A stretch of DNA of 64,000 nt from Engelhardtia mirabilis (GTDB lineage: Bacteria; Planctomycetota; UBA1135; GCA-002686595), in NCBI GenBank assembly GCA_007751255.1, contig CP036296.1, forward strand, positions 5,456,001 to 5,520,000, written 5' to 3'. Every line of letters begins with the position of its first letter. The first letter of the stretch is position 1. Position numbers and translations under genes: made by a program. This document shows, piece after piece, positions 1-64,000 of this stretch. The notes beneath the pieces are model-generated. The model did no database searches. It had not been told where the DNA came from and saw only the letters and a list, made by a program, of their open reading frames with translations.

Positions 1-67
1 CGTCCACGTCGCCGATCGGTTCGATCGTGGCGAGGATCTGAGCCAGGGCTTGCGAAGGGGTCAGCAT
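1..67 (-). CDS. moeA: MoeA-like molybdopterin molybdenumtransferase, N-terminal fragment
   Basis: Only the first 22 codons lie in the window; the gene runs leftward off the edge. The peptide begins MLTPSQALAQILATIEPIG. This has the spacing of the usual MoeA N-terminus (M-x-S/T-x-x-x-A-x-x-x-I-L-x-x-x-x-P-L/I). MoeA inserts molybdenum into adenylylated molybdopterin in the cytoplasm. The ATG at 67 has no obvious Shine-Dalgarno sequence. A TAGACT hexamer (minus strand, 101-96) lies 28 nt upstream and could be a -10 element. The call rests on a very short peptide, so another protein with a similar start is possible. Confidence 0.45.
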   Translation of the reverse strand, partial: MLTPSQALAQILATIEPIGDVD

Positions 68-228
68 GGGCGCGGGGCGGGTTTGGGGGGCGAAGAGTCT
101 AACGGGGCGGAGCTCGGGACCCGGCGGGTCGCCGCCGCGGACTTCGCCGCCGGACGAGCGTCGCCGGTGGGCGAGACCAGAGATCGGGTCGGCGAGCTTC
201 GACAGACCTGGGACCTGCGCGCCCGTGA

Positions 229-740
229 GTGGGATTGCCTCCGACTTGTCCTGTCAGCCCTGGTCAGGAGACCTTCCCGATCGAGCTTGGCGCCCCCATC
301 GCCCTGTTCACCCTGACCTGCGTCGCGGCCGGCCGAGCGGTGCTCGTCGTCGACGGCAGTCCCGGGATCGTCGGCGTCATCCCGAGCGCCCAGGGGGCCA
401 TCGACGTAGGACGTCCGGGCGACACCATCGCGGCACGGCCGAGCAGCTTCCACTCGGCAACGATGGTCTGGAAGTCGCTGACCCAGTTCGGCGTCCGCGG
501 CTCGGACGGGACCGTCCCGCAGCTCGCCAGCGTCATGGTCGACGCCCCGGCGGCGGGCGGGCAGTTGGCGGTGTCGAGGCTCACCGTGACCGACGGGCCC
601 GTGGTCGCGACTCGCAGCGCGGGCGGCGCGTCGACCTGCGTGATCGACTCGACTTCGGTGAGCCAGGGATTCACGGCCCAGGACCGGGTCGCTGCGGTGC
701 GCCTGTCGGGCTCGACGATCCGCGAGGATCGGCCTCCTCG
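229..740 (+). pseudogene. Relic of a secreted right-handed beta-helix (pectin-lyase-fold) protein
   Basis: The plus frame read from GTG 229 gives a hydrophobic stretch (APIALFTLTCVAAG), then VLVVDGSPGIVGVIPSAQGA, then GRPGDTIAARPSSFHSAT and KSLTQFGVRG. This order matches the N-terminus of many beta-helix proteins: signal peptide, VVD..G..F..I..A(I/V)..A, GDTI.V.PG.Y, KSLT..G. A serine/threonine- and valine-rich part follows up to about residue 165. After about 740 the frame becomes Arg/Pro-rich with no recognisable protein pattern. No good ATG or ribosome-binding site precedes it, and the family is usually several hundred residues long. I therefore read it as a truncated, decayed copy. A short expressed protein cannot be excluded, and the antisense frame 264-770 is also open. 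Confidence 0.4.
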
Positions 741-1595
741 ACGACTCTCTTCGGCGGTCGAAGCCGTCAAGCGGAGCCTGGTGATCCAGGAGGCCGGCCG
801 AGCAGGGCCATCCGGAGCATGGAGGGAGATCGCCAGGCGTCGTTGTGGGCCGTGGCACGAGCTCGAAACTCTCTACCAGCCGCACCACGGTTCGAAGCAC
901 GGCCTCCCAGCATGCCGACGACACCTCGCCCACCCGTCAGCCGCCGACCTGTGCCCCACGGCCGCATCGCCCGCGATCGACGGGGACCTACCGGCCTGCA
1001 TGCCCCTTCCGGGCGAGCTCGACCTGGATGGCGCAACGCGCGTCCAGGGCGACACAGCGGACCTGGGTCGCGACGAGACGTCGCCCTGCGGTCCGCGGGC
1101 GACGCGCACCCGAGCGGAGCGGGGGGCCGCGTCGACGGACTCCCCGGTTCGTCTCGGGTCCCGGTGCCGCGCAATGACAGGGGTCGCCCAGAGACCGGCC
1201 GCTCGAGGATCGGTCCCCAGGCGGGCCAGATCGCGGGCTCTGCTCCTGCGCCGGGGGACCGCGAGCACCGGGGACGGTAAGCTCCCGCCCCGGTTTCTCC
1301 GCGTGCGTCCGAACCGGGTCGGCGGGCGAACTCCACCCGGAGGTCGGATGGCCCCGCCCGCAGGCCGGGCGAGGAATAGGGTCGGACGGGAACCGTAAGG
1401 TCGTCGTCTCCGTAAGCCTGGTCAGCGGCGCGAGCTGTGCGATCGGTCCTGCGCCGGGACAGACGCGGCCGCGCCCGAGTGGGCTGCCGCAGTCGCCCAC
1501 TGAACGCGCCCCCTGGGCACCCGACCGCGCCCCACGCCCCTGCCTCCGTCGGTGTCCCCGCCGGCGGCCCGATCCTACCTCGCCTCCCCGTGCCG
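741..1595. other. Stretch without a credible gene
   Basis: Several frames are open on both strands because the DNA has few A/T-rich stop codons. Their translations are Arg/Pro/Gly-rich, lack hydrophobic or motif patterns and have no ribosome-binding sites. I see no tRNA, no strong hairpin and no repeat. It may be the decayed remainder of the beta-helix gene on its left plus the upstream region of the efflux operon. Confidence 0.5.
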
Positions 1596-3088
1596 ATGCT
1601 CCACAGTCGCCCCCCCCGCCAGGACCCGTCCAGCTCCAGCCTGAGGGGGTCGATCGCGGCGGCCTCGTTGACCCTCATCGTGGCCCTCGCGGGATGCACC
1701 AAGGGGCAGGAGCGCAGCCCCGAAGTCTCGGCCGCCGCCGACCAGGGCATGCGCGAGCGCCAGGCAGCGCGGGTCGTGACCATCCCCGTGGCGCGGCGCG
1801 AGATGGTGCGCCTGCTCGAGACCACCAGCGTGGTCGAGTCGGAGACCGAGATCGACGTGGTGCCCCGCGCGTCCGGGCTGGTGACCCACGTGCTCGTTGA
1901 AGAGGGCGACGAAGTCGAGGCCGGTCAGGTCCTGGCGCGGCTCGACTCGCGCGAGGAGACCATGGCCCTGCGCGACTCGCAGATCGCCCTGGAGGAGGCC
2001 GAGCACGCGGTGACCACCGCCGCCGTGGCCGTGGCCGAGGCCGAGAGCCGCATCGCCACCGCCCAGAGCGCCCTCGAGCAGGCCGAGCGCGACTACCAGC
2101 GCGACGTGGCCCTGCGGACGGGCGGCGCGAACCCCTTCGGTTCGGTCTCCGAGCGCACGGTCGAGGCCAGCAAGCTCGCCCGCGACCAGGCCGAGCAGGA
2201 GCTGGCCCAGTCCCAGCTCGCCCTGCAGCGGGCCAAGGCCGACGAGGGCGCCGCGCGCACCTCGGTCACCCGCGCCCAGGTCACCAGCGAGCGCGCCGAG
2301 CTGACCCTCGAGCGCATGACGATCACCGCCCCCATCACCGGGCGCGTGGCCTCGCGCGACGTGCGCGTGGGCGCCACCGTCGACATGGCCCAGCCGGTGT
2401 TCCGGATCACCGACACCGCCAAGCTGCGCACGGTCTTCTACCGACCCCAGCGCGAGTTGAGCCTGTTCCGCACCGCCGGGGACGACGACGGGGGCCTGGA
2501 GCTGACCGCCACCGCCGAGGCGGCGCCCGGCGCCGTCTTCCGAGGTCACATCGAGCGCACCAGCCCGACCATCGACGCGACCTCGGGCTCGTTCCGCGTC
2601 ACCGCGGGGCTCGAGCGTTACCCCGAAGAGGGGCCCGAGGCCGGCGCCCTGCTGCCGGGCATGTTGGCCCGCATCCGCATCGTCACCGACCGGCGCCCCG
2701 GCGCCCTGGCGGTGCCCAAGCGCGCGGTGCGGCGCGAGGGTGAACAGTCCTTCGTCCAGGTGGCCGACGGCGGCGTGGCGCGGCGGGTGCTCGTGGCCGA
2801 GGGCTACTCGGACGACGAGTACGTCGAGCTGCGCCTGGAGCCGGGCGCCGAGCTGGCCGTCGGCGACCGGGTGATCGTGGTCGGCGGGCGCGACCTCGAG
2901 GAGGGCGACGCGGTGACCGAGGGCGACGAATCGGCCAAGGCCATCGCGGACCAGGCACTGGCCGCGTCCCAGGCGAGCGAGTTCGCGAGCGAGGACGGCG
3001 CAGTCGCGTCCGACCGGGCAGCCGACGGTCCCGACAGCGGCGGCGGTGCCGGCAGCGAGAGCACCGACAGCAACAGCGGCGACGGCCG

Positions 3089-3092
<4 letters not shown>
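1596..3092 (+). CDS. RND efflux periplasmic adaptor lipoprotein (HlyD/MFP family)
   Basis: This 498-residue membrane fusion protein links an inner-membrane RND pump to an outer-membrane channel. Residues 17-34 form a lipoprotein signal ending in LAGC, so Cys34 is probably lipidated. A biotinyl-lipoyl-like half-motif lies at about 86-118 (ASGLVTHVLVEEGDEVEAGQ). A long Ala/Glu/Gln-rich coiled-coil hairpin covers about 120-245. The second lipoyl half (ITGRVASRDVRVGATVD) and a beta-barrel region follow. The last 65 residues are an acidic Ser/Gly/Asp-rich tail that is unusual for the family. I chose ATG 1596 because the lipoprotein signal starts there; in-frame codons upstream give Arg/Pro-rich sequence. 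Its stop overlaps the next start as ATGA, so the two genes are translationally coupled. No TolC-type gene is present nearby. Confidence 0.88.
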
Positions 3093-6514
<3,422 letters not shown>

Positions 6515-6525
6515 GGACTACGACC

Positions 6526-9500
6526 ATGTCTGACTCCGAGGTTCCCGCGCCCGAGCGCTCCGATTCGCAACGATCCGAGCCGCAGGGCGCCGCGCTCGCC
6601 GGCTCCTCGGAGCAAGGCTCCCCCCAGGACGGCGACGGCTTCTTCGGCTTCACCGTGCTGCGTCCGATCGGGCTGCTGGTCGCCTTCGTGACCCTGCTCG
6701 TGGTCGGACTGATCTCCTACCAGCGCATCCCGCTGCAGTTGATGCCCTCGGGCTTCGCGGCCCAGCGCCTGTGGGTCTGGGTGCCCAACCCGGGGGCCAG
6801 CGCGCGCGAGAACGAGGAGAAGGTCGCGCGGGTGATCGAGGAGCAGCTGCGGACCCTGCCGGGCATCGACACGGTGCGCTCGGACTCGACCGAGGACCTG
6901 GTCCAGATCCGCATCAACTTCGACGCCTCGCAGCCGATCGACCTGATGAAGGCCGAGGTGCGCGACCGGCTCGAGCGGGCGCGGCCCAACCTGCCCTCGA
7001 CCGTCGAGGACATCGGCACCTGGAGCGAGGATGCCGACCAACTGCCGATCTCGTGGTTCGGGATCCTGCACCCGGGCGATTCGGACCGCACCGACTTCCT
7101 CTTGAACGAGGTCGTCATCCCGCGCCTGGAGTCGATCGAGGGCGTGAGCAAGATCGACGTCTGGGGCGACCTGGCGGACTCCGTGCGGGTGCTGCTGGAC
7201 GAGGATCGCGTGCGCGCCGCGAACATCGACATCGGCGACTTGATCGGTCGGCTGAGCCGCGACAACTTCGCCCAGCCCCTGGGCGAGATCGACGACGGCG
7301 GACGGCACTTCCTGCTGCGCGCGGACAGCCGCTTCAAGTCGCTGGAGGAGATCGAGCGCTACCCGATCGGCAACGGGCAGACCCTGGCCGACCTGGGCGA
7401 GGTGATCAAGGCCAAGAGCGTGCGCGACCAGCTCAGCCGCATCGACGGCAACTACTCCTACTTCGGCGTGGCCCAGAAGGAGAGCCAGGCCAACGCAGTC
7501 GACGCCAGTCGCGCCCTGGTGGCGGCGTTCAAAGAGCTGGAGCAGGACCCGCGCCTGGCAGGCGAGATCTCGTTCCTGCCCTTCTTCGTGCAGGGCGAGC
7601 TGATCGAGAACAGCCTGGCGCAGCTGCGCGCCACGGCCCTGTGGGGTGGTGGACTGGCGCTGCTCGTGCTCTTGGTGTTCCTGCGCCGCCTGCGCCTGAC
7701 CCTGTGCGTGGCCCTGTCGATCCCCGTCTCGGCGCTCCTGGCCATCGCCTTCGAGTTCTTCAGCGGCGGCAGCTTCAACCTCTTGACGATGGTGGGCATC
7801 ACGCTCGGCATCGGGATGCTGGTCGACAACTCGGTGGTCGTGGTCGAGAACATCGCGCGCCGCCGCAATGACGGCGAGGACGGCCTGCGCGCCGCCGTGA
7901 CCGGCGCCCGTGAGATCGCCCTGGCCGTGACCCTGGCGACCATGACCACCGTGGTCGTCTTCCTGCCGATCATCTTCATGTCGGACGACCCGCGCGCGCG
8001 GGTGCTGTTCGGCGGCATCGGCATCCCCCTCTCGGTCTCGCTGATCTCGAGTCTGTTCGTGGCGGTTGTCTTCCTGCCGGTGGTCGCCGCGCGGGTGCTC
8101 GGGGACCGCGCCCCCTGGGTCGACCGGATCCTGGCCCCCGTGGCAGCGGTCGGTCGCGTTCCGGCGCGCCTGACCGGTCTGCTGGTCGGGGGTCTGCGCT
8201 GGGTGGCGCTGCAGGTCACGCGTGCGCTCTACGCCTTGATGGGCGTGGTCTTGTCGCTGCTCGCCCCGCGGCGGTTCCCGCTGGTCGGCTACCTGGTGCG
8301 CGGCGCCATCGCCCTGGCAGTGGTTTGGATCGCCGTGCCGTCGGCCCACCGTCAACTGGAGGGCGTCGCCGGCGTCGGGGCCCTGCCGGGGGGCAAGCAA
8401 GCCTTCCAGGTCGCTCCGCCGGCGACGGCCTACGTGCTGGGCGGGTTGTTCGCACTGGGCTTGATCGCCCTGCCGCCGCTGTTGCGCCGACGCGGCCGCA
8501 GCGCGCCCCGGCGACCGGTGCAACTCGTGCCGCGCTACGACTCCCTGCTCGACCTGACTCGCGAGGGCCAGCGGCGCGTCGTGGCCTGGGCCCTGCGTAA
8601 TCGCGCGGCGTCGGTGGTGCTGGCCCTGGGCTCGATGCTGACGATCGTGATTCCCTTCTCGGGCATCGGCCTCGAAGCCCTGACCGAGGAGCAGAACACC
8701 GACTCGATCGGCTACGACCTCGACTTCGACACGGACTTCACCCTCGCCGAGGCCTCGGACGAGGTCGCGATCCACGAGCGCTTCCTGGACGAGATCAAGC
8801 CCGAGCTCGGCTTCGACCACTGGAGCACGCGCTTCTCCGAGCGCGGCGCCGACGTCGAGGTCTACTGGGACGAGCCCGTCCAGCCCAGCGAGCGCAAGGC
8901 CCTCGAGCGCCGCATGAAGGAGCTGGTGCCGCGCCCGCCCGGGCACATCGTCACCTTCTTCGACTCCGAGCGTGACGTCGACTTCAGCTCGGACTTCGCC
9001 GCCTTCGAGCTGCGCGGGCCCGACAGTCGCGTGCTGGCGGACCTCGGCGTGGAGGCCAAGCGCCTGCTCGAGGCCGTGCCCGGCCTGGGCGTGGTCAAGG
9101 GCCCCCTCGACGACTCCCCCAACCAGCTGCAGATCGGCATCGATCGCGACATGGCCCTCTCCATGGGGGTCAACTCCGAGATCGCCATGAACACGATCGC
9201 CTGGACCCTGCGCGGCTGGCCGCTGCCGCGCTACCAGGAGGAGGGTCGCGAGGTGCCCTTCCTGATCGAGTTCGACCAGGACGAGGTCGCCGGTCTGTCG
9301 ACCGTGAAGGACCTACAGGTCTTCAACGGCGAGACGTCCGTGCCCCTGGCGTCGTTCTCGGCCCTGACCTTCGAGCCGGCCCCGCGCCGCATCCGTCGCA
9401 TCGACGGCCAGACGACCTTCACCCTGACCGCCGAGGTCGAGGACACCCTGCGCCTGACCGAGCTGACCGAGCGCGGCTACGAGGCCCTGGCTGCGCTCGA

Positions 9501-10161
9501 GCTGCCGCGCGGCTATCGCCTGGGCACGGAGAACTCCGCCCGCGCGCGCCAGCAGGACGAGGCCGCCGAGATGCAGCGCGCGCTGCTGCTCTCGATCGTG
9601 CTGGTGTTCCTGTTGATGGGGATCCTGTTCGAGTCGGTGACCCTGCCCTTCTCGGTGCTGGTCACGATCCCTTACTCGATGCTGGGCGCGATCTGGACCC
9701 TGTACCTGACGGGTACGCCCATGGACATGCTGGGTTGGATCGGCTTGATCATCCTGGCCGGCGTGGTGGTCAACAACGGCATCGTGCTGATCGACCGCAT
9801 CCACCGCCTGCGCCAGGAATACGGCGACGCCCGCCGCGACGAGGCCATCGTCGACGGCGCCGCCCAACGCGTGCGTCCGATCCTGATGACGGCCCTGACG
9901 ACGGTCTTCGGCCTGATGCCGATGATCCTGGCCGAGGCCGCCACCGACGCCATCGACTACCGCGCCCTGGCGACCATCGTCGCCGGCGGCCTGGCGGCGA
10001 GCACGTTCTTCACCCTGTGGGTCGTGCCGCTCGCCTACAGCCTGATCGACGACGTGGAGGTCGCCACGCGCCGCGGGGTGAGCTGGGCGCTGACGCGGGG
10101 GAGTCGCACGGCCCCCGGGCCCGAGGGCCCGCAAGGCGCGGAGTTGTCGGGGACCCTGTAA
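6526..10161 (+). CDS. RND efflux transporter, second of a tandem pair
   Basis: This 1211-residue AcrB-superfamily pump has about 45 Ser/Glu-rich residues before its first helix (TVLRPIGLLVAFVTLLVVGL). The TM4 motif is GMLVDNSVVVVENIARRR with Asp434; TM10 is GVVVNNGIVLIDRIHRLRQ. As in its neighbour, the conserved TM10 lysine of AcrB is missing. An insertion between TM6 and TM7 (about residues 525-670) holds several extra hydrophobic segments separated by basic stretches. Two different RND subunits behind one adaptor recall MdtBC/MuxBC heteromeric pumps, so a mixed trimer is likely by analogy. The gene ends just before a very large inverted repeat, which may terminate the operon. The last 30 residues are Gly/Pro-rich and poorly conserved in character. 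Confidence 0.88.
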   Translation: MSDSEVPAPERSDSQRSEPQGAALAGSSEQGSPQDGDGFFGFTVLRPIGLLVAFVTLLVVGLISYQRIPLQLMPSGFAAQRLWVWVPNPGASARENEEKVARVIEEQLRTLPGIDTVRSDSTEDLVQIRINFDASQPIDLMKAEVRDRLERARPNLPSTVEDIGTWSEDADQLPISWFGILHPGDSDRTDFLLNEVVIPRLESIEGVSKIDVWGDLADSVRVLLDEDRVRAANIDIGDLIGRLSRDNFAQPLGEIDDGGRHFLLRADSRFKSLEEIERYPIGNGQTLADLGEVIKAKSVRDQLSRIDGNYSYFGVAQKESQANAVDASRALVAAFKELEQDPRLAGEISFLPFFVQGELIENSLAQLRATALWGGGLALLVLLVFLRRLRLTLCVALSIPVSALLAIAFEFFSGGSFNLLTMVGITLGIGMLVDNSVVVVENIARRRNDGEDGLRAAVTGAREIALAVTLATMTTVVVFLPIIFMSDDPRARVLFGGIGIPLSVSLISSLFVAVVFLPVVAARVLGDRAPWVDRILAPVAAVGRVPARLTGLLVGGLRWVALQVTRALYALMGVVLSLLAPRRFPLVGYLVRGAIALAVVWIAVPSAHRQLEGVAGVGALPGGKQAFQVAPPATAYVLGGLFALGLIALPPLLRRRGRSAPRRPVQLVPRYDSLLDLTREGQRRVVAWALRNRAASVVLALGSMLTIVIPFSGIGLEALTEEQNTDSIGYDLDFDTDFTLAEASDEVAIHERFLDEIKPELGFDHWSTRFSERGADVEVYWDEPVQPSERKALERRMKELVPRPPGHIVTFFDSERDVDFSSDFAAFELRGPDSRVLADLGVEAKRLLEAVPGLGVVKGPLDDSPNQLQIGIDRDMALSMGVNSEIAMNTIAWTLRGWPLPRYQEEGREVPFLIEFDQDEVAGLSTVKDLQVFNGETSVPLASFSALTFEPAPRRIRRIDGQTTFTLTAEVEDTLRLTELTERGYEALAALELPRGYRLGTENSARARQQDEAAEMQRALLLSIVLVFLLMGILFESVTLPFSVLVTIPYSMLGAIWTLYLTGTPMDMLGWIGLIILAGVVVNNGIVLIDRIHRLRQEYGDARRDEAIVDGAAQRVRPILMTALTTVFGLMPMILAEAATDAIDYRALATIVAGGLAASTFFTLWVVPLAYSLIDDVEVATRRGVSWALTRGSRTAPGPEGPQGAELSGTL

Positions 10162-10172
10162 GGACTTGGCGC

Positions 10173-10307
10173 GCGACTAGGCGTTCGTACCGTGCCAGGC
10201 ACAAAACCGCCGCCTAACCCGGAGGGGCCCCAGCCGCCGAAGGTGGCTGGGGCCCCTCCGGGTTAGGCGGCGGTTTTGTGCCTGGCACGGTACGAACGCC
10301 TAGTCGC
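10173..10307. repeat. Large intergenic inverted repeat, 63-bp perfect arms
   Basis: Arms 10173-10235 and 10245-10307 are exact reverse complements. The 9-nt centre can extend the stem by three more pairs (one G-T) to leave a GAA loop. Each arm contains a nested small palindrome GTGCCAGGCAC and the 13-mer TAGGCGTTCGTAC, which recurs in the palindrome at 20007-20044. It lies 11 bp after the second RND gene and 11 bp before the ZIP ATG. As RNA it would form an extremely stable hairpin able to terminate or insulate transcription. Its length and the shared core suggest a REPIN/MITE-type mobile palindrome rather than a simple terminator. Confidence 0.85.
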
Positions 10308-10318
10308 ACCATGGGCAC

Positions 10319-11107
10319 ATGACCGATCCAACCCTGCATCCCATCGCCCTCGGCTTCCTCGGCAGCCTCGCCGCGGGATCGGCCACGGGGCTCGGGGCCC
10401 TGGGCGTGTTCGCGGTCAAGGACATCTCCGAGCGCCTGCGCTCCCTGCTCCTGGGCTCGGCCGCGGGGGTGATGCTCGCGGCGACGGTCTTCTCCCTGAT
10501 CCTCCCGGGGCTCGAGGCCGGGGGTGAGCTGTACGGCAGCGAGCCCGCGGCCGTCGCCACGGTCTCGGCCGGGATCCTGGCCGGCGCCGTGGTCATCTGG
10601 TGGCTCAACCGCGTCGCGCCCCACGAGCACTTCGTGGTCGGGCGCGAGGGCCACAGCCGCCGCGAGCTGAGCCGCATCTGGCTGTTCGTGATCGCCATCG
10701 CGATCCACAACCTGCCCGAGGGCATGGCGGTCGGCGTCGGCTACGGGGGCGGCGAGATGGCCGACGGCAACGCCCTGGCCTTCGGCATCGGCCTGCAGAA
10801 CATCCCCGAGGGCCTGGCCGTGGCGGTCAGCCTGGCCTCGGTCGGTTACTCGCGCCTGGCGGCCTTCGGCTGGTCCCTCTTGACCGGCCTGCTCGAGCCC
10901 CTGGGCGGCCTGGTCGGCGCGGCCGGCGTGGCCCTGGCCGAGCCGGCCCTGCCCTTCGGCCTGGGCTTCGCCGGTGGCGCGATGCTGTTCGTGATCAGCG
11001 ACGAGATCATCCCCGAGACCCACCGCCGCGGCGACGAGGACCACGCCACCTTCGCTCTGGTGGGCGGCTTCCTGGTGATGATGGCCATGGACGTGCTCTT
11101 GGGCTGA
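10319..11107 (+). CDS. ZIP-family divalent metal transporter (GufA/ZupT-like)
   Basis: This 262-residue polytopic membrane protein has about eight hydrophobic segments. The metal-site motifs of ZIP transporters are both present: HNLPEG (His130, Asn131, Glu134) in TM4 and QNIPEG (Gln160, Asn161, Glu164) in TM5. A short acidic/His-bearing segment near the C-terminus (ISDEIIPETHRRGDEDH) is also typical. Such proteins import zinc, iron or manganese into the cytoplasm. The gene stands alone between the large inverted repeat and the ribH group; no metalloregulator site was recognised. ATG 10319 follows the repeat arm by 11 bp; another ATG at 10311 is out of frame. Confidence 0.88.
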   Translation: MTDPTLHPIALGFLGSLAAGSATGLGALGVFAVKDISERLRSLLLGSAAGVMLAATVFSLILPGLEAGGELYGSEPAAVATVSAGILAGAVVIWWLNRVAPHEHFVVGREGHSRRELSRIWLFVIAIAIHNLPEGMAVGVGYGGGEMADGNALAFGIGLQNIPEGLAVAVSLASVGYSRLAAFGWSLLTGLLEPLGGLVGAAGVALAEPALPFGLGFAGGAMLFVISDEIIPETHRRGDEDHATFALVGGFLVMMAMDVLLG

Positions 11108-11258
11108 CGGCCCTGCCCGGGTCGTCGGGGTCAGCGGAGAATCCTCTCGATTCTCGTCTCCCCCGAAGCGGGGTGGGTCCCCAGCGGCCCTCGACGGCTT
11201 AGACTCTGCGGTCCGTCAGGGCGTCTCGAACTCTCTCCGAGCCCGCTGACCCTGTTCC

Positions 11259-11792
11259 ATGGCTCTAGACAGCAACAGTTCCGCCGGCGCGAACGCGCGC
11301 CTGAAACCGGGCACCCGCATCGCAGCGGTGGTCTCGACCTACCACCACGACCTGACCGGGGCGATGTTGGAGTCGGCCCGCGATCACCTGATCGACTGCG
11401 GGCTCGACGCGGCCGATCTGATCGTGGTCCTGGCACCCGGCGCCTTCGAGCTGCCGATCCTGGCCCAGCGCCTGGCGCGTCGCAACGACGTGCACGCGGT
11501 GCTGTGCTTCGGTCTGGTGCTGAAGGGCGAGACCGAGCACGACCGACACATCGCCGGCGCGGTCGCCCACGGTTTGACCGACGTGGCGCTGCAGACCGAC
11601 ACTCCGGTGCTGTTCGGGCTCCTGACCACCAACACCCTCGAGCAGGCCCAGGCGCGCGCGCGGCGGGCGGGCGAGGGCGGGCTCGACAAGGGCCGCGAGG
11701 TGGCACGGGCCGCGGTCGCGGTGCTCGCCGGCCTGACCCAGATCGAACGACTCGAGCGTGGCGGCCGTGTGCGCGCGGAGATCAAGTCATGA
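11259..11792 (+). CDS. ribH: 6,7-dimethyl-8-ribityllumazine synthase
   Basis: This 177-residue enzyme performs the penultimate step of riboflavin synthesis, joining 5-amino-6-ribitylaminouracil with 3,4-dihydroxybutanone phosphate. Visible family features are the STYHHDLTGAMLESA substrate segment, PGAFELP (residues 60-66), and KGETEHDRHIAGA with the catalytic His94. The C-terminal NTLEQAQARA segment is also present. Length is slightly above the usual 155 because of a loose N-terminus. The stop overlaps the nusB start as ATGA, a common ribH-nusB arrangement. A TAGACT hexamer at 11200-11205 may be a -10 element with a leader of about 50 nt. No FMN riboswitch was recognised. Confidence 0.93.
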   Translation: MALDSNSSAGANARLKPGTRIAAVVSTYHHDLTGAMLESARDHLIDCGLDAADLIVVLAPGAFELPILAQRLARRNDVHAVLCFGLVLKGETEHDRHIAGAVAHGLTDVALQTDTPVLFGLLTTNTLEQAQARARRAGEGGLDKGREVARAAVAVLAGLTQIERLERGGRVRAEIKS

Positions 11793-12250
11793 AACGCCGC
11801 ACCCGCGCCCGCGAACTCGCACTGCAGTTCCTCTACCAGGTCGACATCCGTGGCCGCGAGGTGAAGGACGAGCTCGACACCTTCCTGCGCGCCGAGGAGG
11901 CCGACCGCACGGCCTCTGAGTTCGCCGCGACGCTCGTGCGCGGAGCTCTCGAGCACCGCGACGAGATCGACGACCACATTCGCGCGGTCGCGCAGAACTG
12001 GGAGATCTCGCGCATGGCGGTGATCGATCGGAACGTGCTGCGCCTGGCGACCTTCGAGCTCCTGTTCCGCGACGACATCCCGCCCAAGGTCTCGATCAAC
12101 GAGGCCATCGAGCTCGGCAAGCGCTTCTCGACCGCGAACTCCGGCGGCTTCATCAACGGCGTGCTGGACAAGGTCAAGGATCGCTCCAAGAGCCGTCCGG
12201 CGCCGCCGGCCGTGGTCGATCCGCTGGTCGCCCCCGAACACGGCGACTGA
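11789..12250 (+). CDS. nusB: Transcription antitermination factor NusB
   Basis: This 153-residue all-helical protein starts MKRRTRARELALQFLYQVDI, the standard NusB N-terminus that contacts boxA RNA. It ends with the family block VSINEAIELGKRFSTANSGGFINGVLD. NusB with NusE supports rRNA antitermination. The ATG overlaps the ribH stop by 4 bp, which decides the start. ftsY follows after 12 bp, so ribH, nusB and ftsY probably share one transcript. The Pro/Ala-rich last 20 residues lie beyond the conserved fold. Confidence 0.93.
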   Translation: MKRRTRARELALQFLYQVDIRGREVKDELDTFLRAEEADRTASEFAATLVRGALEHRDEIDDHIRAVAQNWEISRMAVIDRNVLRLATFELLFRDDIPPKVSINEAIELGKRFSTANSGGFINGVLDKVKDRSKSRPAPPAVVDPLVAPEHGD

Positions 12251-12262
12251 CGCACAACGCCC

Positions 12263-13192
12263 ATGGGTCTCTTCGATCGGCTCAAGCAGCGCCTCACGCG
12301 CACCCGCACCGCCATTAGCGACGGCCTATCCGGCCTGTTCCGGGGCGGACGTGAGATCGACAACGAGCTCCTCGACGAGCTCGAGGAGATGCTCTTCACC
12401 TCGGACCTGGGTTCCGAGGCGATCGAGCTGGTCGACCAGCTCAAGCGCCAACACAAGCGCGGCGAGCTCAAGGGCGAGGACGACGTGCGCGCCAGCCTGC
12501 GGGCCGCGCTCTTGGAACGCCTCGACACGGAACCGGCCGAGATCGTGCTGGCCCACTCGCCCACCGTGGTTCTCGTGGTGGGCGTCAACGGGTCGGGTAA
12601 GACGACCTCGATCGCGAAGCTGGCCCAACGCTTCACCAGCCAGGGCAAGCGCGTGATCGTCGGCGCCGCCGACACCTTCCGCGCCGCCGCCGCCGACCAG
12701 CTCGAGATCTGGGCCGGCCGCGTGGGCTGCGACATCGTGCGCAAGAACGAAGGCGCCGATCCCGCCGCAGTCGCCTACGAGACCGTGGACCGCGCCCTGC
12801 GCGAGGGCCACGACCTGGTGATCATCGACACGGCCGGACGCCTGCACACCCAATCGAACCTGATGAAGGAGCTCGAAAAGGTGCGCCGGGTGGTGGCCAA
12901 GCGGCTCGAGGGCGCGCCCCACGAGGTGCTGCTGGTGATCGACGGGACCAACGGTCAGAACGCCATCAACCAGGCCAAGCAGTTCACCCAGTCGGCCGAG
13001 GTCACCGGCCTGGTGGTCGCCAAGCTGGACGGCACCGCCCGCGGCGGGGCGATCTTCGGCATCCGCCGCGAGCTGGGCCTGCCGGTGCGCTACATCGGGA
13101 CCGGGGAAACCGTCGAGGCCCTGGAGGCCTTCGAGCCCCAGACCTTCGTGGACGCGATCCTGGCCGTGCGCCAGGTCAGCGCGAATTCCTGA
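12263..13192 (+). CDS. ftsY: Signal recognition particle receptor FtsY
   Basis: This 309-residue SRP-type GTPase docks ribosome-SRP complexes at the inner membrane. An N domain of about 95 residues precedes the G domain. The G domain shows GVNGSGKTT (107-115), DTFRAAAADQLEIW, IIDTAGRLHTQSNLMKEL and VVAKLDGTARGG. The closing segment VRYIGTGETVEALEAFEP is typical of FtsY rather than Ffh, and no M domain is present. The long acidic A domain of enterobacterial FtsY is absent; the protein starts MGLFDRLKQRLTRTR, an amphipathic, basic membrane-targeting helix. It is the last gene of the ribH-nusB-ftsY set. Confidence 0.95.
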   Translation: MGLFDRLKQRLTRTRTAISDGLSGLFRGGREIDNELLDELEEMLFTSDLGSEAIELVDQLKRQHKRGELKGEDDVRASLRAALLERLDTEPAEIVLAHSPTVVLVVGVNGSGKTTSIAKLAQRFTSQGKRVIVGAADTFRAAAADQLEIWAGRVGCDIVRKNEGADPAAVAYETVDRALREGHDLVIIDTAGRLHTQSNLMKELEKVRRVVAKRLEGAPHEVLLVIDGTNGQNAINQAKQFTQSAEVTGLVVAKLDGTARGGAIFGIRRELGLPVRYIGTGETVEALEAFEPQTFVDAILAVRQVSANS

Positions 13193-13476
13193 GCGCCCGA
13201 TCCCGGGAGCTCGAGCCCTGATCCCGGCCTGCAGGCCCCTTCCGCGCCCCCTCGCCGGCCCCGGGGACGCCTTCCTGCGCGGACCCGGGAAGGTCAGGGC
13301 GCTCGGAGCGTTCGGTCGAGGCCCGGCGGCGGCTGACCGCTCTCGCGGCTTCCCCTGCCCCCCGCCACCCGGCTCCCGACACAGGCTCGTCTTCAGGACC
13401 ACAAGTCCTGCCCTAGAGCGCACTTGACGCATCCGGACTGCTGGAGTCCGATGCTCTCCGCCGATCGTCCCCCCCG

Positions 13477-15756
13477 ATGACGCCCGATCCCACCACGGCG
13501 CCGAGCCGCGCCGGCCTGGCTGGCACCATCGCCCTCTTGGCAGCTCCCGCGCTGCTCGCGTGGCCGCTGCCCCGCGTCGTCTCCGGCTTCGATCCCCTGC
13601 CGCTGATCACTGGTGCGGGTTGGGCGACCCTCTCGGGGCTGGCCGCGGTGGTCGTGATCGCCCTCTCCATCACGCGTCTGCCGGTCGGAGCCCTGCTGGC
13701 GGTGCTGCCGGCGATCGCGCTGGTGGCCGGACACTTCCTCGGGGACCAGGTTCCGGCGCTGGAGAACTCGGCGCCCCTGTTCACCTTGGGCAGCGGCCTC
13801 GCGGTCTTCGTGGCCGCCTCCTGCCTCGACCGCGGCGAGCGACACACCCTGGTCAAGGGCCTGACGATCGTGTCCCTGCTCTACACCGTGCCGGCCCTCT
13901 TGGAAGCTGCCGTGGGCGCGAGCTCCGTCGGCCTGGCCGGCACCCTGCAGAACGTCGGTTCGACCAACCAAGCCGCCCTGCCCGGCGCCATTGCCGGCGC
14001 CTGGATCGGAATCTGCCGGCGCGGCGCCTGGCGCTGGATCGGCTTCACGGCCCTGGGCGCCTTCGCCGTGCACGCGGCCGTGAGCCCCGTGATCGCCGGC
14101 GGACTGGCCGCCGCCGCGGCCCTGGTCGCCGCGGCCCTCGGCTCGCCCTGGTGCCAAGAGATCCGGCGCATGCGCGGCGCCTTTGGCTCCGCGGCGGCGA
14201 TGTTCGTGTTCGTGGCCATGCTCTCGGCCTTCCCCCACAACGACGACTCGCGCGCCGACGTCGGCAGCGGCGGTCCGGGTGTGGTCCTCGCCGTGGCCGA
14301 CATCGATCCCGTCGAAGACGCGACCGCCCCGGACGACGACCTGGGCGGCGTCGGCGTGCGCCTGCGGATCTGGGGCGCCCTGCCGGCGATGGTCGCCGAT
14401 GCCGGGCCCTTCGGCTTCGGACCGGGCGGCTTTCAGCGCAGCTTCCCGCCCTACCGCGACCCGGCAGAGGCCCGCGCCTCCGAGCTGAACGGCGAACTGG
14501 GAGCCGCGACCGAGGTCGAGCACGCCCACAACGATTGGTTCGAAGGCTTCGTCGAGCTGGGTTGGTTCGGCGGACTGGCTTGGTTCGCCTTCCTGGCCGC
14601 CTGCCTGGCAGCCGCCTGCGCCAGCATCACGGAGCGGGCCTTCGGCCGCGCGGCCTGCGCCGCCTGCGGCATCGCGGTGCTGGTCAACGCCGCCATGCAC
14701 TCGAACCTGATCGCCAACCCCGCGGCGTCCCTGCAGGCCATGGCGGTCTTCGGCGTGGTCGCGGGGACGCGCTGGGGCGCGCCCCTGGGTCGCGGTCGCG
14801 CGCGGTTGGTCGCCCTCGCGCCGGTGGTCGTCGCCCTGGCGGCCCCGCTCGCACCCTGGCGGCTGGTGACCCATGGCAACGCCCTGGCTCGCAGCGTCCG
14901 CGCGAACCTGACCCTGGCCCAGGGTGGCCTGGGCGAGTCCGAAGCCGCGGCGACGCGCGCGCGCGCGACCCAGGCCCTCGACGCGGCCCTCGTCGCCAGC
15001 GGCCGGACCAGCTCCACCGCCCTCGAGTTGGCGTTGATCGACGCGCGGCGCGCCGGCGACTCCCAGCTCGTCGCGGTGCTCGGCGAGCGTCTGCACGCGG
15101 TGCGCCCCTTCTCGGCCAACGCTCACACCCAGCGGGGCCTGGCGGCGATCGCCATCGGCGACCTGCGAGCGGCGCGCATCGCCTTCCAGGAAGCCGCGGC
15201 CCTGCGCCCCCACGATCCGGCCTGCGCCTTCAACGAGGTGCGCGTGACCCTGCAGTCGGGCCTCGCGACAGCCGCCCTCGATGCGGCCCGCGCCGCGGTC
15301 GCGCGAGGCGCCCTCGACTCCGAGCGCGTGAGCGCCCTGGCCCGCGACGCCCAGCTCGGCGGTTGGGTCGGACCGCAGACGGCGCGCGAACTCCTGGAGC
15401 TGGCTGGCAAGCCCTTGACCCCCGACGACCTGATCGAGCGGGCCGACAAGCTGCGCGACCAATCGGGCACGACACCGACGGTTGCCGCCCTGGAGTCGAT
15501 GGCCCAACACTTGTGGGGTCGCGAGCACGCCCAGGTGGGCAACTACGGCATCGCCGTGCGCAGCTACCGCCAGGCCTGGCGCGCCTCCTGCGACGCGGGG
15601 CAACCGGGCTCGCCCCTGCTGCGACTCGAACTGGCCGCCGCCGAGCGCCTGTCGGGCAACCCAGAGCGCGCCGAGGTGCTGCTCGAAGCGTCCGTGCCCG
15701 AGGGTCAAGTGACCCTCGACCTGCCCCACTGGGCCGTGGGCGCGCTGGCGAACTGA
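13477..15756 (+). CDS. O-antigen-ligase/polymerase-like membrane protein with C-terminal helical repeat region
   Basis: The protein has 759 residues. The first 460 contain about ten to twelve hydrophobic segments. Between them is a large loop with FGFGPGGFQRSFPPYR and, at about residue 345, EVEHAHNDWFEGFVELGWFG. This H-x-H-N-x-(F/L)-x-E pattern is the signature of the Wzy_C (O-antigen ligase) superfamily. The last 280 residues are Ala/Arg/Glu-rich helices with TPR-like spacing. Proteins of this class transfer or polymerise lipid-linked glycans on the periplasmic side. A 284-bp intergenic stretch separates it from ftsY. GTG/TTG alternatives exist nearby; ATG 13477 is favoured because a hydrophobic helix starts about 12 residues later. 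Confidence 0.72.
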   Translation: MTPDPTTAPSRAGLAGTIALLAAPALLAWPLPRVVSGFDPLPLITGAGWATLSGLAAVVVIALSITRLPVGALLAVLPAIALVAGHFLGDQVPALENSAPLFTLGSGLAVFVAASCLDRGERHTLVKGLTIVSLLYTVPALLEAAVGASSVGLAGTLQNVGSTNQAALPGAIAGAWIGICRRGAWRWIGFTALGAFAVHAAVSPVIAGGLAAAAALVAAALGSPWCQEIRRMRGAFGSAAAMFVFVAMLSAFPHNDDSRADVGSGGPGVVLAVADIDPVEDATAPDDDLGGVGVRLRIWGALPAMVADAGPFGFGPGGFQRSFPPYRDPAEARASELNGELGAATEVEHAHNDWFEGFVELGWFGGLAWFAFLAACLAAACASITERAFGRAACAACGIAVLVNAAMHSNLIANPAASLQAMAVFGVVAGTRWGAPLGRGRARLVALAPVVVALAAPLAPWRLVTHGNALARSVRANLTLAQGGLGESEAAATRARATQALDAALVASGRTSSTALELALIDARRAGDSQLVAVLGERLHAVRPFSANAHTQRGLAAIAIGDLRAARIAFQEAAALRPHDPACAFNEVRVTLQSGLATAALDAARAAVARGALDSERVSALARDAQLGGWVGPQTARELLELAGKPLTPDDLIERADKLRDQSGTTPTVAALESMAQHLWGREHAQVGNYGIAVRSYRQAWRASCDAGQPGSPLLRLELAAAERLSGNPERAEVLLEASVPEGQVTLDLPHWAVGALAN

Positions 15757-16140
15757 CGGGCCCGGGAAGGGGCCACCACCGCGCCCGGACCCACCTCCGG
15801 GTCCCGCTGCGTCCGGGATATGGATCGGATCCGTCCAGACCCGGGATCGGGGTGCCGGCTGGATCCAGCCACCGTGGTCGAGGACCCACCCGCCCATCCC
15901 CTGCGCCGGCCCCGAGCGCCGTCGGCGCGAGCCTGGCCCGAGGCGGCACGACATTTGGCAAGGGATCAGAGTCCACCGCCATCTCCTCGCGCCCGGGAAC
16001 GCCTTCTCGAGTCGTGGGACCAGCGGTGGATTCGGCGCCTAAATGCCACCACGCGATCCCGAGATCTGCCAAAAGTGACCTCGGACCGCCCGTACGCGCG
16101 CCGGCGATTCCACCCCGCGACCCCTGACCGGAAGCCAGCG
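15757..16140. other. Intergenic stretch with a weak hairpin
   Basis: No credible gene. A 6-bp stem (15787-15792 with 15799-15804, loop of 6) could be a weak terminator for the preceding gene. The rest probably holds the promoter of the secreted protein that follows; I do not see a convincing -35/-10 pair. Confidence 0.4.
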
Positions 16141-18780
16141 ATGCTCCCCCGACTGTTCGAGCCAGTGCGCCTGCTGTGCGCCCTGACCCTTCTCTCCGCC
16201 CCCGCCATGGCCCAGCTCAGCGGCGGCGAGAGCAAGTTCCTCCCCGGCGACGACCTGATCGGTGCCGCGGCGGGTCTCCAAGACCAACCCCAGGTGGCCG
16301 CGGGTGGGCCCGGCGCCCTGGCCGTCTGGAGCGACCTTCGCAGCGAGCCGCTGACGACATTCTCCGGCAACGCCACCGTCCGCGACATCTTCGCCGTGCG
16401 CCTCGACCCCGCCGGCCTGCCCCTCGATCCGACGCCGATCCCTATCAGCACGACCTTCGGCGAGCAGCGCGAGCCGCAGGTGGCGTGGAACGGCGAGAAC
16501 TGGCTCGTGGTCTGGCGCGACCAGTCGCCGACGCAGAGCTTCTTCGCCGACGGCATCCTGGCCGTGCGGGTCTCGCCGGACGGCGTCGTCCTCGATGAGT
16601 CGCCGCTGGTGCTGCACGCCTTCGAGACTTCTTCGAGCTCCATGTTCGCTCTGGCCACATCCGGCACCGACTGGATGGTCGCCTACCAGGGCACCACATC
16701 GACCGAGACCGGGATCTTCGGCGTGCGCGTCGCGGCCGACGGCACGGTGGTCGATCCAGCCGGCGTCGAACTCGTGCCCGGCACGTTCTTCCTGTTCTTC
16801 AACCTCGGCCTCGCGAGCGCGGGCGGCGAGTACCTGCTGACCTACACCGCCAGCGGAGCTCCAATCGCCAAGCGCTACTCGTCGAACCTCGCCGCCCTGG
16901 GCACCCTGAACAACCTGCCGGCGGGCAGCTTCGCCTCCGACGGCAGCCAGTACATGGTGACCTGGATCGAGGGCGGGCAGGTGCGCGCGTCGACCATGAG
17001 TACGACCGGCGTGCTCGCCGTGCCGGCGGGCCTCGCCCTGGGATCGAGCGCCAGCGTGACGGGCTCGCCTCATGCTTCGTGGGCCGGCGGCCAGTGGTGG
17101 GTCTACTGGCGCAACGTGCTGCTCGGTCCCCTGGCGGTCAGGATCACGTCCACGGGTCAGGTGCTCGACCCCGGCGGCATCGCCCTCGACACGCCGAACG
17201 AGAACTCCATCGACCAAGTGGATCTCACCGGCCGAACCGACGGTGGCGCTCAAGTGGTCTGGCGCGACCGTCGCGCGGCGACCTTCGTGCCCGACGACAT
17301 CTACGGGCAGGCCCTCGGTGCGGACGGGAGCACCACCGTCCCCGCGCCGATCTCCCTGGCGGCGCCGGCTCAACTCTTCCCCGACCTGACCGTGGGATCC
17401 GGGCAGGTGCTGACGACGTTCCTGGATGCGACCTCGGCCGGTATGCGGCTCATGGCCCAGCGCATCGACGAGTTCGGGACTGCGATCGATCTTCAACCGA
17501 TCGAGGTCGCGACCGGCGTCAACCTGTCGCCGCCGGACGCGGCCTGGAACGGATCGGCGTTCTTGATCGTCTGGGCCGATAACGGCCAGACCTTCGGGCG
17601 GCGCTACGACGCGGCCATGGTTGCGCTGGATGCCCAGCCGATCGCGATCGACGCGGGGCATTCGCCCGACGTCGCCGCCGTCGGGGACGACTTCCTGGTG
17701 GTCTACGCCCAGTTCGTCTCGTCGATCCAGTTCGCCTTCCCCCGCGCCAAGCGCGTGGACGGACCGACGGGCGCGGTGTTGGACGCGACGCCGATCGCCC
17801 TGGGCAACTCCTTCGCGCGTCGGCCGGAGGTGACCGCCTTCGGTAACCGCTGGCTGGCCGTGTGGCAACGCAACGTGAGCCACGACAACCCCGCGGCGGT
17901 GGTCACCGCGGCGTTCATCGCGGCGGATGGCTCGACGGCCGGTGAGTTCGTGGTGAGCTTCACAGGCGGTCAGCCCACGGTCGCGGCCTCGGACAGCGTG
18001 GCCCTGGTCGCCTGGCGCACCGGCACGGACAGCAGCTCGAACCCCGACCTCGCGTTCGGGCGCCTGGCCCTCGATGGCAGCCTGCTCGACGGGACCTCGG
18101 GCAAGAACCTCGCGACGGCGCCTGGCCAACAGGTCTGGCCCAGCGCGACCTGGACCGGATCGCAGTTCGTCGTCGCCTGGGAGGACAAGCGCGAGGCAGC
18201 GAGTTTCTTCGACCAGCGGACGGACGTCTACGGCATCCGCGTGCTCGAGGACGGCACGCTCGTGGACTCGGGCGGCGTTCCGCTCCACACGGGTCTCGAC
18301 CCGATCACCGCGCCGAGCCTGGCCACGATCGACGGGCACTCGCTGCTCGCAACCGCGGACCTGCGCTTCGACGAGCCCTACCAGAGCTACCGCGCGGCCC
18401 TTCGCACCATCGGCCCATGGGAAGGGCTGGGCGGCGGACTCGCAGGAACCCAGGGGCTGCCGGTCCTGGACGGCGCGGGCGCACTGGCGGCGGGAAGCAG
18501 CGTCGAGCTGCGGCTGTCGAGCGCCCGAGCCTCGTCGCCGGGCGCCTGGGTCCTGGGCCCGGCGGCGGTGCCGACACCGCTGTTCGGCGGTCTCTTGATT
18601 CCCCAGCCCGTGATCGTCCTGCCCCTTTCGACCGATGCCCTGGGGCAGGCGACGATCGGCGGCACGCTGAATCCGCCGATCCTCTCGGGGGCCCAACTCG
18701 TGCTGCAGGCCTGGATCCTCGACCCGGTCGCGGTGCAGGGCTTTGCCGCCTCGAACGGTCTGAGTTCGCTCGCGCCGTGA
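16141..18780 (+). CDS. Secreted repeat protein with C-terminal lectin-like domain
   Basis: This 879-residue protein starts with a Sec signal peptide (LLCALTLLSAPAMA, cleavage about residue 23). The body is built of repeats of about 50-60 residues carrying a (L/F)-V-V-W-x-D or W-x-G-x-x-(W/F)-x-V core, such as GENWLVVWRDQ and GSQFVVAWEDKR. This suggests a beta-propeller. The C-terminus (about 790-879) has PVIVLPLSTDALGQATI and ends LVLQAWILDPVAVQGFAASN. That arrangement recurs at the ends of many planctomycete exported proteins; I know it from memory, not from a search. It is probably an outer-surface or released protein of unknown role. ATG 16141 was chosen because the signal peptide begins there; the frame is open further upstream without coding character. 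A strong hairpin follows the stop. Confidence 0.7.
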   Translation: MLPRLFEPVRLLCALTLLSAPAMAQLSGGESKFLPGDDLIGAAAGLQDQPQVAAGGPGALAVWSDLRSEPLTTFSGNATVRDIFAVRLDPAGLPLDPTPIPISTTFGEQREPQVAWNGENWLVVWRDQSPTQSFFADGILAVRVSPDGVVLDESPLVLHAFETSSSSMFALATSGTDWMVAYQGTTSTETGIFGVRVAADGTVVDPAGVELVPGTFFLFFNLGLASAGGEYLLTYTASGAPIAKRYSSNLAALGTLNNLPAGSFASDGSQYMVTWIEGGQVRASTMSTTGVLAVPAGLALGSSASVTGSPHASWAGGQWWVYWRNVLLGPLAVRITSTGQVLDPGGIALDTPNENSIDQVDLTGRTDGGAQVVWRDRRAATFVPDDIYGQALGADGSTTVPAPISLAAPAQLFPDLTVGSGQVLTTFLDATSAGMRLMAQRIDEFGTAIDLQPIEVATGVNLSPPDAAWNGSAFLIVWADNGQTFGRRYDAAMVALDAQPIAIDAGHSPDVAAVGDDFLVVYAQFVSSIQFAFPRAKRVDGPTGAVLDATPIALGNSFARRPEVTAFGNRWLAVWQRNVSHDNPAAVVTAAFIAADGSTAGEFVVSFTGGQPTVAASDSVALVAWRTGTDSSSNPDLAFGRLALDGSLLDGTSGKNLATAPGQQVWPSATWTGSQFVVAWEDKREAASFFDQRTDVYGIRVLEDGTLVDSGGVPLHTGLDPITAPSLATIDGHSLLATADLRFDEPYQSYRAALRTIGPWEGLGGGLAGTQGLPVLDGAGALAAGSSVELRLSSARASSPGAWVLGPAAVPTPLFGGLLIPQPVIVLPLSTDALGQATIGGTLNPPILSGAQLVLQAWILDPVAVQGFAASNGLSSLAP

Positions 18781-18785
18781 TTCGC

Positions 18786-18821
18786 GCGGCCGCCGCCCCG
18801 TCACGTCGGGGCGGCCGCCGC
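18786..18821 (+). terminator. Candidate intrinsic terminator
   Basis: Two 15-nt arms (18786-18800 and 18807-18821) pair with a single mismatch around a 6-nt loop, starting 5 bp after the stop of the secreted repeat protein. There is no U-tract, only CTTGG, so termination may need Rho or differ from the E. coli model. Confidence 0.6.
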
Positions 18822-18853
18822 TTGGCAACGTGAGGCGGGGACCTCGATCGACG

Positions 18854-18859
18854 TAGGAT
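18854..18859 (+). promoter_or_regulatory. Candidate -10 element TAGGAT six bases before a start codon
   Basis: TAGGAT ends exactly 6 nt before ATG 18866 of the flavin oxidase. No Shine-Dalgarno sequence fits in that space. The same hexamer and spacing occur before GTG 42058. This suggests a promoter giving a leaderless mRNA. No convincing -35 box lies 16-18 nt upstream. Confidence 0.35.
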
Positions 18860-18865
18860 CGGTCG

Positions 18866-19999
18866 ATGCGATCGCAACGCCCGTCCTCACACATCGCCGT
18901 CGTCGGCGCCGGCGCCTTCGGCGGTTGGTCCGCCCTTCAGCTCGCCCGCGCCGGGCACCGCGTGACCCTGGTCGACGCCTGGGGGCCGGGCAACGCGCGC
19001 TCCAGCTCGGGGGGCGAGAGTCGGGTCCTGCGACGCAGCTACGGGGCGAGCGAGCTGTTCACGCGCATGGCCGCGCGTTCCTTGGACCTGTGGCGCGGGT
19101 TCGAGGTCGAGCGGGGGCGGCGGCTGTTCCACGAGACCGGGCTGCTCTGGATGGCGGGCGCCGTCGACGATCGCACCGAGCGCGACAGCCTCGCGGGCCT
19201 GCGCTCGATCGGCGTGACGCCGCAGGTGCTCGACGCGGCGCAGGTGGCCGAGCGCTATCCGGCGATCTCGCCCGAGGGGATCGAATGGGCCTTCGTCGAG
19301 CCCGGGGCGGGCTCACTCCTGGCGCGGCGGTCCTGCGCCGAGGTGCGCGACGCGCTCTTGGAGGCGCGCGGAAGCTACCTGACCGCGCGGGCGCGCTTGG
19401 GTCCACGCGACGGGGGGCGACTGCGACACCTCGAAGTCGAAGGGCACGACCGGCTCGAGGCCGACGCCTTCGTGCTCGCCGCCGGCCCTTGGCTCGGCGA
19501 GCTGGTGCGGCGCGCGGGGACGCACCTGCGCGTCACGCGGCAGGAGGTCTTCTACTTCGGCACGCCCCCGGGGGATGAGGCGCACCGCGGCCTGCCGGTC
19601 TGGTCCGACCACGCCGAGCGCTTCTGGTACGGCATCCCCGAGACCGAAGCGCGGGGCTTCAAGCTCGCGGACGACACGCGGGGCGAGGTCTGTGATCCCT
19701 CAACCCAAGACCGCAGCCCGTCGGCCGCCGGACTCGAGCGCGCGCGGGAGCACTTGGCCCTGCGCTTTCCCGGCCTGCGCGCCGCGCCGCTGCTCGAGGC
19801 GCGCGTGTGTCAGTACACCGAGACGCCTGACGGTGCGTTCGTGGTCGACCGCCATCCCGACCTAGACAACGTCTGGATCGCCGGCGGCGGCAGTGGGCAC
19901 GGGTTCAAGCACGGCCCGGCCCTGGGTGAGCACGTGGCGCAGCTCGTGTCGGGAGCGCGCGAGGTCGAACCTCGCTTCGCCCTCGCGCGCTTCGACTGA
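18866..19999 (+). CDS. FAD-dependent amine oxidase of the monomeric sarcosine oxidase type
   Basis: This 377-residue DAO-family enzyme begins with a dinucleotide fold, VVGAGAFGGWSALQLARAGH (Gly14, Gly16, Gly19). The next block, SSSGGESRVLRRSYGASELF, matches the sarcosine oxidase/N-methyltryptophan oxidase type. ARVCQYTETPDGAFVVD places a cysteine at residue 315. That is the position and context of the covalent FAD-binding cysteine in monomeric sarcosine oxidase. IAGGGSGHGFKHGPALGE is the C-terminal FAD contact. Such enzymes oxidise N-methylated amino acids with oxygen. The real substrate is unknown. The gene is single, followed 7 bp later by a palindrome. Confidence 0.82.
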   Translation: MRSQRPSSHIAVVGAGAFGGWSALQLARAGHRVTLVDAWGPGNARSSSGGESRVLRRSYGASELFTRMAARSLDLWRGFEVERGRRLFHETGLLWMAGAVDDRTERDSLAGLRSIGVTPQVLDAAQVAERYPAISPEGIEWAFVEPGAGSLLARRSCAEVRDALLEARGSYLTARARLGPRDGGRLRHLEVEGHDRLEADAFVLAAGPWLGELVRRAGTHLRVTRQEVFYFGTPPGDEAHRGLPVWSDHAERFWYGIPETEARGFKLADDTRGEVCDPSTQDRSPSAAGLERAREHLALRFPGLRAAPLLEARVCQYTETPDGAFVVDRHPDLDNVWIAGGGSGHGFKHGPALGEHVAQLVSGAREVEPRFALARFD

Positions 20000-20006
20000 C
20001 GGGAGC

Positions 20007-20044
20007 GCGTCCGGTAGGCGTTCGTACGAACGCCTACCGGACGC
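20007..20044. repeat. Perfect 38-bp palindrome
   Basis: Positions 20007-20025 and 20026-20044 are exact reverse complements with no loop. The core TAGGCGTTCGTAC is shared with both arms of the inverted repeat at 10173-10307. It lies between the convergent flavin oxidase and SnoaL-like genes, where it could act as a bidirectional terminator. The shared core points to a dispersed repeat family. Confidence 0.8.
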
Positions 20045-20055
20045 TCGGGGAGTGC

Positions 20056-20466
20056 TCAGTCGAGCTCGGGGGCGTCGAGCGGCGTCTGCTCGCGCCAGAT
20101 CACGGTCCAATCGTCCCGCTCTCCACCGCGGGCGAAGACGAGCAGCTCGCGCCCGCGCTCCACGTGGTTCACCCCGGGCTCCTCGAGCACCACGTACTCG
20201 ACCTCGAACAGGTAACTGACCACCGCCGTGTCACCACTCACCTGCACCCGGTGCTCGAACTCCTCGAAGCGCACCGTGCGCGCGCCCTCGGCGTAGTCGA
20301 CGAAGCTCTGCACCATCTCCACCCGCCCCCGGACCAGAACCCGCCCGTCGGGGGCGGCCATCACGACGCTCGGGTGGAAGAACTCGGCGACCTCCTCGGG
20401 TCGCCCCTGGGTCCAGGCTTCGTTGGCGGCGCGCAGGCGCTGCAGCAGGGTGTGTTCGGCGTCCAT
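20056..20466 (-). CDS. SnoaL/DUF4440-like small protein (NTF2 fold)
   Basis: This 136-residue protein starts MDAEHTLLQRLRAANEAWTQ. It continues FFHPSVVMAAPDGRVLVRGR, FEEFEHRVQVSGDTAVVSYL and DWTVIWREQTPL. The order helix - FxxHPxxxxxxP - GR - beta strands - WxxxxRxxT is that of NTF2-like SnoaL/DUF4440 proteins, which include isomerases, hydrolases and accessory proteins. No signal peptide is seen from the ATG at 20466. The frame stays open upstream, but that part is Pro/Arg-rich and would run toward the argR promoter. Function cannot be assigned. It converges on the flavin oxidase gene across the palindrome. Confidence 0.65.
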   Translation of the reverse strand: MDAEHTLLQRLRAANEAWTQGRPEEVAEFFHPSVVMAAPDGRVLVRGRVEMVQSFVDYAEGARTVRFEEFEHRVQVSGDTAVVSYLFEVEYVVLEEPGVNHVERGRELLVFARGGERDDWTVIWREQTPLDAPELD

Positions 20467-20604
20467 CGGCGCGGGCCGGGGTTCGGCACCTTGTGGGTTG
20501 GCGGTCACGGGGAGCGCGGCAGTCGACCAAACCCGCCGGCCTGGGTCGAGCGCCCTCGGCGGCGACTCGGGATCGAAGTTTTGCCATCGAGGGGGGTTGC
20601 CGCC

Positions 20605-20643
20605 ATACGCATATTCATGCACTCTCGCCGCATATTCCTGCCA
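20605..20643 (+). promoter_or_regulatory. Tandem candidate ARG boxes at the head of the arginine operon
   Basis: Two similar 18-bp segments, 20605-20622 and 20626-20643, both contain GCATATTC and are offset by exactly 21 bp. In known ArgR operators, 18-bp boxes are separated by 2-3 bp, and each ArgR hexamer binds a pair. The right half ATTCAT of box 1 fits the ARG consensus; the left halves are poor. The second box ends at the argR start, so ArgR would block its own operon. CATATT (20631-20636) could also serve as a -10 element, 6 nt before the ATG. Confidence 0.45.
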
Positions 20644-21122
20644 TGGTCTCCACCGTCCAAACCAAGCGCCAGCGCCGCGGCGCCATCGTCGAGCTGCTCC
20701 AGACCGAGTCGATCGGGAGCCAGGCCGAGTTGGCCCAGCGCCTCGCCGATCGCGGCCTGGTCGCCAACCAGGCCACCCTCAGCCGCGACCTGCGCGACAT
20801 GGGCGTGGTCAAGGGCCCCGACGGCTACCACCTGCCCGAGGAGCCCGGCGCTGCGGATGACGCCTCGGCCGCCCTGGCCACGGCCCTGCGGCGCTGGGCG
20901 GTGTCGGCGGTGGCGGCCCAGAACCAAGTGGTGCTGCGGACGCCGCCCTCCGGTGCCCAACCCCTGGCCCTGGCCATCGATCAGGCCGACGAGCCGCAGA
21001 TCCTCGGCACCGTGGCCGGCGACGACACGATCCTCGTCATCACCCGCAACCCGGGCTCGGCCAAGGCCCTCGTGAAGCACTTCGCCGCCGCGGCGGGCAA
21101 GAGTCTGGAGACCGCTCGATGA
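20643..21122 (+). CDS. argR: Arginine repressor ArgR
   Basis: This 159-residue regulator has an N-terminal winged helix (about 1-70) with QAELAQRLADRGLVANQATL and SRDLRDMGVVKG, the standard ArgR DNA-reading segment. A C-terminal oligomerisation and arginine-binding domain ends GDDTILVITRNPGSAKALV. ArgR binds arginine and represses biosynthesis genes. It is the first gene of the operon, and its stop overlaps argC by 4 bp. ATG 20643 is chosen because the conserved helix begins there. The frame is open upstream to 20493, but that would overlap the operator region. No Shine-Dalgarno is visible, which fits a leaderless transcript. Confidence 0.93.
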   Translation: MVSTVQTKRQRRGAIVELLQTESIGSQAELAQRLADRGLVANQATLSRDLRDMGVVKGPDGYHLPEEPGAADDASAALATALRRWAVSAVAAQNQVVLRTPPSGAQPLALAIDQADEPQILGTVAGDDTILVITRNPGSAKALVKHFAAAAGKSLETAR

Positions 21123-22159
21123 ACACCAAGTCCGCCGCGATCCTGGGTGCCAGCGGCTACGCCGGGCGCGAGCTGCGCGCCTTGATCGAGGCCCACCCGG
21201 CCCTCGAGCTGGCCGCCGCCATGAGCGCGCGGCCGGGCCAGGCCCCGGAGCCGCCGGCCCTGCCGGTCGACCCCCCCATCGACGCCCTCGACCTCGACCG
21301 TTTGGACGGCGTCGACGTGGTCTTCCTCTGCACGCCCCATGGCACCTCGGCGCCCCTGGCCCTCGCCGCCCTGGAGCGCGGGGCCCGCGTGGTCGACCTC
21401 TCGGCGGACTTCCGCCTGCGCGACGCAGCCCAGTACGAGCGCGTCTACGGCCAGCCCCACACAGCGCCCGAACTCCTGGCCGAGGCCGTCTACGGCCTGA
21501 CCGAGTTCGCGCGCGAGCGCGTCCCCGGCGCCCAGCTCGTGGCCAACCCCGGCTGCTACCCCACTTCGGCCCTGTTGGCCCTCAAGCCCCTGCTCGAGGC
21601 GGACCTGCTCGAGCCCGCGGCCCCGATGGTGGTCGACGCCAAGAGCGGACTGACCGGCGCCGGCCGCAGCGCCAGCGCGACGACGCACTTTGGCAACGTG
21701 CACGAGAACTTCCGCGCCTACGGCGTGGGCGTCCATCGGCACGGCCCCGAGATCTGCCAGGAGGCCGGCAACGATCGGGTCGTCTTCACCGCGCACCTGC
21801 TGCCAATCCTGCGCGGGATCCTGTCGACGATCTACCTCCAGCCGCGCGCGGGAGTCGGCGCGGGCGACATCGCGGCCGCCCTGTCGGCGCGCTATCGGGA
21901 CGAGCCCTTCGTGACCGTCTACGAACGCGGCCTGCCCGAGCTGGACCGCGTCCAACGCACCAACCAGTGCCACCTGGGCGTCGCCGCCCACGGGCCGCTG
22001 GTCTGCGTGGTCAGCGCCATCGACAACCTGCTCAAGGGCGCCGCTGGGCAGGCCCTGCAGAACGCCAACCTGCTGCTCGGCTTGCCCGAGGGGACAGGAC
22101 TGGGCCCGGCACACGGGCAACACACGGCGACCGCGGTCGCCCCGGGAGGCCTGCAATGA
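21119..22159 (+). CDS. argC: N-acetyl-gamma-glutamyl-phosphate reductase
   Basis: This 346-residue enzyme reduces N-acetylglutamyl phosphate to the semialdehyde with NADPH. GASGYAGRELRALI (about 10-23) is the nucleotide-binding motif. ANPGCYPTSALLAL places the catalytic cysteine at residue 146. KSGLTGAGR, GVHRHGPEICQ and the C-terminal IDNLLKGAAGQALQNANL are family signatures. Length is normal. The gene overlaps argR upstream and argB downstream, each by 4 bp (ATGA), so the three are translationally coupled. Confidence 0.95.
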   Translation: MNTKSAAILGASGYAGRELRALIEAHPALELAAAMSARPGQAPEPPALPVDPPIDALDLDRLDGVDVVFLCTPHGTSAPLALAALERGARVVDLSADFRLRDAAQYERVYGQPHTAPELLAEAVYGLTEFARERVPGAQLVANPGCYPTSALLALKPLLEADLLEPAAPMVVDAKSGLTGAGRSASATTHFGNVHENFRAYGVGVHRHGPEICQEAGNDRVVFTAHLLPILRGILSTIYLQPRAGVGAGDIAAALSARYRDEPFVTVYERGLPELDRVQRTNQCHLGVAAHGPLVCVVSAIDNLLKGAAGQALQNANLLLGLPEGTGLGPAHGQHTATAVAPGGLQ

Positions 22160-22974
22160 GGATGCTCGTCAAGGTGGGCGGCGCGGTGCTCGACGAGCCC
22201 GACGCCCGCAGCTCCTTCGCGCGTTCGGTGGCCCAGGCCCTGGCGGCCGGGCACGAGCTCGTGATCGTCCACGGGGGCGGGCGCCAGCTCGGCCGCATGT
22301 GCGCGGACCTGGGCCTGGTCGAGCGCCGCTGGCGCGGCCTGCGAGTGACCGACGCGCGCACCGCCGAGGTGGCCCTGGCGATCCTCGGCGGCAGCGTGAA
22401 CCGGATCCTGGTGCGCGCCCTCGAGGTGGCCGGGGTCAGTGCCGCGGGCCTCTCTGGCGCCGACGGCGCGCTCTTCGATGCCGAGCCCCTGCACTCCGAC
22501 GAGGTCGACCTGGGCTACGTGGGTCAGGTCAGCGCGGTCAACTCGAAGCTGCTCGAGCACCTGCTCGCCGGCGGCTTCGTGCCGGTCGTCGCGACCGTCG
22601 GTCCGCACCAGGGCTCGGCGGGCGGCGACGAGCCCTTCCTGAATGTCAACGCCGACCACGCGGCCGGCGCCCTGGCGCGGGCGATCGACGCGGACGTGCT
22701 GCTGCTGCTCACGGACGTTCCCGCACTGCTCGACGGCAAGGGCCAACGGGTGGCCTGCGCGACCCTCGACCGCCTGGCCGAGCTCGACCGCGAGGGCACC
22801 ATCGAAGGCGGCATGATCCCCAAGGTCGAGGGCGCCCTGGCGGCCCTGACCCCGCCCTCGCGCACCCTGGTCAAGATCGCTCCCTGGGCCGGCGAGGACG
22901 CGATTCGCGGCGCGCTGCAGTCCAGCGTCGGCACGGTCTTGCTGTCCAACTCGGAGGTTGTCGGCCGTGGATGA
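22156..22974 (+). CDS. argB: Acetylglutamate kinase
   Basis: This 272-residue amino-acid kinase phosphorylates N-acetylglutamate. MLVKVGGAVLDE carries the phosphate-contacting lysine; VIVHGGGRQLG binds substrate; FLNVNADHAAGALARAI and LLLLTDVPALLDGKG are the standard nucleotide-side motifs. GTIEGGMIPKVEGALAAL, near the end, is the kinase C-terminal signature. The start overlaps argC by 4 bp. The N-terminal helix used by arginine-inhibited hexameric forms is not present, so repression by ArgR may be the main control; this is inference. The 3' end overlaps argD. Confidence 0.94.
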   Translation: MRMLVKVGGAVLDEPDARSSFARSVAQALAAGHELVIVHGGGRQLGRMCADLGLVERRWRGLRVTDARTAEVALAILGGSVNRILVRALEVAGVSAAGLSGADGALFDAEPLHSDEVDLGYVGQVSAVNSKLLEHLLAGGFVPVVATVGPHQGSAGGDEPFLNVNADHAAGALARAIDADVLLLLTDVPALLDGKGQRVACATLDRLAELDREGTIEGGMIPKVEGALAALTPPSRTLVKIAPWAGEDAIRGALQSSVGTVLLSNSEVVGRG

Positions 22975-24160
22975 GCACGTTCTTCGGACCTATCAGCGCG
23001 CCGAGCCGACCTTCACCCACGGCCGCGGCGCGCGGCTGGTGGACGGGCAGGGGCGCGAGTACATCGACCTGATGGGTGGCATCGCCGTGTCCGCCCTCGG
23101 CCACGCCCACCCGGCGCTGGTCGCGGCCCTCACCGACCAAATCGGGCGGGTGCTGCACACCTGCAACCTCTATCGCCACCCGTACACCGAGCAGGTGGCC
23201 GGGCTGCTCGCCAAGCACACGGGCCTGGAGGCGGCGTTCTTCTCGAACAGCGGCACCGAGGCCAACGAGTGCGCCCTGAAGGCCGCGCGGGCCCACCACC
23301 ACCGCTTGGCGCAAGCGGCGGGAACGGCCCCGCGCACAGCCTTCCTGGCCTTGGAAGGCAGCTTCCACGGGCGGACCCTCGGCGCCCTCTCGGTGACCTG
23401 GACCGAGCGCTACCGGGCGCCGTTCGAACCCCTGATCCCGGGCTGCCACTTCGTGCCGGCCGGTGACGTCGACGCCTTGCAAGCGGCCCTCGAGCGCTTG
23501 CAGCCGGCGGCGCTGATCCTGGAGCCGATCCAGGGCGAGAGCGGCCTGCGGCCCCTGCCGGACGCGTACCTGCGGCGCGCGCGCGAGCTCTGCACGGCGA
23601 CCGGAACGATCCTGATCCACGACGAGGTGCAGAGCGGCTGCGGGCGCACGGGCAGCTTCCTCGCGGCCCAGTCCGCGGGCGTCACGCCGGACATCGTGAC
23701 CCTGGCCAAGCCCCTGGGCGCCGGCCTGCCGATCGGCGCGACGGTCGTGGCCGAGCACCTGGCCTGTTCCCTGGTCCCCGGCGACCACGGCTCGACCTTC
23801 GGCGGCGGGCCCCTGGCCCTGCGCGCCGCCCTGACCTTCCTGGAGCTGTGGGACGCGGGCGAGCTCGCCGCCGACGTCGCGGCCCGCGGCGCCGAACTGA
23901 CGGCCGGCCTCGACCGCCTGGTCGCGCGCTTCGACCACGTCATCGAGCGGCGCGGCCGCGGCCTGATGCAAGGCCTGCGAATGGCCACGCCCGCGGGCGA
24001 GCTGAGCGCCCTCCTGCACCAGCGCGGCGTGCTGACCTGCACCGCCGGGGACAACGTGCTGCGCCTGTTGCCGCCCTACGTGATCGCGCCGACCGACCTC
24101 TCACTCGGCCTCGAGACCCTCGAAGCCTGCCTCACCGAGACGCAAACATGCCTGACCTGA
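22967..24160 (+). CDS. argD: Acetylornithine aminotransferase
   Basis: This 397-residue class III PLP aminotransferase converts N-acetylglutamate semialdehyde to acetylornithine. Visible motifs are FSNSGTEANECALKAAR, FHGRTLGALSVTW, IHDEVQSGCGRTG and LAKPLGAGLPIGA with the PLP lysine at residue 248. I chose GTG 22967 because GGAGG (22953-22957) is 9 nt upstream of it. The alternative TTG at 22958 sits directly against that site. The start lies inside the last codons of argB (8-bp overlap) and the end overlaps the argF start by 13 bp. Confidence 0.94.
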   Translation: MDEHVLRTYQRAEPTFTHGRGARLVDGQGREYIDLMGGIAVSALGHAHPALVAALTDQIGRVLHTCNLYRHPYTEQVAGLLAKHTGLEAAFFSNSGTEANECALKAARAHHHRLAQAAGTAPRTAFLALEGSFHGRTLGALSVTWTERYRAPFEPLIPGCHFVPAGDVDALQAALERLQPAALILEPIQGESGLRPLPDAYLRRARELCTATGTILIHDEVQSGCGRTGSFLAAQSAGVTPDIVTLAKPLGAGLPIGATVVAEHLACSLVPGDHGSTFGGGPLALRAALTFLELWDAGELAADVAARGAELTAGLDRLVARFDHVIERRGRGLMQGLRMATPAGELSALLHQRGVLTCTAGDNVLRLLPPYVIAPTDLSLGLETLEACLTETQTCLT

Positions 24161-25128
24161 CTACGGCGACCCCGACTACGGCGACCCTCCCCACCGGAGA
24201 CCTGATCTCCACCGCTCCGCTAGGCCCCGGCGACGTGGCCCGCATCTTCGACGTGGCCGCGCAGCTCAAGGCCGACCGCACCGGCTTCGGACACGTGCTG
24301 GCCGGAAAGAAGCTCGGCATGTTGTTCGAGAAGGAGAGCCTGCGCACGCGCTTCACCTTCGACATCGGCATGCAGGAGCTGGGCGGCAGCGCCGTCTTCC
24401 TGGACCACCGCCACGCGCGGCTGGGCTCGCGCGAGGCCATCAGCGACCTGGGTCGCAACCTCGAGCGTTGGGTCGACGGCGCCGTGCTGCGGGTCTACAA
24501 GCACCGCCACGTGGAGGAGTTCGCCGAGGCCTGCTCGGCGCCGGTGATCAACGGTCTGTCGGACCTCCTGCACCCGTGCCAGGCGCTGTCGGACTTCTTC
24601 ACCCTGCGTGAACACTGGGGCACCCTCGCCGGTCGCAAGCTGGCCTACGTGGGCGACGGCAACAACACCTGCCACTCCCTGCTGCAGACCGGCGCGCGCC
24701 TGGGCGTGCACGTGACCGTGTGCTCGCCCGAGGGCTTCGAGCCCAACTCGCGGATCCTGAACGACGCCATGATCGCCGCCCGCGAGACCGGCGCCGAGAT
24801 CCGCATCGTCGAGAACGCCCACGAGGGCGTGGCCGGGGCCGACGCGGTCTACACCGACGTGTGGGCCTCCATGGGCCAGGAGGACGAGATCGAGGAGCGC
24901 GCGGCGATCTTCAGCGCCTACCGCGTGGATCCGGAGATGATGGAGCGCGCGGCGCCCGACGCCCTGTTCATGCACTGCCTGCCCGCCCACCGGGGTGCCG
25001 AGGTGACCGCGGAGGTGATCGACGGACCGCGCTCGATCGTGTTCGACATCGCCGAGAACCGCCTGCACGTGCAGAAGGCGATCATGGCCATGCTGATGGC
25101 GCCCGACGCCGTCGCCGCCCTGGGCTGA
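24148..25128 (+). CDS. argF: Ornithine carbamoyltransferase
   Basis: This 326-residue enzyme makes citrulline from ornithine and carbamoyl phosphate. The carbamoyl-phosphate loop is SLRTR (residues 64-68, usually STRTR). HPCQALSD (about 142) and HCLPAHRGAEVT with Cys277 match true OTCases rather than acetylornithine or succinylornithine transcarbamylases. The first 25 residues are a Thr/Ala/Pro-rich lead made of near-repeats, beyond the conserved fold. The ATG overlaps the end of argD, and argG follows after 42 bp. Confidence 0.93.
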   Translation: MPDLTTATPTTATLPTGDLISTAPLGPGDVARIFDVAAQLKADRTGFGHVLAGKKLGMLFEKESLRTRFTFDIGMQELGGSAVFLDHRHARLGSREAISDLGRNLERWVDGAVLRVYKHRHVEEFAEACSAPVINGLSDLLHPCQALSDFFTLREHWGTLAGRKLAYVGDGNNTCHSLLQTGARLGVHVTVCSPEGFEPNSRILNDAMIAARETGAEIRIVENAHEGVAGADAVYTDVWASMGQEDEIEERAAIFSAYRVDPEMMERAAPDALFMHCLPAHRGAEVTAEVIDGPRSIVFDIAENRLHVQKAIMAMLMAPDAVAALG

Positions 25129-25170
25129 GCGCCCCCCCCACCGACACTGCCCCTCTCGAAGACGACCCCC

Positions 25171-26394
<1,224 letters not shown>

Positions 26395-26396
26395 GC

Positions 26397-27866
26397 ATGG
26401 ACATCGGCATCGAATCCGGCGAGGGCCTGGCCGGCAGCCAAGTGGGCCTGTGGGGCGGGCGCTTCGCCAGCGGCCAGGACCCGCGTTTCCTGGCCTTCCA
26501 GGAGAGCCTCTCGATCGATCGGCGGCTGATCTTCGAAGACCTCGAGGTCAGTCGGGTCTGGGCCCGGGCGCTCGTGCCCGCGGGCGTGCTGGACGAGAAC
26601 GAGGCCGAGAAGTTGGTCGCGGGCCTGGACGCCATCGAGCGCGAGGTGCGCGCCGATCCCCAGGTGCTGCTGCGCTCGGCCGCCGAGGACGTCCACTCCT
26701 TCGTCGAGGCGCGCCTGAACGCGGCCCTGGGCGATCTGGGGCGCCGGCTGCATACCGGACGCTCGCGCAACGATCAGGTCGCCACCGGCGTGCGGATGCA
26801 CCTGCGCCGGGTCAGCGCCGGCCTGCAGGCGCGCCTGGGCGCCCTGCAGTTGGCCCTGGCGGAGTTGGCCGAGGGCACGAGCGACCTGGCCCTGCCCGGC
26901 TACACCCACATGCAGCGCGCCCAGCCGATCACGGCCGGCCACCACAGCCTGGCCTACGTGGAGATGTTCGAGCGCGACGCCCAGCGCCTGGGCGACGCCG
27001 CCGCGCGCATGGACCGCTGCCCCCTGGGCTGCGGCGCCCTCGCCGGCACGGCGTTCGAGATCGACCGCGAGGCCGTGGCCCGCGACCTGGGCTTCGGCGG
27101 AGGACCCTGTCGCAACAGCATCGACGCCGTCAGCGACCGCGACCACCTGTGCGAGCTGGTCTTCGCCGCCAGTCTGATCTCGGTACACCTCTCGCGCCTG
27201 GCCGAGGACTGGATCTTCTTCGCCACCAACGAAGCGGGCTTCCTCGAGCTCGACGACGCCGTGTGCACGGGCTCGAGCCTGATGCCGCAGAAGAAGAACC
27301 CGGACGCGTTGGAGTTGATCCGCGGTAAGTGCGGGCACGTGACCGGCGCGCTGCAGGCCCTGTTGACGATGCTGAAGGGCACGCCCCTGGCCTACAACCG
27401 CGACCTGCAGGAGGACAAGCGCGCCCTGTTCCTGGCCCTGGACGAGACCGCGGCCTGCCTCGAAGTGGCCGAGCTGTGCGTGCGCGGCGCCCGCTACGAC
27501 GCCGAGCGCTGCCGTTCCGCCGCCACGACCGGCTACCTGAACGCGACCGACCTGGCCGACCTGCTGGTACGGGCGGGCGTGCCCTTCCGCACGGCCCACG
27601 AGCGCGCTGGCGTCGCGGTGCGTCGCGCGCTCGAGCTCGGCGTCGAACTCGAGGACCTGCCCGCGGCCCTGCGAACCCAGCTCCTGCCCGAGTTGGGCGA
27701 GGACCTGTCCGAAGCCCTCTCGATCGACGCCGTGCTCGCGCGGCGCTCCGTCGTCGGTGGCACCGCACCCGTGCGCGTGCACGCCGAGGCCGAGCGTTGG
27801 AAGACCGAGCTCGGAACGCGACTGCCCCAAGACCCGTCCCCCACCACCACCTCCGACCGAGCCTGA
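26397..27866 (+). CDS. argH: Argininosuccinate lyase
   Basis: This 489-residue fumarase/aspartase-superfamily enzyme splits argininosuccinate into arginine and fumarate. LWGGRFASGQDPRFLAFQES opens the conserved fold. HTGRSRNDQVATGVRMHLR is the substrate segment, and GSSLMPQKKNPD (about 292-303) is the superfamily signature with the catalytic serine. The protein is about 25 residues longer than usual, at both ends. ATG 26397 is used here; an in-frame GTG at 26391 would overlap the argG stop as GTGA and is an equally reasonable start. Confidence 0.94.
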   Translation: MDIGIESGEGLAGSQVGLWGGRFASGQDPRFLAFQESLSIDRRLIFEDLEVSRVWARALVPAGVLDENEAEKLVAGLDAIEREVRADPQVLLRSAAEDVHSFVEARLNAALGDLGRRLHTGRSRNDQVATGVRMHLRRVSAGLQARLGALQLALAELAEGTSDLALPGYTHMQRAQPITAGHHSLAYVEMFERDAQRLGDAAARMDRCPLGCGALAGTAFEIDREAVARDLGFGGGPCRNSIDAVSDRDHLCELVFAASLISVHLSRLAEDWIFFATNEAGFLELDDAVCTGSSLMPQKKNPDALELIRGKCGHVTGALQALLTMLKGTPLAYNRDLQEDKRALFLALDETAACLEVAELCVRGARYDAERCRSAATTGYLNATDLADLLVRAGVPFRTAHERAGVAVRRALELGVELEDLPAALRTQLLPELGEDLSEALSIDAVLARRSVVGGTAPVRVHAEAERWKTELGTRLPQDPSPTTTSDRA

Positions 27867-27868
27867 CC

Positions 27869-29050
27869 ATGCCGATGCCCAACGAAGACGATCTGCCGAG
27901 CGGCTTGCGCGCCGCCGCGGTCCAGTGCGGGATCCGCGCGCGCAAGAACTGCCTGGACCTGGGACTGCTGGTGACGGACGAGGCCCGGCCGGCGGCAGCG
28001 ATCTACACCAAGAGCCTGCTGCTGGGTGCACACGTGAGCGTCTGTCGCGACCACCTGAGCCGCTCCGGCGGCCTCGTGCGCGCGGTGCTGGTCAACAGCG
28101 GCAACGCCAACTGCTCCACGGGCACGGCCGGGATCGAGGACAACCGTCGGGTGTGCGCGGCCCTGGCCGAGCTGATCGGCTGCCCGCCCGAGCAGGTGCT
28201 GTTCCTTTCGACCGGCGTGATCGGCGAGCGGCTGCCCGTGGACCGCGTGATGGATGCCCTGCCCCTTCTGACCTCGGCGGACGCCCAACACGGCGGCCAC
28301 GCCTTCGCCCAGTCGATCCTGACCACCGACCTGGTGCCCAAGATCGTGCGCCGCGAGCTGCCCGGCGGCAGCCAAGTGGTCGGCATCGCCAAGGGCTCGG
28401 GGATGATCCATCCGAACATGGCGACCATGTTCGGGTTCCTCTTGACCGACGCGCCCCTGGGCAACGAACCCCTGAAGCTCCTGCGTCAGGTCAACGACCG
28501 CAGCTTCCAGCGCCTGACCGTCGACGGCGACACCTCGCCCAACGACACCGTCCTTCTGTGGAGCACCGCCGCCGACCAGGGCGCGCCCCGCGACCCGCAG
28601 CTGGCGGTCGTGCTCGAGGACGTGGCCGAGCGCCTGGCGCGCAAGATCGCGGTGGACGGCGAGGGCGCCACGCGCCTGGTGACCGTGCGCGTGATGGGCG
28701 CGCCGGACGAGGAGGCGGCCGTGGTGGTCGGGCGAACCATCGCGACCAGCCCCCTGACCAAGACCGCCGTGCACGGGCGCGACCCCAATTGGGGCCGCAT
28801 CCTGGCCGCCGCCGCGCGCTCGGGGGTCGCCTTCGACCCGGCCCAGGCCCGCGTCACGATCGGGCGCGCCGAGGTCTACGCCAAGGGTCGGCCCCAGCCC
28901 GAGAACGAGGGCGAGGCCCACCGCCACATGCTCGAGGACAAGGAGATCCTGCTGGCCATCGATCTGGCGGCCGGGCCCGCCGAGGCCGACGTCTGGACCT
29001 GTGACCTGTCCGCGGACTACGTCCGGATCAACGCCGACTATCGCACTTGA
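27869..29050 (+). CDS. argJ: Bifunctional ornithine acetyltransferase/N-acetylglutamate synthase
   Basis: This 393-residue enzyme moves the acetyl group from acetylornithine to glutamate. That closes the acetyl cycle and explains why no argE is needed. The autocleavage site is IHPNMATMFGFLLTDA, giving a beta chain beginning at Thr186. VDGDTSPNDTVLLW and KTAVHGRDPNWGRILAAAAR are further family blocks. It starts two bases after the argH stop and is followed 7 bp later by a perfect hairpin. Whether it can also use acetyl-CoA cannot be told from sequence. Confidence 0.95.
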   Translation: MPMPNEDDLPSGLRAAAVQCGIRARKNCLDLGLLVTDEARPAAAIYTKSLLLGAHVSVCRDHLSRSGGLVRAVLVNSGNANCSTGTAGIEDNRRVCAALAELIGCPPEQVLFLSTGVIGERLPVDRVMDALPLLTSADAQHGGHAFAQSILTTDLVPKIVRRELPGGSQVVGIAKGSGMIHPNMATMFGFLLTDAPLGNEPLKLLRQVNDRSFQRLTVDGDTSPNDTVLLWSTAADQGAPRDPQLAVVLEDVAERLARKIAVDGEGATRLVTVRVMGAPDEEAAVVVGRTIATSPLTKTAVHGRDPNWGRILAAAARSGVAFDPAQARVTIGRAEVYAKGRPQPENEGEAHRHMLEDKEILLAIDLAAGPAEADVWTCDLSADYVRINADYRT

Positions 29051-29057
29051 GGTCGGA

Positions 29058-29090
29058 CTCGAGGAGCGCGCCCGGGGCGCGCTCCTCGAG
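29058..29090 (+). terminator. Terminator hairpin of the arginine operon
   Basis: Perfect 15-bp arms (29058-29072 and 29076-29090) around a 3-nt loop, starting 7 bp after the argJ stop. No U-tract follows; the stem is very GC-rich. Confidence 0.7.
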
Positions 29091-29180
29091 GGCTGCGCCC
29101 CGGGGACGCGCGCCAGATCGGCGCCAGAGGCGCCAAGATCGGCGGGCGGGGCGGCGTTGTGCCTGCGGAGGATTCCCACG

Positions 29181-30332
29181 ATGCCGCTCGAAGCCATGTC
29201 CACCGCCCGCTTACGTCGATCCGAAATCCGCGCCGTGCGGATCTGCGCCCTCCTGCTGGTCGGAGTGGTTCCGCTCACGGGCTGCCGCTCCCACGGGGCC
29301 GAGCCGGCCCAGCTCGAAGCCCAAGCTAGCTCCCTGGCCTTCAGTGAGTTCGTGGTCGGGCCGGAGGTGCCCCTCGATCCGGCTCGCAACACGCTCTGGT
29401 CGGGCTCGATCAAGCTCGCGTGGGACGCCCTGGGCGACGAGTTGGGGAGGCCGCTCCAGGTCGTGGGCTCTGCCCCCTGGGCAGCGATCCTGGCGACGAC
29501 CGAGTTCGACGCCGGCGACGTGGATCCGGACAGCGTGGTGGTACTGGCCGGACGGGCGGGGCCGTCCCTGGGCAGCGCGGTGACGCGCGCCCTGGCCGAG
29601 CGCGGCAGTCCGCCCGACCCCGAGTTCGACCAGGCCCTGGCCGACGCGCCCGCCGGGGCCCTGTTCGCCTACGCCGAGATCGCCAAGACCCTGGCCTTCG
29701 AGACGCGCTTCGACGACCTGGCCTCGGCGCCGCTGCCCTTCCAGGGTGCCGCCGAGGAGCAGCCGACCCTGGTCGACGCCTTCGGCATCGGCTCCTTCGA
29801 CTGGCAGGACGCCAACCACAAGCGGCTGCACGAGATCCTGCGCTACCACGAGTCGCCCGATCGCGCCGAGTTCTGCGTGGTGCTCGAACCGAAGTCTGCG
29901 CGCGACCGGATCGTGCTCGCGCGCGTCGCGCCGGGCGCGACCCTGGGCGCGACTTGGGAGCGGGCCTGGGCCCTGATCGAGGGCAACCCGACGCACTCGC
30001 TCTCCGCCGGCGACCGCTTCGCCGCGCCGGAGATCGACTTCGATCTGAGCCACCGCTTCCGCGAGCTCGAGGGCCTGCCCTTGCTCTCGCCCGACGGCTC
30101 CCAGACCCCGCTGACCAACGTGCAACAGCGCCTGCGGCTCAAGCTCGACGAGGCCGGCATGGTGTTGCGTAGCCGCGCCTTCATGGGCGTCGGCTCGGCG
30201 GCGATCATCCAGCCCCGCGAGCTGGTCTTCGACCGGCCCTTCCTACTGGCCGCCTACGAGGAGGGCGCGGATGCGCCGTACCTCTTGGCCTGGATCGCTC
30301 ACCCCGAGTTGCTGCTGCCGGCCGCGCCGTAG
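29181..30332 (+). CDS. Lipoprotein with serpin-like segments
   Basis: This 383-residue protein has a lipoprotein signal (ICALLLVGVVPLTGC), so Cys35 is probably lipidated. GCGGAGGA (29165-29172) is well placed before ATG 29181. Three segments occur in serpin order. An early helix follows N-T-L-W-S-G (70-75), compare N-x-x-x-S-P in serpins. AKTLAFETRFDDLASAPLPF matches the serpin pattern of xxFKxxWxxxFDxxxTxxxPF. The end, FDRPFLLAAYEEGADAPYLL AWIAHPEL, matches the serpin C-terminus (F-x-R/H-P-F-L-x-x-I ... I-L-F-x-G-x-x-x-x-P). KLDEAGMVLRSRA stands where the reactive-loop hinge would be, but without the small-residue run of inhibitory serpins. Length fits a serpin. I made no alignment, so this is a moderate call. 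The 3' end overlaps the next gene antisense by 34 bp. Confidence 0.5.
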   Translation: MPLEAMSTARLRRSEIRAVRICALLLVGVVPLTGCRSHGAEPAQLEAQASSLAFSEFVVGPEVPLDPARNTLWSGSIKLAWDALGDELGRPLQVVGSAPWAAILATTEFDAGDVDPDSVVVLAGRAGPSLGSAVTRALAERGSPPDPEFDQALADAPAGALFAYAEIAKTLAFETRFDDLASAPLPFQGAAEEQPTLVDAFGIGSFDWQDANHKRLHEILRYHESPDRAEFCVVLEPKSARDRIVLARVAPGATLGATWERAWALIEGNPTHSLSAGDRFAAPEIDFDLSHRFRELEGLPLLSPDGSQTPLTNVQQRLRLKLDEAGMVLRSRAFMGVGSAAIIQPRELVFDRPFLLAAYEEGADAPYLLAWIAHPELLLPAAP

Positions 30333-33307
30333 CGCGCGCGCAGTGCCAACGCCGTGGCGATGACCGCGGCCAGGGCCGTCAGGGCCAGACCGACGCTCAA
30401 GCTGCGCGGCTGGTAGCTGAAACGCACCAGTCGATCGCCGGCGCGCAGCCGAACCCCGCGGAAGATCGCGTCGACACGTTCGATCTCGCGCTCCTCCCCG
30501 TCGACTTCGCAGGTCCAGCCGGGGAAGAACTGGTCGGTCAACACCAGCAGTCCGTCGCCGTCGAGCTCGACCTCCACGTCGACCCCGTTGTTGGAGCTGG
30601 CGACGATCTGCGCGCGCGCGAGGCGAGCCGGCTCGTTCGGTACCCAATCGCCCTCGTAGATGGCCGTGGTGCGGGGGTCCCAGCCCGCGCCGCCGGCGGC
30701 GTCGAAGACCTCCGGTCGGATCGTGCTCGTGGCCACGAAGGCGCGCGGGAAGGGTTCGCGCGCGCGGTAGACGAAGGCCTCGGCGAACTGCGGCGCGCCC
30801 TCGCGCGGGCCGGCCACCAGCTCCCAGCCGGGATGCTCGAGCGGTGCGCCAAGCACCAGGTGCCCCACCCCGAGCAGCGCCCAAGCGGCTGAGTCCAGGT
30901 CGACCCCGCGCGCGTTCCAGGCGAGCAGCGCGTTCAGACCCGGCCGCATGGCGAAGTAGCGGTAGGCGTTGTACTCGGCCGGATCCATGCCGTCGTAGCC
31001 GTCCAGCGCACGCAGACCGCGCACCAGGCCCGTGTCGGGCACGAGCACGCCCGGATCGCCGAAGAAGCGCGACTGGCCCTGGGCGGCGAGCACGATGCGC
31101 TCGGTAGCCGTGGGCGGAAAGAGCTCCGCCGCCGGAACGACGGGGTTCACGCCCCGCGAGAACCACAGGCCGTGGGCGGCGGCGAGGGCTGGCACGAGCC
31201 AGGTCAGGCGACGCGGCAGGGGGATCAGAACCAGGAGCACCGCCAGGCCAATGAAGATCCAACTCGCCGGCCGGGCCGACCAGGGGCGCGTGACCTCGCT
31301 GACCGAGGCGAGTCGCACCTGGGCCGCGGTGGCCGAGCCGGGCAGGTACACGTGGGCCTCGAAGCGCCAGTAGCCCACCTCCAGTCGATTGACCTGCAGG
31401 TAGTTGGAGCGGAACCAACGCGCACCCGTGGGCGCGGCCGCCACGGCGGCGGGATCGCGTTGGAGCGCGACGCTCGAGGCTTCGGAGAAGAGCTCGGTCG
31501 GCACCTCGAGGGCCGCACCCGCGGTCTGGTCCTGGGGCGCGGCGACGATCGATATGCGCTCTACCGGAAGACCAGGGGCGATCCAGCCCTCGAGCCAGGT
31601 ACCCGTGCGAGCCAGGCGCTCGTCCGGCGTGACCACGAAGGTGAGTTGCGAATCGGACTCGGGTCCGATGCGGTTCTGCCCGGACAGGGGCGCGGACGCC
31701 GCGGGCCGGCCCACGACCGCGGCCAGGGCCAGCGCCAACACCACTGCTGCCCGTCGCGCACGAGCCGGCGCCTGGTCCAGGGCCGAGCCGGCCGCGAGCG
31801 AGAGGGCCAGGGCGCTGACCGCTGCAAGCCGCACCGTTGCTCCCAAGCCCACCACCGGCAGGGTTCGCTTGAGTTCCAACAGGCCGGGAACCCGCAGCAC
31901 CAGGGCCAGGGCCCCGAAGCCCAGGCACAGGCACAGCCCCCGTCGGCGCATGGCTCCGCGCGGCGAGAAGAGCGCGGCCAGGGCCGAGAGCAGCACCAGG
32001 GCGGGCAGCCAACTGCTGGCCTCCTCGGTGTAGGCCCGCGGCCCGATCCACCCGGCGAGGCCGTCGCCGGGCCGCCCGAAGCGGTCCGGGACGAGCGCCA
32101 GGAGCGCCGTGGCCGGCAGGCCGCTGTCGCGCAACAGGACCGCGCCCACGACGACCAGCGCCATGCCCGCCGCCGCGCGCCACATGGCGGTGACGTCGGT
32201 CGCCGCCCCGACCACAATCCGGCGCAGCCAAGCGATACCGCCCACGAGCAACCCGACTGCCAGCAGCGGCACGAGTTCGATCGACCCCCGCTCCACCGAC
32301 GCCTCGCGCACCTCCTGGGCGCCCGAGCGCGACAGGTACTCGACGAACGGCAGCAGCACCGGCGCCGCCGCGAGGGAACCCAGGGCCAGTCCGCCCAGGG
32401 CGTGGAGCCCGGCGCGCCGGTCCTCGCGCAGGACGGCGAGGGCCCAGATGCCGGCGGCGGCGCCCACGTAGAAGGCCGTCTCCGGGTGTCCGCCCGCGAT
32501 GGCTCCGAGCATCGCCGCGGCCGTGCCCAGACAGGCGCGCACCGGACGGGGACCGCGCGTGCCCTCGACGCCCAGCAGCACCCAGGGCAGAAAGGGCGTC
32601 ACGTGGCCGAGGCTGTGGTTGAGCCACAACACGAGGTAGCCCGAGAGACCGAAGCCCACCGCCGCCAGGGCGGCCCCTGTCCAGCGCAGCCCGAGCACGC
32701 GCGCGAGCAGGTAGGCGCCCAGTCCCGCCAGGGCCAGCCGCGCCCAGGCCAAGAGGTCGATCGCGGCGTGGAAGCCCCGGGGTCCGCCCACGGCCTCGGC
32801 CAAAGCGAGGGCCGCCACCTGGGGATCGAGCACCCCCGCCTGGGGATTGCCCACCGCCGGCGCGCCGCAATAGACCAGCGGGCACCAAAGGGGCGCGTCC
32901 CCGGCCAGCCAGGAGCGCACGACCCAGCGATGGAAAGGATAGAAGACCAGCCCCTGGTCGGAGAGCTCCGGATTGCGCGGCCGCGTCAGGCTCGGGCCCG
33001 CGCCCGACGCGGACTCCGACGCCTCGACCGCCTGCCTCCACGGAGCCACCGCCGAGCCCGTGTCCACCGCCATGGCCACGGCATCCCCACCGGCCAAGAG
33101 ACCCCCCCGCAACGGCCAGGCCGAAACGAGCAGGCAGGCGAGCACCGCGAGCAGGATCTCACGGGCGCGGAGAGGGGGCGGTGCAGGCAGGGCGGAGATG
33201 GGGGCTGGCCGGGCGAGCGGGCTCTCGCCAACTCGCTCCTGGGTCGGGTTTTCGGGCGATAGAGCGTAACCACCCGGCCCCGCGGACGGTCTTCTTCGGG
33301 TGCCCAC
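30299..33307 (-). CDS. YfhO-like polytopic membrane protein
   Basis: About 1002 residues from GTG 33307, with around a dozen hydrophobic segments and large extracytoplasmic loops. The N-terminal half has DQGLVFYPFHRWVVRSWLAG and GFGLSGYLVLWLNHSLGHVT. The C-terminus reads LLVLTDQFFPGWTCEVDGEE, FRGVRLRAGDRLVRFSYQPR and a final helix. This combination is characteristic of YfhO (PF09586), which in Gram-positive bacteria is linked to glycosylation of lipoteichoic acid. A related glycosyl-transfer role on a surface glycan is inference, supported by the GT2 genes next door. No ATG fits before the first membrane helix, so the start is uncertain. The gene ends inside the 3' end of the convergent lipoprotein gene. 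Confidence 0.75.
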   Translation of the reverse strand: MGTRRRPSAGPGGYALSPENPTQERVGESPLARPAPISALPAPPPLRAREILLAVLACLLVSAWPLRGGLLAGGDAVAMAVDTGSAVAPWRQAVEASESASGAGPSLTRPRNPELSDQGLVFYPFHRWVVRSWLAGDAPLWCPLVYCGAPAVGNPQAGVLDPQVAALALAEAVGGPRGFHAAIDLLAWARLALAGLGAYLLARVLGLRWTGAALAAVGFGLSGYLVLWLNHSLGHVTPFLPWVLLGVEGTRGPRPVRACLGTAAAMLGAIAGGHPETAFYVGAAAGIWALAVLREDRRAGLHALGGLALGSLAAAPVLLPFVEYLSRSGAQEVREASVERGSIELVPLLAVGLLVGGIAWLRRIVVGAATDVTAMWRAAAGMALVVVGAVLLRDSGLPATALLALVPDRFGRPGDGLAGWIGPRAYTEEASSWLPALVLLSALAALFSPRGAMRRRGLCLCLGFGALALVLRVPGLLELKRTLPVVGLGATVRLAAVSALALSLAAGSALDQAPARARRAAVVLALALAAVVGRPAASAPLSGQNRIGPESDSQLTFVVTPDERLARTGTWLEGWIAPGLPVERISIVAAPQDQTAGAALEVPTELFSEASSVALQRDPAAVAAAPTGARWFRSNYLQVNRLEVGYWRFEAHVYLPGSATAAQVRLASVSEVTRPWSARPASWIFIGLAVLLVLIPLPRRLTWLVPALAAAHGLWFSRGVNPVVPAAELFPPTATERIVLAAQGQSRFFGDPGVLVPDTGLVRGLRALDGYDGMDPAEYNAYRYFAMRPGLNALLAWNARGVDLDSAAWALLGVGHLVLGAPLEHPGWELVAGPREGAPQFAEAFVYRAREPFPRAFVATSTIRPEVFDAAGGAGWDPRTTAIYEGDWVPNEPARLARAQIVASSNNGVDVEVELDGDGLLVLTDQFFPGWTCEVDGEEREIERVDAIFRGVRLRAGDRLVRFSYQPRSLSVGLALTALAAVIATALALRARYGAAGSSNSG

Positions 33308-33898
33308 CCGGGCGGGTGGGGGCGGTGGCTGGACAGGAGCTGCGGGGCGGAACCCGCGCGACTGGGGATGAGGACCGGGCCGGTGAAGAGGATCGTCGGA
33401 GCGGGCCGGCGGAGCCGAACGGCGGGACCGGCCAGCGGGGGCCGGCGAGGGGGGGCGGGGCGGCGGGACCGAACGGCGGAGCGGCACTTGCGGACCTGGA
33501 CCGTAGGTCGGATCAGCCGTCGGATCTGCCGGTCGGGGCCGGCAGAGCTGAATCCGCGGAGCCGGGCTGCGGCACGGCACCCTCGAGAAGTGACCGCACC
33601 TTCGAGAAGTAGCCGCGGAGCGAGCGCAGCCGGAGGGACGCGCTGGATCAGCACCTCCCGACGGTCGGACGCCGCTCGATCGGTCTCGCGATCCACCACG
33701 GCTGGATCGAGGCGAGTCCGGCGCGACCGCGGAGGACGGTCGCAACACTCGAGCGCCGGGGACGCAACGCACCGGTCGACGAAAGCTCCAGTCGCCTCCG
33801 TCCGATGCAGGTCTGGTGTCCGCCCTCCGCGCGCGCGCGACGGAAACGCATCAACCGGGGCCGACGCCGGTGCCTCGGGCGGGCAGACTATCGGGGTC
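33308..33898. other. Divergent intergenic region
   Basis: It separates the leftward YfhO-like gene from the rightward glycosyltransferase and must hold promoters for both. Open frames here are Arg/Gly/Ser-rich without motifs. GACTAT at 33886-33891 lies 7 nt before ATG 33899 and could be a -10 element. Short runs of GGCGGGACCG/GGCCGGC-like sequence around 33390-33480 are low-complexity, not ordered repeats. Confidence 0.4.
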
Positions 33899-34765
33899 AT
33901 GGCCGCCCAGGAGTCCGATGCCAGCGACGGCAACCCCGCCACGACCCCCTCTGCGGGGGGCGGTGCAGCCCGTGGGGCCGGTCCCTCGCGGGCACGACTG
34001 CGCGCGGTGCCGGCTGACGGCGAAGCGGCGCCCGATCCCGCCGAGCCGGCCCTGAGCGTGGTCCTGCCGATCTACCAGGAAGAGCCCGTGCTGGACGGCA
34101 CGCTGACCGCCCTGGTGGCCTTCCTCGAGGACCTCGGTCGCAGCTTCGAGATCGTCGGGGTCGACGATGGCTCGCGCGATCGGTCCCTCGAGATCCTGCG
34201 GCGCTGGGCCGCGCGCGACCATCGCATTCGCGCGGAGGCGCTGCCCGTCAACCGCGGCAAGGGCGCAGCGGTGCGGGCCGGCGTGCTCGCCAGCCGCGGG
34301 CGGGCGGTGCTCTTCATGGACGCCGACCTCTCCACGCCGCTGGAGGAGATGCACGGCTTCCTCGGGGCGCTCGACTCCGGCTACGACGTGGTGCTCGGCA
34401 ACCGCCGCGCGCCGGGGTCGAACATCGAGCGCCACCAACCGTGGATCCGCGAACTCTTGGGCAAGGGCTTCACCTTCGTGACGCGCCACCTGCTCGCGCC
34501 GGGAGTCCAGGACTTCACCTGTGGCTTCAAGGCCTTCAGGCGCGAGGCAGCCGAGCAGATCTTCGAGCGCTCGACCCTCGACGGCTGGGCCTTCGACGCC
34601 GAGCTGGTCGTGATCGCGAGCGCCAAGGGCTACAAGCTGGCCCAGGTCCCCGTGCGTTGGAGACACGACGACGACACCAAGGTCCGTCTCCTGCACGCGG
34701 TGTTCGGCTCGGCGCGCGAGCTGGTCGTGATCTTCTGGCGACGCCTGCGCGGCGAATACCGCTGA
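33899..34765 (+). CDS. GT2 glycosyltransferase, dolichyl-phosphate glucosyl/mannosyltransferase-like
   Basis: The protein has 288 residues. A Pro/Ala-rich lead of about 50 residues precedes the GT-A fold, LSVVLPIYQEEPVLDGTLTA. Sugar-nucleotide motifs are GVDDGSRDRSLEIL and VLFMDADLSTPLEEM (D-x-D). GYDVVLGNRRAPGSNIERHQ, DFTCGFKAFRREAAEQIF and WAFDAELVVIASAKGY are typical of the dolichyl-phosphate beta-glucosyltransferase group. No membrane helices are obvious, so it is probably cytoplasmic and charges polyprenyl phosphate with a sugar. That would supply YfhO- or ligase-type enzymes; this link is inference. The next glycosyltransferase starts 19 bp after the stop. Confidence 0.82.
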   Translation: MAAQESDASDGNPATTPSAGGGAARGAGPSRARLRAVPADGEAAPDPAEPALSVVLPIYQEEPVLDGTLTALVAFLEDLGRSFEIVGVDDGSRDRSLEILRRWAARDHRIRAEALPVNRGKGAAVRAGVLASRGRAVLFMDADLSTPLEEMHGFLGALDSGYDVVLGNRRAPGSNIERHQPWIRELLGKGFTFVTRHLLAPGVQDFTCGFKAFRREAAEQIFERSTLDGWAFDAELVVIASAKGYKLAQVPVRWRHDDDTKVRLLHAVFGSARELVVIFWRRLRGEYR

Positions 34766-34784
34766 ACCCTCCCCGCCCCGCCCC

Positions 34785-35510
34785 ATGTTCCGCGGACACC
34801 GAGTAACCGTCGTGGTGCCGGCCTACAACGAGGAGGCGACCATCGCCGAGGTCGTGGCTGAGTTCCTGGCGCCCGAGTGCGTCGATCGGGTCCTGGTCGT
34901 CGACAACAACAGCCGCGACCGCACGGCCCAGCTCGCGGCGTCCGCCGGAGCCGACGTCATCGCGGAATCGGCGCCTGGCTACGGCTGCGCGATCCGTGCG
35001 GGGCTCGACCACTCCGTCGAATGCAGCGCCGACATCCTGGTGATCACCGAGGCCGACGGCTCCTTCCGCGGGGAGGACGTGTGGAAGTTGCTCTACTACC
35101 TGGTCGACTGCCAGATGGTGCTGGGCACGCGCACGACGCGGCAGATGGTCGAGCAGGGCGCGAACATGGACAAGAAGCTGCGTTGGGGCAACGTGGCCAT
35201 GGCCAAGCTGCTGGAGCTGTTCTGGTACCTGCCGCACGAGCCGCGCCTGACCGACGTGGGCTGCACCTTCCGCGCCCTGTGGGCGGACTCGTGGCGCTCG
35301 ATTCGGGCCGGGACCCGTGAACCGGGGCCCTCCTTCAGCCCCGAGATGATCTGCGCCGCCTACCAGCGCGGGATGCGCGTGATCGAGGTTCCGGTGCACT
35401 ACGGCGCGCGCTTGGGCGGCGAGTCCAAGCACTCGGCCTCCCTGGCGAAGGTCTCCAAGACTGCCCTTGGCATGTTCAAGGCGATCTGCCGCAAGCGCTT
35501 CAGGGGTTGA
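34785..35510 (+). CDS. GT2 family glycosyltransferase
   Basis: The protein has 241 residues. VTVVVPAYNEEATIAEVVAE opens a GT-A fold. DRVLVVDNNSRDRTAQLAAS and DILVITEADGSFRGEDVWKL carry the nucleotide- and metal-binding acids. The region RLTDVGCTFRALWADSW followed by PSFSPEMICAAYQRGMRVIE resembles polyprenyl-phosphate sugar transferases and cell-wall GT2 enzymes. The protein is soluble-looking. It is probably co-transcribed with the preceding glycosyltransferase. Sugar and acceptor are unknown. Confidence 0.8.
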   Translation: MFRGHRVTVVVPAYNEEATIAEVVAEFLAPECVDRVLVVDNNSRDRTAQLAASAGADVIAESAPGYGCAIRAGLDHSVECSADILVITEADGSFRGEDVWKLLYYLVDCQMVLGTRTTRQMVEQGANMDKKLRWGNVAMAKLLELFWYLPHEPRLTDVGCTFRALWADSWRSIRAGTREPGPSFSPEMICAAYQRGMRVIEVPVHYGARLGGESKHSASLAKVSKTALGMFKAICRKRFRG

Positions 35511-35814
35511 GGGGCGCAGGCCGACGGAGACCCTCGGCCGGCTCGCCACTGGAAGCCGAAGTCCTGCGCATCCCCCGGACCCCGGTCGTCGCCCCGGAAT
35601 CGGATGACGGGTAAGGGAAGTGCACGGGCGGCAGCCGAGTCCGGGCCGAGACCGGGGCCAGGCCCGGCACACTTGACGCCTCTCTTACGACGGCCACACT
35701 GGTCCGACCAGCGGGACAGTCGGAGCCCGTGCTAGGCTCCGTTCTGACCCGTCCCATCGCCTGTCACGCCGTCTCACATGCCCCCGCGCCGGAGCGGCTG
35801 TCACCGGGATACAC
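35511..35814. other. Intergenic region before the two-component genes
   Basis: A short stem (35519-35524 with 35534-35539) could end the glycosyltransferase transcript. TTGACG (35673-35678) and a TAGGCT hexamer (35733-35738) are possible promoter pieces for the response regulator, but they are not at standard spacing from each other. No gene is seen. Confidence 0.35.
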
Positions 35815-36534
35815 ATGACCGACACGACCAATGCCACGACGACCACCACCGGTCGCATCCTCATTGTCGAGGACGAGAAGGCCCTGGCCCTTGGGCTGCG
35901 TGACGCGCTCGCCCACTCCGGACACGAAGTCGAGATCTGTCACGACGGACTGACTGCCCTCGAGCAGCTCGCGAAGGCCGACTACGACCTGATGGTCCTC
36001 GACCTGATGCTGCCCGGAAAGAGCGGGCTCGACGTGCTGCGTGAGCTGCGCGACCGGGACTCGGACGTGCGCGTTCTGATCCTCACGGCCCTGGCCGACG
36101 AGGAGAGCCTGCTGATGGGTTTCCAGTTGGGCGCGGACGACTACGTCGCCAAGCCCTTCTCGGCCCGCGAGCTGGTGGCCCGCATCGAGGCCCAGTTCCG
36201 ACGCCGGCAGATGGACCGCTCGCCGCCGAAACAGCTCGATCTGGCCGAGGGCATCACGGTCGACCTGTCGCGCCTGGAGGTCCATCGCGACGGCGAGATC
36301 GTGGCGCTCACGCCGCGCGAGGGTGACATCCTCGAGTACCTGATCCGCAACCACGAGCGCGTGGTGACCCGCGAGGACCTCCTGCTGCACGTGTGGCACT
36401 ACCAGAACGCCAACGTGGAGACGCGCACGGTCGACATCCACATCGTCGGCCTGCGCCGCAAGGTGGAGCCCGATCCGGCCAAGCCGAGCCTGATCCAGAC
36501 GGTCCGCGGCCGCGGCTACCGCTGGCATTCGTGA
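35815..36534 (+). CDS. OmpR/PhoB-family response regulator
   Basis: The protein has 239 residues. The receiver domain (about 16-130) has ILIVEDEKALALGLRDALAH, the phosphoacceptor Asp63 in MVLDLMLPGKSGLD, the switch threonine in VLILTALADEESL and the lysine in DDYVAKPFSARELVARI. The C-terminal winged helix (about 145-239) has ALTPREGDILEYLIRNHERV and a closing IQTVRGRGYRW. It is followed by a histidine kinase after 149 bp, so the two form a pair. The signal and targets are unknown; position inside a glycan gene region suggests an envelope role. Confidence 0.93.
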   Translation: MTDTTNATTTTTGRILIVEDEKALALGLRDALAHSGHEVEICHDGLTALEQLAKADYDLMVLDLMLPGKSGLDVLRELRDRDSDVRVLILTALADEESLLMGFQLGADDYVAKPFSARELVARIEAQFRRRQMDRSPPKQLDLAEGITVDLSRLEVHRDGEIVALTPREGDILEYLIRNHERVVTREDLLLHVWHYQNANVETRTVDIHIVGLRRKVEPDPAKPSLIQTVRGRGYRWHS

Positions 36535-36683
36535 GGCTCCGCGGGGCATTCGAGGAGATCCTCCCCTGACATCGCGAGCAGCGCAGACCGGAGCCCACGA
36601 GCGCGTGGGTTCGCTGGACGGCGAGCACGCGAATCCAGGCTCACTCCGACGAGGGTCAGCAAACCGTATGTCCCTTGGTTGAC

Positions 36684-38552
36684 ATGCGAACTCCGAGTGC
36701 CTCGCGGCGTGCGCCGTACCTGCTGGGGGCCGTCACCTTCGCCGCCGTGGGAGGCCTGGCGTTGGTGCTCGGCGTGGCACTGGCCCGCTTTCACCGCGCC
36801 GACGTCGCGGCCGCGCGCCAGCACCCGATCGACGTCGCCAGGACCATCCGCGAGGAGTGGGGCGCACGCTTTCACGCTGCCCTCGCCCGGGAGCAGGCCC
36901 GCAGTCCTTTCGTGTTCGCGCCCGAGGTCCTGGCGCCGGTAGATCCCGACCACGCGATCGAACAGGACATCAGCCCCCTGGACTCGGCCGTCGGCGAGCC
37001 GGGGATCCTCGCCTATTTCGGCGAGGAGTTCCTGTCGCGCGACGTCGACGCCACCGCGCCGCGGTACTTCTTGGCGTCGCCGCACAGTGCGCCGAGTCGT
37101 CTGTCGGGCCTGCAGGCGGTCGCTGCCGGGCTGGTGTGGCGTTGGGCCAGCGCCAGCCCCGAGAGTCGCAAGCTCAACATGTCCCCCATGTCCGAGCACT
37201 CCGAGCGTGTGGTCGACGTGGCGACCTTCCTGGGCCAGAGCGGGCGGGCCGATGCGCGACAGATGCTGAGCGAACTCGAGCGGGCACGCAAGTCGACCTC
37301 GGGCGCAGGACTCACCAGCGGGCGCCTGATCCTGCGCCGCGGCCCTTCTCGCCTCGAGCTGCTGCCCAGCTCCGACGATGATTGGTACCCGACCTGCTGG
37401 TGGCAGATCAGGATCCGGCCCCCCGTGGGCGCGAGCGAGGGCCTCTCCGGCTTGAACGAACTGCGCAGCGCACTCACGCCGGACGGCGTCGATTTAATCC
37501 AAGGCGTGCTCTTCGACCTCGACTGGTGGGTCACCGACGGCCTCCTCGCCGTGTCCGAAGGGCTGTTGGACGAGGACGAGTCCCTACGCTTCGCGCCGGC
37601 CGAGCTGCCCGAGGACTCGGTTCACCAGGAACTCGACCTGCTGGCCGCGATGGACTGCGAGCGTCCGCCCGATGCCGCACCGGACACCGGCCGCGTGACC
37701 CTGGTCCGCGACCTCGGCCCGATGCGGCGAGCCCATCGGACCCAATGGACGCTGTACGCGGCCGGTCTCCTGGGAACTCTCGGGCTGGTCGGAGCCGTGA
37801 TCGTGCCGACCACCCGCCGGCTCCAGCGCGACCTGCGCCGCGCCCAACGGACGGGGGACTTCGTGGCGGCCGTGACCCACGAGCTGCGGACTCCGATCTC
37901 GACCATCGCCCTGCATATCGAGATGCTGCTGGACGGCTGGGTCGAGGATCCGGATACCCGCGCCGAGTACTACCGGCGCATCGACGCCGAGACGGCGCGC
38001 CTGGCGCGGCTGGTCGAGCGGATCCTGGAGCAGAGTCGCCTGACCCGTGGCCGAACCGAAGCGCCGGGCACCGAGCCGGAGCCGGGCGACCTGTCCGAGG
38101 CGGTGCGGCGGCAGGTCTCGAGCCTCGAGGCGGGGGCGCCCGCCGGTGTGCCCGACCTCACCTTCGAGTTGGCCCAGGACCTGCCCGCCGTTCTGCTCAG
38201 CGATGAGGCGGTCGAGAGCGTGGTCACGAACCTGGTCGAGAACGCCCGCAAGTACGCGCCCTTCGACCCTGCGCTCGGCCCGCAGGGCCGCATCCTGGTC
38301 CGAACCAAGCATCAGGCGGGCGCCGTGGTGCTGGAGGTCTCCGACCGCGGCCCCGGGATCCCCGCCGGCGAGCAGGAGCGGATCTTCGAGGCCTTCTACC
38401 GCGTGGGGTCGGAGGCCACCCGCACGACGACCGGAACTGGCTTGGGCCTGCACCTGGTGGACCTCCAGGTTCGCAGTTTGGGTGGGCGCGTCGAAGCCCT
38501 CCCGCGCGAGGGCGGCGGCGCGGTCCTGCGCGTCACGCTCCCCGCCGTGTGA
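36684..38552 (+). CDS. Membrane sensor histidine kinase
   Basis: The protein has 622 residues. TM1 is at about 12-33 and TM2 at about 356-376 (LYAAGLLGTLGLVGAVIVPT). They enclose a large periplasmic sensor of roughly 320 residues that I do not recognise. The kinase core has FVAAVTHELRTPISTIALH with His399, NLVENARKYAPF (N box), VSDRGPGIPAGEQERIFEAF (G1/F) and TGTGLGLHLVDL (G2). There is no clear HAMP domain; a short helical linker follows TM2. I chose ATG 36684; a TTG at 36675 is in frame three codons upstream. It probably phosphorylates the adjacent OmpR-type regulator. Confidence 0.9.
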   Translation: MRTPSASRRAPYLLGAVTFAAVGGLALVLGVALARFHRADVAAARQHPIDVARTIREEWGARFHAALAREQARSPFVFAPEVLAPVDPDHAIEQDISPLDSAVGEPGILAYFGEEFLSRDVDATAPRYFLASPHSAPSRLSGLQAVAAGLVWRWASASPESRKLNMSPMSEHSERVVDVATFLGQSGRADARQMLSELERARKSTSGAGLTSGRLILRRGPSRLELLPSSDDDWYPTCWWQIRIRPPVGASEGLSGLNELRSALTPDGVDLIQGVLFDLDWWVTDGLLAVSEGLLDEDESLRFAPAELPEDSVHQELDLLAAMDCERPPDAAPDTGRVTLVRDLGPMRRAHRTQWTLYAAGLLGTLGLVGAVIVPTTRRLQRDLRRAQRTGDFVAAVTHELRTPISTIALHIEMLLDGWVEDPDTRAEYYRRIDAETARLARLVERILEQSRLTRGRTEAPGTEPEPGDLSEAVRRQVSSLEAGAPAGVPDLTFELAQDLPAVLLSDEAVESVVTNLVENARKYAPFDPALGPQGRILVRTKHQAGAVVLEVSDRGPGIPAGEQERIFEAFYRVGSEATRTTTGTGLGLHLVDLQVRSLGGRVEALPREGGGAVLRVTLPAV

Positions 38553-38798
38553 ATCCGGCGCAAGGGCTCCCCCGCACGGTAGACTTGTGCGCTCGCCACG
38601 GGCTTCTGCCCCCCCCCCGCCGGCCTCAATCGCTTCGGGAGTCCGAAGCATGTCTCCGGGAGCCCCAAGGCAGCCCCGCGCGGCCGCGCCCCCTGGCGCG
38701 CGCCGCACGCACGTCCCCGATGGGCCAGCACCACCGGGGGGGGCCGCCCTGGCGGGGCGCACTCCACCCCCTCGACTCTCCCCCAGCTCCTCGCCCCG

Positions 38799-40202
38799 AT
38801 GCACGTCGTTGTCCTCGGCGCCGGCCTTGCCGGCCTCGCCACCGCCTTTGAACTCAGCAAGGTGGGCATCAAGTGCACGGTCGTCGAACGTGACGACTTC
38901 GCAGGCGGCATGGCTTGCAGTTGGGAGAAGAACGGCTTCTGGCTCGACCACGGCCCGCACCGCTTCCACAGCCGTGACGAGGAGCTGATCCAGCACATCT
39001 ACGAGGTGCTCGACAACGAGGTCGTGATCCGCGACCGCATGTCGCGCATCTACATGCAGGGCAAGTTCTTCGACTACCCGCTCAAGGCGATGAACGTCTT
39101 GAAGAGCCTGCCGCCGACGCTCTTGGTCAAGGCCATCGCGGACTACATGTGGATCCGGCTGCGTCAGGTCTTCAAGCCGATCCCGGACGACAACTTCGAG
39201 AACTGGGTGCTCAAGCGCTTCGGGCGCACGCTCTACGAGATGTTCTTCGGCACCTACACGTCCAAGGCGTGGAAGATGCCCTGCACCGAGATCAGCGCCG
39301 ACTGGGCCAGCCAGCGCATCAGCCAGGCCAACCTGTTCGACACGATCAAGAAGACCCTCAACCCGCCGCGCGAGGGCGAGGTGCGCTCGCTCGTGAGCGA
39401 GTTCTGGTACCCGGCCAACGGCGGCATCGGTCAGATCGGTCGCAAGTACGCCGAGAAGATCCGCGAGATGGGCAACGAGGTCGCGCTCGAGACGCCCGTG
39501 GAGCGCATCGAGGTCGAGGACGGCGTGGCCAAGCGCGTCATCTGCCGCCAGGCCGACGGCAGCGAGCGCACGATCGAGTGCGACGAGATCGTCAACACCA
39601 TCCCCCTCTCGCGCCTGCTCGAGTGCATGCGTCCGGAGATCGGGCCCGACGTCGTCGACGCCATCTCGAAGCTGCGCTACATCGGCATCGTCTTCGTCTA
39701 CCTCGAGATCGACGAGCCGACGGTCTCGCCCGACCACTGGGTCTACCTGCCCGAGAAGCACCTCACGATCCACCGCATCAGCGAGTTCAAGAACTTCTCG
39801 GACGCCTCGGCGCCGGGCGACAAGACCGTGGTGTGCTGCGAGATCACCTGCAACGTCGGTGACGAGGACTGGAACATGGACCTCGAGCAGGGTGCCAAGG
39901 TCGCGATCGACGACCTGGTCACGGTCGGCCTGCTCAAGCCGGGCACGGCGCGCGGGATCGATCTGCACAAGCTGCCCTACGCTTACCCGGTCTACGACCT
40001 GACCTACAAAGAGAACCTCGACACGCTCAAGAAGGCGGTCAAGCAGGTCAAGAACATCCGCACCACCGGGCGCCAGGGGTTGTACCGCTACAACAACATG
40101 GACCACTCCATCGCCATGGGCCGCCGCACGGCGAAGACGGTGGCGAAGGGGGTCGATGCGCGCGCCGACGAGGTTGCGGCCGGCCAGGAGTACTTCGGTT
40201 GA
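38799..40202 (+). CDS. FAD-dependent oxidoreductase, UDP-galactopyranose mutase/amine-oxidase type
   Basis: The protein has 467 residues. VVVLGAGLAGLATAFELSKV starts with the GxGxxG FAD fold, followed by VVERDDFAGGMACSWEKNGF and the substrate-side FWLDHGPHRFHSRDEEL. SEFWYPANGGIGQIGRKYAE resembles the protoporphyrinogen oxidase family. GRQGLYRYNNMDHSIAMG near the C-terminus resembles UDP-galactopyranose-mutase-like flavoproteins found with glycosyltransferases. The enzyme may isomerise or oxidise an activated sugar or a lipid carrier; the reaction is not certain. The stop overlaps the next TTG start as TTGA. The 246 bp upstream contain a TAGACT hexamer at 38580-38585 and a run of about ten C residues near 38609. 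Confidence 0.75.
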   Translation: MHVVVLGAGLAGLATAFELSKVGIKCTVVERDDFAGGMACSWEKNGFWLDHGPHRFHSRDEELIQHIYEVLDNEVVIRDRMSRIYMQGKFFDYPLKAMNVLKSLPPTLLVKAIADYMWIRLRQVFKPIPDDNFENWVLKRFGRTLYEMFFGTYTSKAWKMPCTEISADWASQRISQANLFDTIKKTLNPPREGEVRSLVSEFWYPANGGIGQIGRKYAEKIREMGNEVALETPVERIEVEDGVAKRVICRQADGSERTIECDEIVNTIPLSRLLECMRPEIGPDVVDAISKLRYIGIVFVYLEIDEPTVSPDHWVYLPEKHLTIHRISEFKNFSDASAPGDKTVVCCEITCNVGDEDWNMDLEQGAKVAIDDLVTVGLLKPGTARGIDLHKLPYAYPVYDLTYKENLDTLKKAVKQVKNIRTTGRQGLYRYNNMDHSIAMGRRTAKTVAKGVDARADEVAAGQEYFG

Positions 40203-41122
40203 TCGAGCTTCCGGGGCTCGCACGCTCGATCCCCGAGACGGCCCTCCAGGACGTCCCCTGCGGACTTTGCGGCAGCGCGGCGCGCGAGACCAAGTTCACC
40301 GACGGCCCCTTCTCGGTGGTCACCTGTAGCGACTGCGGCCTGACCTACGTGACCCCCAGGCTCGCCGATGGCGCGTTGATCGACGAGGTCTACAACGAGG
40401 GCTACTGGTCCTCGTCGGCGGCCAAGGACCGCGGCTACACCGACTACCGCTCCGACGCGCCGCTGTACCTGCGTACCTACCGCAAGCGCTTGTCGGTCAT
40501 CCGGCGACACTTCGCCAGGCCGGGCCGGGTGCTCGACGTGGGCTGCGCGGCGGGCTACTTCCTGTCGGTGATGCAGTCAGAGGGCTGGGACGTGACCGGC
40601 CTCGAGCCCTCGGACGCGATCCGGCCCCAGGCCGCCGAGCGGATCGGCGCGCAGAACGTTCGCGCGGGCCTCTTGGGTCAGGTGGACCTGCCCAAGGGCC
40701 ACTACGACCTGATCACCTTCTGGGACGTGATCGAGCACATCCCCGACGTGGTCGGCGCCCTGAAGGTGGCGCGCGAGCACCTGGCCCCGGGCGGCAAGCT
40801 GCTGATCGAGACCCAGAACGTCGACAGCCGCGCGGCGGCAATGCTCGGCAAGGCCTGGCAGCACTACAAGCACGCCGAGCACATCTACCACTTCAACCCC
40901 AAGACCCTGGGGCGAGTGATGGACGAGGCCGGCTTCCAGGTGCTCGAGAACACGCCGCGATTGGGCGGCAAGTACGTGAGCCTGGGCTTCGTGGTGGAGC
41001 GCTCCCAGCGCCTGCACCCGGCCCTGTCCTTCGTGCTCAGCCCGCTCAAGCTGGTGGCGAAGTCGGCCGTCTACGTGAACCTGTTCGACGAGATGATCGT
41101 CGTCGCCGAACCGGCGAGCTGA
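40199..41122 (+). CDS. SAM-dependent methyltransferase with N-terminal zinc ribbon
   Basis: The protein has 307 residues. The N-terminus carries two CxxC pairs (Cys21, Cys24, Cys43, Cys46) separated by 18 residues, as in sugar C-methyltransferases and related enzymes. The class I methyltransferase fold follows: VLDVGCAAGYFLSVMQSEGW, GLEPSD, LITFWDVIEHIPDVVGAL, LAPGGKLLIETQN. The TTG start at 40199 is supported by AGGAG at 40186-40190 and by the TTGA overlap with the preceding stop. It probably methylates a sugar nucleotide or glycan, given the neighbours; substrate is unknown. Confidence 0.82.
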   Translation: MIELPGLARSIPETALQDVPCGLCGSAARETKFTDGPFSVVTCSDCGLTYVTPRLADGALIDEVYNEGYWSSSAAKDRGYTDYRSDAPLYLRTYRKRLSVIRRHFARPGRVLDVGCAAGYFLSVMQSEGWDVTGLEPSDAIRPQAAERIGAQNVRAGLLGQVDLPKGHYDLITFWDVIEHIPDVVGALKVAREHLAPGGKLLIETQNVDSRAAAMLGKAWQHYKHAEHIYHFNPKTLGRVMDEAGFQVLENTPRLGGKYVSLGFVVERSQRLHPALSFVLSPLKLVAKSAVYVNLFDEMIVVAEPAS

Positions 41123-41129
41123 GGGCCGC

Positions 41130-41888
41130 GTGGACGCCAAGGCCTACAGCCAGTTCCTGGAGCTGGAGCGCGACCACTGGTGGTTCCGCGGCCGCCGCTC
41201 GGTCTACTTCGGGCTCCTCTCCCACCACTTGCGGGGCCAGCGGCCGCAACGCGTCCTGGACCTTGGTTGCGGCATGGGCGGCTTCCTCGAGGGTCTGTCG
41301 GAGCTCGGCGGCGAGGTCTTTCCGTCGGACATCTCGATCGAAAGCCTCGACCGATGCCGCGAGCGCGGGTTCCCGGACGGCGTGGCCTCGAGCGGCTACT
41401 CCCTGCCCTACCGGGACGCGAGCTTCGACCTGGTCTGCATGTTCGACGCGATCGAACACATCCCCGACGACGAACGCGTGATGCGCGAGGTGGCGCGGGT
41501 CCTGAAGCCCGGTGGACGCATCTTCGTCTCGGTCCCCGCCTACCAGTTCCTCTACGCCAACAACGACCGCGTGGCCCAGCACGAGCGGCGCTACACCCGC
41601 GGCCGATTGGCTCGGGTCTTCCGTCAGGCCGGGCTCACGGTCGAGCGCAACACGCACTCGAACATCTTCCTGTTCCCGGTGATCCTCCCGGCGGTCCTCG
41701 CGATCAAGCTGCTCGAGACGATTACCGGCAAGGAAGCGGACTCGAACCACACCAACCTCTCCTGGCCGATCCCGCGCTTCGTGCACTCGATCTTCGCCGG
41801 GATCTTTGCCGCCGAACTGCCCTTCTCGAAGCGCTTCGACTGGCCCGTGGGCCATTCGATCGCCGCCATCGCCAAGCGGCCCGAGTGA
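41130..41888 (+). CDS. Class I SAM-dependent methyltransferase
   Basis: The protein has 252 residues. It starts at GTG 41130, seven bases after the previous stop. YSQFLELERDHWWFRGRRSV is an N-terminal pattern shared by many glycan-cluster methyltransferases. VLDLGCGMGGFLEGLSELGG is SAM motif I; LVCMFDAIEHIPDDERVM and LKPGGRIFVSVPAYQF follow. Residues about 185-205 form one hydrophobic segment (IFLFPVILPAVLAIKLLE), so it may be membrane-associated and act on a lipid-linked substrate. It is the last gene of the FAD-methyltransferase group. Confidence 0.8.
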   Translation: MDAKAYSQFLELERDHWWFRGRRSVYFGLLSHHLRGQRPQRVLDLGCGMGGFLEGLSELGGEVFPSDISIESLDRCRERGFPDGVASSGYSLPYRDASFDLVCMFDAIEHIPDDERVMREVARVLKPGGRIFVSVPAYQFLYANNDRVAQHERRYTRGRLARVFRQAGLTVERNTHSNIFLFPVILPAVLAIKLLETITGKEADSNHTNLSWPIPRFVHSIFAGIFAAELPFSKRFDWPVGHSIAAIAKRPE

Positions 41889-42045
41889 GCGCGGCGGCGG
41901 CCCGGGCGCTCGGAAACCGTGCGATCGATCGTCGAAGGCGACCGCTGACCCGGGGCCTCACCGAAGGCCGAGAGGGCGGCGCCGCCCAAGGGGCCGGGCG
42001 GTCAGCACCTACCCCGGCAACCGGCGATCGCTCTATCCGAGTCGG

Positions 42046-42051
42046 TAGGAT
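42046..42051 (+). promoter_or_regulatory. Candidate -10 element TAGGAT six bases before a start codon
   Basis: TAGGAT ends 6 nt before GTG 42058, the same hexamer and spacing as at 18854-18859. There is no room for a Shine-Dalgarno sequence, which supports a leaderless transcript. No clear -35 box is visible. Confidence 0.35.
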
Positions 42052-42057
42052 CTTGGG

Positions 42058-42597
42058 GTGACGACCGACGATCAATCGAGGAGGGAGCGCCGCCATTGGC
42101 TCGCACGCAACCCGGTCTTGGCCAGTTGCCTGGGCTGCGGCTGCATGGGCGCACTGCTCTTGGCTGGCCTCCTGGCCCTGGCCCCTATGGCATTCGATGA
42201 CTCCACGATGCCCCCGATTGGAGTGGTTGGGGGCAGCGGCATCTCGGCCGAGACCCTGGCCGGGATCGAGTCGGTGGTGCCGCTCGAGCCGGGCGAGCGA
42301 GTGCTCTTCTTCTACTCCGCCGGCCTCTTCTCATACGGAGAGGACGGGAACCTGCTCACCGATCGTCGCGTGGTTTCCTGGACCGAAGAGGATGGCCAGC
42401 CACAGGTCGTGGCCTACCCCTGGAACGAGCTCATGGCCGTCGCCGTCGAGGACGAGGGCAACTGGCTGATGGATGCGATCTTCGCCGTGGAGGCCTTCGA
42501 CGGCACGATCTTCTACCTCGCCTTCGCAGCGGACGAAGGCCTTCAGGAGGATGCGCTGCGAGAGCTGCGCTCGAGAATCGACGCGGCCAAGAAGTAG
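42058..42597 (+). CDS. Small membrane-anchored bPH-like protein
   Basis: The protein has 179 residues. One membrane helix (about 21-43) begins with the cysteine-rich CLGCGC. The rest is extracytoplasmic or cytoplasmic depending on topology. PLEPGERVLFFYSAGL, GNLLTDRRVVSWTEEDG and VAYPWNELMAVAVEDEGN follow the strand pattern of bacterial PH (bPH) domains, where L-T-(D/N)-x-R-(V/L) is the core. Such domains are structural or binding modules of unknown ligand. Start is GTG 42058; no ATG occurs before the helix. A strong hairpin follows and the next gene converges on it. Confidence 0.55.
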   Translation: MTTDDQSRRERRHWLARNPVLASCLGCGCMGALLLAGLLALAPMAFDDSTMPPIGVVGGSGISAETLAGIESVVPLEPGERVLFFYSAGLFSYGEDGNLLTDRRVVSWTEEDGQPQVVAYPWNELMAVAVEDEGNWLMDAIFAVEAFDGTIFYLAFAADEGLQEDALRELRSRIDAAKK

Positions 42598-42652
42598 CCC
42601 CTGCCACCTTGGCGCTGCCAGCTCGCCCCCTCGAACAAGCCAGCCCGAACGC

Positions 42653-42688
42653 ACGCGGGGCGTCGCGATTGCTCGCGACGCCCCGTGT
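42653..42688. terminator. Bidirectional terminator hairpin
   Basis: GGGGCGTCGCG (42657-42667) pairs perfectly with 42674-42684 around a 6-nt loop; the stem extends four more pairs with one G-T. It lies between the convergent bPH-like and PpiD/SurA-like genes and can serve both. Confidence 0.65.
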
Positions 42689-42714
42689 TGCGTTGGTCGA
42701 ATCCGCGCTGGAGC

Positions 42715-44604
42715 TCAGGGCTCGACGGACTCGTCCTTCTTCTTGTCGTCGTCGGTGATCAGCCAGAGCTTGTTGCGCTCGCGCAGGTTCTCGATCGACA
42801 GGGGATCGTTGATCTGCTTGTAGAAGCGCGCCATCTGCTTCTGCTGCTCCAGCAGTTGCTGGAACTGCTTGGCGGTCATCGCCGAGAGGTCGGGATCGCG
42901 CACGGAGTCGAGTCGCACCAGGTAGACGCGCTCGCCGTCGAAGCCCTTCAGCGGCTCGGAGACCTGGCCTGCCTCGAAGGTCGCGAACTCGCTGCGCGTG
43001 CGCAGGAAACGCTGGGCCGGATCCTCGTCCTCGATGTCGGTGAAGTCCGCGCTGCGATCCAAATCGCTCACGCGCTCGAGCGGCAGACCCGCCGTCTTGA
43101 CCGCGTCCGAGAAGGTCTCGAAGTCGGCCGTCGCAACCTGGTCCTCACCGATGAGCCCAGTCATCGTGTCGCGCACCGCGTCCAAGGTCTCGGACGCCAA
43201 CTCGACCGCGCGGGCGTCGGCCCAGGCCTCGAGGACCTTGCCGCGGATCTCCGCCAGGGGCGGAACGGTGGGCTCGACCAGCTCCAACATGCGCGCGACG
43301 GTCAGGGCCGTGGCGCCGATCGTCACCTCGGGAGTGAAGGCTCCGGGCGTCTTCATCTGCGCCAGGGCGCCGGCGATGTAGACCCCGCCGAGACCGTCCA
43401 GCTCACGCTGCTCGGTCTGGGTCAGGGGCTGCTCGGGAGCCAGGTAGTCCAGGCCCAGAAGCTCCGCCTCGGCGGCCAGGTCGATCTCCTCGCCGATCGC
43501 GACGCGCGCGTCGATGTCGGCGCGCCAGCCCATCAGGGCGTTCTTGATCGCGGCCTCCCGCAGACACTCCTCGCGCACATCCTCGAAAGGGAAGTAGATG
43601 CGGTTGGCGAAGTCCTCGGTCGAGCCATCCTCCGGCGGATCGAGCGGCACGGGCCGCTTGAAGCGCGCGAAGTAGGAGCGGTTGTAGTACTCCTGGGCGC
43701 GCGCCTCGAGGTCCGCGTCCTCGGCGTCCGGGTAGGCCGCGAGCAGGGCGTCGAAGTTGCGCGTGGGGTCGGTCAGGACCGCGCCGATCAGCTCGACCTT
43801 CTGGCGCTGGGGGCTGCGGTACTGGTTGCGCTCGAAGTCGGGGCGCTCGTCGAACCAGGCCTGCAGCGTGGCGTCGTCGGGATCCTCGCCGAAGGCGCGC
43901 TGACGCTCGTCCTCGATCGAAGTGTAGGTGTAGTCGAAGGTCCGCAGCTGGTGGCGATCCATCCAGGTGCGCTCGAGCTCCTCGACGTCGGGCATCGAGT
44001 CCATCGACGACAGGAGTGCGCGGTAGCGCTGCTGACGCAGCATCTTGCGCACGGTCTCCTCGAAGGCCTTGATGCCTCCGGGGATGCCGATCGAGTCGAT
44101 CTGACGGCGGTACTGGGTCATCCCACCCAGGCCCTGGATCATCGTGACGAGTTGCTCGCGCAGCTCGGCGTCGCTGACCGCGATGCCCGCCGCCTCGGCC
44201 AGGGAGTCGGCCACCATGAAGCTGGCGACCTGCTCGGGCTCCATGTCGCGCTGCCCGGCGGTTACGGCCAGCGTCCGGCTCATGCGCTCGAAGTCGACCA
44301 GCTTGACCTTCTGGGGGCCGTCGATGGGGTGCTCCCAGCGCATGACGACGTTGGTCCCGCCGCCGCCGGAACGCATGGCGTAGAACGCGTCCGCGGCGAG
44401 GAACACGACCAGGAGGAAGATCAGCAGGAAGATCAGGAAGGCGTAGGTCAGGGGCGAGCGCCCCTTCGGCGTCTTCAACAGCTCTTCCGCCTCGAGGAAG
44501 TCCTGTTCGGACGGCTCGTGGTGTTCGCTGCCGTCGTCGGCCTTGGCCCGGGGGAGGACCTGCTGTTCCTTGCGCGGCGGCTGATTGCGCGACTTGCTGG
44601 ACAT
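42715..44604 (-). CDS. Membrane-anchored periplasmic chaperone, PpiD/SurA-like
   Basis: The protein has 629 residues. A charged cytoplasmic N-terminus of about 50 residues precedes one membrane helix (LTYAFLIFLLIFLLVVFLAA, 52-71). A long helical extracytoplasmic part follows. It contains a SurA-N-like region (MVADSLAEAAGIAVSDAELR and FEETVRKMLRQQRYRALLSS) and ends in a Gln/Lys-rich helix. This architecture is that of PpiD-type folding factors. I do not see a well-formed parvulin catalytic domain, so it may be a chaperone without isomerase activity. ATG 44604 is used; a candidate promoter lies at 44861-44889 (minus). A hairpin follows the stop. Confidence 0.65.
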   Translation of the reverse strand: MSSKSRNQPPRKEQQVLPRAKADDGSEHHEPSEQDFLEAEELLKTPKGRSPLTYAFLIFLLIFLLVVFLAADAFYAMRSGGGGTNVVMRWEHPIDGPQKVKLVDFERMSRTLAVTAGQRDMEPEQVASFMVADSLAEAAGIAVSDAELREQLVTMIQGLGGMTQYRRQIDSIGIPGGIKAFEETVRKMLRQQRYRALLSSMDSMPDVEELERTWMDRHQLRTFDYTYTSIEDERQRAFGEDPDDATLQAWFDERPDFERNQYRSPQRQKVELIGAVLTDPTRNFDALLAAYPDAEDADLEARAQEYYNRSYFARFKRPVPLDPPEDGSTEDFANRIYFPFEDVREECLREAAIKNALMGWRADIDARVAIGEEIDLAAEAELLGLDYLAPEQPLTQTEQRELDGLGGVYIAGALAQMKTPGAFTPEVTIGATALTVARMLELVEPTVPPLAEIRGKVLEAWADARAVELASETLDAVRDTMTGLIGEDQVATADFETFSDAVKTAGLPLERVSDLDRSADFTDIEDEDPAQRFLRTRSEFATFEAGQVSEPLKGFDGERVYLVRLDSVRDPDLSAMTAKQFQQLLEQQKQMARFYKQINDPLSIENLRERNKLWLITDDDKKKDESVEP

Positions 44605-44860
44605 GAAAGGCGACGTCGGCTCAAGCGACGTCGTGGGGCTGTCGTCGGAGTGGGGCCGCCGTCGCCCGAAGGACCCGGCCGAGTGCGCCACGGGGGCGAG
44701 CGGCGCGGGCCGATCCGGGGTGGGACGGCGCTTGATCGATCGCGGACGCAGGGGTCCGCCCGCCACGTCGGTCGAGGCTCTGACGCGCGCCCGTGGTCGG
44801 CGCAGGGCGCCCCCGCGGGGTCGGCGCCGGAGAGGATCTCTCGCGGCGGAAAGGGCGAGG

Positions 44861-44889
44861 AGTGTAGCCGGATACGCCGTGGCGGTCAC
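44861..44889 (-). promoter_or_regulatory. Candidate sigma-70-type promoter for the PpiD-like gene
   Basis: On the minus strand GTGACC (44889-44884) is followed after 17 nt by TACACT (44866-44861). Each hexamer matches four of six bases of TTGACA and TATAAT. It points toward the gene starting at 44604. Confidence 0.3.
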
Positions 44890-45195
44890 GGCCCCTGGGG
44901 TCCTGGGGCGGGGTGGCCCGTGCCTACGACCCAGAGACATGAACCACCGCGGTCCCCCGCCCACCCCGGGGACGGTCGGCGCGGACAATGGTTACGCCCG
45001 AGCTGGCAGAAGTTCCGCGGCCGAGTCCGGGGCGAGGGGCCGCCGGTGCCGCCGGGGGGAGAGGTCGAGCCCGGAGGGATCGGATCGTCGAGCTTCAGCG
45101 CGGGCCGGGTTGCCCGCCTGGTCGGCAAGTCCCGGCTGCAGGGCCCAATTGCGGGCCCACGGAGCGGTCTGCACCAGACAGCCCTCGGCCGAATG

Positions 45196-45214
45196 CCCCG
45201 GGCAATGCCCGGGG
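45196..45214 (-). terminator. Candidate terminator after scpB
   Basis: Perfect 8-bp stem (CCCCGGGC with GCCCGGGG) and a 3-nt loop, 20 bp beyond the scpB stop. It would end the long leftward operon. No U-tract is present. Confidence 0.4.
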
Positions 45215-45233
45215 GCCTCCCGGCGGGGCTGGC

Positions 45234-46352
45234 TCAGTCGCGAGCCAGCTCGGCGTCGCGGGGTAGCTCCTTCAGCCCGGACAGGCCGAAGCGATCGAGG
45301 AACTCGGACGTCGTCCCGTAGAGCAGGGGCGCGCCCGGTTGGTCGGCCCGGCCGGCGACGCGCACCAGGCGGCGGTCGACCAGGGTTCGCAGCATGGGGC
45401 CGGCCTGGACGCCGCGGATGGCCTCGATCTCGGCCTTCGTGACCGGCTGGCGGTAGGAGACGATCGCCAGGGTCTCGAGGGCCGCTTGGCTGATGCGCTC
45501 GGCCTTGCGGGCCTTCGCCAGGCGTTGGACCACCTCGGCCAGGGCCGGCTCCGTGAACAGGCGCCAGCCGCCGGCCACATCGCGACAGACGAAGGGCAGG
45601 CCGGCCGCCTCGAGACGGGCCTGGAGTTGACCCACGGCCGCGCGAATCTCGTCCTTGCCGACCTCCTCCACGAGTTCGCGCAGGCGATTCTCCGACAGGG
45701 GGTCGGGGGAGGCGAAGAGCAGGGCCGCAACCGAGCGGACGTTGGCGTCCAGCTGCTCGTCCTCGAGGAAGGGCACCAGCTCGGCCGCCGGAACCGGCTC
45801 GCCGGGCTGCTCGACGGCGCTGGCGACGTCCTCTTCGGCCTCGGCGTCGGGCAACTCCGCGCCCTCAGCGGCCTCGTCCCAGGCCTCGTCGGCGGAGCCG
45901 TCCCCGGCTGCACCATCGGCACCGGCTGCCGCCGTCAGAGCCTCGTCCCAGTCGGTCGCCGAGTCGGAATCGGCGTCTTGCTCGGTCTGCGCTCCCAGGT
46001 CGTCGTCGTCGTCGGTGTCGAACTCGTCGTCGGCGCCCTCCGTGTCAGCGCCGGCCTGCGCTGCCGGCGCCTCGTCGAGGTCGCTCTCATCGGCATCACC
46101 ACCGTCGGAGTCGCTCTCCTGGAAGTCGCCGTCCTCGACAGGGCCGTCCTCGAGAGCGCCGTCCTCGACAGCACCGTCCTCGACAGCACCGTCCTCGACA
46201 GCGCCGTCCTCGACAGCGCCGTCACCCGCGACCTCCTCGTCCCCGGCACTCGCCTCCGCCTCCGCGGCGGCCTCGGCGTCTGCCCAGGGGTCGGTGGTGA
46301 GCTCTTGGTCGGCCTCGGGCTGGTCCGCTTCGTCCTTGGGGTCACCGCTCAT
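45234..46352 (-). CDS. scpB: Segregation and condensation protein ScpB with long acidic N-terminal extension
   Basis: The protein has 372 residues. The last 190 are ScpB: LDANVRSVAALLFASPDPLS, LRELVEEVGKDEIRAAVGQL, RISQAALETLAIVSYRQPVT, KAEIEAIRGVQ and LYGTTSEFLDRFGL. These winged helices bind ScpA in the SMC condensin complex. The first 180 residues are an Asp/Glu/Ala-rich disordered region with five or six tandem (A/V)EDG-type pentads. ATG 46352 starts this acidic region; a shorter product beginning near the ScpB core cannot be excluded. scpA is not adjacent. It is the last gene of the leftward operon, 86 bp after the parvulin-like gene. Confidence 0.88.
   Translation of the reverse strand: MSGDPKDEADQPEADQELTTDPWADAEAAAEAEASAGDEEVAGDGAVEDGAVEDGAVEDGAVEDGALEDGPVEDGDFQESDSDGGDADESDLDEAPAAQAGADTEGADDEFDTDDDDDLGAQTEQDADSDSATDWDEALTAAAGADGAAGDGSADEAWDEAAEGAELPDAEAEEDVASAVEQPGEPVPAAELVPFLEDEQLDANVRSVAALLFASPDPLSENRLRELVEEVGKDEIRAAVGQLQARLEAAGLPFVCRDVAGGWRLFTEPALAEVVQRLAKARKAERISQAALETLAIVSYRQPVTKAEIEAIRGVQAGPMLRTLVDRRLVRVAGRADQPGAPLLYGTTSEFLDRFGLSGLKELPRDAELARD
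46127..46222 (-). repeat. 15-bp tandem repeats inside scpB
   Basis: About six copies of a 15-bp unit (plus-strand form GCCGTCCTCGACAGC, with one- or two-base variants) encode successive EDGAV pentads. Copy number in such repeats often varies between strains. Confidence 0.8.
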
Positions 46353-46438
46353 GTTGCCGGCAGCATCGCCCCCGCCCACGGCCTCGGTCAAGCGCGCGGC
46401 CCCGCGCGGGCGCAAATGCCCGGCCGCGGCGCCACCGA

Positions 46439-47464
46439 TCAGCGCAGGGGCTCGCGGACGAATTCGTGGAACGGCCGCACGTCCACACCGTGACGCCCTT
46501 CCATGGCGAGTTGCCAGACCAGGAACTCCTCCTCGGAGACCGGCTCGGCGAACAGGCTCTGCTCCACCGCCAGGCCGACGTCAGCCCAGGTTCCGCGCAG
46601 GGGTTGGGGACGATCTTCGACCTTCAAGAGCACCTTGGCCCCTTCCAGCTCGAGGGGTCCGCCGACCGCGCCGATCGGCGTCTGAAAGGCGAGGCGCGAC
46701 AGGGGCGCGCGCTCGGCACGCGCCAGGAAGGGCACCAGCCCGCCCTGCTCGGCGGTGGCGTCGAGGCTGCGCTCGGTGGCCAGCTCCGCGAAGTCGCGGC
46801 CGGCCAGCAGCTCGGCCTGCACCGCTTCCACGGACGCGTCGTCGGCCAGGACGATCAGCCGCACGCGGGCGTACTCCGACCCCAAGGACCAGGCGCGGAC
46901 CACGCGCTCGGTGACCAGCTCGCGCAGGGTGTCGGCCCGCAGGCGTTCGACAAACCGATCGGGGTCCAGGTCCAGGCCCATGCGCACGAACTGCTCGAAG
47001 GTCTCGCCCTCGCGCAGGTACGCCGCGCGAAAGCCCTCGAGGTGCTCGGCCGAGCGCTCCGCCACCAGTTCCGGGGGCAGGCGCAGGCCCAGGCGATCGG
47101 CCTCCATCTGGGCCAGGCGCGCGCCGATCAGCAGGTTGAGCGAGCGCTTGAGGGCCGGACTGTCGCGCTGCAGGAGGTTCTCGAGCAGGTCCGAAGCGGT
47201 GACTTCCCGTCCGCCGACCCAGGCCATCACCGGATCGGCGGACACTGCCGCCTGGGCGGCATCGTCCTGCCCGGCCGGGACCGACGCGGGGGGCTCGGCG
47301 GTGGCATCGCGCCCACCAGCGGTGACCGTCCCCTCGAGCAGGGGCGGCGGCCCCGGTGTCCGGTCGGTCGTGCGCGCCACCGGCGGGCTGGCGCAGCTCC
47401 AGAGCCCGAGGGCGGGCAGCAACAACGCCGCCGCCATCGGTCCGCGCAGGTGGGTCCGCCCCAT
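46439..47464 (-). CDS. Parvulin-like peptidyl-prolyl isomerase lipoprotein (SurA/PrsA-like)
   Basis: The protein has 341 residues. The signal AAALLLPALGLWSC is a plausible lipobox (LWSC, Cys24). A Pro/Ala-rich linker leads to a SurA-N-like helical region (about 80-200), then ARVRLIVLADDASVEAVQAE, GRDFAELATERSLD, GGLVPFLARAERAPLSRLAF and VGGPLELEGAKVLLKVED, which follow the order of a parvulin domain. Several catalytic-site residues are replaced, so activity is doubtful. The start overlaps the stop of the upstream gene as ATGA. Within the pseudopilin operon it may help fold exported subunits or substrates; that is inference. Confidence 0.72.
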   Translation of the reverse strand: MGRTHLRGPMAAALLLPALGLWSCASPPVARTTDRTPGPPPLLEGTVTAGGRDATAEPPASVPAGQDDAAQAAVSADPVMAWVGGREVTASDLLENLLQRDSPALKRSLNLLIGARLAQMEADRLGLRLPPELVAERSAEHLEGFRAAYLREGETFEQFVRMGLDLDPDRFVERLRADTLRELVTERVVRAWSLGSEYARVRLIVLADDASVEAVQAELLAGRDFAELATERSLDATAEQGGLVPFLARAERAPLSRLAFQTPIGAVGGPLELEGAKVLLKVEDRPQPLRGTWADVGLAVEQSLFAEPVSEEEFLVWQLAMEGRHGVDVRPFHEFVREPLR

Positions 47465-49110
47465 CAGCGGTAGCTCACGCGTCGCGTCACGGCGACACCC
47501 GCGCACAGGGGGCATTCGATCAGGCGCGTGGAGTTGTTGCCCGAGCCGCTGCCGCCCATGTTCGCGTGCTCGTGGTAGCCGACGCCGCCGCACTCGCGAC
47601 AGGGCCGCACGGTGGCGCGCGTCACGGTCATGTCCCCGCTCTGCTCGGCGTAGAACGACACGATCCACTGTGCGCGGCTGGCTCCGGTCCAGTTCTGCCA
47701 GAAGAGCTGGGGATCCTTGCCCTCCTCGGCGCCGCCGCCGGCCGATGCGACCTCCTGGTTGCGGAGGTAGCGCTGGATGCGGTCCTCGATCTTCTTGCGC
47801 TCTTCGCTGCGCGGATCGGTGGTGCTCTTGTCGTCCTCCGTGGTCTCCAGGCCGGCCCGCGCGCCCTCGCGACCGAGCAGCCAGGTCCCGGCGCCGTAGG
47901 TCGCCCGCTTGTTGCGCCGCGCCGCCCGCTCGCCCCACAGCTCGCGGATGCGCTCCGGGGAGACGTCGGTCTCGAAGCGCTGCAGGTCCTCGGTGACCCT
48001 GGCCACCACCTCCTGGGTCATGCCCTCCTCCATCCAGGCGAGCACGGCCTCGTAGTTGGTCTCGCGCCCCTTGTCCCGCGCCACCCGCAGGACCGCGTTG
48101 TGCCAGCGATCCTCGACCTCGGAGACCATGTCGCGCTCCCGATCGCGCAGGACCGACTTCTGCAGGTCGATCAGGTCCTCCGTCAGCGGGCTGTCGGGAT
48201 ACAGCTGCGGGAAGCGCCCGAGCAGCTCGACCGCCGCCGGGTACAGGTCCCGGGCGCGCAGTCGGTCGATCTCGTCCAGCATGTCGGCCTGCTCCTGGGC
48301 CTCCGCCCGCCGCGCGGCGCGGGCCAAGGAGGCTTCGAGGTCAGGGTGCTCGAAGGTGGGATCGACCTCGGCGATGGCCATGTAGTGCAGGTGCGCCCGG
48401 CGGAAGTCGAAGATCCGCTCGCAGTAGCGCGCCAGCTCGAAGTGCGCTTTGGCCGCCTCACTGCCACCGGTCAGGATGGCCGAGGCGTAGCGCCGTGCCT
48501 CGAGCTCGTACAACTCGTCACGGGTGTAGATCTGCCGTGCCGGCACCTGTTCTTGCAGGATCGTGCCCGCCAGGTTGGTGACCGGAACCTGCAGCAGACC
48601 GTTCGCGTTCTTGACCTCGATGTACTGGTCGGAGCGCGAGGTCATCATGCCTACCAACTCCTCGCCCGTCCGCAGCGGGATGCGCGAGGCGGTGACCATG
48701 ACTTCCTGGTCGGAGAGGTCCACGTAGCCGAACAGGTCCTTCAGCTCGCCCTCCTGCCGCGGATCGAGGTAGCCCCAGGGCAGCACCACCTGGCCGCCAT
48801 GGTCCAGGCGCTGCACCGTCAGCGCGTCGGGGTCGTGCTCGAGGATCCAACCCCAGACGATGCGCCCGTCGCGCATCCGCAGCTGGGTGACCGGCTCCGC
48901 GGGCACCGCGGGCGGCGCCAGCACGTTGTCTTGGTCGAGACCCTGCAGGGTGCTGGGTCGCCCATCGACCCGGTCGCCCGCGCTGGCCAGGCCCGCCTGC
49001 GACGTGGCTGATCCGGCCAGGATCGGCAGTCCGAGGGTCACACAGGCCAAGAGCCTGGCTGCGGCCCGTCGAGGGGAGTTGGTGTCGCCGGTTGCGTGGT
49101 GGTGGTCCAT
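47464..49110 (-). CDS. Exported protein with Sm-like repeats, helical region and C-terminal zinc ribbon
   Basis: The protein has 548 residues from ATG 49110, where a Sec signal begins (LLACVTLGLPILAGSATSQA). A GTG at 49149 is an alternative start. Two small beta segments with the R-x-x-D-G-R-x-x-x-G pattern (about 75-150) recall Sm/SHD1-like modules common in planctomycete exported proteins. A helical, TPR-like middle follows (about 170-330). The C-terminus holds CRECGGVGYHEHAN and, about 20 residues later, CPLC, a DnaJ-type CxxC pair likely to bind zinc or form disulfides. Function is unknown. The gene overlaps the parvulin-like gene by 4 bp and lies 58 bp after the GspI-like gene. Confidence 0.6.
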   Translation of the reverse strand: MDHHHATGDTNSPRRAAARLLACVTLGLPILAGSATSQAGLASAGDRVDGRPSTLQGLDQDNVLAPPAVPAEPVTQLRMRDGRIVWGWILEHDPDALTVQRLDHGGQVVLPWGYLDPRQEGELKDLFGYVDLSDQEVMVTASRIPLRTGEELVGMMTSRSDQYIEVKNANGLLQVPVTNLAGTILQEQVPARQIYTRDELYELEARRYASAILTGGSEAAKAHFELARYCERIFDFRRAHLHYMAIAEVDPTFEHPDLEASLARAARRAEAQEQADMLDEIDRLRARDLYPAAVELLGRFPQLYPDSPLTEDLIDLQKSVLRDRERDMVSEVEDRWHNAVLRVARDKGRETNYEAVLAWMEEGMTQEVVARVTEDLQRFETDVSPERIRELWGERAARRNKRATYGAGTWLLGREGARAGLETTEDDKSTTDPRSEERKKIEDRIQRYLRNQEVASAGGGAEEGKDPQLFWQNWTGASRAQWIVSFYAEQSGDMTVTRATVRPCRECGGVGYHEHANMGGSGSGNNSTRLIECPLCAGVAVTRRVSYR

Positions 49111-49168
49111 CGCTGAATCGATCTTCGGTTTGGTCTCGGTCGCGAACACGGGTTGGGGCTTTCAGAGG

Positions 49169-49657
49169 CTACGGACCCTGACCGCCCTGCGGGACGGCCG
49201 GCGGTCCGCTGCTGCCGAGCAGGGCCTGTCGCAGTCGTTCACCGAAGGGCACCTGTCGGGGCATGAGGGTCGCGAACGACAGCACTCGCTCGGAGCCACC
49301 GCGGCTCCAGGCAACGTCGATGTCGACCCGGTAGAGGATCGCGGCGGGCCCCTCGTGGTTCGGCTCCGGCACGGCGCTGGCGCTGTAGACCAGGCGATCG
49401 CTGCCGGGCACCGGGGCGTTCTCGATCGTGATCGGGGGCCCCACCGAGCCGTCTTCGAGGATGGGGAACAGGCGCTCCTCCAGGTCGGCCACGATGAACT
49501 CGAGCGAGCCCGCGGCCTCGGCGCGCCGCATGGCGTTCGACCCCAGACCGGCTCCGAAGGACAGGAGGCCCAACACCACGGACATCCCGATCAGCAGGAT
49601 GCCCATGGCGAACACGACCTCGAGGATCGTGAAGCCGCCCTTGCGCGTGGTCTTCAC
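49169..49657 (-). CDS. GspI-like minor pseudopilin
   Basis: The protein has 162 residues. It starts GTG 49657 with KTTRKGG followed by FTILEVVFAMGILLIG: a type IV prepilin leader, cleavage after Gly8 and Glu at mature position 5. The length and soluble part fit GspI/PilV-type pseudopilins. The GTG overlaps the previous stop as GTGA, which decides the start. It would be processed by a prepilin peptidase that is not in the window. It ends with a Pro/Gly-rich tail. Confidence 0.82.
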   Translation of the reverse strand: MKTTRKGGFTILEVVFAMGILLIGMSVVLGLLSFGAGLGSNAMRRAEAAGSLEFIVADLEERLFPILEDGSVGPPITIENAPVPGSDRLVYSASAVPEPNHEGPAAILYRVDIDVAWSRGGSERVLSFATLMPRQVPFGERLRQALLGSSGPPAVPQGGQGP

Positions 49658-50757
49658 AGGCTCCAATCCTCGCGGTGCATGGGGACCAGGACCTCGCGCA
49701 CGAAGGTCCGTGAGAAACGCAGTTGCTCGCCCGCCTTGTGTGGCACCGGTCGCGTGCCCCGTTGGCCGCGCTCGACGGAGACGCGCGAACCATTGCTGGC
49801 CTTGACGCGCATCCACTCCTCGCCGAGCAGGACCAACTCGCCGTCGTTCGGCAGGTGATCGGGTTCCATCACGTCCAACTCGAGGTCGTCGGCGGCGACC
49901 GAGCTGGCCAGGCTGGTCCGACGGCGTGCGTCGTCGGGACGCTCGAACTCGAACTCGAAACGCATCCGCCGCGGCAGGAGCGGATCGCCGTCGTAGGACG
50001 GCATCCCGGGCCAGGCGCGGTTCTGGGGCGAGCGCTCGGCGTCGGGGCGCTGGAGGTTGCGCGCGTCCCAGCAGATCGCGGCGTCGCGCAGGTCGTCCCC
50101 CGCCTTCCAGCCGTCGCGCAGCACGGTGGTCTGGCCGGCGAACAGGAGCCGCCAATCGAGCACCCCCGCGGCCACCAGCTCGAGCTGGTCCGTGCGCGGG
50201 TAGCCGTTGCCGGCGAAGAACGTGCGGTCGAAGAACGAGGCCGAGCTCTGGTCCCCGAGCAGGCGCTCGCCGCGCAAGAGGCGCAGGGCGCCGTCGGCCA
50301 GCGCGCCCTCGGGCCGGTCGATCGGCACCAGGCACCAGACCACCTCGACCAGGGGCGTGGCCCCGCGCGGCGCCGCGCCGACCTCGCCCGCCTCGTCGAG
50401 GGGCGTGCGCAGCCCCAGTCGCAAGAGGTCCTCGGCGCTGGCGCGACGCACGAGCCGCAACCTGGGCAGGGGGCGATTGGCGATGCCGTCCCCGTCCACG
50501 TCGAACATGGCCCAGTCGTACAGGAGGTCGCCGTCGGAACCACCGGCCAGGTAGTCGAGGTCGCGCAAGAGCCATTCGGCAACGGACGTCTCGACCTCCA
50601 TGCGTTCGCGGCCACGCTCGGCGTCCTGCCAGATCGAGAGGGTCGCATCCAAGACCTGGACCAGGGCCACCGAGAGCACCGCGAAGAGGCCCAGGGCGAG
50701 CACCAGCTCGACCAGGGTCAGACCGCGGCGCGCGGCACTCGCGAGCGGGGCCGCCAT
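49654..50757 (-). CDS. GspJ-like pseudopilin, enlarged
   Basis: The protein has 367 residues, longer than the usual 200. MAAPLASAARRG precedes LTLVELVLALGLFAVLSVAL: a prepilin leader with Glu at mature position 5. The body has GspJ-like features (LLRDLDYLAGGSDG, EVVWCLVPIDRPEGALA). Residues about 304-348 carry GELVLLGEEWMRVKASNGS and ERGQRGTRPVPHKAGEQLRF, a motif that recurs in the giant GspK-like neighbour. ATG 50757 shares its A with the upstream stop; a GTG at 50760 is equally possible. Confidence 0.75.
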   Translation of the reverse strand: MAAPLASAARRGLTLVELVLALGLFAVLSVALVQVLDATLSIWQDAERGRERMEVETSVAEWLLRDLDYLAGGSDGDLLYDWAMFDVDGDGIANRPLPRLRLVRRASAEDLLRLGLRTPLDEAGEVGAAPRGATPLVEVVWCLVPIDRPEGALADGALRLLRGERLLGDQSSASFFDRTFFAGNGYPRTDQLELVAAGVLDWRLLFAGQTTVLRDGWKAGDDLRDAAICWDARNLQRPDAERSPQNRAWPGMPSYDGDPLLPRRMRFEFEFERPDDARRRTSLASSVAADDLELDVMEPDHLPNDGELVLLGEEWMRVKASNGSRVSVERGQRGTRPVPHKAGEQLRFSRTFVREVLVPMHREDWSL

Positions 50758-53700
50758 CACAGGTCGCTCCTCTCGAAGACCCGTCCGGGGGCGATGTAGT
50801 CGATCGCCACCTGCTCGATGACGGGCACGTCCTTCCAGCCCTGGGAGCCGGAGAGGGGGTCGAAGGCACCCTGCTCGAACTGGTGGAACAGTCGCAGCTC
50901 GACCCGACTGGCCTGGGCCCGCACCGGCGCCGGGCGGCCGGCGAGCTGATCGAGCCAGTAGCGCTTCAGCCCCGGGGTCTTCTCCGGATCGGCGTCCCAG
51001 GCCACGGTCGGGTCGGTGCGGATCATGAGCCCGGTCCGCACGCCACCGAAGGACGGCTCGGTCTGCTCGACCAACACCGAGCGCACCCAGGCGTCGGGCT
51101 GGGGCAGATCCAGCCCCAGGAACTGCAACTCGGGTGCGTCGCTGTCGTCGGGGTAGCGATCCCAGTAGCGCGTCTGGAAGTGGATCACGGGCGCACCTTC
51201 GGGGTGCGCGTCGGGCTCGGTGCCGAAGCGGCCGCGGAACAGGCCGGCCCCCTTGCCGTCCTGGGCGCCTGGCTCGGTCGAGCGCGCCGGCATCCCCAGG
51301 CCGTCGATCTTGTTGGTGTGGTGCAGCAGCTCCTCGCCGATCAGCACCGTGCCCTCGCGCGGCATGTCGGAGTTGTCGGAGACGAAGATGTCGGCGTCGT
51401 CGGCCGACATCGAAGAGGTCAGCTTGGAGACGCTGATGTGGTCGAGGAAGTGCACCGGCTCGCCGGGCACGTGGGCCTGGGCCTCGGTGCCGAGCAGACC
51501 GCGACCGAGCCCTTCGACCGAGAGCAGGAGCGACCCCTCCTCGGTCATGTCGGTGTAGGCCACGATCTCCGAGCCGATCCGCATCAGGCCGGCGTCCGTG
51601 TCGAAGCCCGAACCGCTGCCGAAGAGCCCGGTCCCCGGCACGTGACCGCGCACCGCGCGCAGACGGCTGACCGAGAGCAGCATCGCATCGTCCCCGTCGT
51701 CGAGCCCGGCGGACAGGATGTACGCCGCCCCGCGCAGGCTCTGCCCGGCCTGGACCTCCGTGCGCCGACGGAAGACCTCGTCCACCAACATCGCGACGGG
51801 ATCCTCCGACTGGGCTACGTCGCCGCCGAGCGCGACCTGGGTCGCCAGGCGGGGCATCTCACCGGAGGGGAACTTGACCAGGCGCGAGATCCGGCGCGGG
51901 TCGACGCGGTCGGCGTTGGCGGGGTTGCCGTTGGGACCGAAGTCGGCCGAGGGCGCGCCGAAGACGCCCAGGGGCTCGCGCATGGCCACGTAACAGGGCC
52001 CGCTCAGGAAGCCCTCGTCGCTACGCAACAAGGGGGTGTCGGCGGTCACCGTCAGGTTGGGCCCGTCCTCCCAGGCGTACCGCAGGTAGCCGGCCGGGCG
52101 CACCGCGCGGTGGATCGTGCCCGGCGAGCCGATGTCCTCCACGTCCTCGTCGACCAGGAACACCGGGTCGCCGGCGCCGGGCCAACCCCAGCTGGGCTGG
52201 ATGTGCTGCAGCTCGTCGACCTCACCGGCGACAGTGCGCCGATCGAAGACGCGGAAGACGGGCAGCACGTCGACGTCGGCGCTGTGCTCGAAGGAGTAGG
52301 TCCCGAGCACGCCGCGGTGCTGGAAGCCGGTGCGCACCGCGCGGGTGTAGACCAGGTCGTCCGCGATCTCGACCGCCTCGCTGCCACCGTGCTCGGGAGC
52401 CCAGAAGACGCCCGAGGAGATCTGCGCGGCCGACGGCGCGGGTTCGATAATCGCGGGTTCCGGCACCGCAGGCACCGTCGCCGCGAGCGGCTCGAGGGGC
52501 GCCGGCTCCGGCACGAAAGGACCGCCCACGCCCCCTTGGAGACTGCCGACCAGGCGCTCCTCGATGAACGTGATCTGGTTGAGCGCGGCGCTGAACAGTT
52601 CCAAGAGACCGAGGGGAGCGCTGCGTACGAGGTCGATGCCGCTGCCCGAGGTCTTGATCTCGTCATAGCGCACCCATTCGGACTTGCCACTGTCGACGCC
52701 CGTCTCGGTGATCTGGACGAACTCCGACTGGAAGGGCTGCGGCGGCAGCAGCGACTGGGCCGTTCCGGTCACGCCGATCGAGATCGGAGCGACGATCGTC
52801 TGCCACTCGATGCTCCGGTTGTGACGATTCGAGACGCTGTCGAAGCCCACGCTCGGGAAGCCCTGCGCGCCCAGGACCAGCTCCCAGTCGACGATGAAGG
52901 CCTTGGGCCCGCCGATCTTGCCCAGGAGGTCCACGGCCTGGTCTCCGAGCCGTGCAAGCTCGCTGGAGTCGACTCCGAAGCCGCCCTGGGGAATGGTCAG
53001 CACGTCACCGTCCACCCCCGAGTAGCGCACGATCTCGAGACCGCCCACGGGCGTCATCGTGTCGATCAGCTCGAGGAACTCCGGGTCTTCGATGGCCTCG
53101 TCGACGAAGTTCGTGACCCAGATGCGCTGCATCACGGCGGCGTAGCCGCCGTCGGGGCTGAAGGCGCTCATGACGTCGCCGGTGGATTGGCCGGCGTCCA
53201 CCGGCGCCAGGCGCAGCCCGGTCACGTCGTTGTCGGCACTGTCCCAGCCGCGCCCGAACTGGAGCGCACCGGTCACGAACCCGCCCCCGGGCAGGGTCAA
53301 CTCGATCTCGGCCGACAACAGGTCCCCCAGGGGGTTGCTGGTGCCCTCGAGGCCCACCACCCGACCGGCGGCGAAGGCGCCCAGGTCGCCGCGCAGCCGC
53401 AGTCCGCCCGCGGGCACGTTGCTGTCGATCGGCAGGCTGTAGCCGTACACGTGCACCGGCGTGCCGGCCGGGTAGCTCGTGTCCTTGAACAGTCCCTCGT
53501 TGTCGTAGGTGCCCGTGGCGGTCGGCGGAGCGATCTCGCGCGCCAGTCGGCCGCCGAAGCCGGCCAGCTCGCCGGAGTCGGTGAAGGCCACCTGCAGGGT
53601 GTCGTCGTCGAGCACGGTGGCCTCGATCACCTCGTCGCCGATGCGGATCGGCCCGAAGGGCGGGAAGCCCTCGGTCGACTCGACCTGGATCAGGCTGGCG

Positions 53701-56144
53701 TCGGTTCCCAGGGCCGAGGTCAGGCGCGTCATCCCCGGGGTGCGCGCCTTGGAAAAGCCGTCCACGCGCAGCAGCAGCTGGTCGGGGCGCGTGCCACTGA
53801 CGGTCGCCTCCACGTGGGACCAGGTGTCGGCCGGCAGCGCGCCGGAATCCCCCAGCTCCAGGCGCGCCTCGGTGTACTCGGGGAAGGCGGTCGCGGGGTG
53901 GTCGCCGGGGCCGTCGAGGACCCGCAGCACGAGCTCGTTCGACTCCTCCTCCACGAACAGGGTCACGCGGTCGCCGTTGGGATCGTCGCCAGCGACGTCG
54001 AGCAGTCGCCCGGCGGTGGTCCCTGTCGGCTTGGCCCAGAAGGAGAGGGTGAAGGGCGCCAGGAGCCCGGCGTCGAACAGGCCCAGGGCGCTGGCGGAGC
54101 GTTGCCAGGGCTCTTCGGAGGTGTCGTGTCCCTCGAGGGCGGTCTCGTCCAGGTCGAAGTGGGTCACCGCGCCAGCCCGCGGCCCCTCTTCGTCCAGGCG
54201 CACGTGCCAGGGCTTGGCGAAGCCGCTCTCGTCGCGCGAGGGGAACAGGCTGCGCGCGAAGGGCACGGCCTGGTCGTCACCCAGGTCGAGCTCGCCGGTC
54301 ATGAACTGCACCCGCGAACGCGGCGGGGGCGTCGAACCGTAGCCGGTGTCGTGCAGCGTGGTCGTGATCGGGCCCGTGCCCCAACCGGGGGCGGCGCGGC
54401 CCAGGCGCAGGGACTCGTCGAAGTCCTCCTGGGCCGTCCAAAGGCGCAAGAGATCCGTCTGCGGCGCGACCCACTCGATCTGGCGGCGACGACCGGCCAG
54501 GCGCTGCACGCCGCTGGGCGCGTTGACCGAGGCGCGCAGCTCGATGTCGTAGGTGTCGCGCGACGAGAAGGAGAAGGGCGCGGTCGAGAACTCGAGCGAG
54601 ACGTCGGTGGCGCAGACGGCGTTGGTGTAGAGGGCCCGCGCGTCGTCCTGGCTGAGGAAGGGCGGATCGCGCTCTTCGAGCCGGGCCAGGAAACGCTCGA
54701 GGGCGGCCTGCTTCTGTTCCTCGCCGACGGCTGTCGACAGGGGCTTGACCTCGTCCCAGGAAGCGATCCCCGCGGCCGGTAGGACGATCCGCTGCAGGAA
54801 GTCCTCGAAGCCGACGAAGGGCCGTTGGGTCATGACCCGCACGGCCAGCTCCTCGGCCTCGGCGCGGGAGATGCGCTGGTTGACCCCCACCAGCTTCAGG
54901 TTCTCGAACAGCGCGCTGAGCACCTCGGGCGAAGCCGAGTTGATGTTGACCGGTCGCCGCGCGAGCACCAGCACCTCCGCCTCGCCAGCGTCGTAGCTGT
55001 TGACCACGGTCTCGGTCAGCACCGCGGCCCCACCGCCGGCGCCCCGCACCAGGCCCAGCTCACTGGTCCCGCCCTGGCGGATCATCACCGTGGTCCCGGG
55101 GTTCACCCACCGGCCGTCGGAGAGCAGCAGCCTGCAGTCCGTCCCCGCGTTCAGGTCGTTGAGCAGGCGCACGGGATACTGCCAACGATCCCCAGCGGCC
55201 ACGCCCCCGTGCAGGGTCGTGGTACGCCCCAGGGTCGCGGTCAGGTCAGACAGCACGCGATCCTCGAGCACCGCCTGCAGATCGGGCTGGCCCAAGGACG
55301 GGTCCGACTCGGCCAGGGCTGCGGGGATGAAGGCCGGCAGCTCGCGGGCGATGTCACCCACGGTCAGCCCGCGCGCGTCCTGCATGCCGCGCGACATGCG
55401 CCACTGGGCCAGGCCCCAACCGTCGTAGCCGGTCACGACCGCGCCGGCCCCGTGGCCGGAGGCCAGCCAGAAACCGCAGGGCTCGGCGGTCCCGAACAAC
55501 CCGCGAGTCATCCCGCCCAGCTTCGAGCCCTCGCGCGAGGTGTAGTTCACGAGCTCGCCCCCGATCCGCAACAGACCCGAGGAACGCAGGCCGCGACCTC
55601 CGGCCAGGTCGAACTCTTGCTTGCCGGCGTCGATCGGTTGGGTCAGGTAGCCGGCTTGACCGAGCAGATTCGCCAGCAGTAGGGGCGACGCGCTGTTCAG
55701 GTCGACCAGACCGGAGAGGTCGGTGACCTCGTGGCCCCACATGACCCCGTTGCGATCCGCCGCGTCCAGCAGCTCCGCCACGTCGCGGTCGTCCGGGTTC
55801 AGCTCTTCCGGCCCGTCGCTGAAGCGCGTCGAGTCGAGGGCCGGATGGGAGCGACCCAGGGCGTGACGCGCGTGTCGCGCCGCGGTGTCGAGGGCGATCC
55901 GCGTCTGCGTCTCGGACAAGAGCCGCGCGCTGGTCCGGTCCGTGTTGCTGGCGGTCCACAGGAACGGCGTGCACAGCACCAGCAGGGACACCAGCACGAG
56001 CAAGACGGTCACCAGGGCATAGCCGCCCCGGGCTCTCGCGTGTCCTGCCCTTGTCACTGGACCGTTCATGGAATGCTTCACGTCCGTCCTCTCGCCCCCG
56101 GCGCGGCCGAGCCTCGAAGTCAGCGCACTGGCTCGCACGCTCAT
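50757..56144 (-). CDS. Giant GspK-like pseudopilin with LamG-like domain
   Basis: The protein has 1795 residues; ordinary GspK has about 330. After a 41-residue lead, the helix is G-YALVTVLLVLVSLLVLCTP. It has Thr rather than Glu at mature position 5, as in GspK. SAM-like GspK segments follow: VDLNSASPLLLANLLGQAG (about 150) and PVNINSASPEVLSALFENLK (about 395-460, with FVGFEDFLQRIV). A LamG/concanavalin-like domain spans about 660-790 (FTLSFWAKPTGT, DTWSHVEATVSGT, LLLRVDGFSK). The rest is beta-rich with several copies of an I-G-x-E-x-x-x-Y/H-T ... RG-x-x-GT motif. ATG 56144 overlaps the upstream stop as ATGA; ATG 56069 is a possible internal start. The protein may cap a pseudopilus; its size and lectin-like domain are unusual. 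Confidence 0.75.
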   Translation of the reverse strand: MSVRASALTSRLGRAGGERTDVKHSMNGPVTRAGHARARGGYALVTVLLVLVSLLVLCTPFLWTASNTDRTSARLLSETQTRIALDTAARHARHALGRSHPALDSTRFSDGPEELNPDDRDVAELLDAADRNGVMWGHEVTDLSGLVDLNSASPLLLANLLGQAGYLTQPIDAGKQEFDLAGGRGLRSSGLLRIGGELVNYTSREGSKLGGMTRGLFGTAEPCGFWLASGHGAGAVVTGYDGWGLAQWRMSRGMQDARGLTVGDIARELPAFIPAALAESDPSLGQPDLQAVLEDRVLSDLTATLGRTTTLHGGVAAGDRWQYPVRLLNDLNAGTDCRLLLSDGRWVNPGTTVMIRQGGTSELGLVRGAGGGAAVLTETVVNSYDAGEAEVLVLARRPVNINSASPEVLSALFENLKLVGVNQRISRAEAEELAVRVMTQRPFVGFEDFLQRIVLPAAGIASWDEVKPLSTAVGEEQKQAALERFLARLEERDPPFLSQDDARALYTNAVCATDVSLEFSTAPFSFSSRDTYDIELRASVNAPSGVQRLAGRRRQIEWVAPQTDLLRLWTAQEDFDESLRLGRAAPGWGTGPITTTLHDTGYGSTPPPRSRVQFMTGELDLGDDQAVPFARSLFPSRDESGFAKPWHVRLDEEGPRAGAVTHFDLDETALEGHDTSEEPWQRSASALGLFDAGLLAPFTLSFWAKPTGTTAGRLLDVAGDDPNGDRVTLFVEEESNELVLRVLDGPGDHPATAFPEYTEARLELGDSGALPADTWSHVEATVSGTRPDQLLLRVDGFSKARTPGMTRLTSALGTDASLIQVESTEGFPPFGPIRIGDEVIEATVLDDDTLQVAFTDSGELAGFGGRLAREIAPPTATGTYDNEGLFKDTSYPAGTPVHVYGYSLPIDSNVPAGGLRLRGDLGAFAAGRVVGLEGTSNPLGDLLSAEIELTLPGGGFVTGALQFGRGWDSADNDVTGLRLAPVDAGQSTGDVMSAFSPDGGYAAVMQRIWVTNFVDEAIEDPEFLELIDTMTPVGGLEIVRYSGVDGDVLTIPQGGFGVDSSELARLGDQAVDLLGKIGGPKAFIVDWELVLGAQGFPSVGFDSVSNRHNRSIEWQTIVAPISIGVTGTAQSLLPPQPFQSEFVQITETGVDSGKSEWVRYDEIKTSGSGIDLVRSAPLGLLELFSAALNQITFIEERLVGSLQGGVGGPFVPEPAPLEPLAATVPAVPEPAIIEPAPSAAQISSGVFWAPEHGGSEAVEIADDLVYTRAVRTGFQHRGVLGTYSFEHSADVDVLPVFRVFDRRTVAGEVDELQHIQPSWGWPGAGDPVFLVDEDVEDIGSPGTIHRAVRPAGYLRYAWEDGPNLTVTADTPLLRSDEGFLSGPCYVAMREPLGVFGAPSADFGPNGNPANADRVDPRRISRLVKFPSGEMPRLATQVALGGDVAQSEDPVAMLVDEVFRRRTEVQAGQSLRGAAYILSAGLDDGDDAMLLSVSRLRAVRGHVPGTGLFGSGSGFDTDAGLMRIGSEIVAYTDMTEEGSLLLSVEGLGRGLLGTEAQAHVPGEPVHFLDHISVSKLTSSMSADDADIFVSDNSDMPREGTVLIGEELLHHTNKIDGLGMPARSTEPGAQDGKGAGLFRGRFGTEPDAHPEGAPVIHFQTRYWDRYPDDSDAPELQFLGLDLPQPDAWVRSVLVEQTEPSFGGVRTGLMIRTDPTVAWDADPEKTPGLKRYWLDQLAGRPAPVRAQASRVELRLFHQFEQGAFDPLSGSQGWKDVPVIEQVAIDYIAPGRVFERSDL

Positions 56145-57181
56145 TCGATCGCTCCGTAGGCCGAGACCTTGATCGAGTGCTGCTCACCGTCGGCGGTGAT
56201 CACGGCCCACACCAACTCCCGCCCGTGGATCCGGCGATCGAGGCCGCCGTCGGCCTCGAAGCGCGCCGCGCTCGGGATGGCACCGACCCAGGTCGTGCCG
56301 TGGGGCAGGTCGAGGGGCTCTCCACGCTCATAGACCGCGAAGACCAACTCATCCACCATCCCCTGCAACGGGCGCGGCTTGCCGCCCACGACCAGGGGGC
56401 CCTTGATCTGCGGCAGGGCGTCCCCGAGCGGCAGGATCCCGACCGGGAAGCCGTCCACCAGCACGCGGAACTCGAAGCGGTCGTAGAGCAGGTCGACCCG
56501 GGTCCAGCGGTCGAAGGGCACACTGCCCGGCGGCAGGCGCAGGTCGACGCGGCCACCGCGCCGGCGCCCGCTGGGATCGTCGGCCACGCCGGGGACCAAC
56601 CAGGCGGAGAGGCGGCCGCCGCGCTCGTACTCGAGCCCGGCCACGTCGCCCAGCCGCCAGATGGTCGCGTCCAGGTCGTCCGTGGGCCGGATCGCGACGC
56701 CGATCGAGAAGCCCTCGGTCACGTCGTACTCGCCGGAATCGTGGACCGGGATCACGAAGGCCGATTCGCCGCCCGTGCCCTGGAAGTCGAGGCCCTGGCC
56801 CAGGAAGCCGGGGGCGCTCTGGGGCGCGCCGACGCGGTACCCGAGCGGCTGGGTCGAGGGGCCGACTTCGTCTCCGTCCAGGAAGCCGCGCTCCATGTGC
56901 CAGCTCCCGCGCACGCGCGGCGTGTGGAGCACCAGCGCGGTGCCGCCGGCCTCGACCCGCAGCGCCGCTGGCAAGCCCTCCAGCTGGGCCGAGGTCTGGG
57001 CTGCGCGCATACCGCTGCGCAGGGCCGACTCGACCAAGGCACCGTCGTTGTTCGCCGTGGCGAAGACCCCCAGCCCCGCGCCGAAGATCATCGCCATGAT
57101 CGCCATCACGAGCAGCAGCTCGAGCAGGGTCACCCCTGCCCGCGCGCGCGCGCCACTCCCGTGATGGTCGACCTGGATCAA
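56141..57181 (-). CDS. GspH-like pseudopilin carrying a LamG-like domain
   Basis: The protein has 346 residues. The leader ends at Gly16, followed by VTLLELLLVMAIMAMIFGAG with Glu at mature position 5. Residues about 35-75 resemble GspH. The rest is a LamG-like fold: LDFQGTGGESAFVIPVHDSG, EGFSIGVAIRPTDDLDATIW, FDRWTRVDLLYDRFEFRVLV and a final strand set. Such jelly-roll domains bind sugars or proteins. The only reasonable start is TTG 57181, as the next in-frame candidates lie inside the leader. It follows gspG by 10 bp and overlaps the giant GspK-like gene by 4 bp. Confidence 0.72.
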   Translation of the reverse strand: MIQVDHHGSGARARAGVTLLELLLVMAIMAMIFGAGLGVFATANNDGALVESALRSGMRAAQTSAQLEGLPAALRVEAGGTALVLHTPRVRGSWHMERGFLDGDEVGPSTQPLGYRVGAPQSAPGFLGQGLDFQGTGGESAFVIPVHDSGEYDVTEGFSIGVAIRPTDDLDATIWRLGDVAGLEYERGGRLSAWLVPGVADDPSGRRRGGRVDLRLPPGSVPFDRWTRVDLLYDRFEFRVLVDGFPVGILPLGDALPQIKGPLVVGGKPRPLQGMVDELVFAVYERGEPLDLPHGTTWVGAIPSAARFEADGGLDRRIHGRELVWAVITADGEQHSIKVSAYGAIE

Positions 57182-57191
57182 GATCTGCGGC

Positions 57192-57824
57192 TCAGTTGCG
57201 ACTGAAGGTCGTGATGTTGTCCTCGGGCGTCATGAAGCGCCCGTCGGGACCGGCCGAGATGAGCTGGTACTTGTTGTGCTGGAAGTAGCGCCGAGTGGTC
57301 TCGTTCTTGAACGCGCGAACCTCGTCGTCGAGCAGCTCGCCCGTCTCCTGGTCTTCCACCGTGTAACGCTGGGGCCGCTCGTAGTCGCGGTTGTGGAAGT
57401 AGGCGATGGGGTTGCCCCACTGGTCGGCGACCTCGAACAACTGACGGTCGGGGAAATCGGTGAACTGCTTCTTGCTGGAGTCGGCGTCCAGGTTGACCAG
57501 CTCGTCGGGGTCCAAGTCACCGCCGCCCTCCCAGCCGTTCGACCACAGGGACGCAACCAGCGCTTCGATCCCAACGTTGACGGCGTTGGCGCCGCCGGCG
57601 CTCTCCGGCAGGGTGCTGGCCGGGTAGCCGCCGAACTCCCGTTCGTAGGCATCGATGGCGGCGCTGAGTTGGGTCATCGAGACCTTCGTCAAGCGCACCT
57701 TGGCACTCTCCTCCGCGCCGCCCAGGGCGGTCACGAGCAGGCCGATCAGGATCCCGAGGATCACCACCACTGCCATCAGCTCCAGAAGCGTGAAGCCGGC
57801 GCGGTCGATTGTCTTGGTTGCCAT
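57192..57824 (-). CDS. gspG: Major pseudopilin GspG
   Basis: The protein has 210 residues. MATKTIDRAG precedes FTLLELMAVVVILGILIGLL: type IV prepilin leader, cleavage after Gly10, Glu at mature position 5. The soluble part shows AIDAYEREFGGYPASTLPES, DQWGNPIAYFHN and LISAGPDGRFMTPEDNITTF, the last being the GspG calcium-loop type C-terminus. It is longer than the usual 145 because of an insertion after the first helix. It should form the shaft of the pseudopilus. It lies between the TPR-LamG gene (50 bp) and the GspH-like gene (10 bp). Confidence 0.88.
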   Translation of the reverse strand: MATKTIDRAGFTLLELMAVVVILGILIGLLVTALGGAEESAKVRLTKVSMTQLSAAIDAYEREFGGYPASTLPESAGGANAVNVGIEALVASLWSNGWEGGGDLDPDELVNLDADSSKKQFTDFPDRQLFEVADQWGNPIAYFHNRDYERPQRYTVEDQETGELLDDEVRAFKNETTRRYFQHNKYQLISAGPDGRFMTPEDNITTFSRN

Positions 57825-57874
57825 GGGTCGTGGGTTGCCCGCCCGGCCCCGCGCGACGCGGGGCCGGAGCCGGG

Positions 57875-60739
57875 TCAGGTTCCGTGGATGCGTACGATCT
57901 CGACGTCGTCCATCGAGACCTCGACCCGCCGACCGGTGTCGCCCTCGGCGAACAACCCGATCAAAAGGGGCGAGTTGCCGCGCGCCAGGTTGGTCATGGG
58001 CACGTCCTCGAGCACGGGGATGCCGTCCATGAAGATCGTCACCACGGTGTCGGCCCCTTCGCCGGAGCGCTCGATCCGCAGGCGCACCCACTGGTCGGCG
58101 GGGAAGGGAAAGTCCTGGGCCGAGAGGTCGCGCCAGTCCGTCTGGCTGATGCCGGGGACTTCGGTCTTGATCTGACCCACCCCGTCGCGCGAGCGCGCCA
58201 CGCCGGCGTAGGCCTGGACCCTGCGGCGCGCGCCCTCGCCCTGCTCGCGGGAGACGAAGATGCCAGCGCGCGCGTTGCTGTCGGCCGAGACCTTGATCGA
58301 AGCCTCGATGGCGATGAATTCGGAGGCCGCGTAGTCGCGGTAGAAGGTGGCCTCGCCGCTGGGGGTCTTGAAGTTGCCCGAGAGCACCAGCGTCCCGCCG
58401 CGCAGGGCCGCGGTCGGACCGGCGGACTCCTTGCGGCGCCAGCCGTTGCCCACGGTCGAGTACTCGAAGCCGTCGCTCCACACGTCCTTGGCCACGTGCT
58501 CGGCCAGGGCCGCCAGACGCTCGCGGGACCAGACCCGCACCGGGTCGTCCTCGGGCCGCGCGCGCAGGGCGTCGTCGATCGAGCGCAGTTGGATCAGCGC
58601 CTCCTCCACGTCGCCCAGGCGGTAGATCGTCCAGGCCCGGCCGCCCAGGGCCACGGGATCGGAGGGCGAGGCCGCGAGCGCGGCGTTGAAGGTGTCGCGC
58701 GCCCGCAGGAAGGCGCCCAGCTCGAGCAGGTTGATTCCGCGCAGGCCGAGCACGTCGGCCCGCGGATCGGCACCCAGGTGCGCCACGTCGGCCCCGAGAG
58801 CCACCCGCGCCAGACGCTCGTCAGCCAGCAGCATGGCGCGCTCGAAGTAGAGCTCGGCCGCGCCCGTGTTGCCCTCGCGCCAGTCGGCGATGCCCAGGCC
58901 CACCAGGGCGTCCTCGAGGTCCGACTCCAGCTCGAGCGCGCGCCGGAAGGTCGCCGCGGCCTCGAGGGTGTCGAAGCGCTCGAGCAACAGGCGCCCGCGC
59001 TGGTAAAGGGCCCAGACGTTCTCCGGGTCGGCCGACAGGGCCATCTCCGCGAAGTTCAGGGACTCGTCCCGATCCCCGGCGCGCTCGGCCACCCAGGACA
59101 GGGCGCAGCTCGCTTCGGCCACCCGCAGGGGATCCGCCTCGAGCGCCGCCGCCAGGTCACCCAAGGCCCGCTCCAGGTCGCCAGCCTCGGCCGCCAGCAG
59201 GCCACCAGCGAGGAGCAGATCGAAACCCAGGCTCTCGAAGCCCTCGGCCAGGTTCGCGTCGCCGTCCAGCAGCCAATCGGGCAGGGACAGGCGCGCCTCG
59301 TCGTTGCCGAGTAGGGCGCAGGAGGCCAAGCCGGCCAGGGCCTCCTGGGACTCTGGATCCGCACGCCAGGCGTCGCCGTAGACCTCGGTCGCCGTGGACA
59401 CCTCACCCAGGGCCACCAGCACCGCCCCGTAGTCCAGGCGCACGCGCAGGCGCTCGCTGGCCAGGCGTGGGTCCTGGGGCAGGCGGGTGAATGCGTTGGC
59501 CAAGGCTTCGCGGGCTCCGACCAGGTCGCCGCGCTCGAGCAGGAACGAGCCCAGGGCCGCGTGGCCGAGCCACGAGCCGCGTTCGACCGCGACGGCGCTA
59601 CGCAGGCGCGCCTCGGCCTCGTCGAACAGGCGGAAGCGAGCCTCGAGCCGTGCCAGACCCACGCGAACTTCCGCACGGTGGCCAAAGCGCTCCATCAGGG
59701 CCTCGTACTGTTCGAAGGCGCGCTCGAACTCGAAGCCCGCCTCGAAGACACGCGCCAGGCCCAGGCCGGCCCGCGGATCCTCGGTCAGGAACCCGGCGAG
59801 CCGCGTGTAGACGTCCTCGGCCATCTCGAGCGCGCCGTCGACCTCGAGCCGCAGGTCGATGCAGTCCGCGCCCAGGGCCAGCATCGGCTCGACCGACGCG
59901 GGCGTGGGCTGTTCGGGTAGGTCGTGGAAGCGCTGGTGCAGGTCGTTGGTGTCGTTGCGCGCCAGCTGGAAGTCGGTCAGGCGCTCGCGCTCGTACTCGA
60001 TCGGCGGCGACCCGGGGAAACGCGGCACGCCGCGGTCGGCCTCGTACTCGACGAACTGGATCGGCTCTGAACGGCGATCGGCGTCGCGCAAACCGTAGGG
60101 GTACTCGTTCTCGATGCGCCCGAACTGCAGGTCCGCGCCCCCGTCGCGTCGGATCCAGTCGTAGAGCGACATGTAGGTCTGCTCCCGCAGACGGCGCTCC
60201 TCGGCATCGAGGAACTGGCTCTCGATCTTCTCGACCACGCCCTTGCCGGGCACGTCGAGGTAGCCGAGCTGGGCCAGCTGACCCAAGGTCTCGTCGTCCA
60301 GGTCCCCGCCGAAGGAGGACTCACCGAACCCGCCACTGAACCCGTCGGGCTCGAACTCGTCGACGGAGACGTCGAACAGCCCCTCGACCTCGGTCACCAC
60401 CGGGTAGGTCGGCAACAGGCGCGAATAGACCCTCGGCGAAGGCCCCACTGGACCGGCCGGAGCCAGGGCACGCAGGGGCGGCAGCGGCGGCGGCTGGAAG
60501 CCGAGGGGATCCAAGGGTCGCGTGTCGCGCGGCGGCGAGAAGAGAGCGCGACGGAGGTCGTCCGCACCCCGCGCCAGGGAGGCGGAGGCCACGTCCGGCG
60601 ACGTGAAACGCACCAGGTCGGGCGCTTCTGCGCCCCTGTCCCTCGAAGGGCGCGGCGGCGCATCCCGGGTCAGCACCAGGGCCCCGACGAGCGCGAGCGC
60701 GACACCGAAGACGATTTGCTCTTGGCGAATTTCGGCCAT
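57875..60739 (-). CDS. Membrane-anchored TPR protein with C-terminal LamG-like domain
   Basis: The protein has 954 residues. One N-terminal helix (QIVFGVALALVGALVLT, about 8-24) anchors it. A Pro-rich and then acidic region covers about 30-270. TPR-type repeats run from about 300 to 740, for example ADPENVWALYQRGRLLLERF and LEDALVGLGIADWREGN. The final 190 residues form a jelly-roll/LamG-like domain: GGTLVLSGNFKTPSGEATFY, ADQWVRLRIERSGEGADTVV, VEVSMDDVEIVRIHG. This last part resembles domains that follow glycan-related or DUF1080-type proteins. It lies between the PilO-like and GspG genes, so it is probably a structural or scaffold part of the same machine. Confidence 0.7.
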   Translation of the reverse strand: MAEIRQEQIVFGVALALVGALVLTRDAPPRPSRDRGAEAPDLVRFTSPDVASASLARGADDLRRALFSPPRDTRPLDPLGFQPPPLPPLRALAPAGPVGPSPRVYSRLLPTYPVVTEVEGLFDVSVDEFEPDGFSGGFGESSFGGDLDDETLGQLAQLGYLDVPGKGVVEKIESQFLDAEERRLREQTYMSLYDWIRRDGGADLQFGRIENEYPYGLRDADRRSEPIQFVEYEADRGVPRFPGSPPIEYERERLTDFQLARNDTNDLHQRFHDLPEQPTPASVEPMLALGADCIDLRLEVDGALEMAEDVYTRLAGFLTEDPRAGLGLARVFEAGFEFERAFEQYEALMERFGHRAEVRVGLARLEARFRLFDEAEARLRSAVAVERGSWLGHAALGSFLLERGDLVGAREALANAFTRLPQDPRLASERLRVRLDYGAVLVALGEVSTATEVYGDAWRADPESQEALAGLASCALLGNDEARLSLPDWLLDGDANLAEGFESLGFDLLLAGGLLAAEAGDLERALGDLAAALEADPLRVAEASCALSWVAERAGDRDESLNFAEMALSADPENVWALYQRGRLLLERFDTLEAAATFRRALELESDLEDALVGLGIADWREGNTGAAELYFERAMLLADERLARVALGADVAHLGADPRADVLGLRGINLLELGAFLRARDTFNAALAASPSDPVALGGRAWTIYRLGDVEEALIQLRSIDDALRARPEDDPVRVWSRERLAALAEHVAKDVWSDGFEYSTVGNGWRRKESAGPTAALRGGTLVLSGNFKTPSGEATFYRDYAASEFIAIEASIKVSADSNARAGIFVSREQGEGARRRVQAYAGVARSRDGVGQIKTEVPGISQTDWRDLSAQDFPFPADQWVRLRIERSGEGADTVVTIFMDGIPVLEDVPMTNLARGNSPLLIGLFAEGDTGRRVEVSMDDVEIVRIHGT

Positions 60740-60742
60740 GGT

Positions 60743-61516
60743 TCAGCCCTCCCCGCGATCGGCGGTGTCGATGACCACGCGCGGCACCAGGTAGGTCACC
60801 TGGGCGCGGCACTGGTCCGAAGTGCCGCGCAGCGGCTCCATCTCGATCTCGTCCAGGACCAGCGCACGCCCCGTGCCGCTGCCGGCGTCTTCGAGCACCC
60901 GCAGCACGGCCAGGTCGTTCCCGCGCAGGTCGAACTGGACTCGCGTGCGCTCGATCGCCCCCGCGCCGTCCTTCGAACCCAGGCGCGGGTCGAGTCGGAT
61001 GCGGACGTTGCGGACTTCGCCGACGCCCTCCTCGATGGCCCGCGACAGGACCCGCTCGACCAGGTCCAGCCCGTCCAGGTAGCGCTCCAGCTCGTCCTCG
61101 CGCGTGGGCGAGATCTCGGGCAGGCCGAAGCTCGGATCGAGCTCGACGTTGGCGCGACCCGCCGCCGGCAGCAGCTCGCCGCGCACGCGCGCCACCGCGT
61201 TGAGGTAGCGCTCGGGCGTGGTGGGCTCGTTCGGGTCGCGGAACTCGGGCCGGCCGCTGAAGCGCACGGCCGCGCTGAGCTGCTCGACCGCCCCGCGCAG
61301 GGCCTCGTTGTCCTCGCGTGCCAGGTCGCGATCCGCGGGAGAGTAGGCGGGCGCGCTGAGCTTGGCCTGCTGGCTCTTGCGCGAGGTCTGCGCCCGCTTC
61401 ACGTCGGCGCCGACCGTCTTGGACACGATGGCCAAGCCGATCAGGAACGCCACCAGGCCGGCGGCCACCTGACCGACGAAGCCCTTGTTTTCCTGCCAGT
61501 AGTCGTCGAAGTCCAT
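60743..61516 (-). CDS. PilO/GspM-like assembly platform protein
   Basis: The protein has 257 residues. A short cytoplasmic start (MDFDDYWQENKGF) precedes one helix (VGQVAAGLVAFLIGLAIVSK). A helical stalk and a ferredoxin-like periplasmic domain follow (VRNVRIRLDPRLG, TRVQFDLRGNDLAVLRVLED, YLVPRVVIDT). Topology and position directly after the PilM-PilN fusion fit PilO or GspM. Sequence identity to known PilO is not obvious to me, so the call leans on context. Spacing is 9 bp from the upstream gene and 3 bp to the downstream one. Confidence 0.6.
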   Translation of the reverse strand: MDFDDYWQENKGFVGQVAAGLVAFLIGLAIVSKTVGADVKRAQTSRKSQQAKLSAPAYSPADRDLAREDNEALRGAVEQLSAAVRFSGRPEFRDPNEPTTPERYLNAVARVRGELLPAAGRANVELDPSFGLPEISPTREDELERYLDGLDLVERVLSRAIEEGVGEVRNVRIRLDPRLGSKDGAGAIERTRVQFDLRGNDLAVLRVLEDAGSGTGRALVLDEIEMEPLRGTSDQCRAQVTYLVPRVVIDTADRGEG

Positions 61517-61525
61517 GGGATCAGC

Positions 61526-63184
61526 TCACCCGCCCTGGACGTTCTCGTCGTCGGGCTCGGTCGTGGCGTCGTCTTCGCGCTCGGCGAGCAGCGAGAGGGT
61601 CAGGTTGAAGCGGCGCTGATCGGGCGACAGGCCACCGCGCACGACAGCCGTGGGAAAGCCCACCTGGAGCGCGCCGAGCAGGCGCTGGAAGCGCGCCGTG
61701 TTGGGCTCGACGCCCTCCTCGGCCCGGCCCTCGATCGAGAGCACCGGGATCTTCTCGCCGCGGTCCGCGCCGAACTCCTCGTCGGTGGCGAAGGTGCTGG
61801 TCAGGTCCGTGATCCAGAAGCCATCGGGCAGGTGCCGGTCAAGCAGCCGCAGGGTGCGCGCCAACTGGGTACCTGAGGCGGCCATGCCGTAGAGCTCCCC
61901 GGCAACCGCCGCCAGCTCCTCGTTCTCGGCCATCAACTGCTCGGTCTCGCTGTTGACCCGCTCGCGGCTGCGAACCTGGGTCGACAGACGACTGATCTGC
62001 CCGCGCAGGTCGGTCAGCTCGGCTCGCTTCTCCACCACGGACCAGCCGATGTAGGCCAGGCCCACCACGGCAGCGGCGATCAGGAACGCCTTGCGCCCGA
62101 GGAACTCGCGCTTGCGCTGCAGCGCGGCCGGGACGATCTCGACCGAGTAGGCCTCGGGATCGCTGCCGGCGTGGGCCAGGCCCAGGGCGACCACCGACTC
62201 CAGCTCGTGCGCCTCGAGCGCGCGCTGGGCCTCCGGCGACAGCTTCGAGACGTCCACGACGGTGAACGGCTCGAAGGGCGCGACCGGCACCGACATGGCG
62301 CTCGACAGGTAGCGGTCGAGGCCCTTGAGCCGCGCACCCCCGCCGCAGATGAAGACCCGGTCCAGCTTGAGCGACGAAATCTTCACCTGGCTCTTGGCGA
62401 AGGCCAGGGTCGACTGAAGCAGGCCCAGGATCTGCCCGGCGGGCGCGAGCCCGGCGCGCGAGACCTTCTCCGCCGTCGAGTCCAGGTAGCGCGCGCCCGG
62501 CGTCAGGTCGACGGACTCCTGCTTGATCTTCTCGGCCCGCGCGGCGTCGCAGTTCAGACGGCTCGCGATGGCGTCGTCGAACAACTTCGAGCCGCCCGAG
62601 AGGTTGCGCGCGAAGACCAGGTCCGCGCCGCGCACCAGCACGACGTCGGTGTTCTCGTGGCCGATGTTCGCGAGCAGCACCGTGTCGTCCATGACCACGC
62701 CGAAGCGCAGCCAGGCGTTGTAGAGCGCCACCGCGTTGGGAGTGAAGGCGTCGAGCCTGCCGCCGACCGCGGCCAGGCCCTCCTCGTGGGCCTCGAGCAG
62801 GCTCTCCCGCGCCATCGCCAGGAGGACCACGTCCTCGCCCTCGATCTCGGGCATCTCCGGCAGGACGTTGAAGTCCGCCGCGACCTGGGCGTCGGAGGAG
62901 CCGCCGACCTCCTCCACCTCGAAGCGCATCAGCTTGCGAAGTTGCCAGTCCGCCAGGCGCGGGACGCGGCTGTAGCGCAGGTTGACCTCGCGGCCGGTGA
63001 TGCCGACGCGGGCGCCGGTGGGCTTGAAGTCGGGCGCGGCCTGCTCCCAGGCACTGGCGACGTCGTCGGACCGATGGGTGCCGAAGGCGTAGTCGGTCGC
63101 CACGAAGGTGTTCCCCTTGGCGTGGCCGCGGAGGAACACCGCCGAGCGGTGGCCGATGTCGACGCCGGTCGAGGTGCGGGGCAT
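61526..63184 (-). CDS. PilM-PilN fusion (GspL-like) assembly platform protein
   Basis: The protein has 552 residues. The N-terminal 360 are an actin-like PilM domain: TGVDIGHRSAVFLRG, LLANIGHENTDVVLVRGADL, FARNLSGGSKLFDDAI, VFICGGGARLKGLDRYLSSA and VVALGLAHAG. A membrane helix (FLIAAAVVGLAYIGWSVV, about 367-384) follows, then a coiled coil. The PilN-like periplasmic domain comes last (LRLLDRHLPDGFWITDLTST, LLGALQVGFPTAVVRGGLSP). The domain order equals that of GspL, which joins the same functions in type II secretion. ATG 63184 begins directly at the actin fold. A 207-bp gap separates it from the next gene upstream. Confidence 0.82.
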   Translation of the reverse strand: MPRTSTGVDIGHRSAVFLRGHAKGNTFVATDYAFGTHRSDDVASAWEQAAPDFKPTGARVGITGREVNLRYSRVPRLADWQLRKLMRFEVEEVGGSSDAQVAADFNVLPEMPEIEGEDVVLLAMARESLLEAHEEGLAAVGGRLDAFTPNAVALYNAWLRFGVVMDDTVLLANIGHENTDVVLVRGADLVFARNLSGGSKLFDDAIASRLNCDAARAEKIKQESVDLTPGARYLDSTAEKVSRAGLAPAGQILGLLQSTLAFAKSQVKISSLKLDRVFICGGGARLKGLDRYLSSAMSVPVAPFEPFTVVDVSKLSPEAQRALEAHELESVVALGLAHAGSDPEAYSVEIVPAALQRKREFLGRKAFLIAAAVVGLAYIGWSVVEKRAELTDLRGQISRLSTQVRSRERVNSETEQLMAENEELAAVAGELYGMAASGTQLARTLRLLDRHLPDGFWITDLTSTFATDEEFGADRGEKIPVLSIEGRAEEGVEPNTARFQRLLGALQVGFPTAVVRGGLSPDQRRFNLTLSLLAEREDDATTEPDDENVQGG

Positions 63185-63391
63185 GGTCGGTTGGATGGGT
63201 GTGGTGGCGCCGTGGGGCGGCAGGGGGCGAGTCGGCGGGGAGGATGTCCGGCGCCCTGCTCGGGTCTGGTGTTGCGCTCGGGCTGGGTTCCAGTCCGGGC
63301 CTGCGGGTCAGTCCCGCGCGGCGGGTGCGGTCACCCGTGCGGCGGGAAGGTGGGGATCGGGGGCCGTGGCGTCGCGCATGGGGTCCATCCC

Positions 63392-64000
63392 TCAGCCGTC
63401 GACGGCGTCGCGCACGCGGGCCGCGAGCTTCTCGAACTCGTGGCGCTCGAGCCAGCCGAGGATCGCCCGCTGACGCTCGGGCTCGCTTCCGGCGGCGGTC
63501 TCGAGGGCCGTGCGCTCGGCGCGGATTGCCGTCAGGAGGGCGTCGGCGCGCTCGAAGACCTCGCTCGCCTCGCGTCCTTCGCTGGGCCGATAGCGATCGG
63601 CCACGGCGCGGACGTCGCGTTCACAGCGCTCGTAGATGCCGGGCAGGGCGAAGAAGCGCGCGCGCTCGACCTCGTCGTCGACCGCTCGCAATTCTTCGAG
63701 TCCCTGGCCGATGATCTCGGCACGCGCCGCGTCGGCTTCGCGCACGAGACCCTGTTCGAAGGGGTAGTCGCGCAGCAGCTCGCCCCACAGGGCCAGCACG
63801 TCACCCAGTCGTCCGTCACGACCTGCGGCGCGAGCCCGCGTGGCGAGCTCGGTGGCGCCTTCGAGCTCGGCCTGGAAGGAGAGTTGCAGGGTGAAACCGC
63901 CGGCGCCGGCCAGGTCGATCTCGAGCCGCTGACGTCCGCCGCGCTCGCTCGCGCGCACGTCGACGGGTCGGTCGAACAGAAGGCGCGTGAGCTGCACGCC
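63392..64000 (-). CDS. Unrecognised protein, C-terminal part
   Basis: The frame runs off the right edge of the window; the C-terminal 202 residues are visible. A beta-strand start (VDVRASERGGRQRLEIDLAG, GGFTLQLSFQAELEG) is followed by an all-helical, Glu/Arg/Ala-rich part (LWGELLRDYPFEQGLVREAD and similar) that may be coiled coil or TPR-like. A GTG at 63997 could be a start, but the strand pattern suggests more protein upstream. It precedes the pilM-pilN gene by 207 bp and points the same way. Confidence 0.6.
   Translation of the reverse strand, partial: GVQLTRLLFDRPVDVRASERGGRQRLEIDLAGAGGFTLQLSFQAELEGATELATRARAAGRDGRLGDVLALWGELLRDYPFEQGLVREADAARAEIIGQGLEELRAVDDEVERARFFALPGIYERCERDVRAVADRYRPSEGREASEVFERADALLTAIRAERTALETAAGSEPERQRAILGWLERHEFEKLAARVRDAVDG

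Follow-up and report, generated by a model that had tools for sequence, protein, structure and literature searches.

A planctomycete prepilin operon with a giant GspK-like protein and a LamG-bearing GspH-like pilin, a candidate type IV filament with an adhesive tip

The window analysed here is a 64,000-nucleotide stretch of the Engelhardtia mirabilis genome (contig CP036296.1, positions 5,456,001 to 5,520,000) that carries five prepilin genes on its minus strand, from 57824 to 49169, arranged head to tail in the order G-H-K-J-I; all features described below lie on this strand. Four-base overlaps link the H-K, K-J and J-I genes, GC3 values of 0.90-0.95 across the pilin genes confirmed their coding composition, and each of the five products begins with a class III leader followed by a hydrophobic alpha1 segment, which was modelled for GspH only. 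The coordinates, strand, gene order and prepilin leaders proposed in a previous sequence-only reading of this DNA were thereby confirmed. A scan for promoters and terminators returned no promoter-like sites and six terminator-like sites against 4.1 expected, and an Rfam search gave nothing useful.

Glu was found at position +5 in every leader parsed for GspG (n = 16), GspH (n = 40, including one GspG, from locus L037), GspJ (n = 41) and GspI (n = 16), with one gene counted twice in both the H and J sets (L007 = L054). The K leaders had no Glu at their start (39 rows, of which 38 were parsed and L147 was not), as read by eye from the strings, the script frame being off by at least one position in some rows. 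GspK proteins of type II secretion systems (T2SS) typically lack Glu5, and the pattern observed here, with Glu5 in G, H, I and J and absent from K, is that of a T2SS pseudopilus.

The first gene of the operon encodes a GspG-like major pilin of 210 aa (57192..57824) that matched N_methyl at 27 bits, and TIGR01710 GspG and T2SSG at 49 and 19 bits, respectively, both below their cut-offs. Orthologs of GspG were identified at 49 of the 55 loci L055-L109, and a search of genome contigs for further relatives was uninformative. At the other end of the operon lies a GspI-like minor pilin (49169..49657; N_methyl 19.1 bits, cut-off 21.2). This protein had been described as enlarged, which was ruled out: the start at 49657 gives a product of ordinary size, 162 aa (154 when mature), the 566-aa ORF being merely a longer frame.

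The GspH-like minor pilin (56141..57181, ~346 aa) was assigned a LamG domain from profile matches and a structure model. In the AlphaFold model (m6355800d0be1; pLDDT 88.2, pTM 0.82), the alpha1 pilin helix region spans residues 8-59 (56978..57133), and a LamG jelly roll at residues 106-277 (56324..56839) is inserted into the pilin head between pilin-type strands at residues 63-86 and 296-330. Foldseek comparison with the PDB returned ConA-like jelly rolls, and a PDB profile search with one profile matched neurexin LG (positions 209-277), laminin LG (203-261) and pilins (4-62), with a best E-value of 2.9e-6 against the neurexin and laminin LG chains. Pfam LamG was detected in 32 of 39 aligned GspH proteins, including that of the window at 16.8 bits, which is below the Pfam cut-off of 27.6, and in 13 of 18 GspH proteins of other families; N_methyl was present in 38/39 and 17/18, respectively. 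The alignment (A2) comprised the window and 38 of 40 rows, L037 and L054 (= L007) having been left out, and rows with no detected leader pattern (L014, L019, L033, L036) never entered it; a further alignment (A4) held 46 of 48 GspH proteins. The 'GspH' of L037, which is actually the GspG of that locus, is present in the profile of the 55-locus search and in the leader count. The model and profiles together indicate that GspH carries a genuine LamG/ConA-like jelly-roll fold, as the sequence-only reading had anticipated, and GspH is a modular pilin, bearing an extra domain that is not specific to pilus biology.

The third gene encodes a giant GspK-like minor pilin of 1795 aa (50757..56144; mature 1754 aa, 187.5 kDa, Thr at +5), identified from its leader and profile matches. 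A T2SSK-type segment lies at residues 399-456 (54777..54950; PF03934 22.8 bits, cut-off 24.2), and the NF037980 GspK model matched the protein at 30.5 bits, as well as 16/19 and 19/20 giant K proteins of two sets, in each case far below its cut-off of 130. The claim that this protein also bears a LamG-type domain holds in part. The Pfam-matched portion, residues 696-812 (53709..54059), reached 27.0 bits against a PF13385 cut-off of 27.6, and profile-profile comparison with the GspH LamG gave 94% (E 1.5e-7); a PDB profile search with GspK gave nothing convincing, and LamG was recognizable at the sequence level in a minority of the giant K proteins (6/19 and 9/20 of the two sets). A putative second LamG-type domain in GspK is supported only at the level of sequence profiles. 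Conservation extends along the whole of K, not the LamG alone, and most of K is conserved sequence without an assigned fold rather than LamG; the GspK alignments A5 and A10 comprised the window and 38 of 44 eligible homologs.

Within GspK we also identified four copies of a beta repeat, at approximately residues 167-245 (55410..55646) and 808-905 (53430..53723), and at residues 1514-1565 (51450..51605) and 1575-1659 (51168..51422). The third matched Rcc01698_C (PF23666) at 29.2 bits, above the cut-off of 27, and the others were recognized by profile-profile comparison. A further copy lies at the C-terminus of the GspJ-like minor pilin (approximately residues 284-346, 49723..49911) and scored 72-98% against the GspK repeats by profile-profile comparison; a small phage-tail-like beta repeat is common to K and J. 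GspJ itself (49654..50760) matched N_methyl at 19.3 (cut-off 21.2), TIGR01711 GspJ at 19.7 (below cut-off) and TIGR02532 at 16.7 bits (cut-off 16.3), and at 368 aa is enlarged, as had been proposed. Single copies of the mature H, I, J and K proteins total ~278 kDa. The earlier expectation of several hundred kilodaltons of ligand-binding-type folds is overstated, as the LamG domains of H and K account for an estimated ~20 kDa each.

The operon extends upstream beyond the five genes previously described, with TPR, PilO-like and PilM/N genes directly upstream. The TPR protein (57875..60739, 954 aa) matched TPR families and has a C-terminal jelly-roll-like domain that matched 3keto-disac_hyd at 17.4 bits, below the cut-off, and the LamG of GspH at 89% by profile-profile comparison; its alignment (A9) held 32 of 56 TPR proteins. 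The next gene encodes a PilO/GspM-like inner-membrane protein (60743..61516, 257 aa) named from position and layout, with no Pfam match and one chance-level NCBIfam match, whose gene adjoins the operon at 44/55 and 7/20 loci. It is followed by a PilM-PilN-like fusion (61526..63184, 552 aa; PilM_2 56.7 bits; NF045709 Amuc_1101 family 138 bits, cut-off 650) that was found at 44 of the 55 loci L055-L109 and in 14 of 16 further upstream stretches. Downstream, an exported-looking protein with a C-terminal CxxC...CxxC motif (P0010, 47464..49149) recurs with the operon, accompanying it at 42/55 and 13/20 loci, and the motif is present in 49/55 of these homologs.

A survey of gene order across Planctomycetota, as the sequence-only reading had suggested, covered 20 loci from 16 further families, picked because their matches were strong; 17 of them have the order G-H-K-J-I, with the strand read for K alone. 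All five genes were matched in 24 of the 29 loci of the window's own family (L006-L034), the remaining five being cut short. A match to K was found in 59 of 61 genomes, including the window's own, and the giant K was weakly matched or absent in families f10, f30, f47, f50, f57, f62, f67, f74 and f95, many of whose genomes are 95-100% complete. The 30 genomes of this follow-up search had been chosen for a weak or absent first match, with the exception of G103 (2.3e-21). A GspH-profile search of 33 genomes mixed generic prepilin and generic LamG matches, which makes its tally of 33/33 uninformative, so we used those spanning both leader and LamG, which were found in at least five genomes among the matches listed. 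The loci are not independent, as L055-L109 overlap other loci, several contigs being equal in length and evidently identical, and L110-L120 and L054 repeat earlier places. The retention of this arrangement in many distant relatives suggests that it forms a real, and probably adhesive, machine.

Elsewhere, the genome encodes a separate T2SS (D-E-F-G-H-I-J) with ordinary small pseudopilins, as well as a small GspK-like protein of 545 aa. No GspD, GspE or GspF, engine or secretin was seen near the operon at L036-L120 or L139-L158. A pilin-less PilB-PilT-PilB-PilC locus, whose PilB proteins have c-di-GMP-binding-type N-termini, was present in the window's own genome (G000) and in G051. Stretches from 11 more genomes, chosen as GspF matches with no secretin match nearby, yielded it in 10 cases; in G051, the sole other GspF gene belongs to the T2SS. 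This orphan locus is likely the engine of the operon. As no engine was seen nearby, the two were paired by elimination, for the most part in a single genome of 89% completeness; the PilT of this engine would favour a retractable filament. In 3 of 17 longer flanks, the neighbour within 20 kb upstream is instead a twin-secretin/ExbB-ExbD locus, a weak lead that counts against this pairing. We also considered the L133 secretin, which shares its contig with K, at a distance of ~48-91 kb, in 6 of 18 genomes (G000, G011, G051, G057, G316, G356; distances taken by hand), and rejected it as a partner: it adjoins the small GspK-like protein in a neighbourhood that by eye looks housekeeping, and more likely serves the T2SS.

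Four minor pilins plus GspG, a K without Glu5, and sub-threshold GspK matches liken the operon to the minor pseudopilins GspH-I-J-K of T2SS. In contrast to those systems, K, H and J are far larger here, PilM/N adjoins, GspD/E/F were not seen nearby, and the genome has its T2SS elsewhere. LamG-bearing pilins and glycan-binding pilus tips are already known (PMC8179133, PMC9934059): a survey of modular pilins counts those with PF13385 among its 15 most frequent architectures (PMC8179133), and in Streptococcus sanguinis the pilin PilC carries a demonstrated ConA-like lectin module and was modelled with PilA and PilB at the type IV pilus tip (PMC9934059). The operon resembles S. sanguinis PilB/PilC in that a minor pilin with a class III leader bears a foreign binding module (PMC8179133, PMC9934059). 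In that survey the extra domains lie at the C-terminus, whereas the LamG of GspH lies between pilin strands, and the most extreme multi-domain protein that it names has 860 residues, compared with 1795 aa for GspK; as it searched for IPR012902 (PMC8179133), it may have overlooked any K pilin that lacks the usual leader motif. A 187-kDa K pilin, a LamG within the GspH head, and a spread of this kind were not found in the accessible text of the literature on LamG-bearing pilins and glycan-binding tips.

Large tips are known from other filaments. PilY1-capped type IVa pili present a large adhesin on a set of four minor pilins, which prime assembly as well (PMC7541494). PilY1 is not itself a pilin but a protein of its own, whereas the large portion of the tip here is continuous with the K pilin. 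A search of 61 genomes for PilY1 gave no match, with a control that was also silent, and is not evidence of absence. The Kil (Tad) pili of Myxococcus likewise end in minor-pilin trimers, some with large extra domains, but are Tad-type with a Flp major pilin, unlike the operon here (PMC12075869); in the main text of that paper, as available, 'LamG' is absent and 'lectin' appears once, about S. sanguinis. We also compared the operon with the Verru_Chthon cassette proteins A-D (NCBIfam TIGR02600, 02598, 02599 and 02596). Protein A weakly matched 3/20 and 1/19 giant K proteins (E 0.0014-0.01) and did not match the K of the window, and the TIGR02600 search of the window's own genome had a silent control. 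Matches to models B, C and D were confined to the leader ends of I, J, H and G, and a full-text literature search for the cassette name returned no paper.

We consider it reasonably probable that the operon specifies a dedicated type IV filament with a built-in adhesin tip, distinct from both the T2SS and the ordinary type IV pilus of the genome. The operon would supply the pilins and inner-membrane alignment proteins, with G as the shaft subunit and H, I, J and K as a putative priming and tip complex. The built-in adhesin would consist of the LamG within the GspH head and the K pilin fused to ~1,300 further residues, which include copies of the phage-tail-like repeat, with one more in GspJ, and apparently the second LamG-type domain. 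Such a tip would most likely bind glycans or glycan-coated surfaces, with the orphan PilB-PilT-PilB-PilC locus powering extension and retraction of the filament and one of the genome's secretins serving for export. The sequence-only reading had offered an adhesive or glycan-sensing pseudopilus or a specialised secretion tip. By analogy with S. sanguinis PilC, and given the LamG fold of GspH, the adhesive or glycan-sensing tip fits best. A type II system is probably not the setting, as a separate T2SS and small GspK lie elsewhere, PilM/N and PilO-like genes form part of the operon, and its probable engine is PilB-PilT-PilB-PilC. A specialised secretion tip is less likely.

Were the operon to encode a secretion pseudopilus, its large H and K heads would recognize particular folded substrates and push them through a secretin, in the manner of the T2SS tip, with nothing displayed outside. 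The best family labels are indeed those of T2SS (TIGR01710, TIGR01708, NF037980), all below their cut-offs. Three points make this unlikely: a T2SS equipped with G-H-I-J, and a small GspK-like protein, are already present elsewhere in the genome; PilM/N in the operon and PilT in the orphan engine are pilus features; and a 187-kDa K head seems bigger than substrate recognition needs. LamG domains can be structural instead of sugar-binding, and the LamG parts and repeats could serve as scaffold only, holding a very large tip or plug in one piece or fixing it to the secretin like a cork, with no outside ligand. The beta repeat common to K and J would be in keeping with proteins of the operon binding one another, as would the LamG-like folds of H, of K and probably of the TPR protein, and conservation is not confined to LamG in K. 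As a lectin module has been demonstrated in PilC, the counterpart from the literature (PMC9934059), we regard a pure scaffold as somewhat less likely still.

As a special case of the adhesin tip, the operon could build the planctomycete dextran-binding pili-like fibres, for polymer capture and uptake. Gold-labelled dextran was seen on such fibres at crateriform structures in P. limnophila and G. obscuriglobus (PMC5394234), where the accessible text does not identify the fibre proteins, and a LamG-tipped retractable filament would suit. Against this stand the nine families with a weak or absent giant K match and a GspH match across leader and LamG in at least five of 33 genomes among the matches listed, and we judge this special case improbable.

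Returning to the adhesin-tipped filament, one might speculate further, with low confidence, that it is a widespread planctomycete machine apart from T2SS and ordinary type IV pili, in which the K-fused adhesin and LamG-bearing H act as a retractable, c-di-GMP-controlled glycan grapple that catches polysaccharides or glycan-coated surfaces and draws them to the cell. If the adhesin-tip reading is right, many planctomycetes would share a glycan-binding pilus tip that is conserved and built in, with genes that can now be named, and their adhesive or polymer-binding fibres would become testable through deletion of a single operon. The idea of modular pilins would also widen, from a single grafted domain to an entire tip complex of ~280 kDa.

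Read on the minus strand from high to low coordinate, the gene series begins with a PilM-PilN-like fusion (63184-61526), a PilO-like protein (61516-60743) and a TPR protein (60739-57875), and continues with five prepilin genes encoding GspG (57824-57192), GspH (57181-56141), GspK (56144-50757), GspJ (50760-49654) and GspI (49657-49169). The window (G000:C1:5456001-5520000) has a G+C content of 71% within a 6.9 Mb genome; GC3 is 0.90-0.95 across all of the listed genes and, from the coordinates, the H-K, K-J and J-I junctions each overlap by four bases. Still further upstream is a protein of FHA-like appearance, judged by eye. Downstream of GspI lies P0010 (49149-47464, minus strand), an exported-looking protein of 561 aa with a C-terminal CxxCxG...CxxC motif, for which a Pfam search returned no family and NCBIfam only a weak match. 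It adjoins the operon in 42 of 55 named-contig loci and in 13 of 20 loci from other families.

N_methyl or prepilin-domain models match G, H, J and I, some with scores under cut-off, and the relatives in which leaders are visible represent seven of the order's families (f1, f2, f4-f8). Every parsed leader of G, H, J and I carries Glu at +5; this residue is absent from all 38 parsed K leaders (39 rows, one unparsed), which were judged by eye wherever the frame of our script had slipped. The mature proteins comprise 200 (G), 330 (H), 1754 (K), 355 (J) and 154 (I) residues, mature K amounting to 187.5 kDa. The enlarged GspI of the sequence-only reading was the product of an over-long reading frame.

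Of 61 genomes, counting the one it comes from, 59 contain a match to the giant GspK (P0001). Of the 29 loci from the family (L006-L034), 24 have all five pilin genes and the other five are cut short. Profile matches in the named-contig loci, which are planctomycetes or unplaced bacteria by title, overlap the family set and in many cases end early, numbered 49 for G, 51 for H, 44 for J and 42 for I. When the phylum was searched with a GspK profile (A1), 258 of 392 genomes matched at E 0.001, and by hand count about 180 did so at 1e-20 or better. Among 20 loci from 16 other families, picked for strong matches, G-H-K-J-I is complete in 17, the exceptions being L148 and L150, where K alone was found on the strand read, and L155, which is cut by its contig. 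A broader GspK profile (A8) was run on 30 genomes, most of them picked because earlier matches were weak or absent, and 28 with completeness of 95% or more; it matched 19, strongly only G103 (1.3e-35), followed by G068 (4.7e-12). Because some of the weak matches lie within frames 1300-2700 residues long, those genomes may encode large K proteins that have diverged. Among the matches listed, GspH matches cover both leader and LamG in at least 5 of 33 genomes (G148, G071, G115, G068 and G103). Genomes of families f10, f30, f57, f62 and f67 each have tens of GspH-profile matches; those listed cover either the leader of a prepilin or a LamG region, which points to large families of prepilins on the one hand and of LamG proteins on the other. 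From these searches, many members of the phylum have the machine, although in several families it has diverged strongly or escapes detection.

The LamG-type domain assigned to the GspH-like pilin is borne out by several comparisons. Although the window GspH scores 16.8 bits against PF13385, under the cut-off of 27.6, this model matches 32 of 39 GspH proteins (window plus 38 family or order orthologues) at E <= 0.01 and 13 of 18 from other families (best E 4.9e-18). A structural model built from 47 sequences (pLDDT 88.2, pTM 0.82) has helices within residues 8-59, strands within 63-86, a jelly roll at ~106-277 and further strands at 296, 314 and 325; because strands flank the jelly roll, the model places the LamG domain within the pilin head. 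Foldseek matched ConA-like jelly rolls including arabinanase domain 4 (TM 0.65, target length), a neurexin domain and an NEL protein; the top of its list was taken by clostridial neurotoxin receptor-binding domains, evidence of a common fold and nothing more. Against PDB profiles, the GspH profile (A4) matched a neurexin LG chain at positions 209-277 (E 2.9e-6), a laminin LG chain at 203-261 and pilins at 4-62.

For GspK, the LamG-type domain proposed earlier has profile evidence, and a GspK profile search of the PDB returned only chance-level matches. LamG_3 matches K in 6 of 19 order members and 9 of 20 from other families, and the GspH and GspK LamG regions match each other in profile-profile comparison at 94% (E 1.5e-7), LamG against repeat regions giving 0.4-3.7% as controls. 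Hits to the NF037980 GspK model were obtained for 16 of the 19 K proteins of the order and for 19 of the 20 of other families; the window GspK reaches 30.5 bits, the model's cut-off being 130. GspK also contains four copies of a beta repeat (residues ~167-245, 808-905, 1514-1565 and 1575-1659), matching one another with profile-profile probabilities of 92-98.6%, and a fifth copy in GspJ matches these at 72-98% (controls, 0.1-2.4%). The third repeat matches PF23666 (Rcc01698_C) above cut-off, and this family matches K proteins in 4 of 19 order members and 2 of 20 from other families; its namesake, Rcc01698, is a gene-transfer-agent tail protein. The end of the TPR protein (residues 765-947) is a probable third jelly-roll domain, matching the GspH LamG at 89% and the GspK LamG at 75%, and 3keto-disac_hyd at 17.4 bits, under cut-off.

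The operon contains pilins and PilM/N and lacks an engine. Neither engine nor secretin genes were found near it in 85 loci (L036-L120, of which some are short and several duplicate the same place) or in L139-L158; the same queries gave 63 matches on L132-L138, the loci they came from. Sixteen upstream stretches (~11-20 kb) likewise yielded no engine gene; a secretin was found in two of them (with G159, in 3 of 17 flanks), and PilM/N within 14, the G029 copy lying in the adjoining stretch L054. Elsewhere in the genome are a canonical T2SS D-E-F-G-H-I-J at 3.03 Mb (L132), its GspG above cut-off; a second GspD-like secretin adjoining a 545-aa GspK-like protein (L133); PilQ with a GspM-like neighbour (L134); PilB-PilC-PilA (L135); and PilB-PilT-PilB-PilC followed by a histidine kinase, prepilin-free in the stretch viewed (L136, G000:C1:2772000-2786000). 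Both PilB proteins of L136 carry an MshE-type c-di-GMP-binding motif above cut-off, and this type of locus is conserved within the order as well as in families f14 and f41. Ten of 11 further genomes have PilB-PilT-PilB-PilC, pilin-free in the fetched stretch (in L225 and L227 the first PilB extends past the contig end), the eleventh stretch being a different cluster with PilA. G051 has only two GspF genes, one in an L132-like T2SS and the other in an L136-like locus. By elimination, the orphan PilB-PilT-PilB-PilC engine is likely the operon's motor; G051 is 89% complete, so the pairing is inferred.

A separate type of locus (L137, G000:C1:2302000-2321900; L197, L201 and L208) encodes two secretins, a TPR protein, one ExbB-like and three ExbD-like proteins. 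Paired secretin matches lie ~9-12 kb apart in most of 18 genomes searched, and in G159, G145 and G083 relatives of this locus neighbour the G-H-K-J-I operon. If the locus encodes a proton-driven secretin system, the arrangement would be an unusual one. T2SSG-domain matches at L002 and L004 (G000:C1:6872267 and 6874136) fall within 922-aa open frames whose pilin nature is not obvious.

In an InterPro survey, PF13385 modular pilins are among the 15 commonest architectures, and the most extreme multi-domain modular pilin has 860 residues (PMC8179133). Full-text literature searches, with most subscription papers outside their scope, gave no title or abstract opening on this operon among the papers listed. 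Dextran-binding fibres are described for P. limnophila and G. obscuriglobus (PMC5394234); a link to the operon is attractive but unsupported, because matches were weak or absent in several families.

Assembly of T4P and T2SS filaments is primed by H, I, J and K, which remain at the tip with K as the cap (PMC10191384, PMC7541494, PMC9934059). By analogy, their counterparts here would probably prime the filament and stay at its tip, capped by K. Whereas the T4aP of diderms use a separate PilY1 as adhesin, the K cap is proposed to carry the adhesin within its own chain. An outward-facing position and glycan binding are proposed for the LamG domains on the basis of their fold and of PilC, which binds glycans through its ConA-like module (PMC9934059). 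With tip position, ligand, secretin and engine pairing all putative, extension by PilB and retraction by PilT under c-di-GMP input would make the filament a grapple.
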